A DNA stretch of 55,546 bases. It comes from Verrucomicrobiia bacterium. Lineage in GTDB: Bacteria > Verrucomicrobiota > Verrucomicrobiia > Verrucomicrobiales > DEV007. This document shows positions 1 to 55,546 of this stretch, one piece after another. The stretch covers positions 1-55,546 of the forward strand of contig JAUICH010000035.1 in NCBI GenBank assembly GCA_030427505.1, in the 5' to 3' direction. A program made the position numbers and the translations under genes. Every line of letters begins with the position of its first letter. Positions within the stretch are counted from its first letter, which is position 1. The notes below the pieces were generated by a model. That model was given only the letters and a program-made list of their open reading frames with translations. It was not told the origin of the DNA and did no database searches.

Positions 1-136
1 GCGACCCGGTCTTTTTGGCTGGGGTCTTCGTTGCTCTTCAGTCAGTTATGATTCACATAGCCTCCTTCATCGCGCCTTGCCCCCAGCCAAAAATCCTCGC
101 CAATCACCCATCATCTTAAGGCGGTCAGAGCACTAG
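1..136 (+). mobile_element. Miniature inverted-repeat element, family A, copy 1 (left part outside window)
   Basis: Nearly identical to the right two thirds of the element at 22899-23098. It keeps the internal inverted repeat TTTTTGGCTGGGG (12-24) / CCCCAGCCAAAAA (81-93), a perfect 13-bp pair, and the right terminal repeat that ends in CACTAG at 131-136. The left terminus lies before base 1. It has no coding capacity. The right end is 26 bp before the start codon of the sialidase-like gene, so it may form part of that gene's leader or promoter region; this is inference. Confidence 0.8.
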
Positions 137-162
137 CGCCGGGCGGTTACCCTTTTCCCAGT

Positions 163-1473
163 ATGCGAAGTAGAGCATGCTTTGCGGCCGTTGCGTGTGT
201 GGCGGGACTTCTTACGCTCCCTCTCCCCGCGGGATTGGAGAGGGCCATTGGGCAGGAAGCGTCTCCCGAAGCACGGTTCGCGGCGATGACGCCGGAGGAA
301 GTCCGCGACTACGAGCGGGACGTGATGCGCCGGGTGGCGGACCTGGCGCTCGTTCCGCCGGTCCTGAATACTTCTCCGCTGCCGGAGTACGGCTACGACC
401 AGCTCGACTACGGCATGACCATCGGAATCGAGCGCACGCCGGGCGGACGCTTGTGGGCCTGCTGGGTGGCGGGTGGAGACAGCCCGAAGGCTTTTTTTGT
501 CCTGGCCACCAGCGACGACGATGGAGAAACGTGGTCCGAGCCCCGCCTGGTGGTGGACACGCATTCGCCCCATCTGCCGAGGGAGCGCAGCATTCTGGTG
601 GGCAATCTCTGGACCGATCCCAAGGGGCGGCTTTGGCTGATCTTCGACCAGTCCATGGACATGTTCGACGGGCGGGCCGGGGTGTGGGTTTCCCTCTGTG
701 AAAATCCGGATGCCGAAACGCCTGAGTGGAGCGCGCCGCGCCGCCTCTGGCACGGAGTCACGCTGAACAAGCCCACCGTGCTTTCGAATGGAGAATGGAT
801 GCTGCCGATTTCTTTGGATCAGCGGGGCGGCTTTGGTCCGTTTAAGGGGACGTTTCCAGAGCTGGACCCCTACCGGGGCGCGAATGTGTTTGTCTCCACC
901 GATGAAGGCGCCACCTGGCGGCGCCGGGGGGCCGCGCGGTTTCCCAATCCGGACTGGCACGAGCATATGATCGTGGAGCGGCGGGACGGTTCGCTGTGGA
1001 TGCTGGCCCGCACCCGGGGCGGCATCATGCAGAGCGTTTCCACGGACGGTGGCCGCTCCTGGTCCGAGTCTTCCGAACCGGAAGGCATCCGTCACCCGGC
1101 GGCGCGGTTTCATGTGCGCCGCCTGGCGTCCGGCCGGGTACTGCTGGTCAAGCACGGGGAACAGATTGGCTCCCACCAGGGCCGGGTGGCGCTCAGCGCC
1201 TGGCTGTCCGAGGATGATGGGAAGACCTGGCGGGGCGGGCTGGTGCTGGACGAGCGCAAGGGCATTTCGTATCCGGACGGCTTCCAGGCGCCGGATGGAA
1301 CGCTGTATATTTCCTATGACCGGAACCGGTCCACCGATGGAGAAATCCTCCTGGCCCGTTTCACGGAAGAAGACATCCTGGCGAAGACGCTGGTCAGTCC
1401 GGGTTCGAAGCTTAAGATTCTCGTCAGCCGGCCCTTGAAAGGGAAAGAGCCGGAGGCGGACCGGAAGCCTTGA
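163..1473 (+). CDS. Secreted sialidase-like BNR/Asp-box beta-propeller protein
   Basis: A 436-residue protein with a short N-terminal hydrophobic segment (about residues 7-22) that looks like a signal peptide. Four Asp-boxes (S-x-D-x-G-x-[TS]-W) are visible: SDDDGETW 117-124, STDEGATW 245-252, STDGGRSW 293-300 and SEDDGKTW 349-356. These are the hallmark of six-bladed sialidase-type propellers (GH33 and relatives), so the likely role is hydrolysis or binding of sialic acid-like or other glycan ends outside the cytoplasm. The true substrate cannot be read from the sequence, since many members of this group in environmental bacteria are uncharacterised. No Shine-Dalgarno precedes the ATG. It converges on the SHD1 protein with a 9-bp gap. 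Confidence 0.85.
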
Positions 1474-1482
1474 GCCACGGTC

Positions 1483-2985
1483 CTACTTGATGCCTTTGAG
1501 GCGCTGGATTTCCTGGTAGAGACTGACGCCGTCCTGAAGAAAGAGGCGGTGCTCGGGGGGCAGCTCGATCCAGAAGGACTCGTCTCCCTGCCGGAGCTCC
1601 ATCCGTAGCGCCCGGGCATTGCCGACGGCTCCGAACTCGCGGTTGAATTCGGAAAAGTAGAACCAGTTTTCGTACCAGGTCTCGTTGTTCACATTTCCCT
1701 GGTAACGGTAGCAGCGGGAGGCGAAAGGCACTTCGATGCCCTCGGTCCGCCCGTCCGGGTAGATGAACAATTTTTCCGGTTCGCGCAGCGTGGGGGAGGC
1801 GACCGAGATCCAGAGGTAGGAGTCGTAGGAAGACACCGACTTGGCCACCACTATGTGGGGTTCGCTGTCGCGCTGGCCGGCGGTCCAGGACTTAGGACCG
1901 TAGTAGCGGTCCCCCCGGCTGGGGTCGTCACTTCCCCAGGTGGCGTAGCATTCGTTCAGCCGCCTGTCCAGGAGGCGCCGGCGGTCGTCCGTGTCCAGGT
2001 TGACCAGGGGCATTTCGTAGTGTTTGCCGTCCGGACCTTGGAGAAAGACGAGATCCTTGAAAAATCCGGTTGGAGAAGCGTCCACGCCGCGGCCGAGAGC
2101 GTCCGTCCAGCGGGTGGAGGGTCTCGCGTCCAGAGGGATGAGCCGTGGAGTCAGGCTGACGCCATAGTTTTCAGGTTCCAGGATAGATTCGCGCCATTCG
2201 GCATTCGGCGAGTGTGCCCGGATGTCGTAGTAGAGTTCCATGAGGCTCGTTATCTGGTCCCGGGCGTCTTCGGGGATGTCGAGTGTCTTAAAGCCGCCGC
2301 TTTTGTCGATCAGGTTTACGCGCCAGTCGGCATGGTCCTTGATGAGCGCCAGCTTGTTGATATCCGGATCGGTGAACATCATGTCGATGAAAGCCGCCCG
2401 GTCTCCGCGGCTGGTGATGCTCTTCCTGACTCCAAGAAACGGGATGGGAAAGCGGGCGGAAATTTCAGGCCCGGCCCAGAATTCGATGAAAGGATAGTTC
2501 GTCAGATCCAGGCCGCCGCTGTTGAGGTGAATGCGGAAATATCTCTGGATCTTGCCGATTCCCAGGTAAGCGAAGGAAGTGGTGTCCCGCTCCTGAGCGC
2601 TGAGGTCCAGCGGGTAGAGATACACCACGCGCCCGGTGGGGTCAGGGGTGACGCTGAAGCCGTGCTTCAGGCGGATCTCGAGGAGTCTCTTTTGCGACTC
2701 GTCTGAAAAGGAATCCAGAGTAGTGGTGAAGACGCGGCCATCCTGCATGCGCAGCATGACTTCGTGGCCGTCTTTGAATCTCAGGATACCGGCCGTGATG
2801 GACTTGCCCTCTTCGTTTGTCCATTCCCGCAATTGAGTGAAAGCCTCTGGCAACCGGCCCTGAGCCCAACCGGTTGGGGAGGCGCACCAGAAGGTGAAGA
2901 GCAGAGCCGCGGCCCATGCGGTCAGGGCAAGGGCGCCGATCCGCGCGCGGAAGGAGGCGGAAAGTCTGGATTCAGGGCGGAACAT
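1483..2985 (-). CDS. Secreted or anchored SHD1-domain protein of unknown function
   Basis: A 500-residue protein. Residues about 13-42 form a signal sequence or anchor ending near the AQG. Residues about 52-105 (REWTNEEGKSITAGILRF, then KDGHEVMLRMQDGR and a DSFSDESQKRLL stretch) match the SHD1-like fold, a small beta-barrel repeated in many exported Verrucomicrobiota and Planctomycetota proteins. A second, more diverged copy may lie around residues 300-350 (KDLVFLQGPDGKHYEMPLVN, then DTDDRRRLLDRRL). The remaining sequence is not recognised. It is separated from the downstream glycosyltransferase gene by 87 bp, so co-transcription is possible. Function unknown. Confidence 0.75.
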   Translation of the reverse strand: MFRPESRLSASFRARIGALALTAWAAALLFTFWCASPTGWAQGRLPEAFTQLREWTNEEGKSITAGILRFKDGHEVMLRMQDGRVFTTTLDSFSDESQKRLLEIRLKHGFSVTPDPTGRVVYLYPLDLSAQERDTTSFAYLGIGKIQRYFRIHLNSGGLDLTNYPFIEFWAGPEISARFPIPFLGVRKSITSRGDRAAFIDMMFTDPDINKLALIKDHADWRVNLIDKSGGFKTLDIPEDARDQITSLMELYYDIRAHSPNAEWRESILEPENYGVSLTPRLIPLDARPSTRWTDALGRGVDASPTGFFKDLVFLQGPDGKHYEMPLVNLDTDDRRRLLDRRLNECYATWGSDDPSRGDRYYGPKSWTAGQRDSEPHIVVAKSVSSYDSYLWISVASPTLREPEKLFIYPDGRTEGIEVPFASRCYRYQGNVNNETWYENWFYFSEFNREFGAVGNARALRMELRQGDESFWIELPPEHRLFLQDGVSLYQEIQRLKGIK

Positions 2986-3072
2986 GAGGGGTATGCGGAG
3001 AGTGGGCTTGGTTATCCTATCAGCCGGGCATCGGATTCGCCACGGTGTTATTAGGGAGTTCTGGTAAAAACG

Positions 3073-4242
3073 TCAGCCATTTTTCCCGCCGGGCGGTTCC
3101 AGCCAGTCCAGAATGGCGCGCGCCCGGTCCGGCCACTGGAGTTGGGCGCGCCTTTCCCGGGCCGCATTGGCAAGGCGGGCGTAGTCCGCTTCGCTTTCGA
3201 ACAGGCGGATTAGGTTTTCCAGGAGTTGCTCCGGCGCGGCGGGGTCCGAGTAGAGCGCGGCGTCCCCCAGGACTTCCCGCGTGCTGGGCAGGTCCGAGGC
3301 GATGACGGGCAGGCCGTGGGCCAGGGAGTCCAGGGCCTTTACCGGGCAGGTCAGGTTGCGGTTGTAAAAGGTATCCCGCAGCGGCACGACACCCGCGCCG
3401 ATGTGCTCCTGGAAATAGGTGTGCAGTTCCGCCGGCGGCACATGGGGGACGTGCCGCACCGTGGCGCCCCGGAGTTCCGGCGGCAGTTTGCGGATGAGTT
3501 TTTCGCCCTGCTCCGGTTTGCCGCCGATGAGGTGGAGGGAAATGCCGTGCTGGTGGAGCCGGGGCGCCAGCTTCACCAGGTTCTGGACGCCTTTGCTGCC
3601 ATGCAGGTGGCCGATGTAGGCCGCCGACCTTCGCTGGAAGCCGGCGGACGGCGGGCTGTCAAAGTTCAGGCACCCCAGGGAAAGGGCGCGGGTATTCAGC
3701 CCGGGCAGGGCGGCGCGGTAGAGGGTTTCCTGCTCGCGGGTGATGCACAGCACGCCGGACAGATTTTTCAGGAAGAGCTTCTCCGTGGCCTGCTTGCGCC
3801 TGTCCGTGAAGCGTGGCGCTTCCAGGTGGTCCAGCCGGGCGTGAAAGTCGTGGGCTTCATAGGCGGTGCGGAGCAGGGTGGGGTAGCGGCCTTGCAGGCG
3901 GGCCATCAGAGGGGTGAGGCCCAGTTCCCGCGACAGGAGCACCACCGGTTCGCCGCGTTTCAGGCTGGCGCCCGCCAGGCGGAGGCCTTTCCGATAGACT
4001 TTCCGGCCGAAGGTTTCCTCCAGCTTTCCGCCGCGAGGCACCCGGTGAATGGTCAGGTTCGGGTGCCCGCCCGTGCCGTAGAAGGTATCGAGATCTTTCT
4101 CAGTATCCGAATCCTCGCCCGCCGAGACGAAGAAATGCGTCTCCAGGCCGGTCCGGGCAAAGGACAGAGCATTGAGCAAGCCGATGTAAACGATGGGCCC
4201 CGGCTTCCGCCACTCGCTGCGATTGATCCAGATGACTTTCAC
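3073..4242 (-). CDS. Glycosyltransferase, GT-B fold, GT4-like
   Basis: A 389-residue soluble protein that starts at a GTG (4242-4240). The N-terminal half would bind the acceptor. The C-terminal half carries GT4 landmarks: a strand-loop YIGHLHGSKGVQNL (209-222), VVPL (285-288) and the nucleotide-sugar-binding segment ending HGLPVIASDLPSTREV (309-324). The first acidic residue of the usual E-x7-E motif appears as CPVKALDSLAHG, so the motif is atypical. Family knowledge predicts transfer of a sugar from a nucleotide donor during exopolysaccharide, LPS or glycan assembly. It is divergent from the FAD oxidoreductase gene across about 210 bp. Donor and acceptor are unknown. Confidence 0.8.
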   Translation of the reverse strand: MKVIWINRSEWRKPGPIVYIGLLNALSFARTGLETHFFVSAGEDSDTEKDLDTFYGTGGHPNLTIHRVPRGGKLEETFGRKVYRKGLRLAGASLKRGEPVVLLSRELGLTPLMARLQGRYPTLLRTAYEAHDFHARLDHLEAPRFTDRRKQATEKLFLKNLSGVLCITREQETLYRAALPGLNTRALSLGCLNFDSPPSAGFQRRSAAYIGHLHGSKGVQNLVKLAPRLHQHGISLHLIGGKPEQGEKLIRKLPPELRGATVRHVPHVPPAELHTYFQEHIGAGVVPLRDTFYNRNLTCPVKALDSLAHGLPVIASDLPSTREVLGDAALYSDPAAPEQLLENLIRLFESEADYARLANAARERRAQLQWPDRARAILDWLEPPGGKNG

Positions 4243-4455
4243 TCCGTCCGTTGCGGCGGAAGGGTGAACGGAGTTGCCGCGAAAGTCAAAGCCGGGAAGA
4301 CCGGGAAGCCCGGGGCATTTTTCGCTCGCATTCCCCAGGGTGGCCGCTTTCTTTCGATCACCGGCCCTTCGGGTAGAATTTCCTCGTTTTTCGCCCGTTC
4401 ATCAAAGAGCGAATGACCGGGCTGCGTTTTTCTGAAAATTCGTTCCCTCAAGCAA
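4243..4455. other. Divergent intergenic region
   Basis: This 213-bp stretch separates the outward-facing GT4 and FAD-oxidoreductase genes and should hold both promoters. I see no convincing -35/-10 pair, repeat or RNA gene in it. The short reading frame across it on the minus strand has no recognisable content. Confidence 0.4.
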
Positions 4456-6558
4456 ATGCAGATCAAAGAAATCCCTTCTCCCAACGCGTTGTTTACCTGG
4501 ATGGCCATTCTCTCCGGCTGTTTCCTGATATCCTTCTTCCCGGCGGCCGTGTCTGGAGCGGAGGAAGAAGAGGCGGACGTGGTGGTCTATGGCTCCACGC
4601 CAGCCGGTTTCTGCGCCGCCATTGCCGCGGCGCGGGAGGGCGCGTCAGTCACTCTGTTGGAGCCTACGGACCATGTGGGTGGGGTGAACACCGGTGGGCT
4701 GAGCTTCAGCGATTCGAACCAGACGGTGCGGAGCACGGTCATGGGGCTGTTCGACGAGTGGCACCGGCGGGTCGAAGCCGACTACCAGAAGCGGGGCGTC
4801 GAACTGGACTACGACGTCAGCGTGAAAGATCAGAGCAAGTGGACCTACGAGCCCAGCGTGGCGGCGCGGATCACGGACGAGATGCTGAGCGAGGCCGGCG
4901 TGAAAGTCCTGACCGGACAGTGGCTGGAGACGGTGGAAAAAGACGGGGCCCGCATTACCCGGCTGGTCACCGCGAAAGGCTCGTTCCGGGGCCGGGCCTA
5001 TGTGGATGCCACCTATGAAGGCGATCTCCTGGCCGCCGCCGGGGTCAGTTGGACCCTTGGGCGGGAGTCCCGCGAGGCCTTCGGAGAGCCGTTGGCGGGA
5101 AAACAGTATCCCAAGCCGAAGATGGAGATGTCCGGTTTTGACAGCGACGGGAAGCTCCTGCCCCTACTGACCACGGACGATGCCGGTCCTGAGGAAGCCG
5201 GTGACCGGAACGTGATGGTTTACAGTTTCCGGTTGTGCCTGACGAAAGAGGCGGCCAACCGGGTGCCGTTTCCCGAGCCGGAGAACTACGATCCCGCGCG
5301 CTTCGAGGCAGTGCGGCGCTACTACCAGCAAGAGAAGCGGCCCATCCTGCTGTGGGACATTTACCCGCTGCCCAACGGAAAGTTCGACGCCAACAACGGC
5401 ATCGGGAAACAATTCTCCATGGGCCTGGTCGGGGCCTGCAACGGCTGGAGCGAGGCGGATGAAGCCGGGCGCGAGGCCATCTGGGAGGCACACCGGCAGT
5501 ACACCCTGGAACTTTACCACTTCCTGACCACCGACCCGGCCGTTCCCGAACACCTGCGCCAAGACCTGGCCGAGTTTGGGCTTTGCCAGGATGAATTCGC
5601 CGCCTACGGCCACTGGTCGCCCCAGCTGTATGTCCGAGAGGGGCGCCGCATGCAAGGGATGTATGTGCTGTCTCAGCAAGACATCATGGACCAACCGGGG
5701 AAGGAAGATGCCGTGGCGGTCTCGTCCTTTCCCATCGACTCCCACGACTGCCAGCGCGTGGCCTTGGAGGACGGGGTCATCAATGAAGGCACCATCTTTC
5801 CCGTGCGGATGCCGGGGCGGAGACACGGCTATCCCTATCACGTTCCCTACCGCAGCCTCCTGCCCAAGCCGGAAGAGTGCGACAACCTGCTGGTGCCCGT
5901 GGCGCTGTCCTGCACGCATGTGGCGTATTCCTCCATCCGGGTGGAGCCGACCTGGATGATCCTCGGGCAGAGCGCGGGCGTGGCCGCGGCCCTGGCGGCG
6001 AAGGGGGAGGGGGCCGTGCAAGAGGTGCCGTATCCGCTGCTGAGCGAACACCTCCGGGCCCAGGGGCAGGTGCTGGAACTGCCGGTGCTGCCCGAATTGC
6101 CCGCGGAGAACGGCACGCTTTCCGGGCTGGACCCGGCCAAGCTGCCGGGCATTATCCTGGACGATGCCACGGCTGAACTGACCGGCGCCTGGGACACGTC
6201 TAAGAATTTTAAGGGATACGTGGGCGCTGGTTACCGGCATGATAACCGCCGGGCCGACGGGAAGTCCGTGGCCACCTTCCGCTTCCGGGTGCCGGAGAGC
6301 GGCGACTACCAGGTCCGGCTGGCCTATTCGCCCCACGAGACCCGGGCGACTCAGGTGCCGATTGAGATCCGGAATGGGGAAAAGACCGAGCGGCTCAGCG
6401 TGGATCAAACCCTGCCGCTGTCCCCAGGGGAATCCTTCCGGCTGGCGGGGACGGTCACGCTGTCCAGCGATGAAGAATCGGTCCTGACCCTGAGCAACGC
6501 GGGCACGGACGGCTTTGTCATCCTGGACGCGATCCAACTTCTGCCCACGGGAAACTGA
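4456..6558 (+). CDS. Secreted FAD-dependent oxidoreductase with golvesin-like C-terminal domain
   Basis: A 700-residue protein. Residues about 14-35 form a signal peptide; an in-frame ATG at 4501 would give a tighter one. VVVYGSTPAGFCAAIAAA (42-59) followed by LLEPTDHVGG (67-76) is the dinucleotide-binding fold of the FAD_oxidored (PF12831-like) family, in which G-x-x-x-A-G replaces GxGxxG. A second FAD contact typical of the family sits near residue 500 (WMILGQSAGVAAALAA). Residues about 590-698 form a beta-rich tail resembling the golvesin/xanthan-lyase C-terminal domain (FRFRVPESGDYQVRLAYSP). Such proteins are abundant next to carbohydrate-active genes in PVC bacteria; substrates are mostly unknown. 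The neighbours are two glycosyltransferases. Confidence 0.82.
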   Translation: MQIKEIPSPNALFTWMAILSGCFLISFFPAAVSGAEEEEADVVVYGSTPAGFCAAIAAAREGASVTLLEPTDHVGGVNTGGLSFSDSNQTVRSTVMGLFDEWHRRVEADYQKRGVELDYDVSVKDQSKWTYEPSVAARITDEMLSEAGVKVLTGQWLETVEKDGARITRLVTAKGSFRGRAYVDATYEGDLLAAAGVSWTLGRESREAFGEPLAGKQYPKPKMEMSGFDSDGKLLPLLTTDDAGPEEAGDRNVMVYSFRLCLTKEAANRVPFPEPENYDPARFEAVRRYYQQEKRPILLWDIYPLPNGKFDANNGIGKQFSMGLVGACNGWSEADEAGREAIWEAHRQYTLELYHFLTTDPAVPEHLRQDLAEFGLCQDEFAAYGHWSPQLYVREGRRMQGMYVLSQQDIMDQPGKEDAVAVSSFPIDSHDCQRVALEDGVINEGTIFPVRMPGRRHGYPYHVPYRSLLPKPEECDNLLVPVALSCTHVAYSSIRVEPTWMILGQSAGVAAALAAKGEGAVQEVPYPLLSEHLRAQGQVLELPVLPELPAENGTLSGLDPAKLPGIILDDATAELTGAWDTSKNFKGYVGAGYRHDNRRADGKSVATFRFRVPESGDYQVRLAYSPHETRATQVPIEIRNGEKTERLSVDQTLPLSPGESFRLAGTVTLSSDEESVLTLSNAGTDGFVILDAIQLLPTGN

Positions 6559-6609
6559 CGCGGTTCATGAAGCTGGATAGACGGGAGAGCGATTTCTCAT
6601 TCTGACCCT

Positions 6610-7758
6610 ATGGAGTGGCTCTTCTGGATCAGCCTGTTTGTCATGGGGTATGCCTACTTGGGCTACCCAGTGCTGATGGGCCTGCTGAGCCGTTTCAAAA
6701 AACCGCTGAACTTTGAGGAAGCAGGGGAGCCGGAGCCAATCGCGGCGGCGGTCCTGTCGGTCTTCAACGAAGAGAGCCGGATCGAAGCGCGCCTCCGCAA
6801 TTTGATCGAGGTGGGCGGACCCTGGTTGCGGGAGATCCTGGTGGTTTGCGATGGCTGCACGGATGACACGGAGCAAAAAATCCGGAATTTCGGCGGCGGA
6901 TCCGTGGCGATTCGCGTGTTGGTGAACCCGGAAAAACGGGGCAAACCGGCGGGGCTGAACCGGGCCCTGGCGGAAACGGACGCGGACTTTGTCATCTTTG
7001 CCGACGCGCGGCAGCGCTTTGAAACCGGCAGTGTGGCAAAGCTGCTGGCGCCCCTCATCGCGGACGCTTCCGTGGGCGCGGTCAGCGGCAGCCTGGAGAT
7101 CGAGCCCTCCGTCACGGGAGCCGGGGCGGGGATCGATGTCTATTGGCGGTTGGAAAAGTGGATCCGGCACAGCGAGTCGCGGTGGTTTGCCTCCGTGGGC
7201 GTCACGGGCGCCATCTATGCCCTGCGGCGCGAGCGGTTCCGGCCGCTGCCGGAGGACACGCTGCTGGACGACGTGGTCATTCCCATGTGGGTCGCGCAGC
7301 AGGGTTCACGGGTGCTGTTCGAACCCGCCGCCCTGGCGTACGACCCCCAGCGCCTGGAGCCCGCGAAGGAAAACCGGCGGAAGACTCGCACCCTCGCGGG
7401 GAACTGGCAGATGGCCTTTCGCTACCCCCTCTGGGCCCTGCCAGTCGCCGGAAAGCTCTGGTGGCAGCTCATTTCTCATAAATACCTGCGCCTGCTGGGC
7501 CCGTTCCTGCTTTTGGTTCTTTTTGTAACGAATCTGGCCATCGTCATGAACGATGAAGGAGGCTGGCTTTACGCCGGCCTGCTCGCGGGGCAGGGGGTGT
7601 TTTATCTCGCCGCCTCAGTGGGCTTGCTTTTGGGGCCGCGCTCGCCCAAACTGTGCGCGATTCCGTCTGCCTTCTTGTTTTTACAGATAGTCAGCCTCCG
7701 GGGCCTGGGAGAGTATCTCTCCGCGCGGTTCCGGAAGTCTTCCGCCGCCGGCTGGTAA
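6610..7758 (+). CDS. Membrane-bound glycosyltransferase family 2
   Basis: A 382-residue integral membrane protein. An N-terminal transmembrane helix (about 1-25) is followed by a GT-A domain with VCDGCTDDTE (79-88), GKPAGLNRAL (111-120), FADAR (130-134, metal-binding DxD-like), EDTLLDD (215-221, catalytic base region) and a basic RRKTRTLAGNWQ segment (256-267) in the place of the Q/R-x-x-R-W motif of processive synthases. Three C-terminal transmembrane helices follow (about 293-312, 322-342, 353-370). Family knowledge predicts polymerisation or transfer of a hexose or N-acetylhexosamine at the inner membrane. The start is 51 bp after the FAD oxidoreductase stop, so the two may share a transcript. 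Confidence 0.85.
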   Translation: MEWLFWISLFVMGYAYLGYPVLMGLLSRFKKPLNFEEAGEPEPIAAAVLSVFNEESRIEARLRNLIEVGGPWLREILVVCDGCTDDTEQKIRNFGGGSVAIRVLVNPEKRGKPAGLNRALAETDADFVIFADARQRFETGSVAKLLAPLIADASVGAVSGSLEIEPSVTGAGAGIDVYWRLEKWIRHSESRWFASVGVTGAIYALRRERFRPLPEDTLLDDVVIPMWVAQQGSRVLFEPAALAYDPQRLEPAKENRRKTRTLAGNWQMAFRYPLWALPVAGKLWWQLISHKYLRLLGPFLLLVLFVTNLAIVMNDEGGWLYAGLLAGQGVFYLAASVGLLLGPRSPKLCAIPSAFLFLQIVSLRGLGEYLSARFRKSSAAGW

Positions 7759-7931
7759 CGGTCCCGAGGAAGAGACTAAGAACAAACCTGCATCATCCGG
7801 TCAGGAGCCGGACGTCAACAAAAGGTCGCGATCCCCACCGTACCGCCGCCTTGAAGGAATCACTCCCTCAGCCGGTCTAAGGTCAGGGATTACCAGACAT
7901 CCGCGGCGCTCAGCACGTTGAGAAACACCAC

Positions 7932-8533
7932 ATGATAACCATTGCGATTACCGGCGGTCTCGGCACGGGAAAGTCTTCTTTCACCGCTTTTTTGAAAGAA
8001 GCCCTGCCCAAGTGCGCGTCTTTTGATTGTGACGATGCCGTGCATGAATTGTTGACAACGGCTGAAATCACGGAGAAAATTAAGAATCTCTTCGGCAAAT
8101 CCATTCTGACCGGTGAAGAGAAGCTCGATCGAGCGGCACTTAGAGAAATAGTCTTTGCCGACGAATCGAAACGGAAGCAGCTGGAAAGCTTACTGCATCC
8201 GGAAGTCCTCGTAGCGTGCCGGTCCGAACAAGCATTAGCTCAGTCTTCAGATTTTGACTACTTCGTGGTGGAGGTGCCTTTGCTTTACGAGGCCGAATTC
8301 CCCTTGGAACGCGACTTGGATGTGGTGGTCGCGGCGTCTGAGTGGCTCCAATACAGCCGCCTGAAAGAACGCAACAGCTGGGACGAAGAGACCATTAAGA
8401 GCGTTCTCCACGCGCAAATGCCATTAACAGAAAAAATAACCCGGGCAGACGTGGTGGTCTGGAATGAAGGAACCGACCGGGAATTGAAGGAACAAGCCCT
8501 GATTCTTACCGACAGATTTTGTATCGCAGCCTC

Positions 8534-8537
<4 letters not shown>
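7932..8537 (+). CDS. coaE: Dephospho-CoA kinase
   Basis: A 201-residue P-loop kinase, the usual CoaE length. The ATP-binding loop is GGLGTGKS (8-15). The family-typical CDDAVHELL follows (about 34-42), as do the VEVPLLYEAEF segment that binds dephospho-CoA and the lid helix LKERNSWDEETIK. It catalyses the last step of coenzyme A synthesis, phosphorylation of the 3'-hydroxyl of dephospho-CoA. Its base composition is visibly less GC-rich than its neighbours. The TGA stop (8535-8537) overlaps the ATG of rho by 4 bp, so the two genes are probably translated from one message. No Shine-Dalgarno is visible before the ATG. Confidence 0.9.
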
Positions 8538-9883
<1,346 letters not shown>

Positions 9884-9962
9884 CGGTGAAAAATTGCCGG
9901 GGCATCATCAATAACCCCCCTGGTGGTGGCTGATGTAGCGGGTTAGAGACTAGCGATTTTTC

Positions 9963-11087
9963 ATGGCTGAGACAGTTACTGAAGCGGACAATAAGAAAGC
10001 CGAAGTCTATTTGATAGACGCGGAATCCCTGCGGGAGTTCTTCCAGAGCCTTTCCCAACTTCCACCAGACGACTGGTGCGCCGTCGATACGGAGGCGGAT
10101 AGCCTTCATTCCTACGACTCCAAGATGTGTCTCATCCAGTTTGCCGCGGGCGAACGCCGCGCGGTGATCGATCCCCTGGCGATCGATGTGGAGGGCCTCC
10201 AGCCGTTCCTGGACTTTGTCGAAAACCGGCCCGTCTGGATGCACGGAGCGGACTACGACATGGCCATGTTTGTGAAGACCTTTGGCCGCATTCCCAAGAC
10301 GGTATGGGACACCCAGACCGCGGCCCGGCTCAGCGGCGCGGAACAGTTTGGCCTGGCCACGCTGATCGAGGCCGAGTTTGGCGTCACCGTTTCCAAGCAG
10401 TCCCAGAAGGCGGACTGGGGCAAGCGGCCCCTTTCCGAGAAGATGCTGGACTACGCTTTCAACGACGTCCGTTACATGTTGCCCATGGCGCGGCGGTTTT
10501 ACGGCCGGCTCGTCGAGTCCGGCCGGCTGGAGTGGTTCCTGGAATGGTGCGACCTGGCCCGGCAGCAAGTGCTGGAACGGGACGACAAGCCGTCCGAGGA
10601 CGCCTGGCGAGTGGGAGGTTGGGGAAAGCTGCCCCGTCCCGCGCTGGTGTATCTGAAGTATCTCTGGTACTGGCGGGATGAAGAGTGCCGCCGTCTGGAC
10701 CGGCCCGCGTTCAAGCTGCTGGGAAATCAGCAACTGCTCCAGTTCAGTGAAAAACTGGCCGGGGGAGAGCGCATTCAGGCGCCCCGGCACCTTCGTCACG
10801 GTCAGGCGCGCCGCTTTTTCAACGCCATCGAGGAGGCCTCCAACATTCCCCGGGACCAATGGCCGGCCCTGCGCTTGAAGAACGGGAACAAGCGCCTCCA
10901 GATTGATGAGGACGCTTTCAACAAGCTTCGCCAGCACCGGAACCAGATCGCGGACAAGCTGGGGATCGATCCCACGATCCTGGCATCCCGTTCCGTGATG
11001 GAACGGCTCTCCGCTGATGAAGCGCCGAAGCCGGATGAGTTGCTCATGAAATGGCAGCGGGAGTTGCTGTTTGGTGAGGAGCAATAG
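9963..11087 (+). CDS. rnd: Ribonuclease D (DEDDy 3'-5' exoribonuclease with HRDC domain)
   Basis: A 374-residue cytoplasmic nuclease of the length expected for RNase D. The DEDDy catalytic set is visible: D42 and E44 in CAVDTEADS, D99 in HGADYDMAMF, and Y164 with D168 in DYAFNDVRY. The C-terminal part (about 215-290) is HRDC-like (RPALVYLKYLWYWRDEECRR, ending in HLRHGQ), and a second helical domain follows. It trims the 3' ends of tRNA precursors and other small RNAs. It starts 79 bp after rho with no Shine-Dalgarno (TTTTTCATGG). A possible terminator follows at 11098-11120. Confidence 0.92.
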   Translation: MAETVTEADNKKAEVYLIDAESLREFFQSLSQLPPDDWCAVDTEADSLHSYDSKMCLIQFAAGERRAVIDPLAIDVEGLQPFLDFVENRPVWMHGADYDMAMFVKTFGRIPKTVWDTQTAARLSGAEQFGLATLIEAEFGVTVSKQSQKADWGKRPLSEKMLDYAFNDVRYMLPMARRFYGRLVESGRLEWFLEWCDLARQQVLERDDKPSEDAWRVGGWGKLPRPALVYLKYLWYWRDEECRRLDRPAFKLLGNQQLLQFSEKLAGGERIQAPRHLRHGQARRFFNAIEEASNIPRDQWPALRLKNGNKRLQIDEDAFNKLRQHRNQIADKLGIDPTILASRSVMERLSADEAPKPDELLMKWQRELLFGEEQ

Positions 11088-11097
11088 GGTGGGAGGC

Positions 11098-11120
11098 TGC
11101 CGTCTCTAAGAGAGCGGTTT
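11098..11120 (+). terminator. Possible weak terminator after rnd
   Basis: CCG-T-CTCT / AGAG-CGG with the loop AAG forms a short bulged stem at 11100-11117 followed by only TTT. It is 11 bp after the rnd stop. The stem is short and the T-tract poor, so Rho-dependent termination is just as likely. Confidence 0.3.
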
Positions 11121-11306
11121 CAGGTCTTGACCCGAATGGCCCGTGGTCAGACGTTTTCGTTGTGGCCCTTGTGGTGGTATTCGCCGCTTCTGATGGGCTG
11201 GTCCCGAGCAATTGCCCTTCTTGATGGCTGGCATGCCAACCGGTCCCGTGATGGGTAGATGGCGCTTCAATAACACCGGGCGCTCCTCAATCGTGCCCCT
11301 CAGGAT

Positions 11307-11517
11307 GGGCCCCAACGGGGCCCGTGTCGATAGCCCAGGGCCATGCCCTGGGACAACGCCGGCTTCACCATTGCGTCCTGTAGGGACGCGCGGAACGGCC
11401 CATTCACCCCAACCGGTTATTCGCTCGCTCCGCCCGCCCTTACAGGGCGGACACTTCCTCTCACCCGGTTCCCAGGGTTGAAACCCTGGGCTATCAGCGG
11501 GCACGCCTTTGGCGTGC
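11307..11517. repeat. Cluster of five tight hairpins
   Basis: Five perfect inverted repeats with loops of two or three bases lie within about 210 bp: GGGCCCC-AAC-GGGGCCC (11307-11323), CCCAGGGC-CAT-GCCCTGGG (11334-11352), CCGCCCT-TAC-AGGGCGG (11434-11450), CCCAGGGTT-GA-AACCCTGGG (11471-11490) and GCACGCC-TTT-GGCGTGC (11501-11517). Two of them share the CCCAGGG/CCCTGGG core that recurs at 30105-30124. None is followed by a T-tract, so they are not ordinary terminators. Confidence 0.85.
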
Positions 11518-11527
11518 GTGTTCACCC

Positions 11528-11565
11528 GGCACTTCCCTGGCACTTCCCCGGCACTTCCCCGGCAC
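11528..11565 (+). repeat. 11-bp tandem direct repeat
   Basis: Three complete units of GGCACTTCCCY (11528-11538, 11539-11549, 11550-11560) and a partial fourth unit, GGCAC (11561-11565). It lies just after the hairpin cluster. No function is evident. Confidence 0.85.
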
Positions 11566-11734
11566 GGACAACCTTTGGTGTCTCCAATGGTTGTCGTAGG
11601 TAAATTGGTTACTCCGCGGCTGAAACAGGAAAGGATCGCGCCGGTCAGGCCGGGGCTTTGGATGGCTGGATTACCGTTCTGTTTTGACTGCGTCAGGAAT
11701 ACCGGGCCTGCATGTTAATGCGCGGAAGTGGAGG

Positions 11735-11740
11735 TATAAT
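11735..11740 (+). promoter_or_regulatory. Candidate -10 hexamer upstream of the SNF2 gene
   Basis: A perfect TATAAT lies 246 bp before the SNF2 start in otherwise GC-rich DNA. The -35 position shows only weak similarity (TGTTAA-like), so this is a candidate only. If used, it would give a leader of about 240 nt. Confidence 0.3.
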
Positions 11741-11985
11741 CTGTTCTTAATTAAACGATTACGATGGGTTGTGTTCCGTATTGGCGAAAAATGTCCGCCC
11801 GTCCGGATTACGTGAACGCGCCGGTTTGGTAACGGAAAAACCAGTTATCAACGGTTGCGTAAAGAGTCCCCGTGGTGTTAGAAGCTATCTCTTCGGCTTT
11901 TTGGGGAATGGCGTGTGGGGTGAGCCCGCGCGGATCGTCTCCGGTTTGAAACCAAACAACCCCCAAGCCGGACTGGAAGAATGCT

Positions 11986-14900
11986 ATGAATCCAGATCGC
12001 GCCACGCTCAACTTTCTCAACCGGTTCAACGAAGAAGCGAAAAAGGAGGGGCAGAGGCTTCACGACGAAGGGGCAGTCGTTCAGATTTTCGGAAATCACC
12101 TGTTTATCCAGGGCCGGGTGGACGACGGGGTGACCTCCTGCCGGACGAACCTGAAGCTTCAGGGTAACGAGTGGGAAGGAAGCTGTTCCTGTTGGCAGAG
12201 CACCCAGTGTCCGTCCGTCTATGCCACCATGGTGGAGAGGCTCGCCCGTGGAGCGGACCTGCCGGAAGCGCCCAACGAGGTGGGTGAAAAGTCCTTTGCC
12301 GAAATCCTGGAAGAAGACCTGGGCCGTCAACTGGCGAAGGACGAAGAAGACTTCGTCAGCAAACTGGAGCGCCGCTACCGGCGCTACGAGCTGGAGCGGT
12401 CCATTTTCGACTCCGACCTGGTCCGGCTGAACCCGCGGTGGCCGGTGAATTCCTACGATCCGCTGAATCTCTGGCCCACGCCACCGGCCAACATCGTCGA
12501 GTTCTGGAATTTCGTTGCCTACGCGTTCCGGAAGCAGAACCTGAACTACCCGGAGTTCCTGGAAGGCGTCACCGACCTGGACTGGGCGGAGAACCAGCTC
12601 AGTTCCTGGCAGCGGGATCTCCATGTCAGCGAGTGGCGGCACACGGTGGAGCGCTATGAAGGCAAACTGCCCGGACGGGGCGTGGAGCCCGTGGAGTTCC
12701 GCCTCATGGTCGCGGGGCGGGAAGTCCGGCTCCTGGCGAAGGGTGGGGAGGACGAGCAGTTCCACCGCGTCACGGACAAGGCGGACTTCGATCGCCTGAA
12801 GCAGCTTCACCTTCATGGCGCGCTGCGGACCGATGGGGCGTCCGAGGTCATCTGGGCGGCTATTCTAGAGGCTTCCGGAGAGTCCGGCGAACCGGCCTTC
12901 AAGTTGGACGAGCCGGAAAATTGCCGCCTGTTGAACCGGCTCTTTCACCAGCCCCAGTTGAAGGACCGGATCGTGAACCTGGACGAACATCCCTTCCGGC
13001 GGGCCGCCGATCCCCTGAAATGGATTTGCCGCGAAAGCGAAGCGTCTTCTTCCGACTACGAACTTCAGTTGTGCATGGCGGACGGTTTGGAGGTGCCGCA
13101 CGTTCTGCGGCTGCTTCCCGGCGAGGAAAACCTGTATCTGTCGGATGAAACCGTCCTGAGCGGTCCCAATGCCTGGCGGGACGACAACGAGATGGAACCC
13201 CGCTACGAGATTCCGCAGGGAGTGATCGAGAGCGAGGCGGGGATCGCCTTTTGCCGCCACATCGGCGCGGAGATTCCCGAGTCCCTGGAGAAGAAGATCA
13301 AGGACCGGGTACTGAAGGTCAGCCTGGAAATGACGCTTTCCTCCGGGGTCACCTCCGGGGGCAGCGAACACATGCTGGTGAAGGTGGTGGCCCAGGATGC
13401 CGAAGGCGCGCGCGTGGAAGAGCTGCATCGCGACATCTGGGAGGTCAAGAAACGGCCCGAGCCGAAGAATGGGGAGTTGTTCCGCTACGACCGGAGCATT
13501 TTGCAGAGAGTCCCGGCCTGCCTGGAACGCATGGGCCTGATCTACGACGCGAACGCCGAGCAGTTCCGCACCCGCATTACCCGGAACTTTCCCGAGAAGT
13601 ATCTCGAATGGACCGATTCGTTGCCGGAGGAGTTCGAGATTGTCGCCGATGAAGAGCTGAAGACCCTGCGCGCGGAACCCGTGGAGGCTTCCGTGACCTT
13701 CGAGATAGTCGATCAGGAGATCGACTGGTTCGACCTGAAGGTGGTGGTCAATGTGGAAGGCTACGATCTTTCGCAGGAAGAGATTCGCGCCCTGGTGGCG
13801 GCCCGTGGCGGGTTTGTCAGGATGAACCGCGGCGGCTGGCTGCGCCTGCACATGAACCTGAACGACGTGCAGAAGGAAGCCGTCAGCCGCATTGGCCTGG
13901 ACCCCTTCGACCTGACGGGAGAGGTGCACCGCATGCACGTGCTGCAACTGGCCGAGCCGCTGGCGAAGGAAGTCTTCGACACCGCGGCCTGGGACCGGAT
14001 CTCGACCCGCTCGGGTTCGCTGAAGCTTCAGGTCAGCCCCTCGGTGCCGGACGGCTTGAGCGTGACGCTGCGGCCCTACCAGGTGGAAGGATTCAGCTTT
14101 CTTTCCTATCTCTCCGCGAACCGCTTTGGCGGCATTCTCGCGGATGACATGGGCTTGGGGAAAACCATTCAGAGCCTCACCTGGCTCCTCTGGCTGCGGA
14201 CCAAGGTGGGGGACAACCCGCCGCCCTGCCTGGTGGTCTGCCCGAAGTCCGTGTTGGATGTGTGGGCCGGAGAGGTGCGGAAAGCCGCCCCCGGCCTGAA
14301 CGTGCAAGTCTTGCGCAACCGGGCGGACTTGGATGTCGCAGAGGTTTTAGAAAAAGTCGATGTGCTGGTCATCAACTACTCCCAGCTTCGCGGCAGCGCG
14401 GAGGACTTGATCGAAGTGGAGTGGCTGGCCGTCATCCTGGACGAAGGCCAGCAGATCAAAAACCCTGACTCCAAGGCCGCGAAAGCCGCGCGCCAGCTCC
14501 GGGCCAAGAACCGCCTGGTCCTGACCGGGACGCCGATCGAGAACCGCCTGCTGGACGTGTGGAGCCTGATGGCCTTTGCCATGCCGGGCATCCTGGGGAA
14601 CCGCAAGTATTTCCGGGAACGCTTCGACCGGCGGAAAGATCCCCAGAGCCAGACCCGCCTGACCGCCCGCCTGCGGCCCTTCCTGCTGCGCCGCACCAAG
14701 GGCGAGGTGGACATCGATCTGCCGCCGAAGACGGAGGAAGACGTTTTCTGCAAGATGGAGGAAACCCAGGAGCGGCTTTACCAGGAAGAGCTGGAGCGCA
14801 TTCAGAAGATCCTGCTGGGCCTGGAGTCGGACGAGTCGCTGCGGAAGAACAGCTTCGTCATTCTACAGGGGCTGATGCGCCTGCGGCAGATCTGCTGTCA

Positions 14901-15468
14901 CCCCGGTTTGCTCAATCCCGCCCATGCGGCGGAAGAAAGCGCCAAGATGTCCGCGCTGTTCTACCTGCTGAACCAGCTTCACGAAGAAGGACACAAGGTG
15001 CTGGTGTTCTCCCAGTTCGTCACCATGCTGGACCTCATCAAGGACCGGCTGGAGGACGAAGGACGCCCCTATTCCTACCTGACGGGGAAGACTGCCGACC
15101 GGCGGGAGGTGATCGAAGACTTCCAGAACACGAAAGACCCCAATGTCTTCCTGCTCTCGCTGAAGGCGGGCGGCAGCGGTCTGAACCTGACGGCGGCGTC
15201 CTACGTGGTGCTTTACGATCCGTGGTGGAACCCGGCGGTGGAAAACCAGGCCATCGACCGGACGCACCGTATCGGGCAGCAGAGCAAGGTCATGGCCTAC
15301 CGGCTCCTGGTGCGGGACAGCGTGGAAGAAAAGATCCGCGTTCTCCAGCAGCAGAAACAAAGCATGATGAAAGGCGTGCTCGGAGAGGAAGGCTTTGCGC
15401 GGAATCTTCAGCGCGAAGATCTGGAGTTCTTGTTTGGCCGGGAGAATGAACAGATGGCCCTGGCATAG
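11986..15468 (+). CDS. SNF2-family DNA-dependent ATPase/helicase with degenerate SWIM motif
   Basis: A 1160-residue protein. The N-terminal region contains a SWIM-like signature, SCSCWQSTQCPSVYATMVER (about 65-84): the C-x-C...C cysteines are present, but the final His of C-x-H is replaced. A long middle region follows, then the two-lobed SNF2 motor: motif I DDMGLGKT (about 718-725), a motif II that reads DEGQ (about 821) instead of DEAH/DEGH, and GSGLNLTAASYVVLYDPWWN then DRTHRIGQ for motifs V/VI (about 1063-1105). Family knowledge: bacterial SNF2 proteins translocate on duplex DNA and remodel protein-DNA contacts, including RNA polymerase. It is downstream of the hairpin-rich block and 27 bp before the exporter genes. 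Confidence 0.9.
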   Translation: MNPDRATLNFLNRFNEEAKKEGQRLHDEGAVVQIFGNHLFIQGRVDDGVTSCRTNLKLQGNEWEGSCSCWQSTQCPSVYATMVERLARGADLPEAPNEVGEKSFAEILEEDLGRQLAKDEEDFVSKLERRYRRYELERSIFDSDLVRLNPRWPVNSYDPLNLWPTPPANIVEFWNFVAYAFRKQNLNYPEFLEGVTDLDWAENQLSSWQRDLHVSEWRHTVERYEGKLPGRGVEPVEFRLMVAGREVRLLAKGGEDEQFHRVTDKADFDRLKQLHLHGALRTDGASEVIWAAILEASGESGEPAFKLDEPENCRLLNRLFHQPQLKDRIVNLDEHPFRRAADPLKWICRESEASSSDYELQLCMADGLEVPHVLRLLPGEENLYLSDETVLSGPNAWRDDNEMEPRYEIPQGVIESEAGIAFCRHIGAEIPESLEKKIKDRVLKVSLEMTLSSGVTSGGSEHMLVKVVAQDAEGARVEELHRDIWEVKKRPEPKNGELFRYDRSILQRVPACLERMGLIYDANAEQFRTRITRNFPEKYLEWTDSLPEEFEIVADEELKTLRAEPVEASVTFEIVDQEIDWFDLKVVVNVEGYDLSQEEIRALVAARGGFVRMNRGGWLRLHMNLNDVQKEAVSRIGLDPFDLTGEVHRMHVLQLAEPLAKEVFDTAAWDRISTRSGSLKLQVSPSVPDGLSVTLRPYQVEGFSFLSYLSANRFGGILADDMGLGKTIQSLTWLLWLRTKVGDNPPPCLVVCPKSVLDVWAGEVRKAAPGLNVQVLRNRADLDVAEVLEKVDVLVINYSQLRGSAEDLIEVEWLAVILDEGQQIKNPDSKAAKAARQLRAKNRLVLTGTPIENRLLDVWSLMAFAMPGILGNRKYFRERFDRRKDPQSQTRLTARLRPFLLRRTKGEVDIDLPPKTEEDVFCKMEETQERLYQEELERIQKILLGLESDESLRKNSFVILQGLMRLRQICCHPGLLNPAHAAEESAKMSALFYLLNQLHEEGHKVLVFSQFVTMLDLIKDRLEDEGRPYSYLTGKTADRREVIEDFQNTKDPNVFLLSLKAGGSGLNLTAASYVVLYDPWWNPAVENQAIDRTHRIGQQSKVMAYRLLVRDSVEEKIRVLQQQKQSMMKGVLGEEGFARNLQREDLEFLFGRENEQMALA

Positions 15469-15495
15469 TGTCTACGCATTAATTGCTCTGCTACA

Positions 15496-17256
15496 ATGGG
15501 TTTGAAGGAATTTAGAGGCGCCGGCGGAAAGCTTGCCCGGCTGAGCAAGGAAATAGGCTTAGCATCTTTGTTGGCCCTGGCCACGGTGCTTCTTTGCCAA
15601 TGCACGGCGGCTCAATACGGGAAGAAAGCCGACAACGAAACTTCCTACATTCTGGCGGCAAAAGCGGGAGACGTTCCCAATGTGGAGCCGGACTTTTCCA
15701 TCGAACCTCCCGAACCCATTTCTCTGAAGGAACTGGAGGAAAACGCCAAGGCCGTCGATTTCCTGGGGGAGGCGGTGAACGCGGAAAAGGGCGCCAAAGT
15801 CGTGACTCTGGCGGACTCTCTGGGGCTCGCCATCAAATACAACCGCCGCTACCTGTCGCGAAAGGAGAGCATTTACCTCCAGGCGCTGAACCTGACCCTG
15901 GTGCGGCATGAGCTGGCGCCCATTTTTTCGGGAGAGGTGGACCTGACCCGGTCCCACGGGACATCGGGGGGGAGCAGTTCCCGCGGCAGCAGTTCTTCCA
16001 ATCTGACCGCCGCCAGCGTGCAGTCCGGGGTGGACCGCATAGTGGCGGAAAACACCTTCGCGCGGAACAGCTCGCTCGGTTTTTCCATGCTGCAGCGAAC
16101 CGGCGCCCGGGTGGCGGCGGATTTCACGACGGATTTCCTGAATTTCCTGGGCGGCGACCGTTCGATCAACTCCTCTCAGTTGGCGGTGACTCTGACCCAG
16201 CCCCTCCTGAAAGGGGGCGGCTACCGGGTGACTCTGGAGAACCTGACCCAGGCCGAGCGGAATCTGCTCTACGAACTGCGGGACTTTGCCAATTTCCGCC
16301 GCGAGTTCGTGGTGGAAATAGCCTCCCGTTACTATGACGTGCTGCGCGCCCGGGACCGGGTGAAAAACAACTGGATCGGCTACCAGGGCTTTCGCCTGGC
16401 GGTGGAAAGAGAGGAAGCCCTGGCCGAGGAGGACCGCCGTACCCAGACCGAACTGGGCCAACTGCGCCAGGCCGAACTGCGCTCCGAAAGCGACTGGGTG
16501 GATGCCGTTCGCGACTACGAACAGCAACTGGACGAACTGAAAATCGAACTCGGCCTGCCGGTGGATGAAAAGATCGTTCTGGAGGAACGCGAGCTGGAGC
16601 GGCTGGAAATCGAGGACCCGAATGTCAGCCGCGAACAGGCGGTCACTCTGGCCGTTTCGACCCGCCCCGATCTCGTGACCTCAGAAGATCAAGTGGCGGA
16701 CGCGGTACGTAAGATCGAGGTGGCAAAAGTCGACTTACGTCCCGGATTGGACGTGGTAGCCGCTTATGACATCAATAGCCGGGCGGGGGATGGGACCCCG
16801 GCCCTGGATTTCGACCGGCGCAACTGGAGCGCGGGTCTGGAGGTGGATTTGCCCTTTGACCGGAAGGAAGAACGTAACAACTACCGCTCTGCCTTGATTG
16901 CGCTGGAGCAGGCCAAGCGGGACCGGGAGCTGGATTTCGACCAGGTGCGGCTGCAGATTTACAACGACTGGCGAACTCTGGAGCAGGCCCGGCGGAATCA
17001 CGAGATCAGCGTATTGGGCGTGGAACTGGCCGAACGGCGCCTGGAAGAACAGAAACTGCGGAGCGATCTCGGCGAGGGCGAGGCCCGGGATCTCATTGAC
17101 GCTCAACGAGATCTAATCGACTCGCGAAACCAGCGAACCTCTGCTATAGTAGACCACACCCTCTCCCGTCTCCGTCTTTGGCAGGACATGGGCATTCTCT
17201 ACATCAACAAGGACGGAAGCTGGGTCAAACAGCTCGAGAAAGAGGCTTCAGAGTGA
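15496..17256 (+). CDS. TolC-family outer membrane efflux protein
   Basis: A 586-residue protein with an N-terminal signal sequence (about 22-38, ending LLCQCTAAQ). It could be a lipoprotein, but the lipobox is poor. The two-fold internal repeat of the outer-membrane-factor family is visible as long amphipathic helices rich in E, R and Q around residues 230-340 and 470-560, with strand-forming Ser/Gly-rich and NWSAGLEVDLPF segments between them. It would form the trimeric outer-membrane duct of a tripartite exporter. Its TGA overlaps the GTG of the adaptor gene by 4 bp (GTGA, 17253-17256). The start ATG overlaps a TACAAT that could be mistaken for a -10 box. Confidence 0.87.
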   Translation: MGLKEFRGAGGKLARLSKEIGLASLLALATVLLCQCTAAQYGKKADNETSYILAAKAGDVPNVEPDFSIEPPEPISLKELEENAKAVDFLGEAVNAEKGAKVVTLADSLGLAIKYNRRYLSRKESIYLQALNLTLVRHELAPIFSGEVDLTRSHGTSGGSSSRGSSSSNLTAASVQSGVDRIVAENTFARNSSLGFSMLQRTGARVAADFTTDFLNFLGGDRSINSSQLAVTLTQPLLKGGGYRVTLENLTQAERNLLYELRDFANFRREFVVEIASRYYDVLRARDRVKNNWIGYQGFRLAVEREEALAEEDRRTQTELGQLRQAELRSESDWVDAVRDYEQQLDELKIELGLPVDEKIVLEERELERLEIEDPNVSREQAVTLAVSTRPDLVTSEDQVADAVRKIEVAKVDLRPGLDVVAAYDINSRAGDGTPALDFDRRNWSAGLEVDLPFDRKEERNNYRSALIALEQAKRDRELDFDQVRLQIYNDWRTLEQARRNHEISVLGVELAERRLEEQKLRSDLGEGEARDLIDAQRDLIDSRNQRTSAIVDHTLSRLRLWQDMGILYINKDGSWVKQLEKEASE

Positions 17257-19163
17257 ACCGGCCTACCCCCACATTGCTTGTGAAAAAGATTCTACCCACG
17301 TTCGCGGCTGGCATCGCCTTGGCCATTCTGGCTGGGTGCTCGGATGGTGGCGGCAGCCAAGACGATGTCGCGACTTTCGAGGTGAAGCGGGGCAACATGG
17401 TGGTGGACGTCCTGGTGGGGGGCAGCATTCACGCGCTGGAGTCCCTGGAAATCCGTTCCCAGATCAAGCTGAATGACGGGGTAAAGATCCTGGAGATCAT
17501 CGAGGAGGGTTACGAAGTCACGCCGGAGGATGTGAAGAAGGGGAAAGTGCTGGTGCGCCTGGACCCCTCCACCATCGAACAGCGGCTGGTGGACCACGAG
17601 GTGGAGTTTCAGCAGACCCGCTCCGCCTACACGGAGGCCCGCCAGGAACTGGAAATTCAGCAGAGCGAGAACACCAGCGAGATCAAGCTGGTGCGTCAGG
17701 CCGCCCGGTTTTCCCTGCTCGATTTTCAGAAGTTCGTGGGCGAAAAGGCGGCCCGGGAGATCCTCCGGTCTCTGGACCTGCCCTATGACAATGACACACT
17801 GGAGAAATACGAGCAGGATGCCCTGCGCATGATCATCGACAGCTTCAACGAAGAAGAACTGAAGCTGTCCGAGACGGAAGAAGATCCCACCCAGGATCTG
17901 GCCGAGGCCAGCGTGGAAGACGACGGTTCCTCTTCTGAAAACACGCCGCCTCCGGCCGCGGATACGGATGAGACGCCGGCAACCGCGGGGCTGGATATCT
18001 CACCGATCGCGGCTGACGAAAGCACCAGCCTGGCGTCCAAGGTGGATTTCGGGCGCTACCTCACGGGAAACAAGCTGGGCGAAGGCCAGGCCGAACAGAC
18101 CATGCGGCGGCTCCATGACGAGGCCCTGGTGGCGAAGACGGAACTGGGCGTGGTGGCGGAGTCCGTGGAAGGCGCGAAACGCCTCCGCGAAAAAGAATTC
18201 ATCACCCGCACCACGCTGGAGAACGAACTGGTCAGCCTGGAGAAAGCAAAGCTGACCCTGCAGACGGCGGAGACCGAGCTGGACCTGTTCCGGGATTACG
18301 AATTCCCCAAGGAAGCGGAGAAGATGCTGTCCAACTACGAAGAGTCCCTCTTGGAACTGGTGCGCGAACACCGGGAAGGCGTGGCCCAACTGGCCAAGCG
18401 GGAGTCTCAATACCGCAGCGCCCGCCGCCGCTACGAGCTGGAATTGAAACAGCGCTTGGACCTGGAAGAACAGCTGGCCAGCTGCATCATCCGCGCCGAG
18501 AAACCGGGGCTGGTTTCCTACGGGGGCAAGGACCGCAGTTACTACAACTCCCGCTACTACGAGTCCATCACCGAAGGGGCCACGCTGAAGATGGGGCAGC
18601 CCGTCATCACCATTCCGGACATGTCCCGTCTGGCGGTGGACGTGGAAATCCACGAGTCTCACGTCAAGAAGGTCGCCCTCGGGCAGAAAGCCAAAATCAC
18701 GGTGGAAGCCGAAGCCGGGCGCAGCCTGGATGGGCGGGTCACGAAACTGGCGGTGCTGCCGGACTCCAACGCGTCCCGCTACAATCCTTCCCTGAAAGTC
18801 TATCCCGCCACCATTGAGATTGAAGGCAGTCACGACTGGCTGAAGCCGGGCATGACCGCGAAGGTGGAGATCATCGTCAAGGAACTGGACGAGATCGTTT
18901 ACATTCCCGTCCAGGCCGTTTTCGTGAAGGACGACGCCCATTTCTGCTATGTGAAGAAAGGGGCCAGCGACTACGAACGGCGCCTGGTGGCGACGGGGGA
19001 TCACAATGACGAATTTATCGAGATCCCCGAAGGCCTGGAGGAAGGCGACGTGGTCTACCTGAAGGCGCCGGACGGCTTTGACCGGGCCACGGAAGAATTG
19101 CCGGAAGCATCCGGCCTTACCGGCGAGCTTAAGAAGAAGAAGGAAGAAGGCGGCAGTGCCTGA
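17253..19163 (+). CDS. Periplasmic adaptor lipoprotein (HlyD/MacA-like), unusually long
   Basis: 636 residues from a GTG that overlaps the TolC-family stop. This start, downstream of the longest possible one, places a clean lipoprotein signal (AILAGC, Cys at 29) at the N-terminus. The barrel-sandwich hybrid is split around a long coiled-coil hairpin, followed by beta-barrel sequences (VDVEIHESHVKKVALGQKA, about residue 465) and a membrane-proximal domain (IVYIPVQAVFVKDD, about 548). MacA-type adaptors are usually near 370-400 residues. Here an acidic, low-complexity segment (about 205-260, rich in D, E, S, P and T) and a second coiled-coil pair enlarge the hairpin region. It should bridge the inner-membrane permease to the TolC-like duct. 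Confidence 0.87.
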   Translation: MNRPTPTLLVKKILPTFAAGIALAILAGCSDGGGSQDDVATFEVKRGNMVVDVLVGGSIHALESLEIRSQIKLNDGVKILEIIEEGYEVTPEDVKKGKVLVRLDPSTIEQRLVDHEVEFQQTRSAYTEARQELEIQQSENTSEIKLVRQAARFSLLDFQKFVGEKAAREILRSLDLPYDNDTLEKYEQDALRMIIDSFNEEELKLSETEEDPTQDLAEASVEDDGSSSENTPPPAADTDETPATAGLDISPIAADESTSLASKVDFGRYLTGNKLGEGQAEQTMRRLHDEALVAKTELGVVAESVEGAKRLREKEFITRTTLENELVSLEKAKLTLQTAETELDLFRDYEFPKEAEKMLSNYEESLLELVREHREGVAQLAKRESQYRSARRRYELELKQRLDLEEQLASCIIRAEKPGLVSYGGKDRSYYNSRYYESITEGATLKMGQPVITIPDMSRLAVDVEIHESHVKKVALGQKAKITVEAEAGRSLDGRVTKLAVLPDSNASRYNPSLKVYPATIEIEGSHDWLKPGMTAKVEIIVKELDEIVYIPVQAVFVKDDAHFCYVKKGASDYERRLVATGDHNDEFIEIPEGLEEGDVVYLKAPDGFDRATEELPEASGLTGELKKKKEEGGSA

Positions 19164-19254
19164 ACTCCCCCCTCCGGTAGGAGGTGCCTGGCCTGTCCCG
19201 CGGGCCTGTTCCGGACCTCGTCTGACCGGCCCACCCGATTGATTAGTCACGCCC

Positions 19255-20004
19255 ATGGAGAAAGCGCTTCAGCCCATCATCGAACTGCGGGAGGTCAAGA
19301 AGCACTACCAGATGGGACCGGTCACGGTGGAGGCGCTGCGCGGCATTTCGCTGAAGGTCTTTCCGGGTGACTACATCAGCATCCTGGGGCCTTCCGGCTG
19401 CGGGAAGTCCACCCTCCTGAACATCCTGGGCTGCCTGGACCAGCCCACCAGCGGAGCCTACCTGCTGGAGGGAAAAGACGTGGCCCAACTGGACGACGAC
19501 GAGCTGTCCCAGGTGCGGGGCAAACGGCTGGGCTTCATCTTTCAGTCCTACAACCTCATTCAGGCGCTGACCGTGGTGGAAAACATCGAGGTGCCGCTCT
19601 ACTACCAGGGCATCCCGGAGAAAGAGGGTCGGAAGATCGCGGAGAAACTCGCCGGTCAGGTCGGCCTGGGCACACGGCTGGACCACCGGCCCACGGAGCT
19701 TTCGGGCGGTCAGCAGCAGCGTGTCGCCATCGCCCGCGCCCTGGCCAGCGATCCCGCCCTGATCCTCGCGGATGAGGCGACGGGGAACCTGGACTCCAAG
19801 TCCGGGGGCGAGATCTTACAGATTTTTGACGAGCTGAATGCCCAGGGGAAAACCTTGATCATGATCACGCACGATGAAAAGATGGCGGACCGCACGCCGC
19901 GCGTGATCCGTCTGAAGGATGGCGAGATCGTGGTGGATACCGGGAAGCGGTTCGACATTTCCGGCAGGATGTCCAAGGAAGAAGAGAAAGTCAGCGCCGT
20001 GTAG
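19255..20004 (+). CDS. ABC transporter ATP-binding protein, MacB/LolD type
   Basis: A 249-residue nucleotide-binding subunit. Walker A is GPSGCGKST (45-53), the Q-loop glutamine is Q97 in IFQSYNLI, the signature is LSGGQQQR (149-156), Walker B is LILADEAT (169-176) and the switch His is H206 in ITHD. LNLIQALTVVENIE-type sequence after the Q-loop (SYNLIQALTVVENIEVPL) is typical of the LolD/MacB/FtsE group, which powers mechanotransmission and not substrate passage through the membrane. It lies 91 bp after the adaptor; the gap holds a small hairpin, CCTCC-GGTA-GGAGG (19171-19184). ATPase and permease are separate genes here, whereas they are fused in canonical MacB. Confidence 0.94.
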   Translation: MEKALQPIIELREVKKHYQMGPVTVEALRGISLKVFPGDYISILGPSGCGKSTLLNILGCLDQPTSGAYLLEGKDVAQLDDDELSQVRGKRLGFIFQSYNLIQALTVVENIEVPLYYQGIPEKEGRKIAEKLAGQVGLGTRLDHRPTELSGGQQQRVAIARALASDPALILADEATGNLDSKSGGEILQIFDELNAQGKTLIMITHDEKMADRTPRVIRLKDGEIVVDTGKRFDISGRMSKEEEKVSAV

Positions 20005-20019
20005 GTAGCCAACCCCTTT

Positions 20020-21366
20020 TTGAAGGCCGTGAGCGCTCTTTCCCACAAACCCCTGGCGGATCTGTCCCCATTCCGGCTGAAGCGAGCCGTCCTGATGGGC
20101 ATCAAGAGCCTGTGGATGCACAAGCTGCGGTCCCTGCTGACGGCCATGGGCATCGTCTTCGGCGTGTGCTCGGTCATTGCCATGCTGGCCATCGGGGAGG
20201 GCGCCAGCCACGAGGCCCAGGAGCAAATCAAGAACCTGGGCAGCCAGAACGTCATTCTCCAGAGCGTGAAGCCCAGCGGTTCGGCGAGCAGCGCGGCGGA
20301 GGAAACCCGCAGCCTCATTCTGGAGTATGGCCTCACCTACCGGGACATCGACCAGATTCGCTCCACCATTCCGGGCGTGGATGTCGTCGTGCCCGCGCGG
20401 AAGATGAAAGACTTCCTCTGGAACAACTCCGTCAGTGTGGATGGCACCATCCTGGGAACCGTCCCCTGGTATCCGGAAATGCGGAACCGCCGCGTCTTAA
20501 AGGGGCGCTTTTTCACGGCGGTCGAAATGGAGTCCCGCGGCAGTGTGTGCGTCCTGAATGAAGTGCTGGCTACCCAACTTTTTCCCCTGAGTTCGCCGGT
20601 GGGAAAATCCGTCCGGCTCCAGTCCAGCTACTACACGGTCATCGGCATCATCGAGTCCCGGCCGCCGGCGGTGGCGGGAAATTCCTCGGGCGGCGATGGG
20701 GGCGGTTCCGCGGAAGACGCCAACGCGGACATGGAGATGTTGATTCCGCTAACCACGCTCCTGGAACGCTTTGGCGAAGTGCTGGTGAAGTACCGGTCCG
20801 GGAGTTTCGAAGCGGAAAAGGTGGAGCTTCACGAAGTGACCATCAAGATCGACAAGCCCGAACGGGTGCTGAGCTGTTCGCAGGCCATCGAGCACCTGCT
20901 GGAGCGTAACCACAAGAACAAGGACTACGTCATGACCGTGCCGCTGGAACTGCTGAAGCAGGCGGAGCGCACCAAGCAGATCTTCAACATTGTGCTGGGG
21001 TCCATCGCGGCGATCTCCCTGCTCGTGGGGGGCATCGGCATCATGAACATCATGCTGGCCACGGTGACGGAGCGAACCCGGGAGATCGGTATCCGGCGTG
21101 CCTTGGGTGCTAAGCGAAGGGATATCGTTCTTCAGTTCCTTATCGAGACCATCCTGCTCTCTGGCTCGGGCGGTCTGCTCGGCGTGGCGCTGGGCCTGGC
21201 CATTCCCATCTTGATCACTCAGTTCGCGGACATGATCACCATCATTCGTCTCTGGGCGCCCACGCTGGCCTTCAGCATTTCCGTCTTCATCGGCGTGGTC
21301 TTCGGCATTTATCCCGCGCTCCGCGCCGCCGGGATGAATCCGGTGGAAGCGCTGCGGCACGAGTAG
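20020..21366 (+). CDS. ABC transporter permease, MacB/FtsX-like
   Basis: Up to 448 residues. The start is uncertain between TTG 20020 and GTG 20029; an ATG at 20095 would remove the conserved cytoplasmic helix before the first membrane segment. Layout: helix [20 protein letters not shown] (first TM, about 38-60), a large MacB_PCD-like periplasmic domain (about 65-310), then three C-terminal TMs in the FtsX domain with the family signatures [20 protein letters not shown] and [14 protein letters not shown]. Together with the ATPase, adaptor and TolC homologue it forms a complete MacAB-TolC-type machine that would export a peptide, lipid or small molecule from the periplasm. The substrate is unknown. 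Confidence 0.9.
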
Positions 21367-21397
21367 GGTTCAACCGAAGCGCTCCCTTCCCCCCCCC

Positions 21398-22693
21398 TCA
21401 GGGATTGGCGGGTTCCGCCTCCGGAGTGGGCTTTCCTTCCGAAACGATGACGTTGCTGGGGCTGGGCTTAGTACTTTGGGGCGCGGACTCGCCCAGGTCC
21501 ACCGGTTCTTCAGTCAGGTCCGTCAGGGGCACCAGCCCCTCCACGGCTACGATGGAGCCTTTGTCGTCGTCGAAGGTTTCACCCAGTTGCGCGATGTAGA
21601 GTGTTTCGCCCGCCGGACCGAACTTGCAGGCGGTGGGCCCCATCAGTTGATCCGTGACCACTTCCAGTCCAGCCTCGCCGCCTTCCTCGGGCAGGGTGGC
21701 GACCACCAGGCGGCCGGTCCGGACTTCCGTCAGCGACCAGTTGTTCTCGACAATCGCGAGCTGATTGGTGCCCGGAATGCGGTCCATTCCGAAGGGGCTT
21801 ATCAGGCCGGGAAGGGTCCATTGGCGGAGAGGTTCCCGGGTCTCCAGATCCCATTCCACCAGGCGGCCTTCGGGCGCTTCACTGCCGCCGGAGTAGAGCA
21901 CCAGCAGCGAGTTCTCACCCCAGGGCAGGGTTTGCATGGGGGAGTTGGTGGAGATGCCGTGGTCGTCGGCGGAGAGGAAGGGCTCCAGTTTCCGGGTGGC
22001 CACGTCGCACTTCAGCACCCAGGTCTTTCCGTCATAGCCCTGACCGCAGACGTAGAGGGTTTTCCCGTCCCGGCTCAGGCTCATGCCGGTCAGGTTGCCC
22101 TCGCCCAGGTCCGCTTCGTCCTCAGTGGTGGGTCCGACAGGGTTGGAAGCTTCGCCATCGGTGGCCATGCCGGCTTTCTTGAAAAAGAGCACGGTTTCTT
22201 CGCCGTCCTGTTTGCCGCCATCCGTCACGGCCAGGGTCTCGCCGGCCCAGACCGCTGAAAGCGGTCCCAGGCGGTAGCGCTCGATCCCGGCGTTTTCGTT
22301 CACTTTCCAGTACTGGGTTTCGAAGCGGTTCACATAGTCACTGCTGACCCGTTCCCGGACCAGCACGACGCGCCCGGCGCCGCTGTCGCAAACGGTCATC
22401 AAGCCTTCGGGACTGAAGCTGATGCCGGAGGGATTGTTCAAACCCATGACGATGACTTTGGGCTCGGAGGCGGCGGAGGGGTCCGCTTTGGCTTTTCCGG
22501 TGACCGTGCTTTCAGTCGCATCCGCGGATGGCTGCTCCTGGGCGAGCGCCGCGAATAAGGACACGCTGGCGAGCGTCAGGAGAAGTGAGAGCAGCAACTG
22601 CGCGGGCAGGCGCCAGCGGGAAGGATTTGGATAGTGGGTCCTGGAATGCGCGAAGGGGCTGGATATTAGGGGAGGAGTGGTGGGGCGTCTCAT
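21398..22693 (-). CDS. Secreted beta-propeller protein (NHL/gluconolactonase-like)
   Basis: 431 residues from the ATG at 22693. This start is preferred because it places basic residues and the hydrophobic segment LLLSLLLTLASVSLFAALAQ correctly for a signal peptide; the frame remains open further upstream without recognisable content. The mature part begins its propeller with a blade of the form NNPSGISFSPEGLMTVCDSG and repeats similar four-strand blades (MSLSRDGKTLYVCGQGYDG, CKFGPAGETLYIAQLG). The fold supports binding or lactonase-like hydrolysis, but no catalytic set can be assigned. It converges on the permease gene with a 31-bp gap containing a run of C. Confidence 0.7.
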   Translation of the reverse strand: MRRPTTPPLISSPFAHSRTHYPNPSRWRLPAQLLLSLLLTLASVSLFAALAQEQPSADATESTVTGKAKADPSAASEPKVIVMGLNNPSGISFSPEGLMTVCDSGAGRVVLVRERVSSDYVNRFETQYWKVNENAGIERYRLGPLSAVWAGETLAVTDGGKQDGEETVLFFKKAGMATDGEASNPVGPTTEDEADLGEGNLTGMSLSRDGKTLYVCGQGYDGKTWVLKCDVATRKLEPFLSADDHGISTNSPMQTLPWGENSLLVLYSGGSEAPEGRLVEWDLETREPLRQWTLPGLISPFGMDRIPGTNQLAIVENNWSLTEVRTGRLVVATLPEEGGEAGLEVVTDQLMGPTACKFGPAGETLYIAQLGETFDDDKGSIVAVEGLVPLTDLTEEPVDLGESAPQSTKPSPSNVIVSEGKPTPEAEPANP

Positions 22694-22898
22694 TGGAGTC
22701 AAAAGAGATGAAATGAATGATCGAGAGCAACACCCGGACTGAGACCGGGCCCCGATCTTCTTTTTTGGGTTACGGACCGCCGAAAGATTTGGAGGCGATT
22801 CAGATTCAGACCGAAGGGGATCAAGGTCGCCAGCGGAGCAACGGCACGCTGATACCGGCGGTGAGAAGCTTCGCACTCGTCGAAACCGGATCTTGTTC
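22694..22898. other. Upstream region of the propeller gene
   Basis: About 200 bp between the propeller gene start and the family A element. It should contain the minus-strand promoter. I see no clear motif in it. Confidence 0.35.
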
Positions 22899-23098
22899 TA
22901 GTGCACTGACCGCCTTAAAATGATGAGCGCTTGGTCTGAACAAAGAGCCGTTGGCGGCAGGGCGGGAACCGGTCTTTTTGGCTGGGGTCTTCGTGGCTCT
23001 TCAGTCAGTTATGATTCACATAGCCTCCTTCATCGCGCCTTGCCCCCAGCCAAAAATCCTCGCCAATCACCCATCATCTTAAGGCGGTCACTGCACTA
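22899..23098 (+). mobile_element. Miniature inverted-repeat element, family A, complete copy
   Basis: About 200 bp bounded by terminal inverted repeats. The left end (from 22898) reads CTAGTGCACTGACCGCCTTA; the right end, read inwards on the other strand from 23099, has the same sequence with one difference over those 20 bases and continues to match for about 8 more. Both ends carry TA inside CTAG (22899-22900 and 23097-23098), as expected for IS630/Tc1-type TA duplication. The interior has a perfect 13-bp inverted repeat, TTTTTGGCTGGGG (22975-22987) / CCCCAGCCAAAAA (23044-23056). No transposase is encoded, so mobilisation in trans is inferred. The interior is almost identical to 1-136. Confidence 0.85.
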
Positions 23099-23313
23099 GG
23101 GTGTAAGGACAAATTCCCGAACCGCCCGGAATAGATGAGAAAGGAAGAAAGAATCAGCGCCGCGAGCGGCGAATTTTCGAAAAACGCGGCCCATTTTCCG
23201 CCTGGCTGCGTTCCGCTTCACTCTATTGGGACCACCCAACGCCATTCAGCGCGCCTTGCCAGCCGAAAAATGGTCTCGCGCCAGGCAGTCCGCCAATTTG
23301 TCCAAACACCCTA
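23097..23313 (+). mobile_element. Miniature inverted-repeat element, family B
   Basis: About 217 bp with terminal repeats TAGGGTGTAAGGACAAATT (23097-23115) and, on the other strand from 23313, TAGGGTGTTTGGACAAATT, flanked by TA. The left TA is the right TA of the family A element, so the two are fused end to end. An imperfect internal hairpin, CCATTTTCCGCCTGGC (23191-23206) / GCCAGCCGAAAAATGG (23258-23273), matches at 14 of 16 positions. Its right arm context (GCGCCTTGCC, CAGCC, AAAAAT) resembles that of family A, which suggests a common origin. It has no coding capacity and ends 68 bp before the glycosidase-like gene. Confidence 0.8.
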
Positions 23314-23381
23314 AGATGAACTCAGAACTTCAGGCCCCGCGTTGCCTGTGAGGTTTCATTTCACCCCTGACCCCCGTATTG

Positions 23382-24959
23382 ATGAATCGCCAAATTACTT
23401 GTGAGCGTTCTCGCGCGTGCTCGTGGAGACGGATGTTTCTAAAAGGGTTTCTTTTATTGGGACTCGTGGCCCTGGCTGCCTCGGACGCGAATGGGGAACC
23501 GCCAAGGGCCGGCGAAGAACTCGTCTTTTTTCCTTTTGACGATCACAGCGTGCCTTTGACGAAGGGACTGGTCCTGACCCTGATGCCGGGCCGGAAGTCC
23601 GCCACCAATCCGGGCCTGGGGATCGACCGGGACCATCCGGGGAAACCGGTCTTGGCGATCGGGAAAAAAGGAGACCCGGATGAGAAGCGGGTCTACTTCA
23701 TGGGTAGCGTCCTTTATGTGGAGGGGACGTACCACCTCTGGTACACCGGCCACGACGGCAGTTCGCGCCAGGTTTGCTACGCTGTTTCGGAAGATGGCTT
23801 GAACTGGACCAAGCCGGACCTGGGGCTGGTGGAGTACAAGGGAAACAAAGAAAACAATCTGGTTAGCCTGGGCGAAGGCGAGCCCATGCCAGGTTACAGC
23901 GCGCTGGTCATTCACGATCCGGAGGACCCGGACCCCGCCCGAAGATTCAAGATGATCCGGGAAGTCTCGCCCAATGCCATCATCGCCTCCGTGAGTGCGG
24001 ATGGCCTGAGCTGGCAGCCCGCGGCAGGTAACGAAGACATCATGAAAGGGTGCAGCCTGGAGCCCAGTGGTTTCATCCGGCACAAAGGGGTCTACTATTT
24101 GAACGGTCACGGGGGTCCCATCCCGCACCCTATCGCCACGCGCGGCTACATGCGCCCGCAGAAGCGCATGATGGTGACCCTCATGTCCTATGACTTCGAG
24201 CACTGGGCGGACGCCGGTATCATCAGCTTCCGCCGGGACAATGTGCCGCCGCGTCCGCCGCTGGACTTCGAATTTCACCGGGGCGAACAGGTTCACCTGG
24301 GCGCTTCGCTTTGGGACCGGGGCAACGTGATCCTGGGATTCTACGGCCAGTACCACAATGAGACCAACGACCGCCGCGACGCCGTCGTGGACCTTGGCCT
24401 GGTGGTCAGCAACGACGGGTTGCACTTTCGCGAACCGTTGCCGGATTATAAGATCGTCCCCTCCTTTGAAGAGAACGACCGGGCCGAGCGCCGCCTCACT
24501 CAAGGGCAGGCCTTTCAAAACATCGGGAACCGTACCTTTGTCTACTACGGCATCTGGCCGGAGATCGACCGCAACAGCCCCACCGGGGTGCGCGTGGCCA
24601 CGTGGCCAAAGGACCGCTTAGGATACTTCGCCACGCCCGGCCATGCCAAGGAGGGGGCTCACTGCGTGACCGCGCCGTTCACGCCTCTGTCTGATAACGC
24701 CACGGTATCCCTGAACGCGACCGGCCTTTCAGAAGAGGGAACCCTTCAGGTGGAAGTGCTGGACGAATTTTTCCAGCCGCTTTCCGGCTACACGGCGGCG
24801 GATTTCCAACCCATTCCCCACGACTCCGGCCTACGGTTTCCCGTGGCGTGGAAAGGCGCGGAGACGTTGAAAAAGTGGGATCACCCCATCCGCCTGCGGA
24901 CTAACTGGATAGGGCCGCATCCGGAAGAGACGAAGCTCTGGGCGGTGTATGTGGAGTAG
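23382..24959 (+). CDS. Secreted glycoside hydrolase-like five-bladed propeller protein
   Basis: 525 residues from ATG 23382. A second ATG at 23433 would begin directly at the signal peptide (MFLKGFLLLGLVALAAS). The body shows repeated propeller blades of the GH32/43/68-like superfamily: YVEGTYHLWYTGHDGSSR then CYAVSEDGLNWTKPDLGLVE, and later GNVILGFYGQYHN then VVSNDGLHFREP. A beta-rich C-terminal domain (about 430-525) follows. The expected role is hydrolysis or binding of plant or algal polysaccharide outside the cell, but the acidic catalytic residues cannot be assigned by eye. The two miniature elements sit immediately upstream. Confidence 0.72.
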   Translation: MNRQITCERSRACSWRRMFLKGFLLLGLVALAASDANGEPPRAGEELVFFPFDDHSVPLTKGLVLTLMPGRKSATNPGLGIDRDHPGKPVLAIGKKGDPDEKRVYFMGSVLYVEGTYHLWYTGHDGSSRQVCYAVSEDGLNWTKPDLGLVEYKGNKENNLVSLGEGEPMPGYSALVIHDPEDPDPARRFKMIREVSPNAIIASVSADGLSWQPAAGNEDIMKGCSLEPSGFIRHKGVYYLNGHGGPIPHPIATRGYMRPQKRMMVTLMSYDFEHWADAGIISFRRDNVPPRPPLDFEFHRGEQVHLGASLWDRGNVILGFYGQYHNETNDRRDAVVDLGLVVSNDGLHFREPLPDYKIVPSFEENDRAERRLTQGQAFQNIGNRTFVYYGIWPEIDRNSPTGVRVATWPKDRLGYFATPGHAKEGAHCVTAPFTPLSDNATVSLNATGLSEEGTLQVEVLDEFFQPLSGYTAADFQPIPHDSGLRFPVAWKGAETLKKWDHPIRLRTNWIGPHPEETKLWAVYVE

Positions 24960-25009
24960 TTTTTCCGGTGAATCCCGGGAAACCGAATCCGGTGGGAATT
25001 TCCGTCCTG

Positions 25010-27271
25010 TTACTCCTTGGGCATCGCCTGGGCGGAGACGAAGAGCAGCTTGTTCTCCACCGGCAGGTAGCAGAGCACGGTGTGTCCCTCCCAGAAGGTA
25101 ACGGAAGTGGTCACCTTGTGGTTCGGTTCCGTGCCGGTCTGGTACTCCAGGTCCAGGGTGACGGTCATGCCGTCCGCTCCCAAGAGAGGGGTCAGGACAA
25201 GAGGGGCCTCCTTGAGGGGAAGGCTGGGCAGTTCCGGGCCGATGATCGCGGCTTCGGGCTCGGGAATGACGATGTTCCGGCTTACTTTCAATGCGCGGTA
25301 AACGACCTGCACTTGAGGATCCGTGAAGACGCCTTTGACCAGGGGGGTGGAAGGGTCCGCGGAGTCTTCCGATTGGCTGCCCATCCAGTCTCCCATTGGG
25401 TTGTTTTCCCCGGCAATCTTGGCGTAGTCCAGGGTACGGGCTTGCAAGTAGATGGACAGGCCTTCCACATCGGCGAGAGGCCGGGACGCGGGGGTGGGTC
25501 CCAGGTCTTCGGCGGTGATCGTCAGGTAGAGCCGGTTTTTCTGGCTGGGACTGGTGCGGCAGGCGATGAGCTGGGTCTCTCCGGACTGAAGCTGAGTATC
25601 GAAGTAAGTCTCCACGGTGTTGAAAGAAACGATGGGGCCGGGCGGCTTCAAGCCGGGCGACTCGTCCTTGGCATCCACTTCGCGAAGGGTGGCCTGGCCG
25701 GTCAGCCGGAGGCGATGATCCGCCTCTAGTTGCGCCGTCAGTTCCACGAATGCCCCCACGGGTACTTCCTTCAGGGTGCTGGCGTCCGTTTCCTGACCGG
25801 GGGCCCGCGAGCCGGTCAGGACCATGGTGCGGATGACTTCCACCCGCGCGGGCTGGGCGTCCCAGGCAACGACCGACGGGGCGGAAAGCAGGGAGACGGA
25901 AGCTTGCTCGTTGGCCCACCGGGTAAACGATTCGAACTCTTCCGTGGTGTAGGTCCGGTGACGGTCTGGCCACTGGGACGAAGAAGCCTCCGCGGCTTTC
26001 ACTTCCATGAGGCGGCAATGCAGGGCGATCTGGTGGAGAGGCTCGTCGCGCGGAGAAGACGGAGTGGTTTTTTCGACGGATGGCGTGGGTGACGGAGCCT
26101 GTGGCGGCTCGCCCAGGATGGGAGGTAGCGGTTCTTCCGCCGCCGGCGGTGTCTGCGCGGCGATCTGTCCGCAGCCCAGGCTTGCCAGGAGCCCCGCCGC
26201 CACGGCGCCGCCCGCCACGGCCCACCGGGAAGGACGCCGGTAACCCGCCTCCCCAAGGGAACGCAGCCGCACCAGGCGCCGCCGCAGACTCTGGTAGGTG
26301 GAGGTAGCCGCCAGGGCGCAGGCGTGCCGGGGTGGGCGCGCGCAGCTTTCCGCGATGCGCAGGAGCAGCTCCCCATAGTCCTGGCGGACGGCTTGGGGTT
26401 CGCGCGCGACCACCGCCGCGTCGGACATTTCCTCACGCGCCTGGGTCAGGGATTGGCTTAGCATGTGAACTAGGGGATTCCACCAGTGCAGACATACCGC
26501 CGCGTTTTGCAGGAGCGCCAGCCACTGGTCCCCCTGCGCGCGGTGGCTGAATTCGTGCCGGAGGATCAGGCTGAGTTTCTCGGGCGCCAGTTCATTGAGC
26601 AGCGATTCGGGCAGGACAATCCTGGGCCGGCGGAAGCCCGCCAGAAAGGGCACCAGGGGAAGAGGGGTGAGGCGAAGGCTCTCCAGGAGGCCGTCCGCGA
26701 TTTCCCGGTGGCTGGTGCTTAGCTTGGCGGCTTCGTCCTTTGTCAGGGGCCGGGTCTGTCCCAGCAAGCGCCGGACGTGGAGCAGGCCGGTGGCGAGACG
26801 GGCCATCGCCATCACGGCGCCCGCCGCCCAGATCAGGCCAAAGCCGTTCATCACCTGGGGCCACCAGGCGCCGTCTTTCCAGAACCTCATCCAGGCTCCC
26901 CGCCACCAGGACTCTTTGGAGGCAGGGTCCGTGGCCTTTTCGTCCGCCGCTTGGTGCGGGGGAAACAGCCCGGCGAACCCCAGGTCTGTCTCTGGCATGG
27001 CGGCGGGGAGGGGGAGTTCCAGGTCCTCTTTCGTTTCCTCATCCGTCAGTGACCAGGTCCATCCCACCCCGGTGACGGTACTCAGGAAACCCAGGGCGGG
27101 CATCAGGACCAGGCACCCCAGACAAAGGGCCAGGCCCACGCCGCGGATGTGGGCCTCTTCCCGGCAGGCGAGGAGGAAAACGAGCCAGGCGGCCAAGGTC
27201 AGGACCACGGTCAGTCCGCCCACGAGGGCGATTTGCAGGGCGGTGGAAGGATCATGCAGGAAGGCGTTCAT
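25010..27271 (-). CDS. BlaR1/MecR1-like M56 membrane metallopeptidase with secretin-like C-terminal domain
   Basis: A 753-residue protein. N-terminal transmembrane helices (about 12-35, 43-65, 140-162) surround cytoplasmic segments. The zinc-binding motif is HEFSH (239-243), followed by CLHWWNPLVH (260-269) and AREEMSDAAVV (278-288), all typical of peptidase family M56. A further helix (about 353-372) leads to an extracytoplasmic tail. Unlike BlaR1, that tail shows no penicillin-binding SxxK/SxN signature. It instead resembles the C-terminal domain of secretins (VSLLSAPSVVAWDAQPARVE, about 455-475). Its ATG overlaps the repressor stop by 4 bp. The predicted role is to sense an envelope signal and cause cleavage or release of the BlaI-type repressor. 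Confidence 0.85.
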   Translation of the reverse strand: MNAFLHDPSTALQIALVGGLTVVLTLAAWLVFLLACREEAHIRGVGLALCLGCLVLMPALGFLSTVTGVGWTWSLTDEETKEDLELPLPAAMPETDLGFAGLFPPHQAADEKATDPASKESWWRGAWMRFWKDGAWWPQVMNGFGLIWAAGAVMAMARLATGLLHVRRLLGQTRPLTKDEAAKLSTSHREIADGLLESLRLTPLPLVPFLAGFRRPRIVLPESLLNELAPEKLSLILRHEFSHRAQGDQWLALLQNAAVCLHWWNPLVHMLSQSLTQAREEMSDAAVVAREPQAVRQDYGELLLRIAESCARPPRHACALAATSTYQSLRRRLVRLRSLGEAGYRRPSRWAVAGGAVAAGLLASLGCGQIAAQTPPAAEEPLPPILGEPPQAPSPTPSVEKTTPSSPRDEPLHQIALHCRLMEVKAAEASSSQWPDRHRTYTTEEFESFTRWANEQASVSLLSAPSVVAWDAQPARVEVIRTMVLTGSRAPGQETDASTLKEVPVGAFVELTAQLEADHRLRLTGQATLREVDAKDESPGLKPPGPIVSFNTVETYFDTQLQSGETQLIACRTSPSQKNRLYLTITAEDLGPTPASRPLADVEGLSIYLQARTLDYAKIAGENNPMGDWMGSQSEDSADPSTPLVKGVFTDPQVQVVYRALKVSRNIVIPEPEAAIIGPELPSLPLKEAPLVLTPLLGADGMTVTLDLEYQTGTEPNHKVTTSVTFWEGHTVLCYLPVENKLLFVSAQAMPKE

Positions 27272-27669
27272 GACTTTTTTCCTTTCTCTTCTTCATGGAT
27301 GAGTTTTTTCAGTTCGGCGATCTCTTCCCGGGTCAGGCCGCCGCCCGAAACCAGGCAGCGGACCAGGGCCAGGGCGGAGCCGCCAAAGACCTTGTTCCGG
27401 AAGTCCCGCGTGATTTCCGCGATGCCTTCTTCCGCCGGGACGGTGGACTCATAGAGGTGACTGCGCCCGGCTTCTTCGTGGCGGACCCAGCCTTTTGCCT
27501 CCAGGCGTTGGAGTTGCACGAGCACGGTGTTTCGCGACACGGGGTCCGGGCGGCCGGCGTTTACTTCCCGCCGCAGTTCCGTGACGGTGGCGCGTTCCAG
27601 GCGCCAGAGGTGCTGCATGAGTTCTGTTTCCGCCGGGGAGAGACGTTTGCGTTTTCTGGAGTGAGCCAT
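27268..27669 (-). CDS. BlaI/MecI-family winged-helix repressor
   Basis: 133 residues from ATG 27669, chosen because it begins at the conserved N-terminus (LSPAETELMQHLWRLERAT) and leaves the operator outside the gene. Residues about 10-85 form the winged helix (VTELRREVN, SRNTVLVQLQRLEAKGWVRH) and the C-terminal part forms the dimerisation helices. Family members repress their own operon as dimers and are inactivated through the partner M56 protein. The gene overlaps the M56 gene by ATGA and has a perfect dyad 15 bp upstream of its start, so autoregulation is the natural reading. Confidence 0.92.
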   Translation of the reverse strand: MAHSRKRKRLSPAETELMQHLWRLERATVTELRREVNAGRPDPVSRNTVLVQLQRLEAKGWVRHEEAGRSHLYESTVPAEEGIAEITRDFRNKVFGGSALALVRCLVSGGGLTREEIAELKKLIHEEEKGKKS

Positions 27670-27683
27670 GATGGGAATGGGTT

Positions 27684-27724
27684 TTTGACGACAAATGTCG
27701 TTGTTACAGACATTTGTCGTCAAA
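27684..27724 (-). promoter_or_regulatory. BlaI-type dyad operator
   Basis: A perfect 16-bp inverted repeat: TTTGACGACAAATGTC (27684-27699), a 9-bp spacer (27700-27708) and GACATTTGTCGTCAAA (27709-27724). The half-sites contain the ACAAATGT/ACATTTGT core known from BlaI/MecI operators. It lies 15 bp upstream of the repressor ATG. On the minus strand it contains TTGACG, which could serve as a -35 element covered by the repressor. Confidence 0.88.
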
Positions 27725-27779
27725 GCCAAGAGTTTTTTTCAGAAACCGCGCAGTTTCCGGGCGGACGCCGAAAGTGAGA

Positions 27780-29873
<2,094 letters not shown>

Positions 29874-30068
29874 GGAGTGGGATGAATACGGTAACGGTGG
29901 CGCGGAAGATTCCGCCCGCGCTCTGGCAAACTTTCCGGGAGGCGCCGCTTACCTTACGGATGAGAGGGCGGGGATCAATCCCGACCTTTACCCACGGTTC
30001 ACAAAAGGCCCTTCCCGAAAGCGGTCTGAGTGGCACGAGCGGGATCCGAGATGGCGGGCGTTCGCCAG

Positions 30069-30150
30069 CGGACTTTCAGCCCGCGAATCAATGGGGGCAC
30101 TTTTCCCAGGGATAAATCCCTGGGCTTTGCGCTACAGGGCTTTCAGCCCT
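30069..30150. repeat. Hairpin cluster with CCCAGGG core
   Basis: CCCAGGGAT-AA-ATCCCTGGG (30105-30124) and AGGGCT-TTC-AGCCCT (30136-30150) are perfect, and GCGGACT-TTC-AGCCCGC just before them (about 30069-30085) matches at six of seven pairs. The first is nearly the same as 11471-11490, so this is a dispersed repeat type and not a local accident. Confidence 0.8.
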
Positions 30151-30212
30151 TGAGAGCCAGCCGGGTCCGGAGGCCCCGGAAGAGAATGGGTGGGTTCCGG
30201 ATGTTCGAAAAT

Positions 30213-30410
30213 TAGTGCTCAGACAAATCTAAAGTGACGGGTGCTTGATTGGAGAGAAGAGTAGCGGGCAATAGAACGCGGTACGGTCTTTTTGGCCGGG
30301 GCCTTCGTGGCTCGTCAGTTGGTGATGGTTCACATAGCCGCCTTTCTCGCGCCTTGGCCCCGGCTAAAAATCCTCGCCAATCACCCGTCACTTTAGCTCT
30401 GCCTGTTGGA
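30213..30410 (+). mobile_element. Miniature inverted-repeat element, family A, diverged copy
   Basis: The left end TAGTGCTCAGACAAATCTAA (30213 on) aligns with the left end of 22899-23098. The terminal repeats retain a perfect CTAAAGTGACGGGTG / CACCCGTCACTTTAG core (left about 30229-30243, right about 30381-30395), but the outermost right end is degraded, so the right boundary is approximate. The internal arms TTTTTGGCCGGGGCC (30289-30303) / GGCCCCGGCTAAAAA (30356-30370) pair at 14 of 15 positions with one G-T wobble. They carry a T-A to C-G pair change relative to the other copies. Confidence 0.75.
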
Positions 30411-30453
30411 GACTCGAATCTGAGGGGTTTGCGATCCGTGGCCAAACTCGGGA

Positions 30454-30810
30454 TCAATCCGCGTCTTTCACGATCTTTCCGCCCAGTGACAGGATGCGGG
30501 CCTTGGACTTGGCGTCTTCCGCCTCGCCGATCTGGCCGTCTTTCACGTACATCTGGGACAGGGCGGTCCAGGCGAGGAGGTCGTTGGGCTTCAAGGTGGT
30601 GGACTGGAGACCGGCGCCGATGGCTTCCTTCAGGCGGTTCAGCTTCATCAGCGTCATGCCCAGGGCGTGCCAGCCGTCGAAGAAGTCCGGGTCCAGCTCC
30701 ACGCACTGGCGGTACTTGCCGAGGGCGGACTCCAGATCGCCGATGGCGAGGTCGCCATTGGCGTCGTCGAAGAGCGCGTCCCGTTGGTCCGTGGTGTCAG
30801 AGGCGTCCAT
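30454..30810 (-). CDS. Small tetratricopeptide-repeat protein
   Basis: 118 residues, no signal peptide, almost entirely helical. Three consecutive TPR units can be read: about residues 14-45 (AIGDLESALGKYRQCVELDP), 46-79 (DGWHALGMTLMKLNRLKEAI) and 80-113 (AWTALSQMYVKDGQIGEAED). TPR proteins mediate protein-protein contacts; no catalytic function is expected. It follows the PpiD-like gene on the same strand after 129 bp and may share its transcript, which would fit a role in envelope protein assembly, but this is inference. Confidence 0.82.
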   Translation of the reverse strand: MDASDTTDQRDALFDDANGDLAIGDLESALGKYRQCVELDPDFFDGWHALGMTLMKLNRLKEAIGAGLQSTTLKPNDLLAWTALSQMYVKDGQIGEAEDAKSKARILSLGGKIVKDAD

Positions 30811-30939
30811 GGACTGTCAGTGTAAGGCACATTCCGGCGGGGCGCACCCCTGGAAGGAAGCGGCGCCGCGGGCGGACTCGTTTCTTGCGAGGGGGGAGAG
30901 GGGAGGCGAGCGGATCCCAGGCGGGACAGGGGCTCAGGC

Positions 30940-32460
30940 CTACCGGTTTTCCGTGGCGCGCACGATGTAGCCGGGGCGGCGCTGCGCGCCGGACTCTTTC
31001 CGCTTCTGCTCGAACCAGGACAGGAAGATGCGGTAGCGGTCGTTCTGGCTCAGGCGCTGGCGGATCATTTCTTTCCGGATGTTTTCCTCCAGGCTTTCTT
31101 CCAGCACTTTTTCCCGCATGTAGATCAGAGTGGCGCCGTAGGGCATGGCGACGGGTTCGCTGACTTTGCCGGGCGCCAGGCGGGCGGCGTTGCCGGCCAG
31201 ACGGCTGGCGCCTTCCACGTCCGCCGGCGGTTGTTCCGGCGTGAAGGGCTTCATGGCGATGACTTTCTGGCCGGCTTCCTTGGCGGCGGCTTCGAAGGTC
31301 TTACCGGCTTCCAGGGCTTCCGAAATCTTGGCCCGCACGTCCGCGGCGGCGGTCCGGACTTTCTCTTCCTGAGCGCGTTCTTTCAGGACTTCGATGATTT
31401 TAGGCCGGGCTTCCTCCAGTTCCATGGGAGCCGAGGGCTGGACGTCTTCCAAGCTGTAAACAAAGAAGCCCTGCTTCGCCATGCCGCGGATCGGTTCGGC
31501 GGCTCCGGTGTTTGTGGAGATCTGCTTGAAAACGGACTGAAGCAGGAAGTATTCGGACTGAAGCTCCGCCGGAGGGGCGTCACCGGTGAAGTAGTCCGTT
31601 TCCTTTACCTCATAGCCCTGCTTTTCGAGCACGGCGGAGAAGTCCGCGTTTTCATCCGTGACCGCCACGTAGAGGTCGTTCACCTTCTGGTTGAATTCCT
31701 TCCTCTGGGTCGCCTTTTGCTCTTGAGTCATTTCCTCGGTGTCCTCCGGCGCGGCCAGGAACACGTAGGCGATCTTCCGCTTCTCCTCCGTCATCAGGGA
31801 GTCCTGGTTGTCGGGGTCGGTGAAGTAGCTCTGAATTTCTTCGGCGGTCACTTCGACGTCTTCGGTGAAGTCTTCGCGTTTGAAGTCGATCCGGGACGCC
31901 GTCATGCGCTGGAACTGGAAGGCGTAGCGCCTTTCGACTTCCGACTGGAGGGGATCCATCCCGGCGTGCAGGAGGTCCATCAGCTTTTGGAATGACAGGT
32001 AGTCATTCATCAACTGGGAGAGATCGGTCGCCTCGAAGCCTCGGGGCCCCAGGACGTATTGATACATCATGTCGCGGCTCAGCCCCGAATCCCTCTGAAA
32101 GACGGGAAGTTCCGGGACGGCGGCGGCAATGTCGTCCGGGCCGAACTGAATGCCCAGCCGGCTGGCTTCCTCGCGCAGGACTTCGACGTTGATCATGTAG
32201 TCCACGAGGTCGTCGTCGAGACGTTCCGTGCCGAACATGTAGCGGACGAACTCGCTCATGCCCAGGTCGCGGGCCACCAGGAAGTGGGACTTCAGCTTCC
32301 GGATGTCTTTGTCGTCGTAGGAATGGCCGTAAACGCTGAAAATGGCGTCACCCGACAGGCTCCCGCTCTGGTTGGTTCCGAAATACCCCATCGTGATGAC
32401 GATGACGATGGTAATGACGATCAGCAGGCCCTTTTGAAAATGCCGGATGGTGGAAAGCAT
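30940..32460 (-). CDS. Membrane-anchored SurA/PpiD-like periplasmic folding factor
   Basis: A 506-residue protein with one N-terminal transmembrane anchor (about 11-28, LLIVITIVIVITMGYFG), as in PpiD. Residues about 40-230 resemble the SurA_N chaperone helices (DIAAAVPELPVFQRDSGLSR, then MMYQYVLGPRGFEATDLSQL). A parvulin-like module may follow (about 330-450, with GKVSEPVAMPYGATLIYMRE near its end), but the isomerase residues are not clearly conserved, so chaperone activity without isomerase activity is possible. The C-terminus is basic and helical. It probably assists folding of exported proteins at the inner membrane. The preceding gene on the strand encodes a coiled-coil/TPR periplasmic protein, 214 bp upstream. 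Confidence 0.75.
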   Translation of the reverse strand: MLSTIRHFQKGLLIVITIVIVITMGYFGTNQSGSLSGDAIFSVYGHSYDDKDIRKLKSHFLVARDLGMSEFVRYMFGTERLDDDLVDYMINVEVLREEASRLGIQFGPDDIAAAVPELPVFQRDSGLSRDMMYQYVLGPRGFEATDLSQLMNDYLSFQKLMDLLHAGMDPLQSEVERRYAFQFQRMTASRIDFKREDFTEDVEVTAEEIQSYFTDPDNQDSLMTEEKRKIAYVFLAAPEDTEEMTQEQKATQRKEFNQKVNDLYVAVTDENADFSAVLEKQGYEVKETDYFTGDAPPAELQSEYFLLQSVFKQISTNTGAAEPIRGMAKQGFFVYSLEDVQPSAPMELEEARPKIIEVLKERAQEEKVRTAAADVRAKISEALEAGKTFEAAAKEAGQKVIAMKPFTPEQPPADVEGASRLAGNAARLAPGKVSEPVAMPYGATLIYMREKVLEESLEENIRKEMIRQRLSQNDRYRIFLSWFEQKRKESGAQRRPGYIVRATENR

Positions 32461-32674
32461 CGTGTTAGAAGAATGAAGTGATGAGAAGTAAGGGGCAGAC
32501 AGGGGGCCGGAGCCTGGCCTGCGTTCAGGCGGGGGGCGGCTCTGGCGAGAAGGGGGAAGGTAGGAAGATCGCGGGGCGGCTTCAACCTCTTTTTACGGAA
32601 CCCGGACCGGGAGTGGCCGGGAGTCCGGGAGCGAGCTTGAAGGAGGCAGGCTTCTCCGGGCCGGGGACCCGGCC

Positions 32675-34885
32675 TCAGCCGCCGAGGAAGTTCTCCATGG
32701 CCGCGTCGCGCGCCGCGCCCAACTGGACGGCGGTCATGTAATGTTTCTCCGCCAGTTCCCGGGAAGGTTCTTCGCGCGTGGCGTAGAAGACGGAAAGGTT
32801 GAAGTGGGCCTCCGCGAAGTTGGGCTGGATCCGGATGGCTTCCTGGAAAGAGGTTTCGGCTTTTTCGGCCATGCCCTTCTGGCTGGCGATGTAGCCGACG
32901 TGATTGTGCGCTTTGGCGTTTTCGGGGTCGTATTTCAGGCTCTCGTCCAGGTTCGTCAGCGCGTCGTCCATCTTGTTCTGGGAGAGGTAGATGACGCCCA
33001 GGAGGTAGTAAGCCTGCCCGTAGTTGTTCCGGATGGAAACGGCCTGCTCCAGGAGTTCTTCCGCTTCGCCCAGCTTGTGGGTGCGAATCTTGATGACGGC
33101 CAGGTTGCAAAGGCATTCCACGCTGTCGGGTTTGAGCCGGAGGAACTGGCGGTAGCCCTCTTCCGCTTCGGCGTAGTTTCCGGTGGAGAAGTCCAACTGC
33201 GCGGCTTTCTGCAGGCGGCTGAGACGGTCGGAGAGTTTCTCGATTTCGATGATGCTTTCTTCGTTACCCGTCTCGGGGCTCGGGGACCCTTCCGCCACAA
33301 TGGTGACGTTTACCTCCGCCGGGTTCAGGGAATCCTGGATCTCGGAGTTGCGGAACAGGTTTTTCTCTTCCGGCGACATTGCCACGCTCTGGGACATCTG
33401 GTCCACGTAGGCGATGAGGTGCGTGGTGTCCGCGCCGATCTTGTCCAGTTCGCCCAGGAGCAGTTCCCTGGCCTGCTTGGCCTGCGCCTGCCGGGTGAGC
33501 TGGCGGATGACGATGTTGCGCAGCACCTGATTTTCGGCGCGCACTTCGGGAGAGAGGGCCTGAGCTAGGGAGGCCTCATCCACCAGGCCCTGGGAGAGAC
33601 GCTTCAGTTCGCCGGTCAGGCTGGCGATGCGCGTTTCATACTCCTCGTTTTCTTTCAGCAACCGGTTCCGCTCGTTGTCGATGCTCTGAATGCGGGCGGT
33701 CAGCCGGCCGATCTCCTGGTCTTTCTTTCCGGATTCCTGGGAAAGCTTCTCGGCTTCTTTCTGGGCGGTTTCGAGTTCGGCGCGGAGGGCGTCGTTGGCC
33801 TGGGTCAGCTCGACGATCATCTCGGCATTTTTCCCACCCGAGCCGGCGACGACGGCGTTGAGCTTTTCTTTCTCGGCGAGGATCTTCTGCTTCTGCTCTT
33901 CGAGGAGGGCGAGTTCCTGGCGGTTGCGGTCCAGTTCTTCCACCAGCATGCGGTTCTGCTCGGTGACTTCCTTGACTTGGTTGATGGCGTTGGCCAGTTC
34001 GGTCTTCAGCGCGGCGATCTGTTGCTGAGCGGAATCGCTATTCGATTCCTGGGCCATCAGTTCGGCGTAGGATTGTTCCAACTGCTGTTGGCGGAGTTCG
34101 GCCTGCTGCTGACGCTGCCGCATGTCCGACAGCTCGTTGTCTTTCTGACGGATGGCCTGCTGCAGCTGGGAATTCTGATCGGTCAGCAGGGCGATCTTCT
34201 GGCGCATTTCCTCGAACTCCCGGCGGATGCGCTGGGTGGCGTCGTCCACCGTGAGGCCGCCAGCCTGGCCGGGCCCGACGACACCGGGGCCGCCATAGGG
34301 GTCCGGGCTGGTGACCGGTCCGGTGGCGGGAGAGGAGGGAACTTGTCCGGTCGCCATGCGGCGCTGCTCGGAGGACCAGGTGGGCAGTTGCAACTGCCCG
34401 TCGCCCGCGCCCTGGCCGGTGTCTCTAATTTCGGAACGGCCGGTGTCGAAGACCTGATTCGGCGGCACCATCCCCGGCGTCATGGGGGCGGAGGGTTGCC
34501 CCGCGAGGTTAGGGGCGCCGGAGGCGGGCGGTTGCTGCTGTTGCAACTGGTTCATCATGGCGGCTTTCTCGCGCACGTATTTTTGCCGCCATTTGATGAC
34601 ACTGGGGTTGTAATTCGGGTGGGAGCGGGCGATGGCGTCGAAGAGGTGCTGTGCCTCCCGGTACTTGTTGAAGGCCATCAGGTGTTCGCCCAAGGCTTCC
34701 TGCTCCTCCGCGTCCTTCATCAACAGATAGGCGCGGAAAAAGATCTCGGAAGGGTCGATCTGACCGGACTGAGCGCCAGCGGACGCGGAACCTGATTGAG
34801 CATACAGATTAGTTGCCGCGATCAGGCACAGGGCCACCGCCAGCCACGCTTTAAATACGCCGCTTGCCATCTTTTCAATCACCAT
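32675..34885 (-). CDS. Exported coiled-coil and TPR protein
   Basis: A 736-residue protein. Its signal peptide (about 10-29, VFKAWLAVALCLIAATNLYA) is followed by a short TPR-like helix pair (about 46-105), a Pro/Gly/Gln-rich linker (about 115-215), a very long heptad-rich coiled coil (about 225-460, many Q, E and L) and four or five C-terminal TPR units (about 575-725; for example NYAEAEEGYRQFLRLKPDS and AYYLLGVIYLSQNKMDDALT). The architecture suggests a periplasmic scaffold or tether. No enzymatic motif is present. The alternative start at 34870 would shorten it by five residues only. It is followed by the PpiD-like gene. Confidence 0.8.
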   Translation of the reverse strand: MVIEKMASGVFKAWLAVALCLIAATNLYAQSGSASAGAQSGQIDPSEIFFRAYLLMKDAEEQEALGEHLMAFNKYREAQHLFDAIARSHPNYNPSVIKWRQKYVREKAAMMNQLQQQQPPASGAPNLAGQPSAPMTPGMVPPNQVFDTGRSEIRDTGQGAGDGQLQLPTWSSEQRRMATGQVPSSPATGPVTSPDPYGGPGVVGPGQAGGLTVDDATQRIRREFEEMRQKIALLTDQNSQLQQAIRQKDNELSDMRQRQQQAELRQQQLEQSYAELMAQESNSDSAQQQIAALKTELANAINQVKEVTEQNRMLVEELDRNRQELALLEEQKQKILAEKEKLNAVVAGSGGKNAEMIVELTQANDALRAELETAQKEAEKLSQESGKKDQEIGRLTARIQSIDNERNRLLKENEEYETRIASLTGELKRLSQGLVDEASLAQALSPEVRAENQVLRNIVIRQLTRQAQAKQARELLLGELDKIGADTTHLIAYVDQMSQSVAMSPEEKNLFRNSEIQDSLNPAEVNVTIVAEGSPSPETGNEESIIEIEKLSDRLSRLQKAAQLDFSTGNYAEAEEGYRQFLRLKPDSVECLCNLAVIKIRTHKLGEAEELLEQAVSIRNNYGQAYYLLGVIYLSQNKMDDALTNLDESLKYDPENAKAHNHVGYIASQKGMAEKAETSFQEAIRIQPNFAEAHFNLSVFYATREEPSRELAEKHYMTAVQLGAARDAAMENFLGG

Positions 34886-35081
34886 GCGCTGAGAAGTTTT
34901 TTTCCTTTGTAGAACCTGAAAAACCGGTTTTAGAGAAGGAACGGGGGTGAGGCTATAACATTTTTTCGGAATGTTGTCTTCCTTGAAATCAACGAATTGA
35001 ATCTTTTTGTGCCCATTTTGTTTCAGGAGTTTTTGGTTGAGATCGGCGGGTTTCCCGCTAAGGTCCCGGAACCTTTAAAAG
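34886..35081. other. Divergent intergenic region
   Basis: 196 bp, noticeably AT-richer than its surroundings, between the coiled-coil/TPR gene (-) and the HNH gene (+). It contains AACATT-TTTTCGG-AATGTT, GCGGG-TTT-CCCGC (35046-35058) and the near-palindrome ACCTTT-A-AAAGGT (35071-35083), which touches the HNH GTG start. It probably contains promoters for both genes, but I cannot assign a sure -35/-10 pair. Confidence 0.45.
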
Positions 35082-35711
35082 GTGCGAGGTTCTTTGGACA
35101 GACAGGTGCTTGTTTTGAACCGGCTCTGGCAGCCGGTCAATATCTGCACCGCCCGTCGCGCGGTCGGTCTTCTTTTTCTGGGACATGCCCAGGTGGTGCA
35201 CGCGGACGAGGAACAGAACTTCTTCACTCATGACGTGAACTCATGGCTGGAGTTTTCCGAGCAATTTGACTCGGCTCACGCCGAGGTGGTCCGCAGCATT
35301 TCCCGGCAGTTTCGCGTCCCATACATCATCGTGCTGTCGATGTTCGACCGGCTGCCGCGGAAGGAAGTGAAGTTCACCCGCCAGAATGTCTTTCAGCGGG
35401 ACGACTACACCTGCCAATACTGCGGGGTGCGGCATGACACGCGGGACCTGAATCTGGATCATGTGGTGCCACGGGACAAAGGGGGCAAGACCACCTGGGA
35501 AAACGTGGTGTGTTCCTGCATCCGCTGCAACACGCGCAAGGCGAATAAAATGCCAATGGACGCGAACATGTTTCCCATGCGCAAGCCGGCCGCCCCGAAG
35601 TGGCGGCCCTTTTTCAGCGCGGGGGATCGCCAGTCCACGGCGTCGCAGAGTTTTCACGAAAGCTGGCGCCATTTCATCGACCTGAAGCCGGCGAGCGTGA
35701 AGCTGTGCTGA
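35082..35711 (+). CDS. HNH endonuclease family protein
   Basis: 209 residues from a GTG; TTG 35094 and GTG 35106 are alternatives. The N-terminal VLVLNRLWQPVNICTARRAV is the conserved opening of a widespread HNH subfamily. The nuclease core is complete: FQRDDYTCQYCG (first CxxC), DLNLDHVVPRDKGG (the HNH histidine), TTWENVVCSCIRCNTRKANK (Asn and second CxxC). The family cleaves DNA or RNA using a zinc-stapled beta-beta-alpha-metal fold. The role of this stand-alone, housekeeping-like branch is not established. No methylase or phage gene is nearby, so it is not obviously a restriction or packaging nuclease. Confidence 0.88.
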   Translation: MRGSLDRQVLVLNRLWQPVNICTARRAVGLLFLGHAQVVHADEEQNFFTHDVNSWLEFSEQFDSAHAEVVRSISRQFRVPYIIVLSMFDRLPRKEVKFTRQNVFQRDDYTCQYCGVRHDTRDLNLDHVVPRDKGGKTTWENVVCSCIRCNTRKANKMPMDANMFPMRKPAAPKWRPFFSAGDRQSTASQSFHESWRHFIDLKPASVKLC

Positions 35712-36065
35712 CGGCGAGGGGGGGGCAGGGAAAGGTTCCGGCTGGGTCTTGAGCGTACGGGCTGGGAAAAGGTGGAACGCGATCTCCGAGCGCGTTCGCG
35801 GAAGCAGGGAAAAGTCGCCTGTGAGGTTGGTTTGGACATTCCGTTGGAGCGGGAGCCAACCCCGTTTGCAGTTCGCGGTAGAGGCAATGTGACTGCCGGC
35901 TCTGTGCGTCAGCCCGGTTCGCGAGTTTCCTGCCAGTCCGGCTCGGACCCCGGAGGTCGAAGTCGACCCTTCTGCCTCGCTGCCTTGTTGCTTGAATCGT
36001 CAATTCAAGCACAGCGGGAGAGGCCGTGAGGTTGCTAAGAGCCGATTGATTCGGCCGGGCCCTTC
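35712..36065. other. Convergent intergenic region with inverted repeats
   Basis: 354 bp between the HNH gene and the end of nuoN. It contains a perfect hairpin TGCTTGAAT-CGTCA-ATTCAAGCA (35989-36011) and a smaller one, GGTCGA-AG-TCGACC (about 35955-35968). Neither has a T-tract on either strand. They may serve as mRNA 3' ends for the nuo operon. No gene is seen. Confidence 0.5.
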
Positions 36066-37538
36066 TCAGAGCATCAGCGGCGCCGGGTCCAGGCCGAAGA
36101 TGAAGACGGCCACGATCAGCAGGATGAGGGCGATCTTCGTGGGCATGGACACTTCGATGGCGGGGGCGGAGGTGTCTTCCGGAGCTTCCCAATACATGGC
36201 CCGGACCACTTTCAGGTAGTAGTAGAAACCCGCCGCGGCGCCCACCACGCCCAGGGCCACCAGCCAGTAGTGGTGCTGATTGACCGCCAGGAGGAAGACG
36301 TAGAACTTTCCGATGAACCCGGCGGTCAGCGGCACGCCGGCCAGCGACATCATGGCGATGAGGAGGGTCAGAGCCAGGAAGGGCGAGGTCTTGGCGAGAC
36401 CCCGGAAAGAGTCGATCGATTCGCCGCCGCGCTGGGTGCGCACCAGGGTCATGACCAGGAAGGCCAGCAGCGTCATGAAGAGATAGGCCGCCAGGTAGAA
36501 GGAAATGGCGGACACGGGCGAAATGCTGAACTGGGAAATGGCGCCACCCGCGGGCGTCGACGCCAGGGCCATGAGGAGGAACCCGGCGTGGGAGATGCTG
36601 GAGAAGGCGAGGAGGCGCTTGAAGTTGTTCTGCGGGATGGCGGCCAGGTTCCCGTAAACAAGGGTGGCGCCAGCCACCACCGTCAGGATGGTGATGACGT
36701 TGGAGGAGATCAGTTCGCTGGCGATGAAGGGCTCGCTGACACGCAGCAGGACCACGAAGCCGGCGGCTTTCGAGCCCACGGAGAGGAAGGCGGTGATGGG
36801 CGTGGGAGCGCCCTGGTAAACGTCTGGAATCCAGAACTGGAAGGGCACGGCGCCCACCTTGAAGCCCAGGGCCACGAGGATGAGGGCAAAGGCGAACAGC
36901 GCGGCGGTCTTGCTGACGGCGCCTTCCTTCAGCACTTCGGAAATGGCGGAAAGCTCCGTCTGCCCGGTAATGCCGTAGAGCCAGGTGATGCCGTAAACCA
37001 GGAAGCCCGTGGAAAGAGCGCCCAGGATCAGGTATTTCACGCCGGCCTCCAGGGAACCGACGTTGCGCCGCATGAAGGCGACCAGAACGTAGAAGGTCAT
37101 GGTGACGGCCTCCAGGGAGACGAAGATGGAAATCAGGTCCGTGGCCGAGGCCATCCACATGAGCCCGGCGCAGGCAAACACGGGCAGGGTGAAGAACTCG
37201 CCCAGCCCGGCCTGGCTCTGGGGGCGCTCCGGGTCGGTGTATTGGTGAAGGATCTTGCGGTAGTCCGCCGACATGAGGAGGACCAGCAGGGTGGTCAGCA
37301 GCGCAATGCGTTTGTAGAACAAGGCCAGGCCGTCCGTGGCGTAGAGGGCGCTGAAGCGGCCCGTTTCTTCGGCCTGTTCCGGGGTGGAAACGAGAAAGGA
37401 AAGGCACAGGACCACGCCGATGCCGAGGGCCGCCAGCCAGGCCAGCGAACGCCGGTCCCCCAGCGGCACAAAAGCCTCCACCAGCAGGAGGGTCAGTCCC
37501 AAGACGACGACAATGACTTCCAGGTAATATGCAGGCAT
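36066..37538 (-). CDS. nuoN: NADH-quinone oxidoreductase subunit N
   Basis: A 490-residue polytopic protein of the antiporter-like family with about 14 predicted transmembrane helices. The conserved Glu of TM5 is in SIFVSLEAVTMTFYVLVAF, and the discontinuous-helix region shows the typical RLLAFSSISHAGFLLMALAS sequence. It is one of the three proton-channel subunits of the complex I membrane arm. Last gene of the cluster; its ATG lies 10 bp after nuoM. Length matches the family. Confidence 0.95.
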   Translation of the reverse strand: MPAYYLEVIVVVLGLTLLLVEAFVPLGDRRSLAWLAALGIGVVLCLSFLVSTPEQAEETGRFSALYATDGLALFYKRIALLTTLLVLLMSADYRKILHQYTDPERPQSQAGLGEFFTLPVFACAGLMWMASATDLISIFVSLEAVTMTFYVLVAFMRRNVGSLEAGVKYLILGALSTGFLVYGITWLYGITGQTELSAISEVLKEGAVSKTAALFAFALILVALGFKVGAVPFQFWIPDVYQGAPTPITAFLSVGSKAAGFVVLLRVSEPFIASELISSNVITILTVVAGATLVYGNLAAIPQNNFKRLLAFSSISHAGFLLMALASTPAGGAISQFSISPVSAISFYLAAYLFMTLLAFLVMTLVRTQRGGESIDSFRGLAKTSPFLALTLLIAMMSLAGVPLTAGFIGKFYVFLLAVNQHHYWLVALGVVGAAAGFYYYLKVVRAMYWEAPEDTSAPAIEVSMPTKIALILLIVAVFIFGLDPAPLML

Positions 37539-37548
37539 GCGAAAAACG

Positions 37549-39084
37549 TTAGAAAGAGATCTTGGCGATGGCGGGCAGCGTTTCGATGGTCGGACGCAGG
37601 AACTGCATCAGGCTTTCAGGGTAGAAGCCGACCGTCAGCAAGGCAGCCACGAGCAATAGAATGGGGAGGCGTTCGAAAATGGTGGGGTTGGTCAGTGCCA
37701 GCCCTTCCTGGGCGGGGCCTTTGAACATGGCCCGGAAGGCGCGCAGCATGTAAACGGCGGAGATGACCACGCCCCAGATGGCCAGCATGGCCGCGATCTG
37801 GAGCGCCTGAATCCCGGTTTCCGGTTCCTCCAGCATTTTCAGGAAGCTGCCAAAGAAGACGCTGACTTCACCGGTGAAGTTGGCGAAGCCCGGCAGGCCG
37901 ATGGAGGCGAAAGCCGCCATGCCGAAGAGGAGGGCGAAGGCCGGGGCGGACTTGGCCAGGCCGCCCAGCTTGCTCATTTCCAGCGTGCCGGCCTGGGTGC
38001 GCAGCCGGTCGCAGAGCGCGAAGAGGAGCGCAATGGAAACGCCGTGGGCGAACATGAGCAGGACGGCGCCTTCGAAGCCAATGGTGTTGGCGCTGGCGAT
38101 GCCGAGGAAGATGTAGCCCATGTGCATCACGGAGGAGTTCCCCAGCAGGGTATCGAAACGCTTCTGCGCGATGGTCACCAGCCCGATGATCAGGATGTTC
38201 CCCAGCAGCAGGACCAGCAGGAGGTCCTGCCAGTAGGCGGCGCCCTCCGGCAGCATGGGCATGGCCACGCGGATCAGGCCGTAGAGGCCAAACTTTTTCA
38301 GCACGCCGGAGTGAAGCATGGCGGTCGGCGCGGGCGCTTCCGCGTAGGCGGCGGGCGCCCAGGTGTGGAAGGGGAAGAGAGAGACCAGGATGCCGAACCC
38401 GATCATGAGAGTCAGGAAAATCCAGCGCTGGGTTTCCGGGGACAGTCCTTCCGCGTAGGCCTGCATGGCTTCAAAGTGCAGGGTGGTGCCGCCCAGGGCC
38501 ATGACCAGGGCCGTCAGCCCGGCCAGCAGGATCATGCTGCCCACGCCGAGGTAGATGGTGATCTTCCACGCGGTGCGGACGCGTTGCTTGCCGTGGCCGT
38601 GGATGCCGATCATCAGGAATGTCGGGATCAGGGCCAGTTCGTGGAAGGCGAAGAAGAAGAACAGATCCAGGGAACAGAACGCCCCCAGGGCGCCCCCGGA
38701 GATGAGGAGGGAGGACAGGTAATACAGCCGCTGATGGCTCCGGATCTTGGACTCGGGCGGGCTGACCCAGACGGCCGCGAGGGTCACGAGCACGGTCAGA
38801 AGCACCAGCGTCAGGCTGATGCCGTCCAGTCCGAAGGAAAGGGAGAGGAACGAAATGGGGCCGGACTCGGTGACGTGAGTCAGGAACACCCGGTGCGAAA
38901 TCAGGTAGTAGGACGCGCCGCTGCTTTCCGTGACGTTGGCGTATTGCAGCGTGGCGAAAAGGGCCAGGACCAGGTTCGCCCCGGCGGCAATGAAGGCCGT
39001 AATACGCGCCGGCGAACCGACCAGAATCGCCAAAGCGGCGACGATCGGAAGAAAGACGATGATCTCAACGAGGTTGAAACTCAC
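37549..39084 (-). CDS. nuoM: NADH-quinone oxidoreductase subunit M
   Basis: A 511-residue polytopic protein that starts at GTG 39084. The key Glu is in FFFFAFHELALIPTFLMIG and the channel segments HTWAPAAYAEAPAPTAMLHS and GVLKKFGLYGLIRVAMPM are present, which separates NuoM from NuoL and NuoN. It forms a proton channel in the membrane arm between NuoL and NuoN. The gap to nuoL upstream is 15 bp. Confidence 0.95.
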   Translation of the reverse strand: MSFNLVEIIVFLPIVAALAILVGSPARITAFIAAGANLVLALFATLQYANVTESSGASYYLISHRVFLTHVTESGPISFLSLSFGLDGISLTLVLLTVLVTLAAVWVSPPESKIRSHQRLYYLSSLLISGGALGAFCSLDLFFFFAFHELALIPTFLMIGIHGHGKQRVRTAWKITIYLGVGSMILLAGLTALVMALGGTTLHFEAMQAYAEGLSPETQRWIFLTLMIGFGILVSLFPFHTWAPAAYAEAPAPTAMLHSGVLKKFGLYGLIRVAMPMLPEGAAYWQDLLLVLLLGNILIIGLVTIAQKRFDTLLGNSSVMHMGYIFLGIASANTIGFEGAVLLMFAHGVSIALLFALCDRLRTQAGTLEMSKLGGLAKSAPAFALLFGMAAFASIGLPGFANFTGEVSVFFGSFLKMLEEPETGIQALQIAAMLAIWGVVISAVYMLRAFRAMFKGPAQEGLALTNPTIFERLPILLLVAALLTVGFYPESLMQFLRPTIETLPAIAKISF

Positions 39085-39099
39085 AGGAAGCGGAATGGG

Positions 39100-40926
39100 T
39101 CAGGTGTTAAAAAGCGTTATCCAGATCAGCAGGATCACGCCAAGGGCAAAGAGGAAGGCGTAACCCTGAAGATTGCCCACCTGCAGCCGCCGCAGAATGG
39201 AACCGATGCTGGCGGTGGCATAGGCCGGCAGTTGAGCGATGAGACCGTCGATGATGTAGCGGTCGAAAATGCTGAGCAGGGTGGCGACGCCATCCTGGAA
39301 GACCCGGATGATTCCCTGGTAGATTTCGTCGATGTAAAATTTCCGGGCCAGAAGCTTGATGCGCAGCGGGTCTTCGCTGGCGCCTTTGTAGAGCCAGAAC
39401 GAAATGCCGGCGCCGGCGATGAGGGTGATGACGGACGCCGCCAGGACGAGCATGGAGCCTTCGCCATGGTGCTCCGGCGCGGTGGCCTGGACACGTTCGT
39501 AGAAGAACGGCAGCCCGGCGATGACGGAGGGAATGGCCAGCAGGATGAGGGGCAGGGTCATCACCGGCGGAGATTCCTTGGCGTGTGCCGCGTGCTCGGT
39601 GCGAGCCTTTCCGAAGAAGGTCACCAGCACCAGGCGGGTCATGTAGAAAGCCGTGAGCATGGCGGTGAAGCCGGCGATCACGAAGAGAGGCGCGCTCTCA
39701 TGCCAGGCGGCGGCGAGGATGGCTTCCTTACTGTAGAAACCGGCCGTGACCCAGGGCAGCGCCATGAGGGACAGGGTGGCGATGGAGAAGGTGATGAAGG
39801 TCAGGGGCATCTTCTTGCGCAGGCCGCCCATCTTCCAGATGTCCTGCTCGTGGTGGCAGGCGTAGATGACCGAGCCGGAGCCGAGGAAAAGCAGGGCCTT
39901 GAAGAACGCGTGGGTGAAGAGGTGGAACATGGCCGCTTCCGCCGCCAGGAGACCCACCGCCATGACCATGTAGCCCAACTGAGAGAGAGTGGAGTAAGCC
40001 AGGACGCGCTTGATGTCGTCCTGTTGCAGGGCCATGAGCGCGGCGACGAGAGCGGTGATGCCGCCGACCCAGGCGATGACGTGGGCGGCCAGTTCGCTGG
40101 CTTCCACCAGGAAGGCGACGCGGGCCAGCATGTAAACCCCGGCGGCCACCATGGTGGCGGCGTGGATGAGGGCGGACACCGGGGTGGGGCCCTCCATGGC
40201 GTCCGGCAACCACACATGCAGCGGAAGCTGGGCGGACTTGCCGACCGCGCCGCAGAAGACGCAGATGACGGCAAAGGCCAGCAGGCCGGAACCCACTTCC
40301 GGATTTCCGGCGAAGAAGGTCTCCATCCGGTCGAAATTCACGGTCTGGGAAATGGCCCACACCAGGAGAATGCCGATGAGGAAACCGAAGTCACCCACGC
40401 GGTTGGTGATGAAGGCTTTCTTCGCGGCGTCGGCGGCGGAGTCTTTCTGAAACCAGTGTCCGATGAGGAGGTAGGAACTGAGGCCGACCAATTCCCAGAA
40501 GACGAACATCATGGCGAAGTTGTTCGCCAGCACGATGCCGGTCATGGAGAACATGAAGAGAGACAGCCCGGCGAAGTAGCGTGCCTTGCCGTCGTCGGTC
40601 CGCATGTAGCCCAGAGAAAAGACATGCACCAGGAAACCCACCGTGGTGACCACGAACATCATGCCGCGGCTGAGCTGGTCGATCTGGAGACCGATCTCCA
40701 GCACCAGGCCCTTTTCCAGGGTGCCGCCCAGCCAGAGCCAGGGGTAGGCGGGAACCACGGCGTCATCCCCGAAGCCCAGGAAGAGGATGCTCATCACGAA
40801 GGTCACCAGGGCGGAACCCGTGGAGAGCAGCGCGGAGATGTTCGGCACCCGGCGGGCCACGAAAAGAATCGTGGCCGCGGAGACCAGGGGAAGCAGCAGG
40901 ATGAGCCAGGGCAGTTGTTCCATCAT
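39100..40926 (-). CDS. nuoL: NADH-quinone oxidoreductase subunit L
   Basis: A 608-residue polytopic protein, the usual NuoL length. Visible landmarks are MMFVFWELVGLSSYLLIGHW (conserved Glu), LHVWLPDAMEGPTPVSALIH (proton channel), MVAAGVYMLAR and LAYSTLSQLGYMVMAVG. The C-terminal part contains the long amphipathic helix that runs along the membrane arm (about 530-570) and a final transmembrane anchor. It is the distal proton-pumping subunit. Two ATG codons in tandem begin the gene. The 980-codon frame on the opposite strand is a composition shadow. Confidence 0.96.
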   Translation of the reverse strand: MMEQLPWLILLLPLVSAATILFVARRVPNISALLSTGSALVTFVMSILFLGFGDDAVVPAYPWLWLGGTLEKGLVLEIGLQIDQLSRGMMFVVTTVGFLVHVFSLGYMRTDDGKARYFAGLSLFMFSMTGIVLANNFAMMFVFWELVGLSSYLLIGHWFQKDSAADAAKKAFITNRVGDFGFLIGILLVWAISQTVNFDRMETFFAGNPEVGSGLLAFAVICVFCGAVGKSAQLPLHVWLPDAMEGPTPVSALIHAATMVAAGVYMLARVAFLVEASELAAHVIAWVGGITALVAALMALQQDDIKRVLAYSTLSQLGYMVMAVGLLAAEAAMFHLFTHAFFKALLFLGSGSVIYACHHEQDIWKMGGLRKKMPLTFITFSIATLSLMALPWVTAGFYSKEAILAAAWHESAPLFVIAGFTAMLTAFYMTRLVLVTFFGKARTEHAAHAKESPPVMTLPLILLAIPSVIAGLPFFYERVQATAPEHHGEGSMLVLAASVITLIAGAGISFWLYKGASEDPLRIKLLARKFYIDEIYQGIIRVFQDGVATLLSIFDRYIIDGLIAQLPAYATASIGSILRRLQVGNLQGYAFLFALGVILLIWITLFNT

Positions 40927-40948
40927 GGAAAAAAAGTTCTCTCGGTCG

Positions 40949-41266
40949 TCAGTTCTTCATCGAGTTCATGGCCGTCACGTCCGTGATCTGCCGGGAGCGG
41001 AATAGGGCCACGATGATGGCCAGGCCCACGGCCACCTCAGCCGCGGCGACCGTGATGATGAAAAAGACCAGCACGTCCCCATTGTAGTCCGGGAGGCCGG
41101 CGGTCTGATTGTAGCGGGAAAAGGCCACCAGCGAGAGGTTCGCCGCGCTCAGCATGAGCTCCAGGCACATGAAGATAATAATCACGTTCCGGCGCAGCAG
41201 CACGCCGATGAAGCCCACGGAAAAGAGCAGGCCGCTCGCGATCAGGTAATGTCCCAGGGTCAGCAT
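40949..41266 (-). CDS. nuoK: NADH-quinone oxidoreductase subunit K
   Basis: A 105-residue protein with three transmembrane helices, the expected size. The membrane-embedded glutamates used in proton transfer are visible in [20 protein letters not shown] and [17 protein letters not shown]. It links the quinone chamber region to the antiporter-like subunits. It is separated from nuoJ upstream by 33 bp and from nuoL downstream by 22 bp. Confidence 0.96.
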
Positions 41267-41299
41267 GTGGAAAATGACTCGTTGAAAGGTGGCTGGCGC

Positions 41300-41800
41300 T
41301 TACTTCAATTCTTTCTTGCTCAGGACGATGACGCCCACGGTGGCGACCAGCAGCAGCACGCCGATGATCTGCAAGGGAAAGACGTAGTCCGTGAACATCA
41401 GCAAGCCGGTGTTCTTCACGTCTTCCGAGGCGGAAGCGGACAGCTCGGGCATGGCTTCGGCGGCGGCGGGAAGGGCTTTCACCACCTTGATGATCTGAGA
41501 GGCAAAAACGGAGACCAGCAGCGCGCCGCCGATGACGGTGAAGAGGCTGATTTTCCGGTCTTCCTCCGCCTTCAGGTCCAGCAGCATGATGATGAAGAGG
41601 AAGAGCACCATGATGGCGCCGGCATAGACCAGGATCTGCAACGTGCCGATGAGGTAGGCGTGCAGCATGATGAACAGCGCCGCCAGCCCCAGGAAGGACA
41701 CCACCATGGAAAACGCGCTGGTGACGGGGCTGCGGGTCAGCACCACGCCCAGGCCGCCGGCCAGCATCACAAAGGCGAAGAAATAGAACAGGGCTGTCAT
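41300..41800 (-). CDS. nuoJ: NADH-quinone oxidoreductase subunit J
   Basis: A 166-residue membrane protein with five predicted helices. The central helix has the flexible glycine/tyrosine-containing pattern of NuoJ (GTLQILVYAGAIMVLFLFII), which changes shape during turnover in complex I. It starts at ATG 41800, 67 bp after nuoI, a slightly longer gap than elsewhere in the operon. Confidence 0.95.
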   Translation of the reverse strand: MTALFYFFAFVMLAGGLGVVLTRSPVTSAFSMVVSFLGLAALFIMLHAYLIGTLQILVYAGAIMVLFLFIIMLLDLKAEEDRKISLFTVIGGALLVSVFASQIIKVVKALPAAAEAMPELSASASEDVKNTGLLMFTDYVFPLQIIGVLLLVATVGVIVLSKKELK

Positions 41801-41867
41801 GGACGGTTCTGAAAGTCGTTGGGCGGAGACTCGCGGAAAGGGATGGGAAGGAGCGGGTTGGCGGTGG

Positions 41868-42398
41868 TTACTTCAGTTCGTTCCACTTGTTGACCAGGCC
41901 TTCGCGGACGCCCCCGATTTCGTAGAGGCGTTTCTTGTTGTGCACCATGTCTTCCCGCTTCAGGCCGGTGAAAGCGTATTCTTTGCGCAGGAAGATGGCC
42001 TGTTCCGGACAGACTTCCTCGCAAAGGCCGCAGTAAATACAGCGGATCATGTCGATCTCAAACTCTTGCGGGCGTTTTTCCACCTTGGCCCACTTGTCTT
42101 CCGAGGGGATCTCCTCCGGATGAATGGTGATGGCGCGGGGCGGGCAGATGAATTCGCAAAGCTGGCAGGCCACGCAGCGTTCCCGGCCCTGCTCGTCCGT
42201 CACCAGCGCGGGCGCGCCACGGTAGTATTCCGGGAGGTGAGAGTCCCACTTTTCCTCGGGGTACTGCATGGACACCTTGGTCTTCCCCGTCAGCGAGAGG
42301 AAGAAGTGCCGCAGGGTAATGCCCAGCCCCTTGATGATGCCGGGGAGGTACAGTTTTTCCCAGAAGCTGAGTTTGGGACGTTTTACAACGATGGCCAT
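41868..42398 (-). CDS. nuoI: NADH-quinone oxidoreductase subunit I (two [4Fe-4S])
   Basis: A 176-residue ferredoxin-like subunit. Two complete cluster motifs are visible: CVACQLCEFICPPRAI and CIYCGLCEEVCPEQAI. They bind clusters N6a and N6b, which pass electrons towards N2. The N-terminal amphipathic helix (LPGIIKGLGITLRHFF) anchors it on NuoH. It lies 70 bp after nuoH. Confidence 0.97.
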   Translation of the reverse strand: MAIVVKRPKLSFWEKLYLPGIIKGLGITLRHFFLSLTGKTKVSMQYPEEKWDSHLPEYYRGAPALVTDEQGRERCVACQLCEFICPPRAITIHPEEIPSEDKWAKVEKRPQEFEIDMIRCIYCGLCEEVCPEQAIFLRKEYAFTGLKREDMVHNKKRLYEIGGVREGLVNKWNELK

Positions 42399-42468
42399 GA
42401 GGCGGTGCTGAGTTGGGTTGGCGAAGTTTCGGTTCGGTCTGGCCGGTCTGGTATCCGGTTGGTCCTGG

Positions 42469-43566
42469 TTACTTGACGAAAAGGAGGATGCCCGCGGTCA
42501 GGAGGATGTTGAACAGGGCGATTTCGAAGAAGAATACCCAGCCCAGGCGCATCAACTGGTCGTAGCGGAAGCGGGGCAGGGACCAGCGGACCCAGATGAA
42601 GAAAAGGATGAAGGCGACCACCTTGCCCAGGAAGGACAGGATGTGAAGGGCACCCATCCAGAAAGGGACGCTCGCGCCGTCCTCCGGGACCAGCCAGCCA
42701 AAGGGCAGGCTCCAGCCGCCGAGGAAAAGGGTGACCGCGAGGCCTGACCCGATGATCATGGCGGCGTATTCGCCCAGGAAGAAGAGGGCGAACTTCATGG
42801 AGGAATATTCCGTGTGGTAACCGGCCACCAGCTCCGTTTCGCACTCCGGCAGGTCGAAGGGCAGGCGGTTGGTTTCCGCGAACATGGAGGTCGTGAAGAT
42901 CACGAAGGAAATGAAGATGGGGATGAACAGGAGAAAGCCTTTCAAGCTGAGCCGGTCTCCCCACAGCGGCAGCAGCGCCCAACCGTTGCGGGCCTGCTCC
43001 ATGACGATGTCGCTCAGGTTCAACTGACCGAAGATCATGAGGATGGGGACGATGGAGAGGCCCAGGGAGATTTCGTAGGAAATCATCTGGCTGGAGGAAC
43101 GGACGCCACCGAGGAAGGGATACTTCGAGTTCGACGCCCAGCCCGCGAGCACGATGCCGTAAACGCTGAGCGAGGCGATGGCGAAGATGAAGAGGGGACC
43201 GACGCTGAGGTCCGCGATGACCATCTTGATGCCGAACAGCTCGCTGCCGAAGGGCAGGACGGCGCAGGTCAGCAGCGCGGGAACCATGGTCAGCGCCGGG
43301 GCCAGCCAGTAGTAGCCCTTCCGCACGTGGGAGGGGGTGAAGTCTTCCTTCAGCAGGAACTTGATGCCGTCCGCGATGGGCTGGCCGAGACCGGCGAGGC
43401 GGATCTTCGTAAAAGGAATGCCGACGCGGTTCGGACCCACGCGGTCCTGGATGAGGGCGCTGACGCGCCGCTCCGCCCACACGGAATACGCGACCATGGG
43501 CAGGATGGTGAGAAACACCAATCCGATGATCTTGGCGACGCTGATGAGAATGAAAGTGATGTCCAC
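42469..43566 (-). CDS. nuoH: NADH-quinone oxidoreductase subunit H
   Basis: A 365-residue, eight-helix membrane protein that starts at GTG 43566. Conserved pieces are AERRVSALIQDRVGPNRVGI and LPFDLPECETELVAGYHTEY, which form the quinone-access channel and the acidic E-channel. It anchors the hydrophilic arm. Gap to nuoG upstream is 24 bp. Confidence 0.97.
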   Translation of the reverse strand: MDITFILISVAKIIGLVFLTILPMVAYSVWAERRVSALIQDRVGPNRVGIPFTKIRLAGLGQPIADGIKFLLKEDFTPSHVRKGYYWLAPALTMVPALLTCAVLPFGSELFGIKMVIADLSVGPLFIFAIASLSVYGIVLAGWASNSKYPFLGGVRSSSQMISYEISLGLSIVPILMIFGQLNLSDIVMEQARNGWALLPLWGDRLSLKGFLLFIPIFISFVIFTTSMFAETNRLPFDLPECETELVAGYHTEYSSMKFALFFLGEYAAMIIGSGLAVTLFLGGWSLPFGWLVPEDGASVPFWMGALHILSFLGKVVAFILFFIWVRWSLPRFRYDQLMRLGWVFFFEIALFNILLTAGILLFVK

Positions 43567-43590
43567 GATTCCGAAAAATGAGCGGAGTGA

Positions 43591-45342
43591 TTAGCCGACG
43601 ATTTGGCCCTTGGCAATGCGTTCGCGTTCCCGTTCCAGCAGGGGAACGGTTTCGCCCGTTTCGATGAGCGGCACGCCAAGGTCGCCAATCTTGCTGAGAG
43701 TGAGGCCTTCAAATTCCTCCACCCCGGCGGCGAGTTGTTTGAAGACGTCTTCGATGAGGTAGATGCCATTGCCGCCGCCGATGGCCTGGATGAGGTCGCG
43801 CAGGATTTCCCAGTCGTCCAGGGACTGACCAAAGGGTTCGGTGGCTTTGTTGAGGCGTTGCAAGCGGCCGGTGACGTTGATCATGGAGCCGCGCTTTTCG
43901 GCGAAGCCCGCGCCGGGCAGGACCACGGAGGCCATTTGCGCGGTGGGATTGGCCAGGAGGTGGAGCACCACCAGCGCTTCCAGCCCGTCCAGGGTCTGGG
44001 CGTCGAAGCCCGCCTCGGGCGTCAGCAAATCTTCCTGAAGGGTCACGACCGCTTTGATCCGGCCATCGGCGACGCCCCGGCGGACGCTGTCGAGACCGGC
44101 CGCGAGGTCGCCTTCCAGACCCAGGATCAGCCGGGCGCCCTGGGTGTTCGGGTTCTTGTCCGCCGCGATCAGGTAGGCGTCCGGCTCGCCGGCGCGGGGC
44201 ACGGTCGCGACGTGTTCCGCGCCGAGGGTGTCGATGAGCCGCTTGGCCATGAAGAGTTCTTCATTCGTCATCCGGGAGGACACCACCACGGCGATTTCGG
44301 AGCCGCCGTGCGCTTTCAAGGCGGTGGCGGCGCGCTGGATGGCTTTTGGCCAGGTGCTCTCTTTGTGAACGCCCTCGTCTTTAACCAGGGGGGCGGACAG
44401 GCGCAGCTCGCTGTCCAGGTAGTGGAAATTCAAGCGCCCGTGGTCGCACATCCAGGCGGAGTTCACGTCGTTGTTCTCGCGGGGCGTCTGGCGATAGACC
44501 CGGCCTTCGCGGCTGCCGATGAGGGTGTTGCACCCCCGGCCGCAGTCCGTGCAGATGGATTTGGTCTCCTTCAGGAACCAGACGCGCATCTGGAAGCGGA
44601 AGTCGTTGGAAGTCAGGGCGCCCACCGGGCAGATGTCCACGGTGTTCAGCGAGTAGTTGTTCGCCAGCTCGTGGCCGGGGTGAACGGCCAGAACGGTGTG
44701 GCTGCCGCGCTCGGTAAAGCCCAGCACGGGGTCGTCCGCGATTTCATCCGTAAAGCGGACGCAGCGGGAGCACATGATGCAGCGCTCGTCGTCCAGGCGG
44801 ATGCGCGGCCCGATATCGACATTCTTCGGTTTTTTGACTTTTTGCTCGCGGAAACGGGAACCGCCGGTGCCGTGTTCCACGCTGAACTCCTGGAGGCGGC
44901 ATTCGCCGGCCTGGTCGCAGATGGGGCAGTCCAGCGGGTGATTGATGAGGAGCAGCTCCATCACGCCGTGGCGGCAGCCGCGGGTGAGTTCGCTGTCCGT
45001 GCGGATGCCCATGTTTTCCGCCACGGTGTTCGCGCAGGCGATGGCGGGGCGGGGAATCCACTGAATGGGCTGATGGCCTTCGCCGTCCTTCTCCGGTTCC
45101 TGGCCCGGGGCGAGGCGGGGCGGCATGCCCATTTCCACGAGGCACATCCGGCAGTTGCCGGGAGAGGTCAGTTTCGGGTGGTAGCAGTAGTGGGGCACGT
45201 CTTTGCCCACCTGGCGGCAGGCTTCGATCATGCGGGTGCCCTTGGGAAACTGGTACCACTGCCCGTCGATCTGGACGTTGACCATCGGGACCGCCGGCGT
45301 TTCCGCCGTTGGTTTCTTCTCGTCTGTTGCAGCCGGAGGCAT
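43591..45342 (-). CDS. nuoG: NADH-quinone oxidoreductase subunit G (short form)
   Basis: 583 residues, much shorter than the roughly 900-residue NuoG of enterobacteria. Cluster ligands are complete: the [2Fe-2S] set (HYCYHPKLTSPGNCRMCLVE, then CANTV), the His-ligated N5 motif (HPLDCPICDQAGECRLQEF), N4 (ERCIMCSRCVRF) and an extra CTDCGRGCN...MCDHGR set resembling N7. The molybdopterin-oxidoreductase-like domain is compressed but keeps VVLPGAGFAEKRGSMINVTG. No frameshift is apparent and the end is 24 bp from nuoH, so this is a natural short form. It conducts electrons from NuoE/F towards NuoI. Confidence 0.95.
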   Translation of the reverse strand: MPPAATDEKKPTAETPAVPMVNVQIDGQWYQFPKGTRMIEACRQVGKDVPHYCYHPKLTSPGNCRMCLVEMGMPPRLAPGQEPEKDGEGHQPIQWIPRPAIACANTVAENMGIRTDSELTRGCRHGVMELLLINHPLDCPICDQAGECRLQEFSVEHGTGGSRFREQKVKKPKNVDIGPRIRLDDERCIMCSRCVRFTDEIADDPVLGFTERGSHTVLAVHPGHELANNYSLNTVDICPVGALTSNDFRFQMRVWFLKETKSICTDCGRGCNTLIGSREGRVYRQTPRENNDVNSAWMCDHGRLNFHYLDSELRLSAPLVKDEGVHKESTWPKAIQRAATALKAHGGSEIAVVVSSRMTNEELFMAKRLIDTLGAEHVATVPRAGEPDAYLIAADKNPNTQGARLILGLEGDLAAGLDSVRRGVADGRIKAVVTLQEDLLTPEAGFDAQTLDGLEALVVLHLLANPTAQMASVVLPGAGFAEKRGSMINVTGRLQRLNKATEPFGQSLDDWEILRDLIQAIGGGNGIYLIEDVFKQLAAGVEEFEGLTLSKIGDLGVPLIETGETVPLLERERERIAKGQIVG

Positions 45343-45394
45343 GAATCGTGAGTGGTGGGAAGAAGTAGTAAGAAGTAGCTTGGCGTCAGGAAGG

Positions 45395-46837
45395 TCAGAC
45401 CGCGACGGGCTTGGCTTCCGTTTTTTGGGCTTCTTGCTGGGACTTGAGGTGGGCGGCGGCCAGTTTGCTTTCCGGATTCAGGAGAGTGCCGGAAAGATCC
45501 GCCTTCGTGTCGGCGGTTAATTCGTCGCGGAATTTTGCCACGAAGCTTTCCGTGGGCCAGGAGCAGGCTTCGCCGAAGGCGCAAATGGTGCGTCCGTCGA
45601 TGTTCCGGGCGACGGAGTCGAGGGTGTCGACATCTTCCGGGGAGGCGGTGCCCGCCACGATGCGGTCGGAAATTTTCTTCATCCACAGCGAACCTTCGCG
45701 GCAGGGCGTGCACTGGCCGCAGGATTCGTGGGCGTAGAAGTTGTTGATGTTGTTCAACACCCAGGAAATGGATCGGCTGTCGTCAATGACGATGACGCCG
45801 CCGGACCCGGCCATGGACCCGCAGGCCATGAGGGTGTCGAAATCCATCGGAATTTCGAGGAGGGAAAGTTCCTTGGCGTCGTCGCCTTTGCCGATGGTGT
45901 ATTTCTCATCGCCGCGCAGCACTTTGGCGGAGGAACCGCCGGGGATGACGGCCTTGATCTTCCGGCCTTCCTTCAGGCCGCCGCACATGTCGTTGATGAG
46001 CTGGCCCATGGTGATCTTGCCGACCTCCACTTCGAAGTAGCCGGGTTTCCGGACGTCGCCGCTGACGCAGAGGATGCGGGTGCCGGTGTTGCGCGGGGTG
46101 CCGAGCTTGGCGTATTCCTCGCCGCCCATTTTCACGATGTGCTTCACGTGGCACAGGGTCTCCACGTTGTTTACGATGGTGGGGCACATATAAAGGCCCA
46201 TGGCCGCCGGGAAGTAGGGCGGCTTGATGCGCGGGTAGGGGCGCTTGCCTTCTAGAGACTCGATGAGACCCGTTTCCTCCCCGCAGATGTAGGCGCCCGC
46301 GCCGCGATGCACGTACACTTCCAGATCGAAACCGGAGCCCTGGATGTCTTTGCCGAGGAAGCCTTTGGCCTTGGCCTCGGAAATGGCTTTCTCCACGATC
46401 TGGGCCGCTTCGGGAAATTCTTCGCGAATGTAGATGTAAGCCAGGTGCGCGCCGACGGCGAAGCAGGCGATGATGAGGCCTTCCAGGAGCTGATGGGGAT
46501 CCTGGTGGAGGATGTAACGGTCTTTGAAGGTACCGGGCTCGGATTCGTCCGCGTTGCAGATCAGATAAACCGGCTTGGTGTTGTTCGGCGGAATGAAGGT
46601 CCACTTCACTCCGGTGGGGAAACCCGCGCCACCCCGGCCGCGCAGGCCGGAGGCTTTCACCTCGTTGGTGACCTGGCCGGGTTCCATGCCGAGCGCCTTT
46701 TTCAGCTCGCCGTATCCGCCTTCGTTCAGATACGTGTCGATGGAAGTGTCCCAGCCTTCGCGGTCGATGTTCCGGAAAATCAACCGGTACTCGTTCGCAT
46801 GAGGCTGTTTGCCAGCTTTGTAGGTGGGCTCTGACAT
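45395..46837 (-). CDS. nuoF: NADH-quinone oxidoreductase subunit F
   Basis: A 480-residue flavoprotein. GLRGRGGAGFPTGVKW binds NADH, GAGAYICGEETGLIESLEGK binds FMN, and ESCGQCTPCREG with a later Cys in CAFGEAC ligate the N3 [4Fe-4S] cluster. It is the entry point for electrons from NADH. The start codon overlaps the nuoE stop by one base (TAATG), indicating translational coupling. The C-terminal extension after residue 440 is rich in A, E and K and variable. Confidence 0.97.
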   Translation of the reverse strand: MSEPTYKAGKQPHANEYRLIFRNIDREGWDTSIDTYLNEGGYGELKKALGMEPGQVTNEVKASGLRGRGGAGFPTGVKWTFIPPNNTKPVYLICNADESEPGTFKDRYILHQDPHQLLEGLIIACFAVGAHLAYIYIREEFPEAAQIVEKAISEAKAKGFLGKDIQGSGFDLEVYVHRGAGAYICGEETGLIESLEGKRPYPRIKPPYFPAAMGLYMCPTIVNNVETLCHVKHIVKMGGEEYAKLGTPRNTGTRILCVSGDVRKPGYFEVEVGKITMGQLINDMCGGLKEGRKIKAVIPGGSSAKVLRGDEKYTIGKGDDAKELSLLEIPMDFDTLMACGSMAGSGGVIVIDDSRSISWVLNNINNFYAHESCGQCTPCREGSLWMKKISDRIVAGTASPEDVDTLDSVARNIDGRTICAFGEACSWPTESFVAKFRDELTADTKADLSGTLLNPESKLAAAHLKSQQEAQKTEAKPVAV

Positions 46838-47337
46838 TACTCGTACTTGGAAAGCAGGTCTTCTACCTTGTCCGGGGTCACATTTTCGTGAAATTCGTCA
46901 TTCACCATGCAGACCGGGCCAAAACCGCAACTGGCGAGGCACTCGGCGAATTCGATGCTGAATTTTCCGTCCTTGCCCACGGCGATGGGGTGATGGTGCG
47001 ACACGGCGCTGCGGTCGATTTCACCCTTTTCGCAGAGGGCTTCCATCAGTTCGTAGCTGCCCGCCATGGCGCAGGAAAGGGTGCGGCAGACGCGGATGTG
47101 GTATTTCCCCGGCGCTTCCTGGCGGAAACCGGGGTAAAACGTCACCACTTCCAGCACCTTGATGGGCTGAAGTTCCAGCTTGGCGGCGGTCCATTCGACA
47201 GCCTCTTCGGAAAGGTAGCCAAAGTGATGCTGGAGCGCGTGCAGAATCGGAAGCACGGCACTGCGTTTCGACACCGGATAATGAGTAATCCGTTCGTCGA
47301 TCTCTTTCTCCAGTTCTTGGGGAACGGTAAATGACAT
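46837..47337 (-). CDS. nuoE: NADH-quinone oxidoreductase subunit E
   Basis: 166 residues from ATG 47337, which fits the family N-terminus (FTVPQELEKEIDERITHYP) better than the upstream start that would add 22 basic residues. Four [2Fe-2S] (N1a) cysteines are visible in RVCRTLSCAMAG and ECLASCGFGPVCMVND. It partners NuoF in the NADH dehydrogenase module. It lies 55 bp downstream of nuoD. Confidence 0.95.
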   Translation of the reverse strand: MSFTVPQELEKEIDERITHYPVSKRSAVLPILHALQHHFGYLSEEAVEWTAAKLELQPIKVLEVVTFYPGFRQEAPGKYHIRVCRTLSCAMAGSYELMEALCEKGEIDRSAVSHHHPIAVGKDGKFSIEFAECLASCGFGPVCMVNDEFHENVTPDKVEDLLSKYE

Positions 47338-47392
47338 GGCCGGTATTTTGAGCCTCTTGCGCCTTTTTGCGGCTATTCGATTTACGGCAAAC

Positions 47393-48652
47393 TTACCTGT
47401 CACATTCGCCCATCACGAAATCCAGGCTTCCGAGGATGGCGACGACGTCGCTCATCATGTGGCCAGGGAGCAGTTTGGGCAGGATGCTGAGGTTCACAAA
47501 GGAAGGGGCGCGAATCTTCAGGCGGTGGGGCACGCCGCCTCCGCGGCTGTTGATGTAGAAGCCCAGTTCGCCTTTCGGGTTTTCGGCGCCGAAATAGACT
47601 TCGCCCTCGGGCGCGTCCAGGCCCTGAGTGACGAGGATGAAATGGTGGATCAGCTCCTCCATGCTCATCAGGACGCGCTCTTTCTTCGGAAGGGTGTTCT
47701 TCGGATCGACGATGTTGATCGGTCCGTCGGGAAGGTTCTTCATGACCTGCCGCAGGATGCGGATGGACTGGCGCATTTCCTCCATGCGCACGAGGTAACG
47801 GTCGAAGCAGTCGCCGTGAGCGCCGATGGGGACATCGAAGTCGTACTGGTCGTAGTCCAGATAGGGGTGGGCCTTGCGGACGTCGTGATCGACGCCGGAG
47901 CCGCGCAGGTTTGGGCCGCTCAGGCCGTAGGCGATGGCGTCTTTCTTGGAGATGACGCCGACGTCCTTGGTGCGGTCGAAGAAGATCTTGTTGCGGGTGA
48001 GCAACTTATCGATCTCGTCCAGGGCGGGCAGGAAGCCGTCGCAGAATTTCTCCAGCTCGCTCAGGAACTCCGGCAGGACGTCGCGGATCTGGCCGCCGAC
48101 GCGGGTGTAGGAGGTGGTGAAGCGGGCGCCGGTGAGGAGTTCGCAGAGGTTGTAGATGTATTCCCGCTGCGTGAAAGTGTAGAGGAAGACCGTCATGGCG
48201 CCCACGTCCATGGCGTAAGCGCCGATGCCCAGGAGGTGGGCGGAAATGCGGGCGATCTCGCAGGAGATGACGCGGATGGCTTTGCCGCGGGGGGGCAGTT
48301 CCCAGCCCATCAGCTTTTCCACCGCCAGGGCGTAGGCCACGTTGTTGGCCAGGGGAGCGAGGTAGTCCAGCCGGTCCGTGTAGGGGACGAACTGGTTGTA
48401 CTGCATGTTCTCCGCGATCTTTTCGTCACCGCGATGCAGGAAGCCGACGTCCGGTATGGCCTTGGTGATGGTTTCACCGTCCAGTTCCAGCACCACGCGC
48501 AGCACGCCGTGGGTGGCGGGGTGTGAGGGCCCCATGTTGATGACCAGCTTTTCACCGATCATGTCCTCGGTGCTGGCCTGGTAACTTTCAGCGCCCTGAG
48601 ACACCTTGGCACCGGTGTCGAGCGCCTGTATTTCCTGAACGGTGTTCGGCAT
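47393..48652 (-). CDS. nuoD: NADH-quinone oxidoreductase subunit D
   Basis: 419 residues from ATG 48652, preferred over an upstream start that would add 32 unconserved residues. NMGPSHPATHGVLRVVLELD and FLHRGDEKIAEN line the quinone pocket, and the C-terminus ends in the expected DFVMGECDR. It forms the quinone-binding site near cluster N2 together with NuoB and NuoH. Here it is the first gene of the cluster; nuoA, nuoB and nuoC do not precede it, and the next gene upstream is divergent. Confidence 0.96.
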   Translation of the reverse strand: MPNTVQEIQALDTGAKVSQGAESYQASTEDMIGEKLVINMGPSHPATHGVLRVVLELDGETITKAIPDVGFLHRGDEKIAENMQYNQFVPYTDRLDYLAPLANNVAYALAVEKLMGWELPPRGKAIRVISCEIARISAHLLGIGAYAMDVGAMTVFLYTFTQREYIYNLCELLTGARFTTSYTRVGGQIRDVLPEFLSELEKFCDGFLPALDEIDKLLTRNKIFFDRTKDVGVISKKDAIAYGLSGPNLRGSGVDHDVRKAHPYLDYDQYDFDVPIGAHGDCFDRYLVRMEEMRQSIRILRQVMKNLPDGPINIVDPKNTLPKKERVLMSMEELIHHFILVTQGLDAPEGEVYFGAENPKGELGFYINSRGGGVPHRLKIRAPSFVNLSILPKLLPGHMMSDVVAILGSLDFVMGECDR

Positions 48653-48697
48653 AAAAGAAGAGGAAGAAATGAAAGCGGTCTCTTTCCCTTTCGGCGA

Positions 48698-48725
48698 ATT
48701 ATGGAGCCTGTGCCTAGGCGGGCAA
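48698..48725 (-). promoter_or_regulatory. Candidate promoter of the nuo operon
   Basis: On the minus strand, TTGCCC (48725-48720), a 16-bp spacer and CATAAT (48703-48698) match the -35/-10 consensus at four and five of six positions. It is about 45 bp upstream of the nuoD ATG and just downstream of the TGTGA palindrome. Inferred by eye. Confidence 0.4.
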
Positions 48726-48732
48726 GGCGAAT

Positions 48733-48750
48733 TTGTGAAATTTTTCACAA
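48733..48750. promoter_or_regulatory. CRP/FNR-type palindrome upstream of nuoD
   Basis: TTGTGAAATTTTTCACAA is an uninterrupted 8-bp dyad around TT and contains TGTGA-N6-TCACA, the exact CRP-family half-sites. It is 81 bp upstream of the nuoD start, immediately upstream of the candidate -35. Position fits an activator. It could also act on the divergent gene at 48958, though more distantly. Confidence 0.6.
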
Positions 48751-48957
48751 AGTCCGGATTTCGCTGAGGAGTGAGATTTAGGGCATTGCGGCGTTTCTAG
48801 GGAATAGGGGTTAAATTTCCGTTCTGAACGGAAAAACGAGGTGGTGACTTACCCCTCGGAAACAGTGCACATCCCGTGCCGCGTGCCAGTCGAAAAAAAC
48901 GAGGCTCTGGGCGAATAGTCTTTCCATCCGGAGACCATCCTGCTGAGAATCCCGCTT

Positions 48958-49653
48958 ATGAAGTTTTCCGCCGTTGTTTTTTCTCTGCTGGTCTCCATGA
49001 CCGCGTCCGGATTCGCTTTGGAAAAGAAGCCGTTGTTAGAGGTTTCCACGGACGATATGACGAATGAAACGCAGGTCATCGCGGATTCCGGGGATGATCA
49101 TTTAACGCTTTACTGGTGGCTGCCCTATGAATTTTGGGCGGCGAGCGTGGGAGTTCCGGCCGACCCTGGAACGAAGGAGCTTTTGGAAACGCTCAAGGAT
49201 TTCACCTTTCTGGGGGTGGTCCAGGCGGATATCTCGGACTCGGGTATTTTCGATTTCTACGATGAGGAGACCGTCCGGAAGAACGCGCGGCTGATTCGAA
49301 TGAGTGGAGATGGGAAGAAGACGGTGTTGACCCCCAGCACGGCGGACAATGAGAACGTCCAATTGCTGATAGACGCGATGAGGCCCATTCTTTCAGGAGC
49401 GTTGGGGAACATGGGGCAGAGTCTGGTGTTCATTGTCTTTGACGACAAGGACGCTAACGGAGCCCGGCAGATCGACCCCTACGGCGATGGGGGCATCATT
49501 CTGGAAAGCAAGACCAGTAAAGGGACCCTGCTGGAGTCTTCAATCCCGTTTCCGCTGAACTGTCTCTATGTTCCCCGGAAATGTCCGAATGGCCAGGATG
49601 CCCATGTTTCCTGGAAGTTCTGTCCCTGGACCGGGGAGGCTCTGCCCGAGTAA
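48958..49653 (+). CDS. Exported protein of unknown function with zinc-ribbon-like tail
   Basis: 231 residues with a signal peptide (about 1-20, FSAVVFSLLVSMTASGFA). The mature part is mixed alpha/beta and resembles no family I know. Near the C-terminus, CPNGQDAHVSWKFCPWTGE (about 210-228) looks like a reduced zinc ribbon (Cys, His, Cys), perhaps non-functional because only two cysteines remain. The short segment DDKDANGARQIDPYGDGG may bind metal. It is divergent from the nuo operon across 305 bp. Function unknown. Confidence 0.7.
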   Translation: MKFSAVVFSLLVSMTASGFALEKKPLLEVSTDDMTNETQVIADSGDDHLTLYWWLPYEFWAASVGVPADPGTKELLETLKDFTFLGVVQADISDSGIFDFYDEETVRKNARLIRMSGDGKKTVLTPSTADNENVQLLIDAMRPILSGALGNMGQSLVFIVFDDKDANGARQIDPYGDGGIILESKTSKGTLLESSIPFPLNCLYVPRKCPNGQDAHVSWKFCPWTGEALPE

Positions 49654-49726
49654 GGGCGTCCTGAGCGCTTACAATCGCGGCATGTTTTTGTAATGCCGGG
49701 GCGGTGATTCGGGACTAAGTTACTAT

Positions 49727-50008
49727 ATGAAACTTTTGAATCATGTCCTGGTGGGGGTGGCCGGCTTGGTTTCCCTCATCTACCTCATCAATCCCACCGC
49801 GGGATTTATTGAGTTTATTCCGGACAACGTTCCGTTTTTTGGGAACCTGGACGAAGCGGCGGCCGTGGGCCTGTTGCTCAGTGCCCTGGCCTACTTTGGT
49901 CTGGACCTGAACGAGCTGTTCGGGCGGGTGTTCCGGAAAGAGAAGCCGTCCTCCGAGGAACCCGCCACCAAAGAGCGTGAGGTGGCCGGCAAGGTCGTGG
50001 AGCCCTGA
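49727..50008 (+). CDS. Small membrane protein, DUF1232-like
   Basis: 93 residues with two hydrophobic segments (about 4-22 and 44-60). The stretch FIPDNVPFFGNLDEAAAVGL is similar to the YkvA/DUF1232 pattern, in which a Pro/Gly turn and D-[DE] lie between two helices. The C-terminal 25 residues are charged. Function of the family is not known. It is 73 bp after the exported protein gene and may be cotranscribed with it. Confidence 0.65.
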   Translation: MKLLNHVLVGVAGLVSLIYLINPTAGFIEFIPDNVPFFGNLDEAAAVGLLLSALAYFGLDLNELFGRVFRKEKPSSEEPATKEREVAGKVVEP

Positions 50009-50502
50009 AGGCATTCGCGGCGGGCGCGGAATTTCCGGTGGCAGGCGCCGCCGCGGTGCTTCGTTGTCGCGCGTAATGGGCTCTGAAGAGAGGGCGGTTG
50101 ATTCCGGGGGACTTGCTCCCTTGGCTAGCCTGCATTTCTCACCAGTTTTCGGCTGCGACTTGCTGTGGCCCGCATGCGCCGGGCCTTGACTTCGCTTTGC
50201 TCGCCCCCTGGGCTGCCCTGCCGGGCAGTCTACCTGCGCTTCGCTTCGGTTCAGCCCTCGATATTTGTCCACACTGCCTAGGCGCTGTCGTCCCTTTTGG
50301 GGCTTGATTGGATGGGTTGCGGAAGCTGAGTCAGCCCCTTTACGATGGGCACCAGCCTCAGCTATTCGTCCGTGCTGGCGGGGAAAGGCGGCTCCCGCAA
50401 GCCTCTCCGGGCTCTGAATCGTAGTATTTTCGGGGATTGTGAGTGAAAACAACCTTTACTCTTTTTCGCGACTAGGATAATCCTAGCGATCCCTTAGAAA
50501 CC
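50009..50502. other. Non-coding spacer
   Basis: 494 bp between two small-protein genes. The first 400 bp contain GC-rich short palindromes but no gene. The last 70 bp turn AT-rich and contain CTAGGA-TAA-TCCTAG (50473-50487), a perfect 6-bp dyad with GATAAT inside it, 15 bp before the next start codon. It could be an operator or a -10 region. Confidence 0.5.
50473..50487 (+). promoter_or_regulatory. Dyad with possible -10 element
   Basis: CTAGGATAATCCTAG has perfect 6-bp arms. GATAAT within it is one base from the -10 consensus, with TTTACT about 15 bp upstream as a weak -35. The downstream start is at 50503, so the leader would be very short. Low certainty. Confidence 0.3.
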
Positions 50503-50868
50503 ATGGATTACACCCCCAGAGATTCAGAAAATATGAAACCCGCAGCTTTGGTACTTTTAGTAGTTATTATCGTACTCTCCATTTTTAATCTTCTCGCCGG
50601 TCTGGGAGTTATCGGGAAAGATGATGCGCCACCGGAGTATATGGTGATGACGACGGAGGACCTGGACCAATTGATGATCCAGGTGCTTCAGGATGAAGAA
50701 GGCGTGACTCCCGACGAAGAAGGCAAGATGTCCGTTCCGACCGAGAAGATGCTTTCCCAGAACATCATGCCGAAGGTGATGAACCGCCTTGGGGAGAAAG
50801 GCTGGGAGCTTTGCGGCATTAACCGGAACGAGCTTTACTACTTCAAGCGTCCGGCCCAGAAAAATTAA
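50503..50868 (+). CDS. Small membrane-anchored protein, DUF4177-like
   Basis: 121 residues. One transmembrane helix (about 14-35, LVLLVVIIVLSIFNLLAGLG) is followed by an acidic segment and a C-terminal GEKGWELCGINRNELYYFKR, which matches the usual ending of DUF4177-type small domains (GWEL...YFKR). An in-frame ATG at 50533 would start 10 residues later. It is followed by a strong bidirectional terminator. Function unknown. Confidence 0.7.
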   Translation: MDYTPRDSENMKPAALVLLVVIIVLSIFNLLAGLGVIGKDDAPPEYMVMTTEDLDQLMIQVLQDEEGVTPDEEGKMSVPTEKMLSQNIMPKVMNRLGEKGWELCGINRNELYYFKRPAQKN

Positions 50869-50969
50869 AAGGGCGGGCGGTGGGAAACCAAGACTCGGAG
50901 AAGTCACGGGACGCCAACGCCTAAACGCCACCGAAGCCGAGCTTAGGCTTCCACCCATTTCAGTCATAG

Positions 50970-51005
50970 AAAAGAGCCGCCAGGTAACTCTGGCGGCTCT
51001 TTTTG
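50970..51005. terminator. Bidirectional Rho-independent terminator
   Basis: AGAGCCGCCAG (50973-50983), loop GTAACT, CTGGCGGCTCT (50990-51000), flanked by AAA before and TTTTT after. It is a perfect 11-bp GC-rich stem with U-tracts in both directions, between two convergent genes. Confidence 0.9.
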
Positions 51006-51112
51006 TGTTTGGCAGGGAGGCGAAGAAGGGGGGGAGGTGGCGGGCTCGTCAGGCCGGCTATGTTCCCTAAAGTCTGGGCTTCCCCGGAGGTGGGCGCGGA
51101 ACGGAGTGTTTC

Positions 51113-54100
51113 TTACAACTCCGTGTCCGCGGGGGTGACGTCCGGCAGATAGACGCTGCGTTCGCCGAAGAGGCGGAGGCTGTTGTATTCGCCGACCGTC
51201 AGGTCGTAGATCATGTAGGTTTCGTAGTTGTACCGCTGCCGCCGGAAGGGGCTCTGTTCTTCTTCACTCTCGTCTCCTTCCTCCTGGTCGTCTTCGACGG
51301 GGCGGTCGCCCTGGATATTGGCGGCGAGGAAGGTGTTTTCCTTCCGGATGAAGCTGTCGTAGATGCTGAGGAACAAGAAGGGCGAGTAGTCGAACGGCGT
51401 GGTGGGCGTTACGGCGATGGGGGTAACGATCTCTTCCGGGAATACCACGTCGATAATTTCCTCCGGAATGAGGATGACGTTGCCGCCGTCATCGCCGGGC
51501 AAGCCCGCGCCGCCGCTGCCGTCGAGGGCGGCGACTTCCTCAATGGCGTCGTAGTAGAAGGTGTACTGTCCGCCACCGCTGACGCTGTTGGAGCCGTTGT
51601 AGTCCGTGGTGCCCGCGCCGAGGTCGCCGGCGGTGAAGCCGGTGAGGTTCTCGAAGCCACCGGGATCGTCCACCATGGCGGCCGAGCCGATGGCGAAGGC
51701 GGAGGAACCGGAGATGGGGGAGTCTCCATTGTTATCCCACCAGAGATCCGGCTGGAGGTAGATCTCGTCCGCGCGCTGGAAGGCGGCCTGGACGCCGAGG
51801 ACATCCGAGGACGGCATGGCGAAGTCGTCCGGCGTGCCCACATAGGTGGCGGTGGTCTCGTTGAGACGGGTGCCGGTGCCGAGCAGGTTGCTGGAACGTT
51901 GCGGCACGTAGAAGCGCAGTTCCGAGCCGCCGCCGAAGAGGCCGCTGGTGAAGACGGCGCCGTTGGTGGCGGTCAGGGTGCCATCCCCCCCGTAGAAGGG
52001 ATTGTTGCGGCTGACGCCAACGTAGGTATTTCCGCTCAGGTAGATGGCTGAGCTGCCGTTGTCCGTGGTGAAGGGGTCCACATGGCCGACGAGGGAGTGG
52101 TCGAAGGACGCGCTGCCGCCCACGGCGATGGTGATGTCCCCCTCGCGCAAGCCGAAGCCGGAGTCGGTGGGGGTGTCGCGCATCCAGTCGCCATTGCCGA
52201 TCTGGACGCCGTTGTCGTTGATGCTGGTGTCGTCGCTGTCTTCGATGGTCAGATCGTTCCGCACCCGGATGTTGATGTCTCCGCTGTGCTGGCCATCCAC
52301 TTGGGGACCGCCGTTCCCGATCTGGACGACGGAGCCGGTGTGGGGCTTGGTGACGGGATCTTCGGTCGTTGCGCCGGTGATGTTCAGGTCATTGCCGACG
52401 ATGACGGTGATGTCCCCGGAGAAGTTGCCGGGCTCGATGAAGCCGCCGTTTCCGATGCGGACCAGAGAGCCGAAGGTGCCGACGGGTTGATCGTTGCCAT
52501 CGATCTTGGAGACCTGGGTGAAGGAGGGACCCTCCAGGGTCAGGTCGTTTCCGGTAATGACTACGATGTCGCCGCTGCTGCCGGCGCCGTCCTGGCGGTA
52601 ACCGCCGTGGCCGATCATGGCCTGGGCGCCTTCCACCTGGAGGCCGATGGCGAGGTCGGAGGGGTCCTGGACCCAGGCGCCCTGGGTGCCGATGAGGCTG
52701 ATGTCGTTCCCGGCGGTCACGCTGATGTTGCCGGTATTGATGCCGTCGTCATTGCCGTTGCCCCAGGTGCCGTGGCCGACCTGGGCCATGGAGCCGTAGC
52801 GGGCTTTGCCCGCGCGGATCTCGATGTTGTTGCCGGCGAGCAGGGTGATGTTGCCGGTGGAGTTGACGTTGTCATTGTCGCGGAAACCGCCGTGACCGAT
52901 CTTGACGCCATTGTCTTCGGCGACCTGGCCGGTGCCGGTGGTGGGGGAGAGGTCCACCGAGTTGGTGGCGGGAGCGAAGTCCGCGTTCAGAATGATGTCT
53001 CCGTTGGTGGCTTCCACGTAGATGTCGCCCTCGGCGTTGAAGTTGTCGTCATTGACCTGGCCGAGGTGACCGATGCCGGTGGAATAGCCCCGGTAGTCGC
53101 CATTTTGCATGGTGATGGAGCCGTCGGCGACGACGGTGATGTTACCGTTCTTGTTGCCGCCGTCGCGGTTTTGGGAGGCTCCGGTGGAGTAGGTATCCGA
53201 GTTGTAACCTCCGTGACCGATCTGGGTGAAGGCCCAGCGGCGGTCGATGGTGTCGCCCGGGGCGTTACCGCCGGCTTCGTCCTGGTCGCCCACGCTGGCC
53301 TGGCCGGAGGGCATGTGGTTCATGTTGATGTCGCCGTCGACGTTGACGGTGATGTTTGCCGAGCCGTTGTAGGTGGGACCGCCCAGGGGGCGCTGGTAGG
53401 TGCCGCCGACCTGGCCGAAGGACTGGTCGCCGCCGTGGCCGATCATGACGAAGTGGCTGCGGGTGGGACCGGCGGTCATGTTCAGGTCCCCGTCCGTCAC
53501 GGTGACGCTGATGTCCCCGGCCTTGAACTGGTTGCGGGTGTCGAAGCCGCCGTGACCGATCATGGCATAGGAGAAGCGGGTGACGTTGGCGTTCCGGCCA
53601 ATGTCGATGGCGTCCGCGCCGCCGATGATGGTCAGGCCCCCGTTGGCGTTGACCGTGATGTCGCCGGTGATGAAGTCCGAATTGTCCTGATGATTGATAC
53701 CGCCGTGGCCGATCTGAGCGGGCGAGTAGATGAGGTTACCGGCCACGAGGCTGATGGGGCCGTTCGGGGCGTCCACGGTGATGTCCCCCGCCATATTCTG
53801 GCGCTGGAAGCGGACGCCGGTGGAGCCGTGACCGATACGGACAAAGGCCCGGCCGCGCTCGCTTCCTTCGAGGGTGGTGTAGCTACCACCGCGCAGGTCT
53901 ATCCCGCCCGTGCCGAGGGCGGTGACATTGACGTTACCGAACAGGTTGTTCTCGATGAAGGAACCGCGGCCCGCGTTGCGGAGAGAGCCGGTATTGAAGT
54001 CCGTGGACTGCTGGTTGGTGCCCACGCCGTCGCCGTTGAAAAAGCGGATCTGGGGGTCTCCGGTGGTGGAGGTTTCGTAGGCGGGGTCCAGGGTGTTGTG

Positions 54101-55546
54101 ACCGATGGCGGCGTAGTTTCCCCAGCCTTGGCCGCCGCGGATGTCAATGTCGCCGCCGGCGTCCACGGTGATGTTCGCGTCCGCGGTGCCGAACTGGCCG
54201 CGGCCGAGGTGGCCGATCTGGGCCATGGCGTTACCGCCGGTGGGGGCGGCGTAAATCTGGACGATGCCGGAGGCCTCCGTGGGCAGACCGGTATCCGAAT
54301 TGATGCCGGCGAGGATGGTGATGTCGCCCTCGACATCAGCGAGGCGGCCGATGGAGCCGCCCTGGCGGCCGTCGGAGGCCCAGTTGATGGAGCGGGGGGC
54401 GTTGTTGGCGCGGTTGGCGTCGGACCAGTTGGTGCGGCCGCCGTTGGTGACCAGAGTGTTTTCGCCGTTCACGCCGCCATGACCGATCTGGGTGTAGCCG
54501 ATGTTTCCATCTTCGGACTGGAGGAGGACGGCGCCCTTGGTGTGGACGGTGATTTCGCCGGTGGCGCCGTGCTCAGGCATCTCGTCGCCCATGTCGTCGG
54601 TGGGGTCGTCGAGTTCCCGCCACCACCAGTTGCCGGTGACGGCGTCCATCTTGTGGTCGTTGAAGGGGACGAAGGTGTAAGCTTCGTCGCCATTGTCCGG
54701 GATGCCGTCGGGATCGTAGTAGAGTTCGCCGTCCACGGAACTGGAGACCGTGGTGCCGAAGTGGGTCTCGCCGTCGTCGTCCAGCTTGGAAACGAGGCGG
54801 TCGTCGTAGATGGCGGTGTAGGTTTCGCCATTGTTGGGTTCGGCGTCCTTGGTGAAGGCGACTTCCACGCCCAGATCGCCCCCGTCGATGGTGGAGGTGA
54901 AGGTGATTTCACCGGTGGCGTAGTTGATGGAGCCCACGTTGTTGAGGCTGCCGTCCTGAAGGTTACCCGAACCGTCATCCAGATAGACGATGGGGGTGCC
55001 GTTGGGATCGACCGTGACGGCGACCGAGCCGGCCACGAGGTTGGTGAAGCCCACGCCCGCGGTGCCGGAGCCGGTCTGCGCGGCGGTGTCGAAGGCCGCG
55101 GAGGTGTAGCCTTCGCCGAAGACTTCGCCGACCTGGAGGCCCAGCACCGTTTCATTGCTGCCGCCGCCGCCATAGTCAATCCGGCCGGAGGCTACGTAAA
55201 CGGCGCCGGTGTCGCGGAAGCCGAGGTGGGCGTGGCGGCGGGTGCCGCCAGAAGAGCCGGTCAGCAGGAGGTTGCGGGCGGCCACGTTGGTGTCGCCATA
55301 GCGGCTGCCGACTTCCACATGGCGGCCGTTGCCGAGGTCATTGATGTAAACCGTGCCGTTGGTGCCATTCCCGTAAGCGGTGGGATCGGCGAAGATGGCG
55401 GCCATGGCGCCTTCGGGATCGTTCGAACTGAGTTCGGTGAAACCAGTGGTGCCGTCCCAGCCAGCCGCCAGGTTGACGGAGCCGCTGCCCGCGTTGCGGA
55501 CGTGGGTGAGGAGGGTGATGTCGCCCTCCGCGAAGAGGCCGAAGTC
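51113..55546 (-). CDS. Very large IGHGG-repeat surface protein (N-terminal part beyond window)
   Basis: The frame stays open through base 55546, so at least 1477 residues are present and the start is outside the window; the ATG at 55405 is internal. The middle consists of about 15 imperfect repeats of 35-60 residues with the pattern (A/V)-x-IG-(H/N)-GG, a D/N/G-rich loop, then GDI-x-V and a hydrophobic strand. The pattern resembles right-handed beta-helix passenger domains of filamentous-haemagglutinin-like proteins. The C-terminal 350 residues carry an acidic stretch (EDDQEEGDESEEEQ) and end FGERSVYLPDVTPADTEL, with no autotransporter barrel. Adhesin or cell-surface fibre is the likely role. 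Confidence 0.85.
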   Translation of the reverse strand, partial: DFGLFAEGDITLLTHVRNAGSGSVNLAAGWDGTTGFTELSSNDPEGAMAAIFADPTAYGNGTNGTVYINDLGNGRHVEVGSRYGDTNVAARNLLLTGSSGGTRRHAHLGFRDTGAVYVASGRIDYGGGGSNETVLGLQVGEVFGEGYTSAAFDTAAQTGSGTAGVGFTNLVAGSVAVTVDPNGTPIVYLDDGSGNLQDGSLNNVGSINYATGEITFTSTIDGGDLGVEVAFTKDAEPNNGETYTAIYDDRLVSKLDDDGETHFGTTVSSSVDGELYYDPDGIPDNGDEAYTFVPFNDHKMDAVTGNWWWRELDDPTDDMGDEMPEHGATGEITVHTKGAVLLQSEDGNIGYTQIGHGGVNGENTLVTNGGRTNWSDANRANNAPRSINWASDGRQGGSIGRLADVEGDITILAGINSDTGLPTEASGIVQIYAAPTGGNAMAQIGHLGRGQFGTADANITVDAGGDIDIRGGQGWGNYAAIGHNTLDPAYETSTTGDPQIRFFNGDGVGTNQQSTDFNTGSLRNAGRGSFIENNLFGNVNVTALGTGGIDLRGGSYTTLEGSERGRAFVRIGHGSTGVRFQRQNMAGDITVDAPNGPISLVAGNLIYSPAQIGHGGINHQDNSDFITGDITVNANGGLTIIGGADAIDIGRNANVTRFSYAMIGHGGFDTRNQFKAGDISVTVTDGDLNMTAGPTRSHFVMIGHGGDQSFGQVGGTYQRPLGGPTYNGSANITVNVDGDINMNHMPSGQASVGDQDEAGGNAPGDTIDRRWAFTQIGHGGYNSDTYSTGASQNRDGGNKNGNITVVADGSITMQNGDYRGYSTGIGHLGQVNDDNFNAEGDIYVEATNGDIILNADFAPATNSVDLSPTTGTGQVAEDNGVKIGHGGFRDNDNVNSTGNITLLAGNNIEIRAGKARYGSMAQVGHGTWGNGNDDGINTGNISVTAGNDISLIGTQGAWVQDPSDLAIGLQVEGAQAMIGHGGYRQDGAGSSGDIVVITGNDLTLEGPSFTQVSKIDGNDQPVGTFGSLVRIGNGGFIEPGNFSGDITVIVGNDLNITGATTEDPVTKPHTGSVVQIGNGGPQVDGQHSGDINIRVRNDLTIEDSDDTSINDNGVQIGNGDWMRDTPTDSGFGLREGDITIAVGGSASFDHSLVGHVDPFTTDNGSSAIYLSGNTYVGVSRNNPFYGGDGTLTATNGAVFTSGLFGGGSELRFYVPQRSSNLLGTGTRLNETTATYVGTPDDFAMPSSDVLGVQAAFQRADEIYLQPDLWWDNNGDSPISGSSAFAIGSAAMVDDPGGFENLTGFTAGDLGAGTTDYNGSNSVSGGGQYTFYYDAIEEVAALDGSGGAGLPGDDGGNVILIPEEIIDVVFPEEIVTPIAVTPTTPFDYSPFLFLSIYDSFIRKENTFLAANIQGDRPVEDDQEEGDESEEEQSPFRRQRYNYETYMIYDLTVGEYNSLRLFGERSVYLPDVTPADTEL
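52190..54500 (-). repeat. Array of about 15 IGHGG-type coding repeats
   Basis: Within the large gene, the codons for IGHGG/IGNGG/IGHLG recur at irregular intervals of roughly 110-190 bp. On the plus strand they appear as the recurring string CCGCC(G/A)TG(A/G)CCGATC. Individual units differ in loop length and sequence, so they are old duplications and not recent tandem copies. Confidence 0.85.

Follow-up and report, generated by a model that had tools for sequence, protein, structure and literature searches.

Introduction

Bacterial MITEs (NEMIS, ERIC, RUP, Nezha and others) are presented, in the sections of one account that treat them, as elements of 70-300 bp with terminal inverted repeats, no coding capacity and many copies, which can be mobilised in trans and are often transcribed and folded within mRNA (PMC3733652). 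The same sections give REPs a length of 20-40 bp and a tag, GTAG or CGTC, and link REPs and REPINs to the RAYT or TIRYT tyrosine transposases (PMC3733652). CIR repeats, found in Caulobacter and other alphaproteobacteria, are outlined as intergenic, about 110 bp long and built of two conserved RNA arms with GANTC at the terminal loop (PMC2229807). IStrons, as summarised in PMC4227781, combine a group I intron with an insertion sequence, and this is said to render their insertions harmless.

The window analysed here is a stretch of 55,546 nucleotides of a Verrucomicrobiia bacterium, and is contig 55 of a genome (G000) of 6.4 Mb in 56 contigs. An earlier reading of the letters alone, referred to below as the sequence-only reading, had pointed to a base-pair change between copies of a repeated hairpin and had concluded that folding, as DNA or RNA, is kept by selection. 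Comparison of copies within and between genomes shows this hairpin to be the core of non-autonomous, MITE-like elements of about 200 bp.

Results

The three copies of the hairpin element that belong to family A have a stretch of 134 nt in common, over which the second copy is 97% and the third 75% identical to the first (Table 1). The arms read TTTTTGGCTGGGG/CCCCAGCCAAAAA at 12-24/81-93 and at 22975-22987/23044-23056, and TTTTTGGCCGGGG/CCCCGGCTAAAAA at 30289-30301/30358-30370 in the diverged copy. Read directly, the letters bear out the change that had been noticed at the middle pair, where C-G replaces T-A. The extra pair reported at the base of the loop is there as well: 30302/30357 is C-G in the diverged copy and T.C in the other two window copies, and it stacks on a C-G that every one of the 35 rows in the genomic alignment shares. 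The drift described for the flanking bases was also recovered, as one flanking pair that has gone from G-C to G.T in the diverged copy and in one other of the 35. Two of the three window hairpins (22966-23082 and 30280-30396) were folded against shuffles, and each folded better than all 200 of them (z -3.5 and -4.1).

Table 1. Elements, cores and stems in the window. R1 and R2 are covariance models; the source alignment of R2 contained both A and B core rows.
Feature	Position	Strand	Remarks
Contig-start A1-type copy, cut by the contig start	3..136	-	97% identity to the full copy
Core of the contig-start A1 copy	3-119	-	R2 3.2e-28
Full-length A1-type element, MITE-like, 202 bp	22898..23099	-	CTAG-bounded; the strand given is the folding, purine-rich one
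A1 core hairpin	22966..23082	-	R2 match 3.1e-27, reported on +
A1 core stems	stem 1 22975-22989/23042-23056; stem 2 23007-23013/23019-23025	-
Family B element	23096..23313	-	aligned over 218 nt to further copies
Family B core, homologous to the A core by sequence comparison	23183..23298	-	R2 8.4e-18 in the window
Diverged A2-type element, right end decayed	30212..30412	-	75% to the A1 copy
Core of the diverged A2 copy	30280..30396	-	R2 3.3e-25; conserved GA-rich internal loop between the stems
Diverged A2 core stems	stem 1 30289-30303/30356-30370; stem 2 30321-30327/30333-30339	-

The full-length A1 element (ends CTAGTGCACTGACCGCC.../...GGTCACTGCACTAG) displays the traits of a MITE: it is short, its terminal inverted repeats of 37 nt (22898-22934 and 23063-23099) are 86% complementary, and there are many near-identical copies elsewhere in the genome. 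The diverged A2-type element is 96% identical to two other copies in the genome, and its right end is without the ...CTAG that one copy (L032) retains. The family B element is joined to the A1 element at a common CTAG and has the right end ...ACACCCTAAG; other copies in the genome likewise have A and B meeting at a common CTAG. By model comparison the cores of families A and B are homologous, and R1, which was built from A copies alone, still scores the B core (37.4 bits, E 1.2e-7).

We aligned 46 places in G000, some of them truncated or chimeric. They comprise three subfamilies of A with a common core and different ends, A1 (CTAGTGCWSTGACCGCC), A2 (CTAGTGCTCAGACAAATC) and A3 (CTAGTAGYCCGTCAAT), the diverged window copy being of type A2. 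Among the chimeric elements, an A1 left end is joined to B-like sequence at L066 (935-996) and an A2 end to a B element at L090 (around 2008); at L061 (1-125) an A1 copy is followed by an A3-type end with one CTAG in common. Several contigs begin or end within a copy (C2, C9, C17, C22, C44, C47 and C55 start inside a copy of A), and since the assembly breaks at copies of A the true copy number is uncertain. Nine of 66 copies tested lie within an open reading frame of at least 200 aa. Among the 35 of these 66 that had a gene on both sides, no strand preference toward the neighbouring genes was seen (14 convergent, and 8, 7 and 6 in the other arrangements).

Known RNA families gave no credible match over the cores, either in the window at the gathering thresholds of Rfam or, with Rfam 15, at 17 loci at E up to 1. 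In the latter search only HOTTIP_3 fell on a core (L104, E 0.43, 16 bits against the 50 required), and two microRNA models lay next to the L285 core (E 0.15 and 0.47, well short of their thresholds); we take all three as chance. A group I intron was not matched in the window or at the 17 loci. In the open-licence PMC literature, where absence is no proof, we found no published description of the core, and six 15-letter loop strings returned no paper. The window itself has one Rfam match above threshold, Acido-Lenti-1 RNA (RF01687) at 11471-11516 (+) with 40.4 bits, and a second match to this family just below threshold (34 bits against 37) at 30105-30150 (+), approximately 60 nt from the diverged A2-type element. 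It also contains a very long open frame (51113-55546, -; 1477 aa) that runs off the contig and holds diverged repeats of about 48 nt between 52245 and 54188.

Within the genome, covariation was examined in a core alignment of 35 copies, 30 of them distinct; the remaining 11 of the 46 loci had a contig end in the core, had partly lost the core, or were duplicates. The pair singled out by the sequence-only reading is not private to 30289-30370, as 23 of the 35 copies have T-A there and 12 have C-G. The two states split by subfamily and may go back to one event, and taken alone the change is weak evidence for folding. Both-sided change was found in 3 of the 24 pairs, the two besides the cited pair in one copy each, against 1.1 pairs in shuffles (4 of 500), and these three pairs are suggestive of folding. 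Further pair types were not raised (9 vs 9.9 in shuffles; 495 of 500).

In a wider sample the core has a conserved two-sided internal loop between an outer stem and an inner stem-loop, both of which vary in sequence. We grouped 186 distinct cores into 93 clusters by common 6-mers, and 92 of these were aligned. On the purine-rich strand (minus here) the 92 representatives read stem 1, CRAGGCGCGASGARGGAG, stem 2 with a short loop, GACYGASGAGCAACGMAG, and stem 1 again. With the two strands of the loop facing each other, the oppositions are A.G in 92, G-C in 92, G.A in 92, C.A in 91, G-C in 83 and C-G in 92 of the 92 rows. Tandem GA oppositions occur at 29.71 (GA, 85 rows), 31.70 (AG, 82), 33.68 (GA, 87) and 34.67 (AG, 92); a further G.A at 38.64 (82 of 92) is preceded by G-C in 85 rows and followed by A.G in 61 or C.A in 22. 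Two pairs inside the loop covary over the 92 rows, namely 32-69 (GC 46, CG 30, UA 4) and 35-66 (GC 57, AU 21, GU 9), and in the 87 of 93 clusters that were parsed for this count their mutual information was 0.958 and 0.322 against shuffle maxima of 0.214 and 0.106.

The conservation of the loop should be interpreted with some caution. An expression fixing part of the loop was used to pick all 93 clusters, and 61 of them (60 of the 92 rows) came from loci found with a pattern in which most letters of both loop strands were set, while those facing the covarying letters could vary; because the clusters were chosen in this way, loop conservation is in part imposed, which does not apply to stem covariation. 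The 32 model-found rows also covary at 32-69 (GC 15, CG 7, UA 4) and at 35-66 (GC 13, AU 11, GU 4), and carry the tandem G.A oppositions in 25, 23, 30, 32 and 28 of 32. At the level of predicted structure, the alignments show an internal loop in which Watson-Crick pairs, two of them covarying, alternate with tandem G.A/A.G oppositions.

The stems covary strongly beyond the genome. Across genera (81 distinct rows, in an alignment that was fitted to the structure of the model and from which a few poor or reverse-strand rows were not removed) the covariation score was 0.582, against 0.154 in shuffles and at most 0.128 with slid partners; there were 485 both-sided cells, against 164 in shuffles, and 23 of 24 pairs with both-sided change, against 21.2, a number reached by 40 of 500 shuffles. 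Across phyla, in the 92 diverged representatives, the score was 0.631 against 0.196 in shuffles (0 of 500) and at most 0.229 with slid partners. Here 661 cells were changed on both sides, against 241 in shuffles, 84.4% of cells were paired (slid partners gave 43.2% at most), and 23 pairs were changed on both sides, against 22.4 (180 of 500 shuffles). The bare count of pairs is not clearly above shuffles because nearly every stem pair varies, and the covariation argument consequently rests on the score and on the cells, which are not phylogenetically independent. The covariation over many aligned copies that the sequence-only reading had proposed to look for is hence present, in the approximation used here across genera and phyla. 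Its conclusion that the fold is kept by selection holds for this reason, and not for the reason it gave, since the T-A/C-G change is a difference between subfamilies.

The core is widely distributed. Within the family, R1, the covariance model from the 35 copies in G000, had matches in 18 of 74 genomes (5 of 18 genera). R2, for which 58 matches from 54 chosen sources were used, found the core in 72 of 239 sampled genomes of the order (28 of 48 genera) and in 24 of 387 from the phylum, G000 being counted in each case. Two single-contig genomes carry 6 and 7 cores (G110 and G161). A pattern for the two loop strands retrieved at least 115 stretches, and among the matches listed are Acidobacteria, Desulfobacterales, Elusimicrobia, Chitinophagales, Myxococcales, Planctomycetota, Omnitrophota and Nitrospinota, as well as Sphingomonas sp. 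CFBP 13720 and Aureimonas sp. ME7, whose titles read as those of cultured strains. A match titled Bifidobacterium is on a metagenome bin and may be contamination. Twenty chosen genomes with the loop pattern had 1-109 R2 matches each, the Sphingomonas and Aureimonas genomes 9 each; many loci come from metagenome bins, and this cross-phylum set is one of chosen genomes, not a survey of all phyla. The loop pattern had 0 matches in viral contigs, one Sphingomonas element had none in plasmids, and a string specific to A had none in a scan of genome contigs.

Across these lineages, sequence comparison shows the same core in elements whose terminal repeats differ by lineage. Enough flank for a test of terminal repeats was available in 82 of the 93 clusters, and in 67 of them the repeats were above the 99th percentile of mismatched controls; a simple k-mer comparison, which may separate relatives, sorts these 67 into 58 groups. 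CTAG is present in 19 of the 67 left ends and in 19 of the 67 right ends, compared with 2.1% of background 14-mers. Where the ends alone were compared, the CTAG at either end of A and of B is compatible with a CTAG or a TA target-site duplication. Several elements hold two cores head to head in a REPIN-like manner, seen as adjacent opposite-strand matches (e.g. L183, L206, L243, L249 and L255) when cores were matched in 100 sources, 90 of them loop-pattern loci; an expression meant to set such elements apart recognised just 3 of them, too small a number for a comparison. A REP-type tag beside a hairpin of 20-40 bp was not encountered, the ends being CTAG or other and the hairpin internal.

The ends of family B match those of an element that encodes a 246-aa protein with DUF4096 and DDE_Tnp_1 domains, by its domains an IS5-type transposase, whose open reading frame abuts CTAGGCAGAGTGGACAAATT, the end type of family B. 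Because family B and this element have common ends, we infer that family B is mobilised in trans. Of four PF01609 matches in G000, two carry family B ends (L085 and L086); the other two were rejected as movers of A, their CTAG sites being unlike A ends, and an IS630 transposase was likewise rejected, with 0 PF13358 matches in the genome. In a search for an autonomous A element, the end sequence CTAGTGCWSWGAC had 55 matches. Four places outside known copies (C8, C19, C45 and C51) held no transposase within about 300 nt: three are ends without a core in a stretch of about 300 nt, and in C45 an A2-type end adjoins a B element. Family A had no autonomous partner in G000, as far as the searches with PF13358 and PF01609 and the inspected end-pattern places go.

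Two lines of evidence indicate that one strand of the element folds. First, mismatches in the stems are asymmetric. In a single folded strand G.U or G.T is tolerated better than A.C. Isolated wobbles in stem 1, flanked by Watson-Crick pairs, read on the pyrimidine strand as 71 AC vs 25 GU, i.e. as 71 G.U on the purine strand, and 44 clusters leaned toward A.C on the pyrimidine strand vs 7 in the opposite direction. The 32 model-found clusters behaved alike (pyrimidine orientation, AC 30 vs GU 10; 17 vs 2 clusters). The terminal repeats, used as a control in which symmetry was expected, gave AC 118 vs GU 31 in the pyrimidine orientation (40 vs 13 elements of 67), with a similar lean in their outer, middle and inner thirds (32:6, 33:13 and 53:12). 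As the terminal repeats are asymmetric too, the claim has to be that the whole element folds on one strand, and not the core alone. A cruciform of paired DNA cannot tell G.T from A.C by strand, and the asymmetry thus points to a single folded strand.

Secondly, computed RNA energies favor the purine-rich strand in 57 of 66 elements (median -10.5 kcal/mol), against 28 of 66 adjacent flanking control stretches; the comparison took in 66 of the 67 elements, those over 330 nt being left out. In the window, the purine-rich strand and the other strand reached -101.6 vs -90.5 for A1 and -105.8 vs -81.2 for B, and the decayed A2 copy folded slightly worse on the purine strand (-82.8 vs -85.7). The statistics support selection for folding of the purine-rich strand, as a single strand, along the entire element and its terminal repeats. 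Structured RNA typically tolerates wobbles and has G.A-rich loops. On account of these two features, and because the one transposase with matching ends is a DDE enzyme, the selected fold is most likely RNA. The earlier wording "as DNA or RNA" can accordingly be narrowed to one single strand, most simply RNA, with single-stranded DNA as the remaining alternative.

Discussion

We consider it rather probable that the elements are mobilised in trans and that their RNA fold is kept since it aids the persistence of the element. The folded RNA would be made upon transcription of the element, alone or by read-through, and host transposases would move the element in trans, for family B in G000 an IS5-type (DUF4096/DDE) enzyme with the same ends. 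How the fold might help is a matter for conjecture. The GA-rich loop could bind a widespread host RNA-binding or RNA-processing factor; transcripts carrying an insertion might then be stabilised or processed, so that insertions are tolerated, or the bound RNA might alternatively help the element to capture a transposase.

The purine-rich strand could instead fold as single-stranded DNA during replication, transfer or transposition, its hairpin being recognised by a protein in the way HUH/Y1 enzymes recognise REP hairpins. G.T mismatches are tolerated in DNA as well, and such folding would also favor G.T over A.C; moreover, the asymmetry includes the terminal repeats, the whole-element DNA folds of two window elements are better than all 200 shuffles, and all 22 genomes examined for Y1 transposases have them. 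Their presence is uninformative, however, being the same with or without cores: five genomes where no hairpin was found have Y1 genes too, one of them (G003) as many as 36. None of the four Y1 matches in G000 lies beside a core by the listed coordinates, the nearest listed pair being about 6 kb apart, and a RAYT/Y1 mover was rejected there. The sole transposase with matching ends is the IS5-type DDE enzyme, and enzymes of this type are not known to act on single-stranded substrates. We regard a fold of single-stranded DNA as unlikely. Nor is it at all probable that the arms are complementary only because one arm is copied from the other by template switching or gene conversion, combined with the demand of a transposase for matching ends, while folding goes unselected. 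The terminal repeats do change in concert between A1, A2 and A3, which needs no folding, but arm copying predicts perfect arms and not G.A oppositions at fixed places between covarying pairs, and it predicts neither strand-asymmetric mismatches nor single covarying pairs in the loop. This explanation is already disfavoured.

The asymmetry of mismatches could also reflect a mutational strand bias, such as cytosine deamination on one exposed strand, and not selection for G.U, and it does span the whole element, terminal repeats included. Recent singletons from three groups run in the opposite direction, with 5 purine-strand C>T vs 13 the other way (p 0.16), as do rare variants in the A1 copies (5 vs 11), although both numbers are small and the two counts overlap in copies; we rate such a bias as a quite improbable source. 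The least credible explanation in our view is that of an ordinary MITE family whose inner hairpin is a functionless by-product of palindromic elements. Number and dispersal fit it, and in the 22 A1 copies the arms of these recent insertions differ from the consensus at 1.05% and 1.75% of sites and are thus not slower than the loop (1.43%). Arms and loop nevertheless both show lower divergence than either the terminal repeats (2.6% and 3.1%) or the left spacer (9.2%). Moreover, the core is conserved and its stems covary across genera and phyla while the terminal repeats differ, and isolates and single-contig genomes hold several copies, which counters chance or contamination.

Beyond the preferred reading of a selected RNA fold, a bolder proposal can be entertained tentatively, and we hold it to be doubtful. 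A structured-RNA family that spans phyla would be the cargo of bacterial mini-transposons and would swap its terminal repeats, and hence its transposase hosts, as a DNA-transposon counterpart of SINEs. The GA-rich loop might then keep a universal host factor, or else the translation machinery, close to the element, thereby helping it to capture otherwise cis-acting transposases, or rendering its insertions tolerable. The usual view of bacterial MITEs is that of deletion leftovers which are defined by their ends. If one core of conserved fold indeed occurs with dozens of ends in distant phyla, then the interior of an element can be what evolution keeps, a widespread class of structured RNA (or single-stranded DNA) without an Rfam match would be added, and the persistence of non-autonomous bacterial elements would become a testable question.

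Comparison with the described systems, as far as the accounts cited treat them, places these elements near several of them. They are like IStrons in that a DNA transposon carries a structured RNA module, and differ in that no group I intron was matched and splicing is not proposed (PMC4227781). With CIR they have in common a dispersed repeat with conserved RNA-like arms, and there is no GANTC in the core consensus, a distinction drawn from the CIR description alone (PMC2229807). Like REP and REPIN they are dispersed stem-loops, some of them inverted dimers; unlike REPs, they have cores of about 80 nt in elements of about 200 bp, with terminal repeats of 20-35 nt that are often CTAG-bounded (PMC3733652). 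In size, terminal inverted repeats and copy number they resemble MITEs, but whereas the named MITEs are described there group by group, one structured core is found here with dozens of different ends and across phyla (PMC3733652).
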